This document shows positions 1 to 34,876 of a DNA stretch of 34,876 bases, one piece after another. How positions within the stretch are numbered: the first letter of the stretch is position 1; every line of letters begins with the position of its first letter. The notes under the pieces were generated by a model. It was not told the DNA's origin. It ran no database searches and saw nothing but the letters and a program-made list of their open reading frames with translations. The DNA comes from an uncultured Gammaproteobacteria bacterium (lineage in GTDB: Bacteria > Pseudomonadota > Gammaproteobacteria > GCA-002705445 > GCA-002716945): NCBI GenBank assembly GCA_913048065.1, contig CAJWVG010000010.1:1-34876 (forward strand), read 5' to 3'. The position numbers and the translations under genes are program-made.

Positions 1-83
1 TAACTATTTGAATATGAAAAATACTGTTAACATAAACTATAATTAATTTTAGACACTTTATGTAAATATTAAAAGTAAAATTT

Positions 84-422
84 ATGAATATCGAAGAATC
101 ATCACTATATAAGTCAATAATGAGTAAGTATATGTCTAATAAAGACAAGATATCTGGCGGTTTAAAAAAGTTAAAATTAATTTTAGCAGCTGAGTCTGAA
201 CAAACATCGAAAATGTTAGATATATATAAAAAATATATATCAGGACAAGAAATAACTAAATCTGAAATGGAAACAGCGAATACTCAGTTTGCTGACATAA
301 TAAAAAATGCTGGTTTGTTAGGAGTTTTTGCACTTCCTGGTGGTTTAGTGGCTATTGCGTTTCTTGTAAAGGTTGGAAAAAAATTAGGTATTGATATCCT
401 ACCTAAAAGTTACAAAGATTAA
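84..422 (+). CDS. Small unrecognised protein with LETM1-like C-terminal motif
   Basis: I do not recognise this 112-residue protein with confidence. The N-terminal two thirds is charged and predicted helical (many Lys, Glu and Ser). The last third is a hydrophobic segment containing LPGG (about residues 84-87), followed by a Lys-rich stretch ending in DILPKSYKD. That ending resembles the end of the membrane segment of LETM1-type proteins, where a Gly/Pro-rich hydrophobic stretch is followed by a lysine cluster and a LLPS-type motif; this is resemblance by eye only. One membrane-associated segment at residues 76-97 is plausible. A TATAAT hexamer lies at 38-43 without a clear -35. The stop codon directly abuts that of the convergent membrane protein, with no spacer. 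Coding status is supported by an uninterrupted frame and normal composition. Confidence 0.7.
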   Translation: MNIEESSLYKSIMSKYMSNKDKISGGLKKLKLILAAESEQTSKMLDIYKKYISGQEITKSEMETANTQFADIIKNAGLLGVFALPGGLVAIAFLVKVGKKLGIDILPKSYKD

Positions 423-860
423 TTAGATATTGCCACCTTTTTTCTGTATCTTTAAACCAAGTATCAAAGACGGTAATAGGAATATAGCGAATAGACTAAC
501 AAATTGGTAAAACTTATTTAATTCTAAGACATTAAGCAGGCCCGCTGCAATCAAGTTAATCCAGACATAGAAAAAGAATAAAAATTTATCAGGATTCTCA
601 ATCCACGTCATGTGCTGCAGCATTAATGTGGTCGGCATTTTTCCATGCAGTCCATATAATATCATTATTAGTAAAAGAGATATAACTGTGCTCACCATTA
701 TTGATGTGGCCATTAGAGGTGTAAAGCCAATCATCATAATTATATGATTCAAGATTAGGAGGTAATCTTCGGCCCATAACCATAGCAAAGTCACCGATAG
801 TGCTCCGTAAGTGAAAGCTCTCACGCCTTCTGGACTGATTGATTTCCATGGATCTCCCAT
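423..860 (-). CDS. Unrecognised four-helix integral membrane protein
   Basis: This 145-residue protein is almost entirely hydrophobic, with about four membrane segments (roughly residues 14-34, 36-70 possibly as two passes, 92-112 and 117-138). Short charged loops and a Lys-rich C-terminus (KIQKKGG) suggest the tail is cytoplasmic. No catalytic motif or family signature was recognised. The start is well supported: an AGAGGAGA ribosome-binding sequence lies about seven bases upstream of the ATG at 860. The gene is divergent from gmk with a 74-base spacer holding a TATAAT at 891-896, and its stop is adjacent to that of the small gene on the other strand. A shorter open frame inside it on the same strand is a shadow. 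Role unknown. Confidence 0.75.
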   Translation of the reverse strand: MGDPWKSISPEGVRAFTYGALSVTLLWLWAEDYLLILNHIIMMIGFTPLMATSIMVSTVISLLLIMILYGLHGKMPTTLMLQHMTWIENPDKFLFFFYVWINLIAAGLLNVLELNKFYQFVSLFAIFLLPSLILGLKIQKKGGNI

Positions 861-934
861 AATTTATCTCCTCTTATTATTAATTTGTATTATAATTCAA
901 TTTTGTAACTATGGATAATTAATATTTGAATTAA

Positions 935-1549
935 ATGAACAAGATTTTTATTGTCAGCGCGCCCTCAGGGGCTGGAAAAACCACCTTGGTAAAGGGAGTG
1001 ACTAATAGACTCGGTTTTATTAGACCCTCCATATCATATACCACAAGAAAAATAAGGGATTCAGAAATTGATGGCAGGGATTATTTTTTCATAAACAAAA
1101 ATAAGTTTGAAGAAAAAATCAAAAACAATGATTTCTTAGAGTACCAAAATGTTTATGGAAATCTGTATGGCTCAACTTTGGAGTCACTTGATTTATGTTT
1201 AAAAGGTAATAATGATGTCATCCTTGAAATTGATTACAAAGGGATGATGACTGTAAAAAGATCAATACCTGAGGCAATAGCAATTTATATTCTTCCTCCA
1301 GATATTGATACTCTTAAAGAACGATTACAAAAAAGAGGAGAAGACGAAGAAAAAACTATTATGCTCCGCGTGGCATCATCCGAGCAGGAGCTACAGTATG
1401 CAAAGTATGCAGATTATACATTGATTAATGATAACTTCGAACAAGCTTTAGATAGTCTTTTGGCTATCATTTTATTCAACAAAGTTGAAAAAAAATACAT
1501 AAATAAGTGGACTCAGCAAATTCTTAATCTAAATAAGCACGTTGTTTAA
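935..1549 (+). CDS. gmk: Guanylate kinase
   Basis: Transfers phosphate from ATP to GMP to give GDP, in the cytoplasm, feeding GTP and (p)ppGpp pools. At 204 residues it is the usual family length. The P-loop is at residues 9-17 (APSGAGKTT). The GMP-binding region follows with SYTTRK (about 34-39) and GRDYFF (about 47-52), and the lid has the arginine-rich KERLQKRGED segment. No good Shine-Dalgarno sequence precedes the ATG, and the upstream in-frame ATG at 911 meets a stop within four codons, so 935 is the best start. It heads the gmk-rpoZ-spoT order common in gammaproteobacteria, where a nucleotide kinase, an RNA polymerase subunit and the stringent-response enzyme are transcribed together. 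Confidence 0.97.
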   Translation: MNKIFIVSAPSGAGKTTLVKGVTNRLGFIRPSISYTTRKIRDSEIDGRDYFFINKNKFEEKIKNNDFLEYQNVYGNLYGSTLESLDLCLKGNNDVILEIDYKGMMTVKRSIPEAIAIYILPPDIDTLKERLQKRGEDEEKTIMLRVASSEQELQYAKYADYTLINDNFEQALDSLLAIILFNKVEKKYINKWTQQILNLNKHVV

Positions 1550-1594
1550 ATACTTTTATCTGATACAATATCATCAACAAATATAGGTTAAACC

Positions 1595-2020
1595 ATGGCT
1601 AGAATTACAATTGAAGACTGTTTAAAAGAAATTGATAATGCTTTTGATATATGCGCATTAGCTGGCAAAAGAGCGAAGGATTTAGCATCTGGAGCAGAGG
1701 CTTTAGTTGATTCTAAAGATAAGCCAACTGTAAAAGCACTTAGAGAAATAGCAGATCAAAAAATCAATATGGATTACTTTGATATTAGCAATAAAGAAAA
1801 AATTGAAAGTCAATTATTTGGAGACACCTCAGGAATCAGCGAAGAAGAAGTTATTGAGGAGTTGTCAAATCAATTAGATGAGTTGCCTGATGGTGAAACT
1901 TCGCCTGAAAAAGCAGAAGCTGTTAGTCCTGAAGATAGTCAGTCGCCTGATGATATAAATAATCCAGAAGAAAAGTCTGATGGCTTTGAAGAAAACACTG
2001 ACAAGCCAAAATCAGAATAA
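1595..2020 (+). CDS. rpoZ: RNA polymerase omega subunit with long acidic tail
   Basis: Small subunit that helps the beta' subunit fold and assemble into RNA polymerase. The N-terminal 58 residues carry the family signature: [10 protein letters not shown] start, [14 protein letters not shown], then [11 protein letters not shown]. The product is 141 residues, against about 90 in E. coli. The extra C-terminal part (about 80-141) is strongly acidic and low in complexity, rich in Glu, Asp, Pro and Ser with repeated SPE/SPD motifs, and is probably disordered. The start has an ATAGG element about ten bases upstream. The gene sits between gmk and spoT. If the long spoT frame were used from 1980 the two genes would overlap by 41 bases; I prefer a spoT start at 2040 with a 19-base gap. 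The identity of the N-terminal domain is secure; the tail's function is unknown. Confidence 0.93.
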
Positions 2021-2039
2021 TCCTAGGCCATTAGCTCTA

Positions 2040-4199
2040 ATGGATAATATAACAATAAATAAAAATTCTAACGAATTTGATAAATCCAGCAAAATCTATA
2101 CCAAATTTAAAAAAAAACTACAAAAATACTTAAACGCTTATCAAGTAAAAAAGATAGAAAAAGCTTTTCGCGTAGCTAATGAAGCACACAGAGGGCAATT
2201 AAGAAAATCAGGTGAAGAATATATCCATCATCCGCTTTCTGCTGCATCAATTCTCGCTGATTTCCAGTTAGACCACGAATCTATTATGGCTGCTATATTA
2301 CATGATGTTATAGAAGATACAGAGTTAGAAAAGGAAAATTTAAAGAAAAACTTTGGTGTAAAGGTTTCTGAGTTAGTTGATGGTGTAAGTAAGTTAGATA
2401 AGATTAATTTTTCAACAAAAGAAGAGGCTGATGCAGCAAACCTAAGAAAGATGCTTATGGCAATGAGTCAAGATATACGAGTGATATTAATAAAACTAGC
2501 TGATAGAAAACATAATTTAGAAACCATAAACGCGCTCAGTAGCCATAAAAGAAAAACTATTGGCAAAGAAACACTAGAAATATTTGCTCCGATTGCTCTT
2601 AGACTTGGAATACATTCATTAAACAAAGAATTAGAAGACCTAGCATTTCAAAGCGTATATCCCCTCAGATTTAAAATTATTAAAAATGAAATTAAAAAGT
2701 CTAGAGGAAATAGAAATGAGTTAATGGGTAAGATTAAAAACATTATTCAAATTAAACTAAAAGAGGAGGGATTAGAGACGAATGTTATCGCAAGAGAAAA
2801 ACATGCATATGGGATTTATAAAAAAATGAAACTCAAAGAGTTTAAATTTACTCATATAAATGACCTTTTTGGAGTAAGGGTAATATGTAAAACCGTAGAT
2901 GATACTTATCGTTCTTTAGGTATTATTCATAATCTGTATACTCCTATACCAGGTAGATTTAAAGATTATATTGCAATACCTAAATCTAATGGATATCAGT
3001 CTTTACATACATCAATAATTGGTCCTCATGGTTTGCCAATAGAAATACAGATCAGGACAGAAGATATGGATATACTTGCAGAATCTGGAATAGCATCCCA
3101 TTGGTTTTATAAGAGCAAGAATATCCCCTCTTTAAAAAATTATACAAAAGAACAACAATGGATAACTAATTTATTGAATATTCAACGTGATTCGGGTAAC
3201 CCTCAGGAGTATTTAAAAAGTATTAAAGCAGATTTGCATCCAGGAAAAGTTTATGTTTTTACTCCTAAAGGTAATATTTTAGAATTACCAAAACGATCGA
3301 CCATTATAGACTATGCATATGCTGTCCACACTGATCTTGGGAATAACTTTGATTCAGCTAAAGTAGATAATATAAAAGTTTCTGCTAATACCATATTAAA
3401 AAATGGTCAAAGAGTAGAAATATCTACAAAAAATAATATTAGACCAGACCCTAGCTGGCTAAATTTTGTTGTTACAGAAAAAGCACGTCATTCAATTAGA
3501 GCATCTCTTAAATTAATTAAAAGAAAAGATGCTATAGATCTTGGTCAAAAACTTTTGCTATATTCTCTATCAGATTTCAAAATTTCCTTAAACGATATCC
3601 CAGACAAAACTATGCAAATTGTGTTAGAAGAATACAAATGTAAAAGTATTGATGATTTATATGCTGAAATAGGCTTAGGAAATAGAATTGCTAAATTAGT
3701 TGCTATGAGGTTTGCGCCAACTGATTCCTCATCTCAAAACCGTAATCCATCTGGTGGTATTCAAATTAGGGGCACAGAAGGGCTTGTTGTTTCGTATGCT
3801 AAGTGCTGTTATCCAATACCGGGTGATCCAATTATTGGACATATTAGTCAAGAAAAAGGAATTGTGGTTCATCGACAAGTATGCAGAAGTATTAAACATA
3901 TGAAAAAAAATACGGAAGAAATGTTAGATATGTCTTGGGATGAGAATATTGAAGATAGTTTTAATGCCTCTATTAAAATTGAAGTAGAGAATGTTAGAGG
4001 TGTCCTCGCACTAATTTCATCCCAAATAGCACAGAATGATTGTAATATAGAGAGTGTCACTTATGATGATACAAAGGAGACAGGAAATAATATTATGATA
4101 TTTATCATTTCTATAAGTGACATTAAAGCTTTGAATAAATTGATTGGAAAATTGAAAAAAAATAAAAATATATTAAATGTTGAGAGGAAAAAAAGTTAG
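2040..4199 (+). CDS. spoT: Bifunctional (p)ppGpp synthetase/hydrolase SpoT/RelA family
   Basis: Makes and degrades the alarmone (p)ppGpp. The order is an HD hydrolase domain (HHPL, then HD at residues 88-89 in LHDVIEDT), a synthetase domain with GRFKDYIAIPKSNGYQSLHT (about 305-324), a TGS domain from about 403 (VYVFTPKG) and a C-terminal ACT domain from about 642. The RFKD form of the synthetase motif is typical of bifunctional enzymes, whereas monofunctional RelA has ExDD, so both activities are expected. Residues of both active sites look intact. The frame is open from an ATG at 1980 inside rpoZ, but the added 20 residues look unlike the family and the 719-residue form from 2040 is closer to E. 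coli SpoT (702). It is the only long stringent-response enzyme in the window. Confidence 0.95.
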   Translation: MDNITINKNSNEFDKSSKIYTKFKKKLQKYLNAYQVKKIEKAFRVANEAHRGQLRKSGEEYIHHPLSAASILADFQLDHESIMAAILHDVIEDTELEKENLKKNFGVKVSELVDGVSKLDKINFSTKEEADAANLRKMLMAMSQDIRVILIKLADRKHNLETINALSSHKRKTIGKETLEIFAPIALRLGIHSLNKELEDLAFQSVYPLRFKIIKNEIKKSRGNRNELMGKIKNIIQIKLKEEGLETNVIAREKHAYGIYKKMKLKEFKFTHINDLFGVRVICKTVDDTYRSLGIIHNLYTPIPGRFKDYIAIPKSNGYQSLHTSIIGPHGLPIEIQIRTEDMDILAESGIASHWFYKSKNIPSLKNYTKEQQWITNLLNIQRDSGNPQEYLKSIKADLHPGKVYVFTPKGNILELPKRSTIIDYAYAVHTDLGNNFDSAKVDNIKVSANTILKNGQRVEISTKNNIRPDPSWLNFVVTEKARHSIRASLKLIKRKDAIDLGQKLLLYSLSDFKISLNDIPDKTMQIVLEEYKCKSIDDLYAEIGLGNRIAKLVAMRFAPTDSSSQNRNPSGGIQIRGTEGLVVSYAKCCYPIPGDPIIGHISQEKGIVVHRQVCRSIKHMKKNTEEMLDMSWDENIEDSFNASIKIEVENVRGVLALISSQIAQNDCNIESVTYDDTKETGNNIMIFIISISDIKALNKLIGKLKKNKNILNVERKKS

Positions 4200-4200
4200 A

Positions 4201-4941
4201 ATGGGCGAAAAAGTAAAATTTGGTTCTGAAAAAGTAGAGAAGTCCGATAAGATAAAACTAGTTTCTAATATTTTTAGCTCTGTGGCGAACAAATACGATA
4301 TTATGAATGATGCAATGTCTTTTGGTTTACATAGACAGTGGAAAAATAGGATGTTATCCATATCAAAATTAAAAAATAATGATACAGTTTTAGATATTGC
4401 TACTGGTACTGGTGATATTGCTCTTAAGCTATTAATGGATAAAAAAAATATTAACATTACATGTCTTGATGAGAATAAAGAAATGCTAGATATATGCAAA
4501 GATAGGTTCATTGATAATAGTTTTTTACATGATATAAAATTTATTTGCAGCCCTATTGAAAATGCTGAACTTAAAGATAATAGCTTTTCTCTAGTTACTA
4601 TTGCTTTTGGATTTAGAAATTTTACAGATCATAAGAAAGCATTATCAAGAATATTTAATGCTTTATCTCCGGGCGGTAGACTAGTTATCATGGAGTTCAC
4701 AACACCAAAAAATCAATATTTAAAAGCTATTTTCGAAAAATATACGCATAAGATTATACCTAATCTAGGTAAATATATTGCAAATGATTATGATAGCTAT
4801 AAATATCTAGCAGAGTCTATATCGTCTTATTTTGAACCATCTGAGGTCAGTGAAATGTTCGAGAAGGCTGGATTTATAAAAACACGATATGAGAAATTGC
4901 CGGGGGATATTGTGACAATACACATAGGATACAAATGTTGA
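4201..4941 (+). CDS. ubiE: Ubiquinone/menaquinone C-methyltransferase UbiE
   Basis: SAM-dependent C-methyltransferase of coenzyme Q (and menaquinone) synthesis. The SAM site is at about residues 63-73 (VLDIATGTGDI). Other family blocks are SVANKYDIMNDAMSFGLHRQWK near the N-terminus, FGFRN(F)TD in the middle, PGGRLVIMEF, and NDYDSYKYLAESI and HIGYK at the end. I place the start at 4201, where MGEKVKFGSEKV matches the usual N-terminus, with GAGAGGA upstream at 4182-4188. An upstream in-frame ATG at 4177 lies inside spoT. The spoT stop is one base before this start. It overlaps ubiJ by seven bases, giving a tight ubiE-ubiJ-ubiB cluster as in other gammaproteobacteria. Confidence 0.95.
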   Translation: MGEKVKFGSEKVEKSDKIKLVSNIFSSVANKYDIMNDAMSFGLHRQWKNRMLSISKLKNNDTVLDIATGTGDIALKLLMDKKNINITCLDENKEMLDICKDRFIDNSFLHDIKFICSPIENAELKDNSFSLVTIAFGFRNFTDHKKALSRIFNALSPGGRLVIMEFTTPKNQYLKAIFEKYTHKIIPNLGKYIANDYDSYKYLAESISSYFEPSEVSEMFEKAGFIKTRYEKLPGDIVTIHIGYKC

Positions 4942-5525
4942 AAGAAGATTTAACTCTAACTTATTATATTAATAAAATATTCCACAGTAAAATATTTTCT
5001 AAATCTATACCTGATAAATTTCTGGATGAGATAGACCAAAAGGTTATTAAAATTACTTTCAAAGATAGCGCATTTAGTATAACTATTCATATTGATAATA
5101 ATAATATTACAGTTCTAGATTCCGCTAGAAATATTGATGCTGAAATTATTGTTAGCCCAATAGTCTTTGTAATGTTCATACTTTCAAAAGGATCTGACAA
5201 GTTCTCTAGCGAAATAATAATAAATGGTGACATAGACACAGCAAATAAATTTAATAATTTTTTAAGCAGCTCTAATAAACTCAGAGAAGTCACTAGTCAT
5301 ATACTTGGCAAGAAAAATTCCATAAGAATAGAAAATTTATTTCACGAAATAAAATCAACTCTTTCAGAATTTTTTGATAACTCAAATAAAGATATAGTTG
5401 ACACATTGACTGATGATTTAAATATCATTCCTACGGAATTAGAAATTAATCAATATCTTGATGATGTGGATGATTTGAAGAGTAGAACAGATCAACTTTA
5501 TAAGAAGTATAAAGATGTTAAATAA
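4935..5525 (+). CDS. ubiJ: Ubiquinone biosynthesis accessory factor UbiJ (SCP2-type)
   Basis: UbiJ is a lipid-binding accessory protein of the soluble coenzyme Q biosynthesis complex, which it supports together with UbiK. The 196-residue product has an SCP2-like N-terminal part with the IIINGDIDTANKFNNFL segment (about residues 95-109). Its C-terminal part is a helical segment with the family pattern E-IN-YLDDVDDLKSRTDQL-K near the end. Similarity to E. coli UbiJ is moderate, and the identification rests largely on its place between ubiE and ubiB, which is highly diagnostic. It overlaps ubiE by seven bases and ubiB by eleven, implying translational coupling. UbiK, its known partner, is encoded elsewhere in this window at 18763-18987. 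Confidence 0.88.
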   Translation: MLKEDLTLTYYINKIFHSKIFSKSIPDKFLDEIDQKVIKITFKDSAFSITIHIDNNNITVLDSARNIDAEIIVSPIVFVMFILSKGSDKFSSEIIINGDIDTANKFNNFLSSSNKLREVTSHILGKKNSIRIENLFHEIKSTLSEFFDNSNKDIVDTLTDDLNIIPTELEINQYLDDVDDLKSRTDQLYKKYKDVK

Positions 5526-7158
5526 TATCCTCAGAGTACTGCAGATTGCACGACTGTTTATAAAATATGATGTCGACAAAATGTTAGTTAATTGTGGCAG
5601 TGGTAAGTGTAAATTCTATTTTTATATGCTTCCTTGGAATTGGTTTAGAAAAAGACATGTAGAAAATATACCTCTCAAGATTAGAATGATGTTCGAAGAG
5701 CTTGGACCTATTTTTGTTAAACTGGGCCAAGTAATCTCGACAAGGAAAGATTTATTGTCGGATGATATTGCTCATGAATTATCTAAGTTACAAGATGATG
5801 TCAAACCATTTCCTAAGAATATATCTATGCAAATTATCGAAAAAGAATTAGGAGATAAAATATCAAATATATTCAGTAATTTCACCGCTGAGCCTTTGGC
5901 ATCAGCATCAATAGCACAAGTTCATGCTGCACAGTTAAAAAATGGCGAGGATGTTATTGTTAAAGTTGTTAGACCTGATGTACATAAAGCCATTGAAAAA
6001 GACCTATTATTAATGAAAAGAATTGCGGCATTTTTAACATCATTGTCAGATGATTTCAAGCGTATGCACTTAATAGAGGTCGTCAATGACTATGAACTAC
6101 TTGTCTATGATGAAACGGACTTGATTAAAGAATCAACAAATGCAAAAAAAATGAAGGATAATTTTGAGAATTCTAAATTAATTTATATCCCAGAAATATA
6201 TTGGGATTATGTGACTAGAAATATTTTGGTTATGGAAAGAACTTTCGCAACACCGATAAATGATCGAGAAGAGTTGGTTAAAAAAGGTGTTGATTTTGAA
6301 AAACTAGCCACAAATGCTGTTGAAAGTTTTTTTATACAAGTATTTGAGCATAATTTCTTCCATGCAGATATGCACCCTGGGAATATATTTATTAATAAAA
6401 TTGATAATGATGTTCAGTTTGTCTTAGTAGATTTTGGAATTATGGGTTCATTGAGTAAGTTTGATAAAAGATATCTGGCTGAAAACTTTGTTGCTTTTTT
6501 TAATAGAGATTACGAAAAAGTTGCAAGATTACATGTAGAGTGTGAATGGGTTCCAAAGGATACAAATATATCATTATTAGAAAAAGCCATCAGAGATAAT
6601 TGTGAATCCATGCTAGATAAATCAATTAAAGATGTCTCGCTTAGCGATATAATCTTGGGATTATTTGATACAGCTAGAAAATTTAAACTTGAGGTTCAAC
6701 CTCAACTAATACTCATGCAAAAAGCTCTTCTATATACCGAAGGATTGGGTAGAGAATTTCATCCAGAGTTAGATTTATGGAAAACATCTAAGCCAATACT
6801 TGAGAAATGGATGAAAAAACAAAAAGGTTTTTCAGCAATTATAAAAAATATTCGTGATAACTCATCAGATATCGTTGATCTTATACCAGAATTGCCTAGT
6901 ACTTTGCGTAAAGTTATTAATCTTATTAATAATGATCAGCTAAATCTTGATAATAATTTAAGAAAATTAGAACACATTGAAAAATCAATTTATAAAAGCA
7001 CCAGACGTAATTATTGGATGATGGCAATCTTGATATTCTCATTATTTGCGATAGTGATTACATATTTAATACATAACAATATTTTCTATCAGTCAATTTA
7101 TTGGTATCTATTAGCTCTATCAATTATAATTATTTTATTAAGGCCCAGGAAAAAATAA
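5515..7158 (+). CDS. ubiB: Atypical protein kinase-like UbiB (coenzyme Q biosynthesis)
   Basis: Member of the UbiB/ADCK family: membrane-anchored, protein-kinase-like ATPases needed for coenzyme Q synthesis. Family hallmarks are present: the KxGQ motif as KLGQ at residues 69-72, the Ala-rich nucleotide loop ASASIAQVH (about 127-135), the VKVVRPDV lysine strand, FFHADMHPGNIF as catalytic loop and VDFGIMG as the DFG motif. Two hydrophobic C-terminal segments (about residues 500-520 and 523-541) form the membrane anchor, as in E. coli UbiB (546 residues; 547 here). It is translationally coupled to ubiJ upstream. The stop is followed two bases later by the uvrD start. Confidence 0.96.
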   Translation: MLNNILRVLQIARLFIKYDVDKMLVNCGSGKCKFYFYMLPWNWFRKRHVENIPLKIRMMFEELGPIFVKLGQVISTRKDLLSDDIAHELSKLQDDVKPFPKNISMQIIEKELGDKISNIFSNFTAEPLASASIAQVHAAQLKNGEDVIVKVVRPDVHKAIEKDLLLMKRIAAFLTSLSDDFKRMHLIEVVNDYELLVYDETDLIKESTNAKKMKDNFENSKLIYIPEIYWDYVTRNILVMERTFATPINDREELVKKGVDFEKLATNAVESFFIQVFEHNFFHADMHPGNIFINKIDNDVQFVLVDFGIMGSLSKFDKRYLAENFVAFFNRDYEKVARLHVECEWVPKDTNISLLEKAIRDNCESMLDKSIKDVSLSDIILGLFDTARKFKLEVQPQLILMQKALLYTEGLGREFHPELDLWKTSKPILEKWMKKQKGFSAIIKNIRDNSSDIVDLIPELPSTLRKVINLINNDQLNLDNNLRKLEHIEKSIYKSTRRNYWMMAILIFSLFAIVITYLIHNNIFYQSIYWYLLALSIIIILLRPRKK

Positions 7159-7160
7159 TT

Positions 7161-9347
7161 ATGGATATCGATGAAGCTTTCCATGATTTAAATGAACAAC
7201 AACTGGCTGCTGTAAATTGTTCTTTAGGAAACAAACTAATTCTTGCTGGTGCAGGTAGCGGTAAAACCAGAGTATTAACATGCAGGGTTGCTAAACTTAT
7301 TGAGTCTTTTGAAGTTAGACCAAGCGATATTCTTGCTTTAACTTTTACTAATAAAGCATCTAATGAAATGAAACAAAGACTCGAGAAAATATTAAGAATA
7401 TCTTCTCAGGGATTATGGTTCGGAACATTCCATGGGATATGTAGACGCTTGCTAAAGATACACTGGAGAGAGGCCGGTATTGCTGAATACTTCACAATTT
7501 TAGATTCCCAAGACCAATTGAGGATGATTAAAAGAATAGTCAAGTCTCAAAATTTAGATGATAATTTATATGATCCAAAAGCATTACAATCATTTATAAA
7601 TACGCAGAAAGATAAAGGTAAAAGACATAATAATGCCAGTAATGATGATGATAAGTACATTGAAATATACAAAGAATATGATGAGGCTTGTAGACAAACC
7701 AATTCGGTAGATTTTGCTGATTTAATTCTTTTGACATATGAGATGTTTAAAAATAATCCGAATATATTAAATTATTATGGCAATAGATTTAAAAACATTA
7801 TGGTTGATGAGTTCCAAGATACTAATACTTTACAATTTAATTTATTAAAACTCATTAATGGAGATTCAGGCTCATTATATGCAGTCGGAGATGATGATCA
7901 GTCAATATATGGCTGGAGAGGAGCAAGAAGTAGAAATATACAATCTTTTGAAGAAGAATTTAACAATGTCGAAATATTTAAACTGGAGCAAAATTATAGA
8001 TCTACTAATGAAATTTTATCAGTAGCTAACAGCCTGATTTCTAAAAATATAGAAAGACTAGGTAAAAATTTATGGACAAAATCTGATAAAGGGCAACCTG
8101 TATATTTATATGAGGCATATAGTGGCGATGATGAGTCCAAATTTATTATTGATAAAATACAAGAATATGTCACCAAAGGTTATAAGAGATCTGATATTGC
8201 TTTATTGTATAGATCAAATTTTCTTTCACGAAGGTTGGAAGAAGAGTTAAATTCAAGAAGCATACCCTATAAAATTTATGGAGGATTTAGGTTTTTTGAA
8301 AGAGCTGAAGTCAAGGATGTTATAGCTTATTTAAGATTAGCAGTTAATACTTTAGATGATGCTGCATTTGAACGAACAATTAATAATCCACCTAGAGGAC
8401 TTGGAGAGAAAACCATTCAAGCAGTTAGAGAATATTCAAAAAAACACTCAATATCAATGTGGGAAACTATATCGCAAATTGATAAAACAGAAATAAATAG
8501 TCCACGAGCACATAACTCATTCGCAGATTTTATCAAGATAATTAATACTTTAAGAGATCACCTAAATGAACTTCATCCAGTTAGTTTAATAGAGAAGGTA
8601 ATAGAACTCTCGGCTTTAAATAAATATTATGAATCTAAAAAAAATGAAGAATCGTTATCTAAACAAGAGAACTTAGAAGAATTATTATCTACTGCAGAAA
8701 GATTCTATCAGAATAATATTGACAGCGAAGATGTATTGGGTGATTTTTTAGATAATGCAGCTTTAGAAGCTGGAGAGTTTCAATCTAAAACTCATGAAGA
8801 CCCGGTTCAATTAATGACGATACATTCAGCAAAAGGATTAGAGTTCCCAATTGTTTTTTTAACAGGCATGGATGAAGGAATATTTCCAAATGAGAATAGA
8901 AACTTAAAAAAAGGGTTTCTTGAAGAAGAAAGAAGATTATGTTATGTCGCAATTACAAGGGCAATGAAATGTCTATATATAACACATGCAAATATGAGAT
9001 ATATGCATGGTAACAATAATTTTCTTATACCCTCAAGGTTTATAAATGAAATTGATGAGGGTCTATTGGAGTCAATAAAAATTACACATACAAAAAATTT
9101 TAAAAATAAACCACTATCAAATGAAGATGATATTTATTCACAAGAAAATAGCTTTGAAAGTTTCTCTCAAGAAGAAGAATATTCATTTATTAAAATTGGA
9201 GGAAGAGTAAGTCATATGAAATTTGGGCATGGAGTCATACTTAGGTATACTGGTAAAGGGGATGCTTTAAAATTAACGATAAATTTTGATGATTATGGTA
9301 AAAAGGAGCTTGTTTTATCATATGCTCATTTAAAATTTTTAAATTGA
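7161..9347 (+). CDS. uvrD: DNA helicase II UvrD
   Basis: 3'-5' superfamily 1 helicase that acts in nucleotide excision and mismatch repair. Starting at 7161 gives 728 residues, near E. coli UvrD (720). The Walker A motif is AGAGSGKTR (about 28-36), motif II is VDEFQDTN (about 216-223), then DDDQSIYGWRGA, the NYRST motif, LMTIHSAKGLEFP (about 548-560) and VAITRA. The C-terminal KIGGRVSHMKFGHGVI segment is the Tudor-like domain seen in UvrD, which separates it from Rep. The frame extends upstream to 7101 inside ubiB, but an AGGA sequence before 7161 and the N-terminal LNEQQLAAV match support this start. It is probably cotranscribed with ubiB, and dctP follows 16 bases later. Confidence 0.97.
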   Translation: MDIDEAFHDLNEQQLAAVNCSLGNKLILAGAGSGKTRVLTCRVAKLIESFEVRPSDILALTFTNKASNEMKQRLEKILRISSQGLWFGTFHGICRRLLKIHWREAGIAEYFTILDSQDQLRMIKRIVKSQNLDDNLYDPKALQSFINTQKDKGKRHNNASNDDDKYIEIYKEYDEACRQTNSVDFADLILLTYEMFKNNPNILNYYGNRFKNIMVDEFQDTNTLQFNLLKLINGDSGSLYAVGDDDQSIYGWRGARSRNIQSFEEEFNNVEIFKLEQNYRSTNEILSVANSLISKNIERLGKNLWTKSDKGQPVYLYEAYSGDDESKFIIDKIQEYVTKGYKRSDIALLYRSNFLSRRLEEELNSRSIPYKIYGGFRFFERAEVKDVIAYLRLAVNTLDDAAFERTINNPPRGLGEKTIQAVREYSKKHSISMWETISQIDKTEINSPRAHNSFADFIKIINTLRDHLNELHPVSLIEKVIELSALNKYYESKKNEESLSKQENLEELLSTAERFYQNNIDSEDVLGDFLDNAALEAGEFQSKTHEDPVQLMTIHSAKGLEFPIVFLTGMDEGIFPNENRNLKKGFLEEERRLCYVAITRAMKCLYITHANMRYMHGNNNFLIPSRFINEIDEGLLESIKITHTKNFKNKPLSNEDDIYSQENSFESFSQEEEYSFIKIGGRVSHMKFGHGVILRYTGKGDALKLTINFDDYGKKELVLSYAHLKFLN

Positions 9348-9363
9348 AAAAAGGTTATTTAAA

Positions 9364-10434
9364 ATGAAAAGAAGAAGTTTTTTAAAATCACTAGGGGGTT
9401 CTTTAGCATTAACATCGCTTTTGACATCTAATTCTTCTAAGTCATCCGAAAAGACAGAGTTTAAATGGAAAATGGTAACCTCGTGGCCTAAAAATTTCCC
9501 TGGCCTAGGGACAGGAGCGGAGAATTTAGCCAGATTGATTAATGGTCTATCCAATAACCGAATAAAAATCAAAGTTTTTGGTGCTAACGAATTGATACCT
9601 CCTTTAGAAGTTTTTGATTTTGTATCTAATGGTGGAGCGGAAATTGGTCACTCAGGAGCATATTATTGGAAAGGAAAGAGTGAGGCATGTCAGTTTTTTT
9701 CATCTGTACCTTTTGGGATGAATTCTCAGGAAATGAACGCTTGGCTATATTATGGTGATGGCATTAAGTTATGGGAGAAACTTTATAATGGTTTTAACTT
9801 GGTACCAAGACCTGCCGGTAACACTGGAGTACAAATGGGAGGTTGGTTTAATAAAGAAATTAAATCTGTAGATGATTTAAAGGGCCTCAAAATGAGGATA
9901 CCAGGCCTAGGAGGAGAAGTCTTGTCAAGAGCCGGAGGTGTCCCTGTTACTTTGGCAGGAGCAGAAATATTTACGGCATTACAGACGGGAATAATTGATG
10001 CTACTGAGTGGGTTGGTCCTTATAATGATAGAGCCTTTGGCTTACATAAGGCTGCACGTTATTATTATTATCCCGGGTGGCATGAACCAGGCCCTACAAT
10101 TGAGTGCATCATTAATAAAAAAAAATATAATATGCTGCCCAAAGATTTAAAATTAATAATAGACATAGCATGCAAAGCAGTCAATATTGACATGTTGTCG
10201 GATTATACTGCAAAGAATAATATGGCATTACAATTTTTGAAATCTGAAAATATTAAAATCCTCAAATTCCCTGATGAGGTCTTAGCTAGGCTTAAAGAAA
10301 TAACAGAGGTAATACTTACTGAAATTAGCCAAACAGATGATATTACCCAAGAAGTTTATAACTCTTATATGAAATTTAAAGAGGATGTTTCTCCATGGAC
10401 AAATATTTCAGATAAAGCATTTCTAAATATTTAA
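9364..10434 (+). CDS. TRAP transporter substrate-binding protein, TakP-like
   Basis: Periplasmic solute receptor of a TRAP transporter. The N-terminus has a twin-arginine type signal, RRSFLK at residues 3-8 followed by a hydrophobic stretch, so Tat export is likely; no clear AxA cleavage site is seen. The mature part resembles the 2-oxoacid-binding DctP subgroup typified by Rhodobacter TakP: NTGVQMGGWF, LKGLKMRIPG, ALQTGIIDATEWVGPYND (about 207-224) and YYYPGWHEPGPT are near matches from memory. Pyruvate or other 2-oxo monocarboxylates are therefore the first guess for substrate, an inference. It sits 16 bases after uvrD. Its stop codon shares a TTAA with the convergent permease gene, so binding protein and permease are transcribed from opposite strands. 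Confidence 0.9.
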   Translation: MKRRSFLKSLGGSLALTSLLTSNSSKSSEKTEFKWKMVTSWPKNFPGLGTGAENLARLINGLSNNRIKIKVFGANELIPPLEVFDFVSNGGAEIGHSGAYYWKGKSEACQFFSSVPFGMNSQEMNAWLYYGDGIKLWEKLYNGFNLVPRPAGNTGVQMGGWFNKEIKSVDDLKGLKMRIPGLGGEVLSRAGGVPVTLAGAEIFTALQTGIIDATEWVGPYNDRAFGLHKAARYYYYPGWHEPGPTIECIINKKKYNMLPKDLKLIIDIACKAVNIDMLSDYTAKNNMALQFLKSENIKILKFPDEVLARLKEITEVILTEISQTDDITQEVYNSYMKFKEDVSPWTNISDKAFLNI

Positions 10435-11798
10435 TTAGAAATCAACTCTGGTATGAAGCTAGTTAGTTCTGGAAATATAAAAATTAATAAAATAGCTATC
10501 ACTTGAATGATAATAAAAGGCAGCACACCTTTATATATTTCAGTCGTTTCAATTGTTTTTGGAGCTACACCGCGTAAATAGAATAATGAAAATCCAAAAG
10601 GCGGCGTTAAAAAAGATGTTTGTAAAACCATAGCAATTAATATCCCAACCCAAATCGGGTCAAAACCAAATGAAAACAATACTGGGCCAAATAACGGTAT
10701 TATTATAAAAATTATTTCTATGAAATCGAGAATGAAGCCTAATAAGAACATTATTCCTAAAGTAATAATTAATGATAAGTAATCATTTTCAGGACCATGA
10801 ACTAGAAGAGCCTGTATTAATTCTTCACCTTCTAACCCTCTAAATACTAATGAAAAAAATGTAGCACCAATTAAAATTGCAAATACCATACTAGTGAGTT
10901 CAATAGTACCAATAGTCGATTTTCTAATTATATCTAAAGATAATCTGCTTTGCATAGTTGATATAATAAGCGCACCAACTGAACCTAGTGCTGCTGCCTC
11001 AGAGGGTGTGGCTACACCAAAAATTATCGATCCCAATACTATGAATATTAGTAATAATGGAGGAATAAAAGCAACTAAGAATTGATGATTATCAAAACTA
11101 TTAATTTTAATTTTATTTTGCTCATCTAATTTTTCAAAATTTAGAAACTTTATATAAATTATATACATCATCGGTAGTAGTAGACTAGGAATTATAGAAG
11201 CTGCAAAGAGATCAGAAATAGTTACGGTTTCCGGTGAGAATATTCCAGAATTTAATTGTGCCTGTTGATATGCCGATGACAATACATCTGCAAGTAATAT
11301 CAATACTAAAGAAGGCGGAATTATTTGTCCTAATGTACCTGATGCACAAATAACTCCACATGATAGATCTGCAGGATATTTATTTTTTAACATTATCGGT
11401 AGTGATAATAGCCCTAAAGTTACAACGCTAGCACCAACAATCCCTGTACTCGCACCCATTATGGCACCTACTAGTACAACTGAAATTGCAAAACCACCAT
11501 TAGTATTTTTGTATAACATATTCATTGCCAGCAACAGTTGTTCAGCTATTTTAGTTTTCTCTAAAATAAGACCCATAAATATAAATAATGGAACTGCAAT
11601 TAAGTTTTGATTTATCATAATTCCATAGATTCTACTTGGTATAGCTAATAAAAAACTGGAATCAAATGCTTCAAAATATATTCCTATAAATGCAAAAATT
11701 AATGCACTACCGGATAGTATAAAAGCTACTGGTATTCCAGATAATAAAAAAAGAAACGTAAAAAATACAAATAGTATAGCTAGTATCTCAACACTCAT
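10431..11798 (-). CDS. dctM: TRAP transporter large permease subunit DctM
   Basis: Large membrane subunit of a TRAP transporter, expected to use a sodium gradient to import the acid delivered by the binding protein. At 455 residues with about a dozen hydrophobic segments it has the family's usual size. Recognisable blocks are LIAVPLFIFMGLILE near residue 65, GAIMGASTGIVGASVVTLG (about 112-130), SGTLGQIIPPSLVLILL, GVATPSEAAALG and FLTPPFGFSLFYLRG near the C-terminus. It overlaps dctQ upstream by 11 bases, so the two permease subunits are translationally coupled. Downstream it meets dctP head to head on a shared TTAA. The pairing with that dctP is inferred from adjacency. Confidence 0.93.
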   Translation of the reverse strand: MSVEILAILFVFFTFLFLLSGIPVAFILSGSALIFAFIGIYFEAFDSSFLLAIPSRIYGIMINQNLIAVPLFIFMGLILEKTKIAEQLLLAMNMLYKNTNGGFAISVVLVGAIMGASTGIVGASVVTLGLLSLPIMLKNKYPADLSCGVICASGTLGQIIPPSLVLILLADVLSSAYQQAQLNSGIFSPETVTISDLFAASIIPSLLLPMMYIIYIKFLNFEKLDEQNKIKINSFDNHQFLVAFIPPLLLIFIVLGSIIFGVATPSEAAALGSVGALIISTMQSRLSLDIIRKSTIGTIELTSMVFAILIGATFFSLVFRGLEGEELIQALLVHGPENDYLSLIITLGIMFLLGFILDFIEIIFIIIPLFGPVLFSFGFDPIWVGILIAMVLQTSFLTPPFGFSLFYLRGVAPKTIETTEIYKGVLPFIIIQVIAILLIFIFPELTSFIPELISN

Positions 11799-12288
11799 TT
11801 ATATAAATCTCAACATATTTAATAATTTCTGATATTGACTGCAAAAATATTAATAAACCCATCAACGGAATGAATGATTTAAGTACAAATACTAAATCTA
11901 AACCATTAGCCTCACTAGAACCTTCTAAGATTAACCATGATTGACCTACCATATCCAGGCTAATATATATGATAAAAACAGAAGTTGGAATTATAAAAAA
12001 AAATAGACCTATTATGGAAACTAGAGTTTTATATCTTTTTGATAATTTACTATAAATTATATCTATCTTTACATGAGTATTTTTTTTTATTGCATAGCTT
12101 AAACCGAATAAAAAAACAAATGCATGTAAATACATAACTAGTTCTTGTATTGCTATAGAGTTAATATTAAATAAAAATCTAAAAATAATAGAGAAGAATA
12201 TTAAAGCAATCATTAGAAGAACAGCAATAATTAACAAATTACTCATCCTTTCAGTTATACAATCTATTATCTTAGAAATATTATTCAT
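11788..12288 (-). CDS. dctQ: TRAP transporter small permease subunit DctQ
   Basis: Small membrane subunit of the TRAP transporter, which associates with DctM. The 166-residue protein has four hydrophobic segments (about 13-37, 43-63, 85-113 and 133-156), the standard DctQ arrangement. The FRFLFNINSIAIQELVMYLHAFVFLFGLSYAIKKNTHVKIDI block (about 36-77) matches the family pattern in which a conserved Trp/Glu-rich helix is followed by HVRVD. It starts with a four-base ATGA overlap on the thrB stop and overlaps dctM by eleven bases, so thrB-dctQ-dctM is one operon on the - strand. Confidence 0.9.
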   Translation of the reverse strand: MNNISKIIDCITERMSNLLIIAVLLMIALIFFSIIFRFLFNINSIAIQELVMYLHAFVFLFGLSYAIKKNTHVKIDIIYSKLSKRYKTLVSIIGLFFFIIPTSVFIIYISLDMVGQSWLILEGSSEANGLDLVFVLKSFIPLMGLLIFLQSISEIIKYVEIYINEC

Positions 12289-13226
12289 ACTTTAATTTCA
12301 TGTGATTTTTTAATTCTATCTATTAATATATTCTCAAATATATTTGGGTCTTTAATATGTGTCATTTCACCAATTTTTGGATAATGTAAATCTATAAGAC
12401 GTGATAAATAAAATCTAAGTGAAGCAGATATTAAAGCATGACGCCAATATTTCTTTTCATTATCTTGAATCACCCTTTGGTTATTATATGCTGATAATAG
12501 ACTCACTAAACTATCGTTTATTATTCTACCATTTCCATCAGAACACCAATCATTAACAACTACAGCCAGATCATAAATTAAAAAACCTTTGCAAGAATAA
12601 TAAAAATCTATCATTCCTGAAATATTATTTTTATTAAATAAAACATTATCTCTAAATAAATCTGCATGTATGGTCCCTATAGGTAAATTCTCTCTTTCCA
12701 TTTGATTTTGAGAATCCAACGCATCTGAAATAAGTCCTGATTGAGTATCCGAAATAAAATTATCTAATTTCTTGAACGAAGCTCGACACCAATCAAGATT
12801 TCTACTATTAATTAATTTCGTATTGAAATCTGCACCATAATTGTGAAATTTTCCCAATAAATCACCTATCAAGGCACAGTCTTTTGCGCTGGGATGAATT
12901 AACGATTTTCCTTCAAGTTTTTCTATGATTGCCGACGGTTTGCCTTTAATACTAATATATAGGTCATTATTTTTAGACTCTATTACTTTCGGACATAGCA
13001 GACCTTTGTTGCTTAGATGGTTCATAAACTCTAGATATTGCAAGATATCTTTTTCAGAGAGATTTTCGAAAATTGTGAAAATATACTCCTTTTCATTAGT
13101 TTTGAGTAAATAGTTAGTATTCTCAATACCATCGGAAATTCCAGTTAAATCAATGGCGACACCAATAGTGTATTTTTCTAAGTGTTCAGATAACTCATCT
13201 TCAGTAATTTTAGTATATACAGACAT
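12285..13226 (-). CDS. thrB: Homoserine kinase, type II (APH-like fold)
   Basis: Phosphorylates L-homoserine for threonine synthesis. It belongs to the aminoglycoside-phosphotransferase-like homoserine kinases found in pseudomonads and relatives rather than the GHMP-type ThrB of E. coli. The kinase loop is GTIHADLFRDNVLFN (about residues 182-196), with the metal-binding MIDFYYSC right after. The N-terminal TGISDGIENTNYLL block is also typical, as is the 313-residue length. It heads an operon with the two TRAP permease genes, an odd partner. It is divergent from polA across about 60 bases, and a thrB-polA neighbourhood is also known in Pseudomonas. A related choline/APH kinase is a less likely alternative. 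Confidence 0.9.
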   Translation of the reverse strand: MSVYTKITEDELSEHLEKYTIGVAIDLTGISDGIENTNYLLKTNEKEYIFTIFENLSEKDILQYLEFMNHLSNKGLLCPKVIESKNNDLYISIKGKPSAIIEKLEGKSLIHPSAKDCALIGDLLGKFHNYGADFNTKLINSRNLDWCRASFKKLDNFISDTQSGLISDALDSQNQMERENLPIGTIHADLFRDNVLFNKNNISGMIDFYYSCKGFLIYDLAVVVNDWCSDGNGRIINDSLVSLLSAYNNQRVIQDNEKKYWRHALISASLRFYLSRLIDLHYPKIGEMTHIKDPNIFENILIDRIKKSHEIKV

Positions 13227-13285
13227 AGCTATTTTAAATTTTTTAAGTTATAACTTTTGAATGAAATAAACTTACCATAGGTTTG

Positions 13286-15973
13286 ATGATTTTGGTCGAT
13301 AAAAATGTAAATAATTTTGTTTTAGTTGATGGATCTTCGTATTTATACAGAGCCTATTATGCTCTCCCTCACCTAAAAAACCTGAATGGTGAACATACAG
13401 GAGCAATATTTGGTGTCTCTAGTATGATTTTCAAACTTCTAAAAACATATAATCCTCGACATTTGTGTGTTGTTTTTGATGCTAGAGGTAAAAATTATCG
13501 ACATAGGATATACAAAGACTATAAAGCTAATAGATCAGCGATGCCTTCAGAATTATCAGAACAAGTAAAACCGATAATGAGTTTTATTGAGAATTTAGGT
13601 ATAAAAATTTTACAAGTACCTGACGTAGAAGCCGATGATGTAATAGCAACACTGGCAACCATAAACTATGATAAGAATGTCAACATATTGATTTCGTCTG
13701 GTGATAAAGACTTAGCTCAACTTGTGAGCAATAGAGTTACTTTAGTAAATAGCATGGATGATAAGATTCTTGATATTCAGGGCGTAAAAAATAAATTTGG
13801 AGTGTCACCAGAAAATATATTTGACTATCTAGTTTTGATTGGTGATAAATCTGATAACATTCCTGGCGTAGATAAAATTGGACCCAAAACAGCAATTAAT
13901 CTAATAAACATGTATGGTGATTTAGACGCTATATTGAGTAATATTGATAAACTTAAGGGTAAGGTTAAGGAAAATATTTCAAATTCATCTCAAACAATTA
14001 ATTTAGCTAAAAAACTCATAAAATTGAAGAAGGATGTAAATGTAAGCAAAAATTTAGATGATTATTTAATTCAATCAAGAAATGAAGAATTATTGTCAGA
14101 GATTATAACAAAATATGAATTGAAAAGTATTGCAAAAAACTTCTCAATTGAAAAAAAAATAAGCACAACCCAGAATAAAAAGAAATATAAGATTATTAAA
14201 TCAGAAAGAGATTTTTTAAGTTTATTGGATATTTTACTTGAAGAAAAAATCTTTGCATTTGATACAGAAACAACTTCATTAGATCCTTTTGATGCAGAAC
14301 TTGTTGGAGTCTCTTTTTCGATTAAGGAACATAATGCTTTCTATATTCCTCTAGGTCATGATGCTGATAATATAGATTTTTCAATGGACTTATTTTTACA
14401 AAACCTAAAAAAAATTTTTAACATGAAAGATTTAATAATTATTGGTCAAAATATTAAATATGATATAAATGTTTTACATAAATATGAAGTTGAGTTTAAT
14501 TGTAAGGTCGAAGATACAATGCTTCTATCATATATTTATAATTCTTCTGGAAAACATGATTTAGATACTTTATCGGAAAAATATCTTAATTATAAAACTA
14601 CCACATATGAGGATATTGTTGGTTCTGGTGTGAAACAAAAAAGTTTTGCAGAGATTAATGTCAAGGATGCAGGAAATTATGCTTGCGAGGATGCTGATGT
14701 TACGCTGCAGTTATTCAATTATCTTTCTAAAAAACTCAATACATTAGATGGACAGCAAAAATTATATAGAGATATTGAAAACCCTTTAATTAAAGTCATT
14801 GCACAAATAGAGCAAAATGGAGTAATGATAGATTCTAAAAGTCTAGAGAAACAAAGTATAGACTTAAACAGAAGAATAAAAAAAATAGAAAAAAATGTTT
14901 ATAAACTCGCTAATAAAGAATTTAATATTGGTTCACCCAAACAGCTTCAAGAAATATTTTATGAAGATTTAAAGCTACCTATATTAAAGAAAACACCAAC
15001 AGGCAAACCATCTACTAACGAAGATGTCATGCAAGAATTATCTCTAAGTCATGAATTACCAAAGTTAATTCTGCAATATAGAAATTTAATGAAACTAAAA
15101 AATACATACACAGATAAACTTGGCGGACAAATCAATCAAAGTACTCAAAGACTGCATACATCCTATAATCAAACTGTTACTATAACTGGCAGATTATCTT
15201 CATCAAATCCAAATTTACAAAATATACCCGTTAAAACTCAGGATGGAAAAAATATAAGAAAAACTTTTATAACTCCTAAAAAATATCAAATAATTTCAGC
15301 AGATTATTCGCAAATTGAATTACGAGTTATGGCCCATCTATCAAAAGATAAAAATTTATCAAAAAGTTTTATGAATAATGAGGATATACACTCTGCTACA
15401 GCTAAAGAGATTTTTGCAATCACAAAAAATCCAACAGAGGAGCAACGAAGAGCAGCAAAAACAATTAATTTTGGATTGATTTATGGAATTTCATCATATG
15501 GTTTGAGTAGACAATTAAAAATTGATCCTAATTCTGCTAAAGAATATATTGCTAAATATTTTGAAAGATATAATGGAATAAAAAAGTTTATGGATATTGT
15601 AAAATCTGAAACAAAAAAAAATGGATATACTTCAACATTGTTAGGTAGGAGAATTTATATCCCAAATATTACTCATAGTAATTTTCAAATAAGGAGCGCT
15701 GCTGAGAGAACTGCAATTAATGCTCCAATACAAGGTACAGCAGCAGATATATTGAAGATGGCAATGATAGATGTTTATAAATGGATTAAAGAGGGTAATT
15801 GCCCTATTAGAGTTATAATGCAAGTTCATGATGAACTTGTATTTGAAGTGCAAAAGGACTTTGTGGAAGAGGCAAAAGCTGAAATTACTAAGCTGATGTC
15901 AGGTTGCTATCAGCTTGATGTTCCACTGATAGTTGATGTAGGCGTTGGTGATAACTGGGATAAAGCACATTAA
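13286..15973 (+). CDS. polA: DNA polymerase I
   Basis: Repair and Okazaki-fragment polymerase with three active domains in 895 residues. The 5' nuclease domain has LVDGSSYLYRAYYALP, VPDVEADDVIA, ISSGDKDL and GDKSDNIPGV. The 3'-5' proofreading domain is intact: FDTETTSLD (DxE), GQNIKYDIN and YACEDADV carry the metal ligands. The polymerase domain has motif A ADYSQIELRVMAHL, motif B RRAAKTINFGLIYG and motif C VHDELVFEV. The frame opens with TTG at 13283, immediately followed by the ATG at 13286, which I take as start. The stop is followed by a good promoter for cytochrome c4. Confidence 0.97.
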   Translation: MILVDKNVNNFVLVDGSSYLYRAYYALPHLKNLNGEHTGAIFGVSSMIFKLLKTYNPRHLCVVFDARGKNYRHRIYKDYKANRSAMPSELSEQVKPIMSFIENLGIKILQVPDVEADDVIATLATINYDKNVNILISSGDKDLAQLVSNRVTLVNSMDDKILDIQGVKNKFGVSPENIFDYLVLIGDKSDNIPGVDKIGPKTAINLINMYGDLDAILSNIDKLKGKVKENISNSSQTINLAKKLIKLKKDVNVSKNLDDYLIQSRNEELLSEIITKYELKSIAKNFSIEKKISTTQNKKKYKIIKSERDFLSLLDILLEEKIFAFDTETTSLDPFDAELVGVSFSIKEHNAFYIPLGHDADNIDFSMDLFLQNLKKIFNMKDLIIIGQNIKYDINVLHKYEVEFNCKVEDTMLLSYIYNSSGKHDLDTLSEKYLNYKTTTYEDIVGSGVKQKSFAEINVKDAGNYACEDADVTLQLFNYLSKKLNTLDGQQKLYRDIENPLIKVIAQIEQNGVMIDSKSLEKQSIDLNRRIKKIEKNVYKLANKEFNIGSPKQLQEIFYEDLKLPILKKTPTGKPSTNEDVMQELSLSHELPKLILQYRNLMKLKNTYTDKLGGQINQSTQRLHTSYNQTVTITGRLSSSNPNLQNIPVKTQDGKNIRKTFITPKKYQIISADYSQIELRVMAHLSKDKNLSKSFMNNEDIHSATAKEIFAITKNPTEEQRRAAKTINFGLIYGISSYGLSRQLKIDPNSAKEYIAKYFERYNGIKKFMDIVKSETKKNGYTSTLLGRRIYIPNITHSNFQIRSAAERTAINAPIQGTAADILKMAMIDVYKWIKEGNCPIRVIMQVHDELVFEVQKDFVEEAKAEITKLMSGCYQLDVPLIVDVGVGDNWDKAH

Positions 15974-15988
15974 ATCATCATAGGGCAT

Positions 15989-16016
15989 TTGAAGTATCAG
16001 TATGATGCTATATAAT
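15989..16016 (+). promoter_or_regulatory. Likely sigma-70 promoter for the cytochrome c4 operon
   Basis: TTGAAG at 15989-15994 and TATAAT at 16011-16016 are separated by 16 bases, close to the housekeeping consensus. Transcription would start near 16023, only about seven bases before the cytochrome c4 ATG at 16030. The transcript would be nearly leaderless with no usable Shine-Dalgarno sequence. It would drive the coupled cytochrome c4 and dsbA genes. Based on sequence match only. Confidence 0.55.
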
Positions 16017-16029
16017 GTTTTTTTGAGTT

Positions 16030-16644
16030 ATGAATAAAATATTTACTTATATTAACATTTCAATCTTTATGGTCATATCTGCTAATGTCTTTGCAGGAAA
16101 TATTGAAAAAGGTAAAGAAAAAAGTGCTGCATGTGTATCATGTCATGGTGTGGACGGTATAAGCGTTAGCACAATTTGGCCAAAACTTGCTGGACAGCAT
16201 GCCTCATATATATCATCTCAACTATATGAATTCAAAAAAGGAGCTCAAGGTAAAAGAAACAATGCGGTAATGTATGGAATTTCTTTAGCTTTATCAAATG
16301 AAGATATAGCGGATTTGTCAGCATATTATGGTTCCCTAGAAAAATCGATAGGTACAACATCTGACGAAGATTTAAAACTTGGACAAAATATTTATAGGGG
16401 CGGTAATATGGAATATAAGATTCAAGCTTGTATAGCATGTCATGGCCCTAATGGACAAGGAAATAATCCTGCATCTATACCTATGCTTTCAGGACAACAT
16501 GCGGATTATACATTCACTCAGCTTAAAAATTTTCAAAGTCGTTTAAGGGCAAATGATCCAAATAAAATGATGAGAAATATTGTACATAGAATGACTGATG
16601 AGGAAATGAAAGCAGTTGCACAGTATGTCCAAGGACTTCATTAA
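16030..16644 (+). CDS. Diheme cytochrome c4
   Basis: Periplasmic electron carrier with two class I heme domains. A Sec signal peptide spans about residues 1-22, ending NVFA before GNIEKG. The heme sites are CVSCH (35-39) and CIACH (134-138), about 100 residues apart as in cytochrome c4. Candidate axial methionines lie in NNAVMYG in the first domain and DPNKMMRN in the second. The 204-residue length matches the family. It probably passes electrons from the bc1 complex to a terminal oxidase. It overlaps dsbA by one base (TAATG). The polA-cytochrome c4-dsbA order is also known in Pseudomonas. Confidence 0.94.
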   Translation: MNKIFTYINISIFMVISANVFAGNIEKGKEKSAACVSCHGVDGISVSTIWPKLAGQHASYISSQLYEFKKGAQGKRNNAVMYGISLALSNEDIADLSAYYGSLEKSIGTTSDEDLKLGQNIYRGGNMEYKIQACIACHGPNGQGNNPASIPMLSGQHADYTFTQLKNFQSRLRANDPNKMMRNIVHRMTDEEMKAVAQYVQGLH

Positions 16645-17258
16645 TGAAAAATTTACTCATATTATTTTTTGTAGCTATTACTTCATTCAGCGTAGTTAGT
16701 TTTTCGGCTGAAGGCTCACAAAAATATGTTCAAATATCAAATCAAAAACAGACTGAAAGCGATAAAATTATTATATATGAGTTTTTTTGGTATGGCTGCC
16801 CTCATTGTTATAATATTGAGCCAACCATTAATCAAATTGAAGATAATTTGAAAAAAGATACTATTCTTATTAAAGTTCCAGTTGCTCTGAGAAATACATG
16901 GGAGATACATGCAAAGGCATATTATACTTTACAACAAATGAAGCTTGATGATGATCTACATGAAAAAATATTTTCGGAAATTCATGTCAATGCAAATAGA
17001 CTTGATACGGAAGAGAAACTTATTAATTTCCTAAATGATGAAGGGCATGATGCAGAAAAATTTTCAAAAATTCTTAATTCTTTTGGGACTGAAATAAGAG
17101 TTAAAAAAGCATCTAGGCTGGCAAATCAATATCAAATAACGTCAGTACCAACATTAATTATAAATGGGAAGTATAGGACAAGCGGATCTTATGTTAGTTC
17201 CTATGAAGAATTATATGATGTAGTACAATTACTAGTAGATAAAGAAAGATTAAATTGA
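16644..17258 (+). CDS. dsbA: Thiol:disulfide interchange protein DsbA
   Basis: Periplasmic oxidase that puts disulfide bonds into exported proteins. There is a signal peptide over about residues 1-22. The thioredoxin-fold active site is C52-P-H-C55 within FFWYGCPHC, the DsbA-type CPHC, and the cis-proline lies in TSVPTLIING (about 170). The size, 204 residues, is close to that of E. coli DsbA (208). Its start overlaps the cytochrome c4 stop as TAATG, so the two exported proteins are translationally coupled. No dsbB is in the window. Confidence 0.95.
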   Translation: MKNLLILFFVAITSFSVVSFSAEGSQKYVQISNQKQTESDKIIIYEFFWYGCPHCYNIEPTINQIEDNLKKDTILIKVPVALRNTWEIHAKAYYTLQQMKLDDDLHEKIFSEIHVNANRLDTEEKLINFLNDEGHDAEKFSKILNSFGTEIRVKKASRLANQYQITSVPTLIINGKYRTSGSYVSSYEELYDVVQLLVDKERLN

Positions 17259-17277
17259 TTTTGATAGGAGCAAAGAA

Positions 17278-18126
17278 ATGACAGCAAAGATAATAAGTGG
17301 CAGAGAGGTTGCAGAAAATATTTTAACCACAAACCTTAAAAATAAAGTCATAGAACTTAATAAAAAAAATATTAACCCTAAACTGATTGTTATATTAGTC
17401 GGTGACATGAAAGCATCAGCTAGTTATGTTGCACAAAAAGAAAAGTTTGCAGTAAAAGCTGGAATTGAGTCTGATATTCTTCGATTTGAGTCAACTGTAA
17501 CAGAAGAACAAATCTTACAAGAAATTAATAAAATTAATAACGACAATAGCATACATGGCGTTATCGTTCAGTTACCACTACCAGATCATATTTCAGTTGC
17601 TAAAGTCCTTAACAGCATAGATCCATCCAAAGATGTAGACGGTTTTACTCCAACAAATGTCGGTAAATTATTCCTAGGAGAAGACACTCTTGTTTCATGT
17701 ACTCCCAAAGGAATTATGCAGATGTTAGATTCCACAGGAACAGATTTAAATGGTAAAAACGTTACTGTAGTTGGCAGATCTAATATCGTCGGTAAACCTG
17801 CTGCAATCTTATGTCTACAACAAAATGCAACAGTGACCATGTGTCATTCTAGAACAAAAGATCTTGATGCAAAATTATCAGATGCTGATGTTATTATCGT
17901 GGCTGTAGGAATACCTAAATTTATACATGGAGATCAAATACCTGAAAACTGTATTGTTATAGATGTTGGAATACATAACATAGAGGGTAAGCTCTGTGGA
18001 GATGTTGACTTTGAGTCGGCTTCTAAAAAAGCTACTGCTATAACCCCTGTTCCTGGCGGTGTTGGGCCAATGACTGTCTGTGCATTAATCGAAAATACTA
18101 TAATAGCGGCTGAGAGAATAGGTTAA
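17278..18126 (+). CDS. folD: Bifunctional methylenetetrahydrofolate dehydrogenase/cyclohydrolase
   Basis: Interconverts 5,10-methylene-, 5,10-methenyl- and 10-formyl-tetrahydrofolate with NADP. The 282-residue protein carries the family's blocks: the catalytic YxxxK in ASYVAQKEK (about 44-52), VQLPLPDHI, DVDGF, the nucleotide-binding GRSNIVGKPAA (about 166-176) and the C-terminal PVPGGVGPMT. TAGGAG about ten bases upstream of the ATG is a good ribosome-binding site. Its TAA stop is immediately against the 3' end of the convergent tRNA-Arg gene, whose discriminator position coincides with the last base of the stop codon. Confidence 0.97.
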   Translation: MTAKIISGREVAENILTTNLKNKVIELNKKNINPKLIVILVGDMKASASYVAQKEKFAVKAGIESDILRFESTVTEEQILQEINKINNDNSIHGVIVQLPLPDHISVAKVLNSIDPSKDVDGFTPTNVGKLFLGEDTLVSCTPKGIMQMLDSTGTDLNGKNVTVVGRSNIVGKPAAILCLQQNATVTMCHSRTKDLDAKLSDADVIIVAVGIPKFIHGDQIPENCIVIDVGIHNIEGKLCGDVDFESASKKATAITPVPGGVGPMTVCALIENTIIAAERIG

Positions 18127-18199
18127 GCGCCTGAGAAGATTCGAACTTCTGACCTTTAGCTTCGGAAGCTAATGCTCTATCCAACTGAGCTACAGACGC
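18126..18199 (-). tRNA. tRNA-Arg (anticodon CCG)
   Basis: Read on the - strand, a complete cloverleaf is seen. The acceptor stem is GCGTCTG/CAGGCGC with one G-U pair, the D stem GCTC/GAGC, the anticodon stem TTAGC/GCTAA with loop TTCCGAA, and the T stem AGAAG/CTTCT with loop TTCGAAT. Anticodon CCG reads CGG codons. A20 in the D loop, a major arginine identity base, is present. CCA is not encoded (TTAACC follows the acceptor stem). The discriminator position, 18126, is U and is also the last base of the folD stop codon on the other strand. Arginine tRNAs normally have A or G there. Confidence 0.95.
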
Positions 18200-18254
18200 A
18201 AATTTATAATGAATTTATTATTTCTTTAAGTATAATCTACACAAGAAAGAAAAC

Positions 18255-18281
18255 ATGGAAAATCTAACAAATGGAACATAA
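18255..18281 (+). promoter_or_regulatory. Eight-codon upstream ORF overlapping the cytochrome c5 start
   Basis: An ATG at 18255 with an AGAAAG element upstream opens the short frame MENLTNGT and ends at 18281, eight bases inside the cytochrome c5 gene that starts at 18271. A TATAAT is at 18231-18236. It may couple translation to the real gene, or may be chance. Nothing beyond the arrangement supports it. Confidence 0.25.
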
Positions 18282-18762
18282 AGTAACAGATGCTGAGTTT
18301 TATAGAATCTTTGCAATAATCACAATAATAATTGTTGCACTATCGATATTCATAGCCATCCTTTCCAATGTTTTTGCTGGATATTCAACTAGTGCAGATG
18401 ATAATTATAAGGCTGAGTTACAAGAATTAACTCATCAAAGAACAGAGCCTATAGGAAAAATAAACTTAGCAAGTAATCCTGTAATAAAGCAAGAAATACA
18501 AATTGCCAAAGTAGAAAAAATGAGTCTTTCTGGAGAGGAGGCTTACAACTCAGTATGCATGTCTTGCCATACCAGCGGGGCCGCAGGAGCACCTATGATA
18601 GGAAATAGTTCACAATGGACAGATCGAATGGCAAAAGGCAAAGAGACATTATACTCAAACGCAATAAATGGCATAGGAATAATGCCCGCAAAAGGTGGAG
18701 TTGCAACTTTGTCAGATGACGAGGTGAAGGCTGCAGTAGATTACATATTGTCTAAAAACTAA
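18271..18762 (+). CDS. Membrane-anchored cytochrome c5-type monoheme protein
   Basis: Class I c-type cytochrome of 163 residues. A single hydrophobic helix at about residues 12-34 with no clear cleavage site suggests an uncleaved anchor, followed by a polar linker of about 55 residues and then the heme domain. The heme site is C96-M-S-C99-H100. The GIMPAKGG segment (about 138-145) supplies the probable axial methionine and is characteristic of cytochrome c5. The C-terminal helix LSDDEVKAAVDYIL is also typical. It likely carries electrons in the periplasm near the respiratory chain. Its stop is immediately followed by that of ubiK on the other strand (TAATTA). Confidence 0.9.
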   Translation: MEHKVTDAEFYRIFAIITIIIVALSIFIAILSNVFAGYSTSADDNYKAELQELTHQRTEPIGKINLASNPVIKQEIQIAKVEKMSLSGEEAYNSVCMSCHTSGAAGAPMIGNSSQWTDRMAKGKETLYSNAINGIGIMPAKGGVATLSDDEVKAAVDYILSKN

Positions 18763-18987
18763 TTAATTTTTTATTTTCTTTTCTAATTCTTCTATTTTTA
18801 ATCTAGTTTTTAACAGAACTTCTTGTTGTATATCAAACTCTTCTCGCGTTACTAATTTCAGCTTATGCAAATAGTCTTCTATGAGCATTTTAATATTTGC
18901 TTTAAGTTCATCTTTTATGTCTTCGCCGTTACTAGGTATAAGATTTTCAATCTTATTAACTAATTCAATTATGCTTTTTGATTTCAT
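18763..18987 (-). CDS. ubiK: Ubiquinone biosynthesis accessory factor UbiK
   Basis: Small coiled-coil protein (74 residues) of the BMFP/YqiC family, which binds UbiJ and helps aerobic coenzyme Q synthesis. The conserved block LVTREEFDIQQEVLLKTRLKIEELE (about 45-69) closely matches E. coli UbiK, and the rest is helical with heptad-like spacing. The divergent gene torF starts about 216 bases away. The NtrC-like dyad at 18993-19009 lies only five bases upstream of this ATG, so nitrogen control might touch this promoter as well. A ubiK gene divergent from a glnK region is also seen in Pseudomonas. Confidence 0.92.
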   Translation of the reverse strand: MKSKSIIELVNKIENLIPSNGEDIKDELKANIKMLIEDYLHKLKLVTREEFDIQQEVLLKTRLKIEELEKKIKN

Positions 18988-18992
18988 TATTT

Positions 18993-19019
18993 TGCACTCT
19001 TATTGTGCATGATATGCAC
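18993..19019. promoter_or_regulatory. NtrC-like enhancer: one full dyad and one half site
   Basis: A perfect dyad TGCAC-N7-GTGCA spans 18993-19009, matching the known NtrC site pattern TGCACC-N5-GGTGCA. A second TGCAC half site at 19015-19019 is followed by TATATT, as in an E. coli glnA site, and starts 22 bases after the first, about two helical turns. Both lie about 130-155 bases upstream of the expected start from the sigma-54-like promoter at 19128-19143, the normal enhancer distance. Confidence 0.65.
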
Positions 19020-19127
19020 TATATTTATTAAACTAGATGCCCGTTTTATGAGCTTTTAACTCACATATTGTATCATATGCATATTCTTTTACACATAAGC
19101 CGTGATTTATTTTTTTATCGTTATGTT

Positions 19128-19143
19128 TGGCATGCTTTATGCA
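19128..19143 (+). promoter_or_regulatory. Sigma-54 type -24/-12 promoter upstream of torF
   Basis: TGGCAT-N5-ATGCA at 19128-19143 matches the sigma-54 consensus TGGCAC-N5-TTGCW at the invariant GG and GC, which are correctly twelve bases apart, with two mismatches elsewhere. Transcription would begin near 19154, leaving a leader of about 50 bases before the torF ATG at 19204. Together with the NtrC-like dyad upstream this suggests activation under nitrogen limitation. Confidence 0.6.
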
Positions 19144-19203
19144 TATTAATAACTGATATATCTTAAATTTATTAAGAATAAATAACTAAAATGGAGAAAA
19201 TAG

Positions 19204-19890
19204 ATGAAAATTTTATTAAATAAAATACTATTTGCATTTAGTGTAATCGCAATTAGTATACCATTTGCTCTTGCATCTGAATCAGCGGTAGCTGATGATG
19301 AGTCATCAGCTGTAAGCTACAATGTAGGTTATATGTCTGAATACTGGTATAGAGGAGTCTATCAAGCTGAATCAGCAGTAAGTTTTGGTGCTGATGTGGA
19401 GATGGGTGATTTCTATGTAGGTACATGGTGGGCAGATGTAGATAAAGGCGTAGAGTATGATATCTATGCTGGTTATAACTTTTCTATCGGTCCAGCTGAT
19501 ATGTACTTAGGCGTGACTGGTTATTATTACAGTGATAACTTTGATGATGACTATGAGGAGATGAATTTTGGAATAGCCATGGGTCCTGTATCAGTGGATA
19601 TAGCGTCTGGTGAGTACAAAAAAGGAGTGGTTGGTAATACCAAAGATCATAACTATTCATTCTCATCTATAGCATATGATATGAGTGGATTGGGTTTACC
19701 TATTACTTATTCATATGGTATTTGGGGTGGTTCTGCACTTGGAGGAAATGTCCATACATTGAGCTACGGCCAAACAGTGGCGGGTGTCGATGTTGGATTA
19801 GAAGTATCTAAAAACAGTGATACTATAACCGGAAGTGCGTCTAATAAGGATACAACATTCGCCGTATTTACCTTAGGATATAGTTTCTAA
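19204..19890 (+). CDS. TorF family putative outer-membrane channel
   Basis: Probable outer-membrane beta-barrel of the TorF/gcw_chp family of unknown function. There is a signal peptide at about residues 1-24 (ending ALAS or just after). Then come alternating aromatic-rich strands typical of the family: VGYMSEYWYRGVYQ, SFGADVEMGDFYVGTWWADVD and YDIYAGYNF. The protein ends in a C-terminal phenylalanine (TLGYSF), the usual barrel-assembly signal. Codon usage is less AT-biased than the neighbours, which suggests high expression. A GGAG element precedes the ATG. A sigma-54-like promoter and NtrC-like site lie upstream and a strong terminator follows. Family members are often found next to glnK or amtB, so a role in nitrogen-source uptake is plausible but unproven. 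Confidence 0.85.
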   Translation: MKILLNKILFAFSVIAISIPFALASESAVADDESSAVSYNVGYMSEYWYRGVYQAESAVSFGADVEMGDFYVGTWWADVDKGVEYDIYAGYNFSIGPADMYLGVTGYYYSDNFDDDYEEMNFGIAMGPVSVDIASGEYKKGVVGNTKDHNYSFSSIAYDMSGLGLPITYSYGIWGGSALGGNVHTLSYGQTVAGVDVGLEVSKNSDTITGSASNKDTTFAVFTLGYSF

Positions 19891-19899
19891 ACATAAGCC

Positions 19900-19920
19900 G
19901 TTAATATTACGTTAATATTA
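19900..19920. repeat. Short tandem repeat upstream of the torF terminator
   Basis: GTTAATATTA occurs at 19900-19909 and again at 19911-19920, an eleven-base period, about one helical turn, between torF and glnK. It could be an operator for glnK or chance in AT-rich DNA. Confidence 0.3.
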
Positions 19921-19929
19921 ATATTTTAA

Positions 19930-21059
<1,130 letters not shown>

Positions 21060-21155
21060 TTTTCTTTATATATTATACTTTTAGCATAAGTATTTTTTAA
21101 GCTAGATAAATTATACCCTTAATTAGATAATTTAAATAACATTCAATTAATTATT

Positions 21156-21536
21156 ATGATAGAACATAAACATTTACTAATAAGAGCTGAGGTCTTAAAT
21201 TGCCCAAAGAAAGATGAAATGGGTTATGTGTTAAGTTGGATGACTTCTTTGATTACTAGTATTAACATGAAACTCATGCAAGGCCCTAATATTTCTTATG
21301 TAGATCAAAAAGGTAATAGAGGCATCACTTGCATGGCATTAATTGAAACAAGCCATATTGTGCTACATATATGGGATGAGACGGAACCTGGTCTTTTTCA
21401 ACTGGATGTCTACAGTTGCAAATCTTTTGATATGGGTATTGTGATTAAGTCTTTAAATGATTCTTTTAAGATTAATAAACTACAATACAAGTTCCTAGAC
21501 AGAAAATCAGATTTGATACTTATTGATGAAGAATAA
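21156..21536 (+). CDS. SpeD-family pyruvoyl decarboxylase homologue (divergent)
   Basis: Homologue of the short bacterial S-adenosylmethionine decarboxylases, 126 residues. These self-cleave at a Glu-Ser bond to make a pyruvoyl group. Here the cleavage serine would be S66 in ETSHIVLHIW, preceded by Thr instead of Glu. The catalytic His (H71) and Cys (C88 in YSC) are present, with a two-residue insertion between them compared with Thermotoga SpeD. The position of that enzyme's Ser55 is T58. True AdoMetDC is possible, especially beside an aminopropyltransferase. SpeD relatives are also known that act as pyruvoyl-dependent ornithine or arginine decarboxylases, so I leave the symbol blank. The family call is firm, the substrate is not. 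Confidence 0.8.
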   Translation: MIEHKHLLIRAEVLNCPKKDEMGYVLSWMTSLITSINMKLMQGPNISYVDQKGNRGITCMALIETSHIVLHIWDETEPGLFQLDVYSCKSFDMGIVIKSLNDSFKINKLQYKFLDRKSDLILIDEE

Positions 21537-21537
21537 T

Positions 21538-22383
21538 TTATTTATCTTTCCGTTTTAATTCTAGATTATATCTAATTTTTGAGATTACATAGTTTAATAG
21601 TAGGCATGTTTTTTTGTAAAAATCGGAACTTTTTCTATAGTCTGCCTCTGCAATGAAATCTACTCTTTTTGCTTTGGAAAGATTTTTGCAAATACTTACC
21701 TGTTCTTTAAGTTTCTTTTGATAAACAGCAATTGAGTGACCACCTTCTTTTTTTATTAATGCCATGCTTGGCACATCTGTTAGACCATCTCCAACATAAA
21801 TCATATTATCAAATGGTATGGGTCTCTGTTCTTCAGGCATATGTTCATTTATACTTTCTGCTAATTTTTCTTTTCCTTTGTTTATTCTGAATAAGTACTG
21901 TGTTTTTGTAGTATCTGTAACTACAATTTTTGGAAAACGTGCGTGTTTACTTCTATCATAAAAATATTCCGAGGCAAATATTTTTTGTATATGTTTTTTT
22001 ATAGAAATACCTTCCAGAATTTCAAGATGACCAGCTGAAATTATATAATGATAAATCTGTATTTCATTATTAGATAATTTTTTCACATATTTATTGATAT
22101 TGTTAAACCATTCATTAACACCTTGATAATATTTAATATCCTTGCCCATCTTATAAAATTCATGTTTCGATATTTTAATATTTTTTTCCTTTGCATGTTC
22201 AAGAAGTTGGCGCATATAAATCATCATATTTTCACCACCTGTATCATGAGCTTCTTTAACTATTTTTTCCCAAAAACTTTTTGAGTTAATCCCTAGTTTT
22301 GGAAGCAGAGTGTACTCTTGCATTGTCTTTGGGGTTAGTGTTCCATCAAAATCATAAATAATGGCTATTTTGTTTTGTATCAT
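21538..22383 (-). CDS. HAD-superfamily phosphatase
   Basis: Haloacid-dehalogenase-type hydrolase of 281 residues. Motif I is YDFDGTLT with nucleophile D11 and D13, motif II is around HYIISAG (about 112-118), and motif IV is YVGDGLTDVPS (about 196-206) with the Mg-binding aspartates. A long cap insert lies between motifs I and II, similar to phosphoserine-phosphatase-like members, and the C-terminus is a basic tail. The substrate is unknown. It overlaps the argS stop by one base (TAATG), so it is the last gene of the priA-argS-HAD operon, and it ends one base from the SpeD homologue's stop. A role in amino-acid or phospholipid metabolism would be a guess. Confidence 0.8.
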   Translation of the reverse strand: MIQNKIAIIYDFDGTLTPKTMQEYTLLPKLGINSKSFWEKIVKEAHDTGGENMMIYMRQLLEHAKEKNIKISKHEFYKMGKDIKYYQGVNEWFNNINKYVKKLSNNEIQIYHYIISAGHLEILEGISIKKHIQKIFASEYFYDRSKHARFPKIVVTDTTKTQYLFRINKGKEKLAESINEHMPEEQRPIPFDNMIYVGDGLTDVPSMALIKKEGGHSIAVYQKKLKEQVSICKNLSKAKRVDFIAEADYRKSSDFYKKTCLLLNYVISKIRYNLELKRKDK

Positions 22384-23972
22384 TACATTTCCTTCGGCGT
22401 ATCTATGTTAATTAAATCTAGTCCACACTTAATAACTTTTTGCACAGCTGCTATAAGATGAACTTGACTATAATTTATATCTTTATTCAATATTTTCACA
22501 TTTGCATAGTAACTATGAAAATCTTGAGAAAGCTTGAGTAAGTAATTTGTCACCAAGTGAGGTTGTAGTCCTATTATTGATTTTTTTATTGTCTCATGAA
22601 AATTTGAAAGAGTTGTGATTATTTCTTTTTCATAGATGTTATCTAATGAACTAAGATCATATTCTTCTTTATGATAGTCTTTAACTTCATTTAATATTTT
22701 TTCAATTCTAGCATAAGCATATTGAATATAATAAACAGGATTATTTTTATTTTGAGATATTGCAATACTCAAATCAAAATCCAAATGTTGATCTTTATTT
22801 TTTGTTAAATAGAAAAAGTTTATTGCATCATTTCCTATTTCGTTCCTTAGATTTTCTAACTCAACAAAATCACCCTTTCTCGTTGACATTGATACTTTTT
22901 TGCCATCTCTAAATAAATTCGCAAATTGTATTAGATGAACATCTAGTTTATCAATGTTATGTCCAAGAGCTCTAAGCCCTGCTTTAATTCGAGGCACATA
23001 GCCATGGTGGTCAGCTCCCCAGACATCTATAATCCTATCATAATCTTTCATTTTCAAGTCATGATAAGCTAAGTCAGTCGCAAAATACGTATAATCACCA
23101 TTAGATTTTATTAATACTCTTGGTTCATCAGCTTTAAGCATTAGGGCGCCATCATCTCTAAAGGTATGCTCTGTAGCTTCAAGTTTTTTAATAACCTTTT
23201 CAACCAAGTTTTCATCAAATAAAGATGATTCATAAAACCATTTATCAAATATAATATTTAAATTATTTATTGGAACATTAATTATTTTAAACATCTCATC
23301 TAATATTATGCTACGTTGAGCATTGAAATCCTTTATATCTTTCTTTTTTATTTCTTCTTCAATAGTTTTAGCTACTGTTTCAATATAATCGCCCTGATAG
23401 AGATCATCCTCTTTAATTTTTATGTAATTATCATCAATTTTTGATAGTATACTTTCAATTAGTTTTTTAATTTGATTTCCATAATCATTCACATAATATT
23501 CTTTGACAGTATGATGACCCTGTATTTTTAGGAATTTTGAAATAATATTTCCATATATAGCGCCCCTACCGTGGCCTACATGTAATGGTCCAGTTGGATT
23601 TGCAGAGATAAACTCTATATTAATTTTTTTTGGATCAGCAGTCTTACAATCTGATAATAGATTCTCTGACTTATTTATAATAGAAATAATATTATTTTTT
23701 TTGCCATCTCCTACCGAAAAATTTATATATCCAGGCTTAACAATATTAAATTTGATATCATCAATGTTATTCATATTGCCAATTATTTTGTCTGCTATTT
23801 CAATTGGATTAGTTTTTAGTATTTTAGCTAATTTCATTGATATGTTTGTGAAATAATCAGCTTGTATATTCTTCGCAGTTACATTTTGTATTTCTAGTAA
23901 ACTAGAGAAGTCTTGATCTGGATAAGTCTTCTTAACGGCTTCTTTAAGTAATTTTTTTATTATGTTTTTCAA
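22383..23972 (-). CDS. argS: Arginyl-tRNA synthetase
   Basis: Class I synthetase that charges tRNA-Arg. The additional N-terminal domain covers about residues 1-100. The HIGH-type motif is HVGH at 131-134 in SANPTGPLHVGHGRGA, and the region of the second signature is VSMSTRKGDF (about 355-364), the MST form usual in ArgRS. The C-terminal DALR helical anticodon domain includes YYIQYAYARI. At 529 residues it is shorter than E. coli ArgS (577). The first codon is TTG at 23972: an in-frame TAA lies two codons upstream and the nearest upstream ATG (23985) is out of frame. Starting at the next ATG would lose 45 residues of the N-terminal domain. It lies 18 bases after priA. Confidence 0.95.
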   Translation of the reverse strand: MKNIIKKLLKEAVKKTYPDQDFSSLLEIQNVTAKNIQADYFTNISMKLAKILKTNPIEIADKIIGNMNNIDDIKFNIVKPGYINFSVGDGKKNNIISIINKSENLLSDCKTADPKKINIEFISANPTGPLHVGHGRGAIYGNIISKFLKIQGHHTVKEYYVNDYGNQIKKLIESILSKIDDNYIKIKEDDLYQGDYIETVAKTIEEEIKKKDIKDFNAQRSIILDEMFKIINVPINNLNIIFDKWFYESSLFDENLVEKVIKKLEATEHTFRDDGALMLKADEPRVLIKSNGDYTYFATDLAYHDLKMKDYDRIIDVWGADHHGYVPRIKAGLRALGHNIDKLDVHLIQFANLFRDGKKVSMSTRKGDFVELENLRNEIGNDAINFFYLTKNKDQHLDFDLSIAISQNKNNPVYYIQYAYARIEKILNEVKDYHKEEYDLSSLDNIYEKEIITTLSNFHETIKKSIIGLQPHLVTNYLLKLSQDFHSYYANVKILNKDINYSQVHLIAAVQKVIKCGLDLINIDTPKEM

Positions 23973-23990
23973 TTTTTATAACCATGATTA

Positions 23991-26159
23991 TTAGTATAAA
24001 TCAATAGGGTCTATATCTATAGACCATTTAATATTACTCTTTTTTTGTTTCATTATATATTCTCTTATTTCTGTAGATTTTTGTAGTAAAAATTTCCTAT
24101 TATTAGAATTTACTAGTAACTGATAAAAATATCGATTATTTTTTTTATGAATTGGGGATGGGGATGGTCCAAGTAATTTTATATTATTTTCATTAAATTT
24201 GTTTTTAATTTTTGATAGAAATATTAGTCCTTCACCTTTATATTTTGTTGAAACTCTAAACAATGCTAGATATGAATAAGGCGGCAATGAAGCATGGTTT
24301 CTATCCTCTAATGCTTTATTGGAAAATCCATTATAACCATATTCAAGTAATTCGGACATTAATGGATGTCCAGGCTTTCTAGTTTGAATAATGACTTTCC
24401 CTGGAGAATCATGTCTACCTGACCTCCCTGAAACTTGTATAAGCATTTGTGCTATCTTTTCGATACTTCTAAAATCTAAACTATATAGTCCAGCATCAAT
24501 GTCCATGACCCCCACGAGTGTCAAATTTGGAAAGTCATGGCCTTTAACCAACATTTGAGTACCTATTAAAATATCAATCTTCCCGTCACGTGCCTGATTT
24601 AAAAAAGAATTTAGTTTATCAATATTATTTATTGTATCGCTATCAATCCTCATAATATTTGCATGAGGAAATAAAGATTTAGCTTTTGTTTCCACTCTTT
24701 CTGTGCCAGCACCTAATGGTATTATGTTGCACTCATTCCTTTTATCACAAGAACAAATATTTTTTAAATTTACTTTTTTTTGATAACCACAATGATGGCA
24801 ATACAATTTACTATCATAGTCATGATAAGTCATAAACGCATCACAATTATCACATTTAGATGTCCAGCCACATGTTTTACATAACAATGTATGGCTAAAC
24901 CCTCTTCTATTTATAAAAAGTAAAGTTTGTTTTTTATTTTTTAATGTTTCTTTTATTTCTTTTATAAGACCCATTGAGAAACCTTCAGATGGTTGATCTT
25001 TATTTGTATCGATTACCGTTACACTAGGTAGTTTTGTATTAAAAAATCTACTCTTTAAAATAATATGGTCATACTTAGTTTTTTTACAATTATATAGGCT
25101 TTCAAATGAGGGTGTTGCGCTACCCATTAAAATAGGTATATTTAAATTCTTAGCTCTGATTATTGCAACGTCTCTAGCATGATACCTTAGGACATCTGAT
25201 TGTTTAAGCGAAACATCATGTTCTTCATCTACTATAATAAGTTTTAGATTTGAAAACGGTAAATATATTGATGAGCGTGTTCCAATAATTATATCAACTT
25301 GTCCATTTTTAGCTCTGATCCATGTATTATTTTTAACTTTATCACTTAGTCCAGAATGATAACTGGAAATGCTACAATTTAAATAGCTCTTAAATCTATT
25401 TATAGTTTGTGGAGTTAAATTAATTTCCGGTACTACTATTAGAACTTGTCCTTTTTTATTTACAATATCTTTTGCAATTTTTATATATAATTCAGTTTTC
25501 CCGCTACCAGTTACGCCTTCAATTAAAAAAGCTTGGAAGAACGATATTTTTTTAGAAATTAATTTATAAGCATCATTTTGTTCTTCGCTTAATCTAATCT
25601 TTTTAGTGTTAATTCTTTTATCTTCTATGGGTGACTTCTCAATGAGGTTATTAGATAATAATAAATTTATTAAATTTGAAGGTTTTATGATATCTGATCT
25701 TACTGTTCCAGAACTTTCAATTTTTTTAAAAAGCCTATATTGAGCAGGTTTATTTTTGAAATATGTATCATCGGTTTGTTTTTTTACCTTTAATAAAAAT
25801 GCTTGATTTTCCTTAATTTCTAAATCTCCTCCTTTTTTAATTTTTGAAGGCAAGCTACTAAATATTACTTGACCTAGTGGATGTTGATAATAATCAGCTG
25901 ACCATTTACATATTTTAAAAACTTCATTTGTTATTATTGGCTTTAAATCTATTACTTTATTTATATTCTTAAGCTTATATTTATTTTCTGAGATATTTCT
26001 TATTGTAGGGTCTGTAATTGTTATCCCTATAAGATTTTTAGTGCCAAAAGGAACTTCAACCCTCATACCTGGCCTCAAATCCCTGAAATGCTTCGGAACT
26101 AGATAGTCAAATGACTTATAAATAGGTAAATTGAGAATAATTTTAATTTGATTGGGCAT
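23991..26159 (-). CDS. priA: Primosomal protein N' (replication restart helicase PriA)
   Basis: 3'-5' helicase that reloads the replisome at collapsed forks. The N-terminal 3'-end-binding domain contains RPGMRVEVPFGTK. Walker A is GVTGSGKTELY (about 214-224), the DEAH-type motif is VDEEHD, and QVSGRSGR is motif VI. The zinc-binding domain has CKTC, CDNC and CHHC pairs, but the last pair, normally CxxCG, appears as CSCDKRNEC, with the spacing altered and an extra cysteine. A TATAAT lies on the - strand at 26170-26165, only five bases before the ATG, with AGGAT between, so the transcript may be nearly leaderless. It borders the DnaA-box region. Confidence 0.96.
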   Translation of the reverse strand: MPNQIKIILNLPIYKSFDYLVPKHFRDLRPGMRVEVPFGTKNLIGITITDPTIRNISENKYKLKNINKVIDLKPIITNEVFKICKWSADYYQHPLGQVIFSSLPSKIKKGGDLEIKENQAFLLKVKKQTDDTYFKNKPAQYRLFKKIESSGTVRSDIIKPSNLINLLLSNNLIEKSPIEDKRINTKKIRLSEEQNDAYKLISKKISFFQAFLIEGVTGSGKTELYIKIAKDIVNKKGQVLIVVPEINLTPQTINRFKSYLNCSISSYHSGLSDKVKNNTWIRAKNGQVDIIIGTRSSIYLPFSNLKLIIVDEEHDVSLKQSDVLRYHARDVAIIRAKNLNIPILMGSATPSFESLYNCKKTKYDHIILKSRFFNTKLPSVTVIDTNKDQPSEGFSMGLIKEIKETLKNKKQTLLFINRRGFSHTLLCKTCGWTSKCDNCDAFMTYHDYDSKLYCHHCGYQKKVNLKNICSCDKRNECNIIPLGAGTERVETKAKSLFPHANIMRIDSDTINNIDKLNSFLNQARDGKIDILIGTQMLVKGHDFPNLTLVGVMDIDAGLYSLDFRSIEKIAQMLIQVSGRSGRHDSPGKVIIQTRKPGHPLMSELLEYGYNGFSNKALEDRNHASLPPYSYLALFRVSTKYKGEGLIFLSKIKNKFNENNIKLLGPSPSPIHKKNNRYFYQLLVNSNNRKFLLQKSTEIREYIMKQKKSNIKWSIDIDPIDLY

Positions 26160-26595
26160 ATCCTATTATACATTTAGGCTCTTTTTTTGATATGACTGTA
26201 TATTTAATAGATCTGTAAATTTATCCACAGTTTTTGTTAACAAACCTGTGGATAAATAGCATTATTTGTTCGTAGGTTATTTTGCTATTTAAATTTTCTC
26301 AAATTGTTCATTTTGTAATCAATTTAATTTATATATATAAAACATATACTTACAAGATTAAATAAGAATGTAACATTATAGTGTCTTTTTAAGATTATGT
26401 TTATTGGGAATCGCTCTCATTGTTAATAAATCCCTCAAATTCAGTATACTTTTGATAAATCCTAGACATTAATTGGGTAATTAGCTGTTGTTTTTTTCCA
26501 TTTTAATATATTCATAGTAATATTATTGAACTAAAGCTATAGACAATAAAATATTAAGGCATTTAATATTAGAATTTCAGCTATAATTCAAAATA
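26160..26595. other. 436-base noncoding gap; candidate origin or DnaA-binding locus
   Basis: The largest gap in the window, between the divergent priA and HNH genes. Near its priA end it holds an inverted pair of perfect DnaA boxes (26219-26257). About 25-125 bases further on there is very AT-rich sequence (26280-26400, including an ATATATATAA run) that could unwind easily. A TATAAT at 26582-26587 lies eight bases before the HNH ATG. I see no open frame of note and no recognisable RNA gene. The combination resembles a bacterial replication origin, but no dnaA, dnaN, mnmG or other classical origin neighbour is in the window. Other readings are a DnaA titration site or a DnaA-controlled promoter for priA. 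Confidence 0.4.
26219..26257. repeat. Inverted repeat of two perfect DnaA boxes
   Basis: ATTTATCCACAG at 26219-26230 and its exact complement CTGTGGATAAAT at 26246-26257 form 12-base arms around a 15-base spacer. Each arm contains the DnaA 9-mer TTATCCACA (26221-26229 on + and 26255-26247 on -). The spacer itself holds a 12-base palindrome TTTGTTAACAAA at 26233-26244, off-centre by half a base. Two exact high-affinity boxes in opposite orientation in a noncoding gap are unlikely by chance. Confidence 0.8.
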
Positions 26596-27180
26596 ATGTT
26601 TAATAATCAGCAAATACTCAGACTAAATTCAGCCGGTCATCCTATTGGGTGGGTCAATTACGAAATAGCTGCGAGGTTATATTACACAGACCAAATAATA
26701 TATGAGTGTGGCACAACTAACCTGAGGCTGAGAGGTGGTTATAACCGCATAACACAGCTCAGAAGCTATCTAAATATAAATTCTATTATTGCTACCAGGA
26801 ATCTCAATAAACTCCATTATCCCGCTTTTACGCCCTCATTAAACAATAAGACTCTGTTCAAAAGAGATGCAAATAAATGCCTATATTGTGGAAATACATT
26901 TGATTATAAGGATTTGTCTCGAGACCATGTTTTGCCATTATCTCAAGGTGGCGAAGATATTTGGACTAACGTTGTATCTGCATGCAAAAGATGTAATAAC
27001 CATAAAGGGGGTCGAACTCCAGAAAAGGCTAATATGCTTCTATTAGCTATACCATTTAGTCCTTCGAGAGTTGAATATATAATATTAAGGGGAAGAACAA
27101 TACTAGCTGATCAAATGGAATTTTTGATATCTCATATATCAAAATCTAGCCCTTTTTTTCAGAGATATAAAAAACTTTGA
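26596..27180 (+). CDS. HNH endonuclease-family protein
   Basis: The 194-residue protein has an HNH/zinc-finger nuclease domain in its centre: C95-x2-C98, D110-H111 with the catalytic His in RDHVLPLSQGG, N125 and C130-x2-C133-N134. It has the compact beta-beta-alpha-metal layout with a structural zinc. The N-terminal 80 residues are not part of the nuclease core (LRLNSAGHPIGWV and LRLRGG segments), and the C-terminus is basic. This architecture occurs as a conserved chromosomal gene in many proteobacteria with no known function; it does not look like a homing endonuclease or a restriction system, since no methylase is nearby. The start is chosen at the only ATG before the conserved part. It is 20 bases from hemH. 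Confidence 0.85.
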   Translation: MFNNQQILRLNSAGHPIGWVNYEIAARLYYTDQIIYECGTTNLRLRGGYNRITQLRSYLNINSIIATRNLNKLHYPAFTPSLNNKTLFKRDANKCLYCGNTFDYKDLSRDHVLPLSQGGEDIWTNVVSACKRCNNHKGGRTPEKANMLLLAIPFSPSRVEYIILRGRTILADQMEFLISHISKSSPFFQRYKKL

Positions 27181-27200
27181 CATTGTTCTACAATAGTTAA

Positions 27201-28226
27201 ATGAATTTAGAAAAAAATAATGCTGTTGTAGTTCTGCTTGTTAATCTAGGAACACCAAAACAACCAAATACCGAAGAAGTTAGATTATATCTAAAAGAGT
27301 TTCTATCTGACAAAGACGTTATTAGGTTGCCGAGGATTTTTTGGTTACCTTTACTACATCTAATTATTTTGAGAGTTAGACCAAAAAAAAGCGCTGAATT
27401 ATACAAGAAAGTATGGACAGAGTGGGGTTCACCTTTATTATATAATACCTTTTTACAAGCTGGTCTACTAAGAAAAAGATTTACCGATAAAACTGATCCA
27501 GTTTTTTTAATTGATGTTGCGATGAGGTATGGAGCCCCATCACTCGAGTCTAAAATCCTTGAATATAAAAATAAAGACTATAATAATTTTTTGATTTTAC
27601 CTATGTTTCCTCAGTATTCAACAACCACAACAAAATCAATTGCAAACAAGTTGAAAATGATTATGAAAAAAAATATAGGGCTAGAAGAACAACTAAATAT
27701 ATTTTTTATAAAAGATTTTCATGATAATGAACAATATATAATTTCTTCCTCAAACCAGATTGAATTATTTCAAAATAAGTTTGGAAAACCAAAAAGATTA
27801 TTATTGTCTTTCCATGGTATACCTAAATCTTATATTGCTGAAGATGAACCTTATCAAACACAATGTTTTGCTACGGCTAAATTAATTGCAAAAAAATTAA
27901 ATTTAAATAAGGATTCTTATGATGTTGTATTCCAATCAAGGTTTGGCAAAGCTGAGTGGATACAACCATATCTAGCAGAGACCCTAGAAACATTACCATC
28001 AGAAAATATTAAGGATATACAAGTTTTTTGCCCAGGTTTTGTTTCAGATTGTTTAGAAACCATTGAAGAGATAGGTGATGAATCCAAAGAACTATTTTTA
28101 AACTCTGGAGGACAAAAGTATAATTTTATTCCTTGTTTGAATGGTAATACTATATTTATTGATATGCTTGAAAACCTGATACGCAATTATAAAAATGCAA
28201 CAATAAACTATAAAGAATTAGTTTAA
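27201..28226 (+). CDS. hemH: Ferrochelatase
   Basis: Inserts Fe2+ into protoporphyrin IX, the last step of protoheme synthesis, and so supplies the cytochromes c4 and c5 and oxidases. The 341-residue length is typical. The family signature lies at SFHGIP (about 204-209) with the metal-binding histidine. LVNLGTPKQP near the N-terminus, the VRPKKSAELYKKVW block and CPGFVSDCLETIEEI (about 277-291) with the catalytic Glu are also present. It follows the HNH gene by 20 bases and is probably cotranscribed. The stop shares a TTAA with the convergent pfp gene. Confidence 0.96.
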   Translation: MNLEKNNAVVVLLVNLGTPKQPNTEEVRLYLKEFLSDKDVIRLPRIFWLPLLHLIILRVRPKKSAELYKKVWTEWGSPLLYNTFLQAGLLRKRFTDKTDPVFLIDVAMRYGAPSLESKILEYKNKDYNNFLILPMFPQYSTTTTKSIANKLKMIMKKNIGLEEQLNIFFIKDFHDNEQYIISSSNQIELFQNKFGKPKRLLLSFHGIPKSYIAEDEPYQTQCFATAKLIAKKLNLNKDSYDVVFQSRFGKAEWIQPYLAETLETLPSENIKDIQVFCPGFVSDCLETIEEIGDESKELFLNSGGQKYNFIPCLNGNTIFIDMLENLIRNYKNATINYKELV

Positions 28227-29473
28227 AAATCTTTAAGCCTCTTTTTAACTAAAGGATGTTTTAATTTAGCATAGTCTGGAATACCATTTTTATAAGGAGG
28301 ATAATCTTCCCCTTGAACTAGATTTTCAATATAAGTTTTACATGATTTAGTTATCCCAAAACCATCATGACTTATGTATGATTTTGGTAATTTTTTTTCT
28401 TTATTAGCTACATTAGATAATCTAACATCTGAGATTCCCCATTTAAATTTTTTAGTGCTATTGCTTTTGATAGATAACATAACACCATTCTTACCTTGCT
28501 TAGCATGTGATATGGCGGATTTCCCAATAGAATAAGCTTGTTTGACATCCACAGATGAAGCAATGTGCCTTGCTGCTCGTTGCAAATAGTCAGCAACTGA
28601 CCAATGCACTTTAATTTTTAATTTTTCAGTTATCATATTCGCTAATTTTGGGGCTACACCCCCTAAATGTGCATGACCAAAACTATCTTTGGATTTGCTA
28701 GCTGCTACAAACTCACCTTTATTATTTTTAATTCCTTCTGAAGCTACAATTACACAGTAACCATATTTTTTGACAGTAGTCTTAACTTTAGCTAAGAATC
28801 TTTCTTGATTGAAAGAAACCTCTGGCAGTAATATTAAGTGTGGGGCTGAATCTTGACTGGTTTTAATAATACCAGCAGATGCAGCTAACCATCCCGCATG
28901 TCTACCCATCACTTCAAGAAGAAATACCTTTGTTGATGTATTAGACATTGAAGCAACATCCAGTGAAGCTTCATAGGTTGATATCGCGATATATTTAGCA
29001 ACAGAACCAAATCCTGGACAATTATGAGTAACAGGTAGATCATTATCAATTGTTTTGGGTAAACCTATGCAGATTATATTGTATCCATGATCTTTACAAA
29101 AATTTGAAATCTTTAGTGTCGTATCTTGTGAGTCACCTCCACCATTATAAAAAAAATATCCTATATTATGATTTTTAAATACATTTAAAATTCTTAGAAA
29201 TTCTTTTTTATTTTTAACTGGGTCCTTTAACTTTATCCTGCATGAACCAAATGCACCACCGGGAGTATGAATAAGTTTCTTAAGTTCTTTTGGGTCTTCT
29301 TTATTTACATCAATCAATTCTTCGTTTAATGCACCAGCAATGCCATTCTTGCCAATATATAATTTACCAAATAAGTTTTTATTTGAATTATATGCATCTA
29401 TTAATCCGGCAGCGGTAGCATTTATTACAGGTGTAACACCACCAGATTGTGCATAAAAAATATTTTTTTTCAT
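28223..29473 (-). CDS. pfp: Pyrophosphate-dependent 6-phosphofructokinase
   Basis: Phosphorylates fructose 6-phosphate using PPi, reversibly, in glycolysis or gluconeogenesis. The 416-residue protein carries the two PPi-type signatures: GGGDSQDT (111-118), where Asp occupies the place of the Gly used by ATP enzymes, and PKTIDNDL (139-146) with the PPi-linked lysine K140. MGRHAGWLAASAG is the substrate block. This class is found in methylotrophs and some sulfur-oxidising gammaproteobacteria. It lies four bases after the 5'-3' exonuclease at the end of the rdgB-M48-exonuclease-pfp operon. The PPi released by RdgB could in principle feed it, but that is speculation. Confidence 0.92.
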   Translation of the reverse strand: MKKNIFYAQSGGVTPVINATAAGLIDAYNSNKNLFGKLYIGKNGIAGALNEELIDVNKEDPKELKKLIHTPGGAFGSCRIKLKDPVKNKKEFLRILNVFKNHNIGYFFYNGGGDSQDTTLKISNFCKDHGYNIICIGLPKTIDNDLPVTHNCPGFGSVAKYIAISTYEASLDVASMSNTSTKVFLLEVMGRHAGWLAASAGIIKTSQDSAPHLILLPEVSFNQERFLAKVKTTVKKYGYCVIVASEGIKNNKGEFVAASKSKDSFGHAHLGGVAPKLANMITEKLKIKVHWSVADYLQRAARHIASSVDVKQAYSIGKSAISHAKQGKNGVMLSIKSNSTKKFKWGISDVRLSNVANKEKKLPKSYISHDGFGITKSCKTYIENLVQGEDYPPYKNGIPDYAKLKHPLVKKRLKDF

Positions 29474-29477
29474 TGTT

Positions 29478-30389
29478 TTAGGATATAAATAATTTTTTTA
29501 TGTCTCTTAACCAAGATTCTTTTTGCCCTTCTTTCATACCAGTTTCAAGAAATAACGCCTCTAATCCATTAATATCAAGTACCTTTCTTTGTATAGCGGC
29601 AATATCTTTATTTAGATCAGTAATATACTCTAGTGTAGCTAACTTTTTAGAAAGATAAATAATTTTTTGATTATCTTTTATAATCTTTACAAATCTTTTA
29701 TATTTTGAGCCTAGCTCTTCTGGAATTGTCTCAAGGTTTTGTACTATTTTTTTTAAACTCTTATACTTTCCCATTAGTACCATAGCAGTTTTTTCTCCTA
29801 ATCCTGGAGCGCCAGGTATATTATCAACTGAATCACCCATTAGAGCTAAAAAATCCGATAAATCTTGCGGAGAAAAATTAAGCTTATGAACTAAATCTTT
29901 ATAACTGTACTTTTTATCTTTAAAATCCCACCAAATATCTCCTTTATAAATTATTTGATATAAATCTTTATCATTTGTTAGGATAATATTTTTTAACCCT
30001 CCTTTTCTAGTGTTCTGTGCTATGGTGTTTAATATATCGTCTGCCTCATACTTTTTACTTGCGTTATTATCTAGACCCATTAATGTCAAAAATTTTCTAC
30101 ATAGTTCAAGTTGATTTTTGAGTTCATCCGGGGCACTCTCTCTAGTTTTTTTATAATCTGGATAGAGCTCGTTTCTGAAACAAGTACCTAAGCTTTCATC
30201 AAACTGAAAAGATATGTACTTGGGTTGATAATTTTTCAAAAGTCTGATTACAAAACTTGCAAAACCAAGAAAGGCTGCTATAGATTCAAAATTTTTTGTC
30301 TTTACTGGAGGCATTGAAAACCAATACTTTAGGGCAAAACCTGTTGAATCTACCAGAAATGCATTATTAATGTATTGTTTATTGTACAA
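29478..30389 (-). CDS. Stand-alone 5'-3' exonuclease / flap endonuclease
   Basis: Homologue of the N-terminal 5' nuclease domain of DNA polymerase I, without a polymerase, 303 residues. Metal-site motifs are present: LVDSTG (12-17), KYEADDIL (about 113-120), LTNDKDLYQI and GDSVDNIPGAPGLGEKTA (about 185-202), the last being the helix-hairpin-helix region. Candidate roles are Okazaki-fragment or flap processing, overlapping that of PolA's own 5' nuclease. The start is TTG at 30389, overlapping the M48 gene by eleven bases; an in-frame stop lies two codons upstream, and the next ATG would remove the catalytic LVDSTG. It may correspond to the ExoIX/Xni type, but it is longer than E. coli Xni, so I give no symbol. 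Confidence 0.85.
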   Translation of the reverse strand: MYNKQYINNAFLVDSTGFALKYWFSMPPVKTKNFESIAAFLGFASFVIRLLKNYQPKYISFQFDESLGTCFRNELYPDYKKTRESAPDELKNQLELCRKFLTLMGLDNNASKKYEADDILNTIAQNTRKGGLKNIILTNDKDLYQIIYKGDIWWDFKDKKYSYKDLVHKLNFSPQDLSDFLALMGDSVDNIPGAPGLGEKTAMVLMGKYKSLKKIVQNLETIPEELGSKYKRFVKIIKDNQKIIYLSKKLATLEYITDLNKDIAAIQRKVLDINGLEALFLETGMKEGQKESWLRDIKKLFIS

Positions 30390-31875
30390 TTTTTATTAAG
30401 TCTCCTATTGCAGGACTTTTATCTGGATAATGACCATTAAGCAGTCTTAACTTATCTATAGCAAATTTTCCAAGCGGTGATCCTTTTGCTAGCTTCTCAT
30501 AAGACATTCCATCGCGAAATCTAATAACTTTAATTCTTAACCCTTTTGAGCTTTTAACTTCAGTGGCAGACATTTTTGAAAAGGTTCTTAAAATGTCCGT
30601 TGAACTTTTATCATTAGTTAATTCTTTCAAATCTGTAATTGCAATCCAAGCTTTAGGCTTAGTTTTAAAAGTTTTTGTATCGAATATTGCTGTGAATCTC
30701 CGATATGTTGTGTTCATTAAACCTTGAGTTTTATATAAATATGAATGACCCTCTAAATCGTTATGAGAGAATATTTCAGATTTAATTAATTCATTTTTGC
30801 TCAAGAATGAAGTTTTTTCTATCCCATCTTTAAGGAATTGTTCAGGTGTTAATCCATTTTCTAAATCGTCAGCTAATAATTCATCTGCCCGAAGAATCAT
30901 TGTATCTTCATTCTTTTTCAAGATTAATTTATCAGGTTCATTTTTTAATATCCAATCATCAAGGACGCTGAATTTAATTGCAAATATAGGATGGTAAAAT
31001 ATTGAATCTTTTACATAACCTTCTTCAGGACTAGACCCATAAAGTGAACCATCTAGAAGTTTCAAAAACTTTTCTTTATTATTCTTTGTTTTTGATATAT
31101 TTTTACTTTTTTTTGCTAGAGCCTTAATTCTTTTTTCATTATCTGGATGTGTGGAAAATACTCCATGATATCCAATATTTGGCTCTCTTCCTTCTGATTT
31201 AGCAATTTTCTTTTCTAATTCATCAGAATGCTTTAATGTTTTTAAAAATGACGACATAGCTAAAGTATCATAATTTGTTTTCCCTAAATACTCTTCGCCT
31301 AATTGATCTGCTTCTAGTTCAAATTTCCTACTGTAACCTCTGTTAACCATCAGATTCATTAAATTAAATGCATTTGATGTTAGTTGTCCTCCTGGGACGT
31401 TCGACTGTAATATTCCTAAAAGCAAGTTTGTGATTTGTGCAGTACTCATACCCCTAACTGCATGTCTAGCTGTTATATGACCAATTTCATGTCCAATAAC
31501 ACCTGCTAGCTCCGCTTCTGAATTAAAATAATTCAGCATTCCTCTATACATATAGACATAACCTCCAGGTGTTGCAAAAGCATTAAAAGTCGGATCGTCA
31601 ATTAATGTAAAATGCCATTTTAATTTTGGTCTATGACTCTGTTTAGCTATTGAATTACCTAGCTTTTCAAAATAGTCATTTAACTCTTTATTTTCAATTA
31701 TTTTATTATTTTCAAGAATCTGTTTGTGATAAGAGGCTCCGATTGATATCTCCTGTCCCTCAGTAATTGTAACGAAATCCGGAATACCTGAAACAGGATT
31801 TGTTGCACAACTTGATAAAAACATAAAATATAATAAGAGAGAATATTTTTTTACTAAATATATTTTTGTATTCAT
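30379..31875 (-). CDS. M48-family metalloprotease lipoprotein
   Basis: Zinc protease of the periplasmic side, 498 residues. The N-terminus is a lipoprotein signal with lipobox LSSC and lipidated C23. The catalytic site is VIGHEIGHITARHA (about 128-141), with the third ligand Glu in the FELEADQLG segment. The C-terminal half, about 280-498, includes a large accessory domain and ends in a LysM-like segment (KVIRFRDGMSYEKLAKGSP... and LLNGHYPD). It resembles the BepA-type group involved in outer-membrane protein quality control, but lacks clear TPR repeats, so the exact role is inferred. It overlaps the rdgB stop by four bases (ATGA) and the exonuclease by eleven. Confidence 0.88.
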   Translation of the reverse strand: MNTKIYLVKKYSLLLYFMFLSSCATNPVSGIPDFVTITEGQEISIGASYHKQILENNKIIENKELNDYFEKLGNSIAKQSHRPKLKWHFTLIDDPTFNAFATPGGYVYMYRGMLNYFNSEAELAGVIGHEIGHITARHAVRGMSTAQITNLLLGILQSNVPGGQLTSNAFNLMNLMVNRGYSRKFELEADQLGEEYLGKTNYDTLAMSSFLKTLKHSDELEKKIAKSEGREPNIGYHGVFSTHPDNEKRIKALAKKSKNISKTKNNKEKFLKLLDGSLYGSSPEEGYVKDSIFYHPIFAIKFSVLDDWILKNEPDKLILKKNEDTMILRADELLADDLENGLTPEQFLKDGIEKTSFLSKNELIKSEIFSHNDLEGHSYLYKTQGLMNTTYRRFTAIFDTKTFKTKPKAWIAITDLKELTNDKSSTDILRTFSKMSATEVKSSKGLRIKVIRFRDGMSYEKLAKGSPLGKFAIDKLRLLNGHYPDKSPAIGDLIKIVQ

Positions 31876-32471
31876 TCTATCGACATCTCTTTAAAAATTT
31901 CTTGTAACTTATTCAATGCTATAGCCCTATGACTAATTTTATTTTTTTCATTTACTGTAATCTCAGCAGATGTTTTTTTATAATCTGGCAAATAAAAAAT
32001 TGGATCATAACCGAAACCATTTTTGCCTTTAGGTTCTGATGCTATATAACCTTCCCATGTACCAGAGGTAATAACTGGAAATGGGTCATCAGGGAATCTC
32101 ATATATACTATTACACATCTATAGCAGGCTTTTCTATCATTAAATTCCACGCCATCAAGTTCAGCTAATAGTTTTTCATTATTACTTTGATTTGTAGCAT
32201 TAATCCCCGAGTATCTAGCTGATAGTACCCCCGGCCTACCCAAAAGATAGTCAACTTCTATTCCAGAGTCATCTGCAATAGACGGGAGACCTGTGGCATT
32301 TGATGCGCTTCTAGCCTTTAGTATAGCATTTTCAATAAAAGTAGAGCCTGTTTCTTCAACTTCTGGAATAACAACATCATTACAGTTTTTTAGATTAATA
32401 TTTATTCCTTCTAGGATTCTACTAATCTCTTTTATTTTATCTTGATTTTTTGAAGCAAGGATAATATCCAT
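31872..32471 (-). CDS. rdgB: XTP/dITP diphosphatase (RdgB/HAM1)
   Basis: Hydrolyses ITP, dITP and XTP to the monophosphate and PPi, keeping deaminated purines out of DNA. At 199 residues it is of family size. Signatures are ILASKNQDKIKEI at the N-terminus, SIADDSGIEV (about 64-73), LSARYSG, KGKNGFGYDPIF (about 150-161) and SHRAIAL near the end. It is the first gene of the - strand operon with the M48 protease, the 5' nuclease and pfp, and is divergent from moaC across 69 AT-rich bases. Confidence 0.96.
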   Translation of the reverse strand: MDIILASKNQDKIKEISRILEGININLKNCNDVVIPEVEETGSTFIENAILKARSASNATGLPSIADDSGIEVDYLLGRPGVLSARYSGINATNQSNNEKLLAELDGVEFNDRKACYRCVIVYMRFPDDPFPVITSGTWEGYIASEPKGKNGFGYDPIFYLPDYKKTSAEITVNEKNKISHRAIALNKLQEIFKEMSIE

Positions 32472-32540
32472 CAGTTTTTCTAAAATTTTAAATTTATATA
32501 ATATACTGTAGAATTATAATAAAATTAAATAAATAAAGAT

Positions 32541-33014
32541 ATGAAGAAAAGCAATCACATAGATAATGATGGAAACGCTCAAATGGTTGATGTAAGTGAA
32601 AAAAATTCAACAAAAAGAAGAGCTATTGCATCTGGCGAAATAAGTCTATCTGAAGATGCATTAATATCTATCAAAAAAAATATCAATAAAAAGGGAGATG
32701 TGTTAACAATAGCCCAGATAGCAGGAATCCAAGCCGCGAAGAGTACATCAACTTTAATCCCTCTAGCTCACCAATTAGAGATTAAAGCTATTAACATTCA
32801 TTTTGAAATACAATCTGAAAAAATAAAGTGTATTTCAGAAATTATATCAGACGGGAAAACCGGTGTAGAGATTGAAGCTCTATGTGCAACTCAGGTATCT
32901 TTGCTGACTATATATGATATGTGTAAATATTTAGATAAATCAATGATAATTTCTGATGTAAAGTTAAATTTAAAAGAGGGTGGAAAGTCTGGACAATTTA
33001 AAAGAGAAACATGA
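32541..33014 (+). CDS. moaC: Cyclic pyranopterin monophosphate synthase MoaC
   Basis: Second step of molybdenum cofactor synthesis, making cPMP from the MoaA product. The 157-residue protein has MVDVSEKNSTKRRAIASG at the N-terminus, GVEIEAL in the middle and LKEGGKSG at the C-terminus, all matching the family. The active-site loop reads LIPLAHQLEI where most have IPLCHPL; the His is kept but the Cys and Pro are replaced. TIYDMCKYLDKSMIISDVKL holds the conserved Lys and Asp. No moaA or other Mo genes are in the window. It overlaps the next gene by four bases (ATGA). A TATAAT lies at 32515-32520. Confidence 0.94.
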   Translation: MKKSNHIDNDGNAQMVDVSEKNSTKRRAIASGEISLSEDALISIKKNINKKGDVLTIAQIAGIQAAKSTSTLIPLAHQLEIKAINIHFEIQSEKIKCISEIISDGKTGVEIEALCATQVSLLTIYDMCKYLDKSMIISDVKLNLKEGGKSGQFKRET

Positions 33015-33877
33015 TGTTAAATAAAGTTTACAAATTTGTAATAATATTCATATCATTAATCCTCATCGTCGGCGGATATCTAGTTTTTTTCTTTGACCCG
33101 GATAATTTTAAAACTGAAATAGAAGAATATGTATCATCTAAGATAAATTATACTTTTGTTTATGATGGCAAAATAGATATAGGTATATATTCACCTAAAA
33201 CTAATGCTAATGGAGATGAGAATGATATAAGCAATCTTGAATCTAAAGCATTCATATCTATTAGCGGTATTAGAATATTTGATGAAGTATCAAAGCCCGC
33301 TAGTCGAATTGCAAATATTGGCAGTCTAGGTCTGGTAGTAAATAAAAATAAGTTAGTCGAGAAGATTATTGATGTAGATAGAGCAGAAGCTCAAGATGTT
33401 GTTTATTTTGGAACAAATGTAGACGAGATTTTGATGAAAACATACTCACTCCTTAAGTTTAAAAATTTTGGTGGTATTAATCCAGACAATAATACAGTTA
33501 TCAACAAAATATATTCTAATGCCATTATTATTAATAATAAAATGCTAATAAATAATCTATATTTTGAAACTCAACTAATACAATCTAGTGGAAGCGGTAC
33601 CATAAACTTAACTAACAAGAGAATAAAAATTGATATGATTGGCAAGATAAGGAAGATTAATGATATGAGGTCTTCTAACAATGTCTATATAGATAACTAT
33701 CCAAAGGAACTGGCTGGCAAAGAACTTCCAATACTTATTAGAGGTACATTAGATAATCCAGATATCACAATTGACATGAAGGACATCATTAAAAAAGAAC
33801 TTATAGATCCTATTAAAGATAAATTAATTGAAAAAATACAAGATGAGCTCAAAGAAAAATTTGAACTACCATTCTAA
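33011..33877 (+). CDS. Short AsmA-like inner-membrane protein
   Basis: 288 residues. There is one N-terminal hydrophobic anchor at about residues 8-28, followed by FFDPDNFKTEIEEYVSSKINYTFVYDGKIDIGIY, the usual opening of AsmA-family proteins. The later SGSGTINLTNKRIKIDMIGKI and GTLDNPDITIDMKDIIKKEL segments match the AsmA C-terminal repeats. AsmA proteins are long periplasmic bridge-like proteins thought to move lipids towards the outer membrane. E. coli AsmA is over 600 residues, so this copy lacks much of the middle, but its ends look proper and I see no frameshift. It overlaps moaC by four bases and mutY by 35. An asmA-mutY order is known in Pseudomonas. Confidence 0.75.
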   Translation: MMLNKVYKFVIIFISLILIVGGYLVFFFDPDNFKTEIEEYVSSKINYTFVYDGKIDIGIYSPKTNANGDENDISNLESKAFISISGIRIFDEVSKPASRIANIGSLGLVVNKNKLVEKIIDVDRAEAQDVVYFGTNVDEILMKTYSLLKFKNFGGINPDNNTVINKIYSNAIIINNKMLINNLYFETQLIQSSGSGTINLTNKRIKIDMIGKIRKINDMRSSNNVYIDNYPKELAGKELPILIRGTLDNPDITIDMKDIIKKELIDPIKDKLIEKIQDELKEKFELPF

Positions 33878-34876
33878 TCAGCATGTAATCTTAAGAAGAA
33901 AAATTCTTGAATGGTATGATAAACATGGAAGGAAATCACTCCCTTGGAAAACCAGCAATGTTTATAAAATCTGGATTTCAGAAATAATGTTACAACAAAC
34001 ACAAGTTCAAACTGTCATACCATACTATAAAAACTTTATGAAAGAGTATCCAAATTTAAATTTACTTTCTCATGCAAGCTTAGATGAAATTATGAAACTA
34101 TGGAGTGGATTGGGTTTTTATAGGAGGGCAGAAAATATTCATAAGACATGTATTAAAATACAGAATAAGTTCAATGGAAAGTTTCCAAAGAAGTATGAGG
34201 AAATTTTAAGTCTTCCAGGCATTGGAAGAACCACAGCATCGGCAATCACGACATTTAGTGGTTATGAAAGTCGTTCTATACTTGATGGCAATGTTAAGAG
34301 GTTTTTATCCAGATTGTCGGGTATAAGCAATGATACTTCTACTGTTAGTGCATTGTGGGAGATATCTGAAAGTTTATTATCAAAAGACAGATCAGCAGAT
34401 TTCATACAAGCTTATATGGATATAGGTTCATTGATATGTAAAAAATCGAACCCATTGTGCAACATATGCCCAGTTACTAAATATTGCAATTCATACCCTT
34501 ATCAGAAATTTAAATCTAATAACCCAAAACCATCTATAAAAAGAGATAATGCCAAAAGAAATATCTGGGCTCTAGCTATCATAAACCAAAATGGTGATTT
34601 CTACTTTGAGAAGATATCTTTTGACAATTTATGGAAAGGACTTTACTCGGCGCCTATATTTCATAAAAAATCTGACTTATTAAATTGGGTGAATTTATTT
34701 AATTTGGGAAAATCACTAGAATCAAATATTTGGAAGTTCTCACACGATCTTTCCCATATTAAATTTATATTCAATGTAATGACATGTAATATTAAATCTC
34801 ATAAAAAGGTTAGTCTATCTCATGATAATTGGTATAATCTATCAAATATTGATTTTGGAATTCCAAAGTATCAAGA
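33843..34876 (+). CDS. mutY: Adenine DNA glycosylase MutY (runs off window end)
   Basis: Removes adenine mispaired with 8-oxoguanine. The frame opens at an ATG at 33843 inside the AsmA-like gene and stays open to the window end, giving 344 codons with no stop; E. coli MutY has 350, so little is missing. Features are HGRKSLPW, the catalytic Glu in WISEIMLQQTQV, the helix-hairpin-helix LPGIGRTTASA, catalytic Asp in AYMDIGSLIC, and the [4Fe-4S] cysteines C-x6-C-x2-C-x5-C (CKKSNPLCNICPVTKYC). The C-terminal Nudix-like domain contains FSHDLSHIKF, corresponding to the 8-oxoG-recognition loop. An alternative TTG start at 33861 would shorten the overlap. Confidence 0.95.
   Translation, partial: MSSKKNLNYHSNQHVILRRKILEWYDKHGRKSLPWKTSNVYKIWISEIMLQQTQVQTVIPYYKNFMKEYPNLNLLSHASLDEIMKLWSGLGFYRRAENIHKTCIKIQNKFNGKFPKKYEEILSLPGIGRTTASAITTFSGYESRSILDGNVKRFLSRLSGISNDTSTVSALWEISESLLSKDRSADFIQAYMDIGSLICKKSNPLCNICPVTKYCNSYPYQKFKSNNPKPSIKRDNAKRNIWALAIINQNGDFYFEKISFDNLWKGLYSAPIFHKKSDLLNWVNLFNLGKSLESNIWKFSHDLSHIKFIFNVMTCNIKSHKKVSLSHDNWYNLSNIDFGIPKYQ

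Follow-up and report, generated by a model that had tools for sequence, protein, structure and literature searches.

The priA upstream region and its DnaA boxes

The window analysed here, the whole stretch of 34,876 nucleotides, carries on its minus strand the gene for the replication-restart helicase PriA (priA, positions 23991–26159) and, on the far side of the intergenic gap upstream of it, a plus-strand gene for an HNH endonuclease-domain protein (26596–27180). The latter is a stand-alone protein whose HNH domain scores best against Cas9d and IscB models, and its gene remains beside priA–hemH in several relatives.

Within this gap, two exact matches to TTATCCACA face each other at 26221–26229 (plus strand) and 26247–26255 (minus strand). 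With their flanks they form an inverted repeat (26219–26257) whose 12-bp arms, 26219–26230 and 26246–26257, are perfect reverse complements separated by a spacer of 15 bases. This perfect mirrored pair of DnaA boxes, and its position just upstream of priA, had been claimed in an earlier, sequence-only reading of this DNA, and both are confirmed. When the window was Markov-shuffled 200 times, one shuffle contained an opposed pair of TTATCCACA no more than 60 bp apart, and in the whole 1.04-Mb assembly the box occurs ten times, close together only at the dyad. Two other elements of that reading were overstated. The gap had been described as the largest noncoding gap of the window, yet the ~436 bp between priA and the HNH gene are exceeded by 441 bp at 18763–19203 in the open reading frame list. 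The flank of the dyad, described as very AT-rich, contains 73–83% A+T against ~70% A+T for the window overall, a composition closer to ordinary intergenic DNA than to a distinct unwinding element.

Two DnaA boxes absent from the sequence-only reading were also found, a degenerate box between the arms and another ~170 bp away. Read toward priA, the array consists of box III (TTATCCACA, the exact match at 26247–26255, minus strand), a spacer of three bases (N3), box II (TTGTTAACA, at 26235–26243, minus strand, with two mismatches to TTATNCACA), a spacer of five bases (N5) and box I (TTATCCACA, at 26221–26229, plus strand), which is inverted relative to boxes II and III and lies closest to priA, placing the element 62 bp from the priA start codon. 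The inverted repeat comprises boxes III and I with their flanks; judged by comparison with related sequences, the dyad supplies the outer two boxes of a conserved array of three, a putative DnaA control element. The window core fits the three-box pattern with two mismatches, both in box II, and the copies in the family and class fit better, box II in relatives being TTATCCACA, TTATTCACA or similar. Owing to its palindromic centre, the window copy also fits an N4/N4 spacing on the other strand, and it is the relatives that decide which reading is homologous, their sequences identifying it as N3/N5.

The more distant box, box IV (TTATTAACA, one mismatch; 26421–26429, minus strand), lies 174 bp upstream of the core. 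Between the two are a predicted Fis-consensus site (GATTACAAAATGAAC, matching GnnYAnnnnnTRnnC; 26306–26320, minus strand), 65 bp upstream of the core, and a predicted, weak IHF-like site (TAAGTATATGTTT, two mismatches to YAANNNNTTGATW; 26340–26352, minus strand). On the other side of the core, a TATAAT at 26165–26170 (minus strand) starts 11 nt before the priA ATG and is a candidate −10 element. The same hexamer is found at this distance in most family members (loci L061–L082), so placed that it is likely to be the −10 element of a leaderless-type priA promoter, and its spacing suggests that priA transcripts are leaderless.

Conservation in the family and across Gammaproteobacteria

The outer pair with its N3/N5 spacing was found upstream of priA in 22 of the 25 family genomes, and in a 23rd (G010) the three-box pattern lies upstream of priA with two mismatches. 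The core is therefore present upstream of priA in all 23 family genomes in which priA was found, the remaining two of the 25 assemblies having no strong PriA match. The dyad is thus strongly conserved, and the lack of conservation in relatives that the sequence-only reading had put forward as evidence against it failed outright to appear.

Across the class, the same geometry with three or fewer mismatches was detected in 294 of 369 gammaproteobacterial genomes. As controls, the reversed pattern matched in two genomes in the same class search, and the N4/N4 spacing in 2 of 94 genomes, one of these being the window locus with its palindromic centre. For 80 genomes with modules listed, priA was located and the module and priA coordinates were compared by hand, 78 of these genomes being assessable. 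A module was situated just upstream of priA in 39 of the 78, representing 21 further families, and all 39 run in the direction of priA. These modules lie 714–974 bp before the beginning of the helicase domain, mostly 35–300 bp before the ATG. Box II does not vary among them (TTATCCACA), and box I varies very little. Of 20 genomes for which no priA module was listed, about six have a weaker match at the same place.

The wider arrangement is conserved as well. Box IV was identified at all 22 family loci, either at −174/−175 from the core or, in one genus, at −185/−186, one helical turn further. The 38 priA loci of the class with sufficient sequence all have it as well, between −174 and −189 and usually as TTATGCACA or TTATACACA. 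A full Fis consensus near −66 is present at 20 of 22 family loci and 15 of 38 class priA loci, and an IHF-like site near −98 with at most one mismatch at 17 of 22 and 25 of 38, respectively. Shuffled sequences gave about one or no IHF-like or Fis matches, and the real loci are far above this. The order at priA loci is core, Fis, IHF and box IV, giving a cassette of ~215 bp at which DnaA, Fis and IHF would be expected to bind. In the window itself, box II and the IHF-like site appear to have decayed, and the element may be less active than in relatives; as both sites carry two mismatches, this genome may rely less on it.

Modules away from priA were located in mixed contexts, including the 3′ side of proS, thrB near polA, ksgA, xseA and others, and no shared partner gene emerged for them. 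Box IV is also present at 25 of the 41 non-priA loci with a good core. In Competibacter/Contendobacter-type genomes, the DnaA cassette is found 11–35 bp past the 3′ end of proS (loci L147, L162, L174, L210, L226, L236, L250, L253 and L257; proS was identified from L147, with which the others cluster).

Similarity to DARS and alternative functions

To our knowledge, DARS sites are known chiefly in E. coli and its close relatives. The cores of DARS1 and DARS2 both consist of three boxes with equal spacing, box I being opposite to boxes II and III (PMC5742627). In E. coli K-12, the DARS1 core (TAATACACA-tgg-TTATCCACA-ggaat-AGTGGATAA) has two mismatches to the three-box pattern and that of DARS2 (TTCTTCACA-act-CTATCCACA-gaaaa-GGTGAATAA) has three, and the K-12 oriC region that was fetched contains no three-box site at five or fewer mismatches. 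DARS2, between rppH and mutH, shares with the priA element a three-box core of identical spacing and orientation. In the ~200 bp upstream of this core, DARS2 likewise carries additional DnaA boxes together with sites resembling those of Fis and IHF (PMC4245941). The order of these sites differs, however, as the IHF-like sites of DARS2 (about −71 and −87) are closer to the core than its sole full Fis match (−125), the reverse of the priA cassette, and the DARS2 box at −185 is inverted, unlike box IV of the priA element. DARS1, between bioD and uvrB, shares the core geometry and is likewise intergenic and upstream of a DNA-repair gene, but it points away from uvrB whereas the priA core points toward priA. 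The neighbours of the priA element are priA and the HNH gene, which match neither of the E. coli neighbourhoods (uvrB; rppH–mutH), and no such element is present at E. coli priA. A literature search, in which coverage of subscription papers was poor, returned no paper tying DARS or DnaA boxes to priA.

The element upstream of priA is probably a DnaA-binding control site of the DARS type, as evidenced by its sequence and arrangement. The sequence-only reading had offered, as its fallback, a site at which DnaA is titrated or reactivated, or control of priA by DnaA, and this is supported by the DARS-core geometry and the conserved place upstream of priA. The pointer to DARS is the opposed box I; boxes III and II by themselves are no proof of it, since pairs of tandem boxes 2–3 bp apart serve generally for DnaA binding in E. 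coli, at promoters as well (PMC11317965). With boxes III, II and I as the core of the element, ADP-DnaA molecules on boxes II and I would contact each other head to head, lose their ADP and so become free to rebind ATP. The analogy is with E. coli DARS, where DnaA molecules in such contact at boxes I and II give up their ADP (PMC8682772). Together with the core, box IV and the intervening Fis- and IHF-like sites could assemble into a bent nucleoprotein complex, by which the release of ADP would be timed or stimulated. In E. coli, DARS2 needs both IHF and Fis (PMC4245941), and DARS1, of 101 bp, is active without either (PMC5742627).

Partners for such a cycle were sought with tblastn in a genome of the same genus (G006; 3 contigs, 99% complete), which encodes Hda, DiaA, Fis and two IHF subunits and gave no SeqA or Dam match. 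Its DnaA is 48% identical to that of E. coli and retains D269, the sensor 1 residue required at DARS1, along with R285 and the DNA-recognition residues examined, R399 and D433–T436, with L290 replaced by M.

As the element is only 62 bp from the start codon and fixed in orientation, DnaA bound there may possibly adjust priA transcription too, and such a promoter role would be compatible with a DARS role rather than exclusive of it. The further alternative is that the element is mainly a promoter operator, through which DnaA would activate or repress priA and couple restart capacity to initiation, nucleotide exchange not being its purpose. DnaA is known to regulate promoters in E. coli, for example those of nrdA and polA (PMC11317965), and an operator would agree with the orientation toward priA at 39 of 39 class loci, the distances of 35–300 bp in nearly all of them and the TATAAT 11 nt before the ATG in the family. 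The distances from core to TATAAT in the family cluster near 29, 41 and 51 bp (p about 0.04), a weak hint of helical phasing. A plain operator, however, could do without an opposed third box at exactly N5 and without a fourth box at a constant gap of 165 bp; across the class the ATG lies at widely differing distances, and the array of box IV, IHF-like site and core also exists away from priA, the 3′ side of proS included. An operator as the main function is therefore considered unlikely, though it is the strongest of the alternatives to a DARS-type site.

A site resembling datA is less probable again, and we would be surprised by it. Here an IHF bend would bring box IV and the core into a complex in which ATP-DnaA hydrolyses its ATP, or the boxes would simply titrate DnaA. 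The DnaA boxes flank the IHF-like site, as they do in datA (PMC5742627), which acts on ATP-DnaA by hydrolysis and which is likened to the priA element here from its description alone. The core, on the other hand, contains the opposed pair of boxes I and II with DARS spacing, an arrangement that has been described as prominent in DARS sites.

If the DARS-type reading is true, such arrays occur in more than 20 gammaproteobacterial families and, in half of the sampled genomes, at priA, suggesting that DnaA recharging is old and widespread, and the initiator DnaA is tied to the replication-restart helicase PriA. The array supplies the exact bases for mutation, making the idea directly testable. 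A broader scenario, which we put forward tentatively and think may well be wrong, is that an ancestral gammaproteobacterial DARS of ~215 bp (box IV, IHF, Fis, core) upstream of priA coupled DnaA recharging with the supply of PriA, that it has been retained as the sole DARS in streamlined lineages like the present one, and that in E. coli the copy at priA was lost while other sites survived.

Position relative to the replication origin

The element had initially been claimed as a candidate replication origin. It does share with gammaproteobacterial oriC the presence of DnaA boxes beside A+T-rich intergenic DNA. The window comes from a fragmented assembly (62 contigs, 82.6% complete) in which no dnaA match appeared, in agreement with the claim that no dnaA is nearby, and the origin was therefore tested in relatives. 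In G006, contig 1 carries rsmG-mnmG-mnmE-yidC-dnaA-dnaN-recF-gyrB at 46.5–59 kb and priA at 179–181 kb. Raw GC skew was too noisy at 0–300 kb of this genome, so a likelihood model was adopted that combines gene strand with T/A and G/C skew at fourfold sites, the terminus being fixed at a clear switch at ~598 kb and contig 2 assumed to follow contig 1; taken by itself, the GC component of the model gave no location for the origin. The combined likelihood is highest at 50 kb, at the dnaA cluster, and falls by ~44 log units for an origin placed at priA (180–181 kb). The bootstrap 97.5% point is 90 kb, with a wide lower limit, and the antipode of the terminus falls at ~49 kb if the contigs join as modelled. 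For two further relatives a single contig each was used, with no assumption on contig joins, and in these the switch is at 132.5 kb against dnaA at 133–134 kb (G011) and at 122.5 kb against dnaA at 124–125 kb (G001), with modest differences in likelihood. The distance between the dnaA cluster and the priA element is ~127–130 kb in G006 and 126 kb in G011.

The best switch is thus at the dnaA cluster in all three relatives, and the claim of an origin is not supported. Unlike oriC, the intergenic element is off the strand and skew switch, away from oriC in relatives, and not beside dnaA, dnaN or mnmG. An origin at priA was ruled out by strand and skew likelihood and by synteny in relatives. What would favour the chromosomal oriC having been relocated to priA in this lineage is that, on the two large contigs of G006, the priA element is the only cluster of at least three TTATNCACA boxes, and that the rpmH–dnaA gap of this genome has no such box at one or fewer mismatches except TTATTCATA; the gap beside dnaA is thus not the richer in boxes, as the sequence-only reading had envisaged for an origin elsewhere. 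Against the likelihood results above, and with the same element at priA in 21 other families, a relocated origin is very improbable. A paper on the Francisella oriC was considered as a precedent for an origin near priA and was dropped, as that oriC adjoins dnaA.

Least credible of all, and in effect dismissed, is a chance inverted repeat, RNA hairpin or terminator: a terminator-like pattern does overlap the dyad on the plus strand, but the exact conservation in the family excludes it, the pairing of the outer arms decays across the class whereas boxes II and I stay fixed, and no Rfam family matched at the dyad.

The rpmH–dnaA gap (G006:C1:52587-52833, L085; dnaA loci L013–L022) is likely to be the oriC of the family; it is short, and in most members it contains no consensus DnaA box. 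The priA element, by contrast, keeps near-perfect DnaA boxes. Elsewhere in the window, a separate 5′–3′ exonuclease of the PolA N-terminal type is encoded at 29478–30389, in addition to a full-length polA at 13283–15973.
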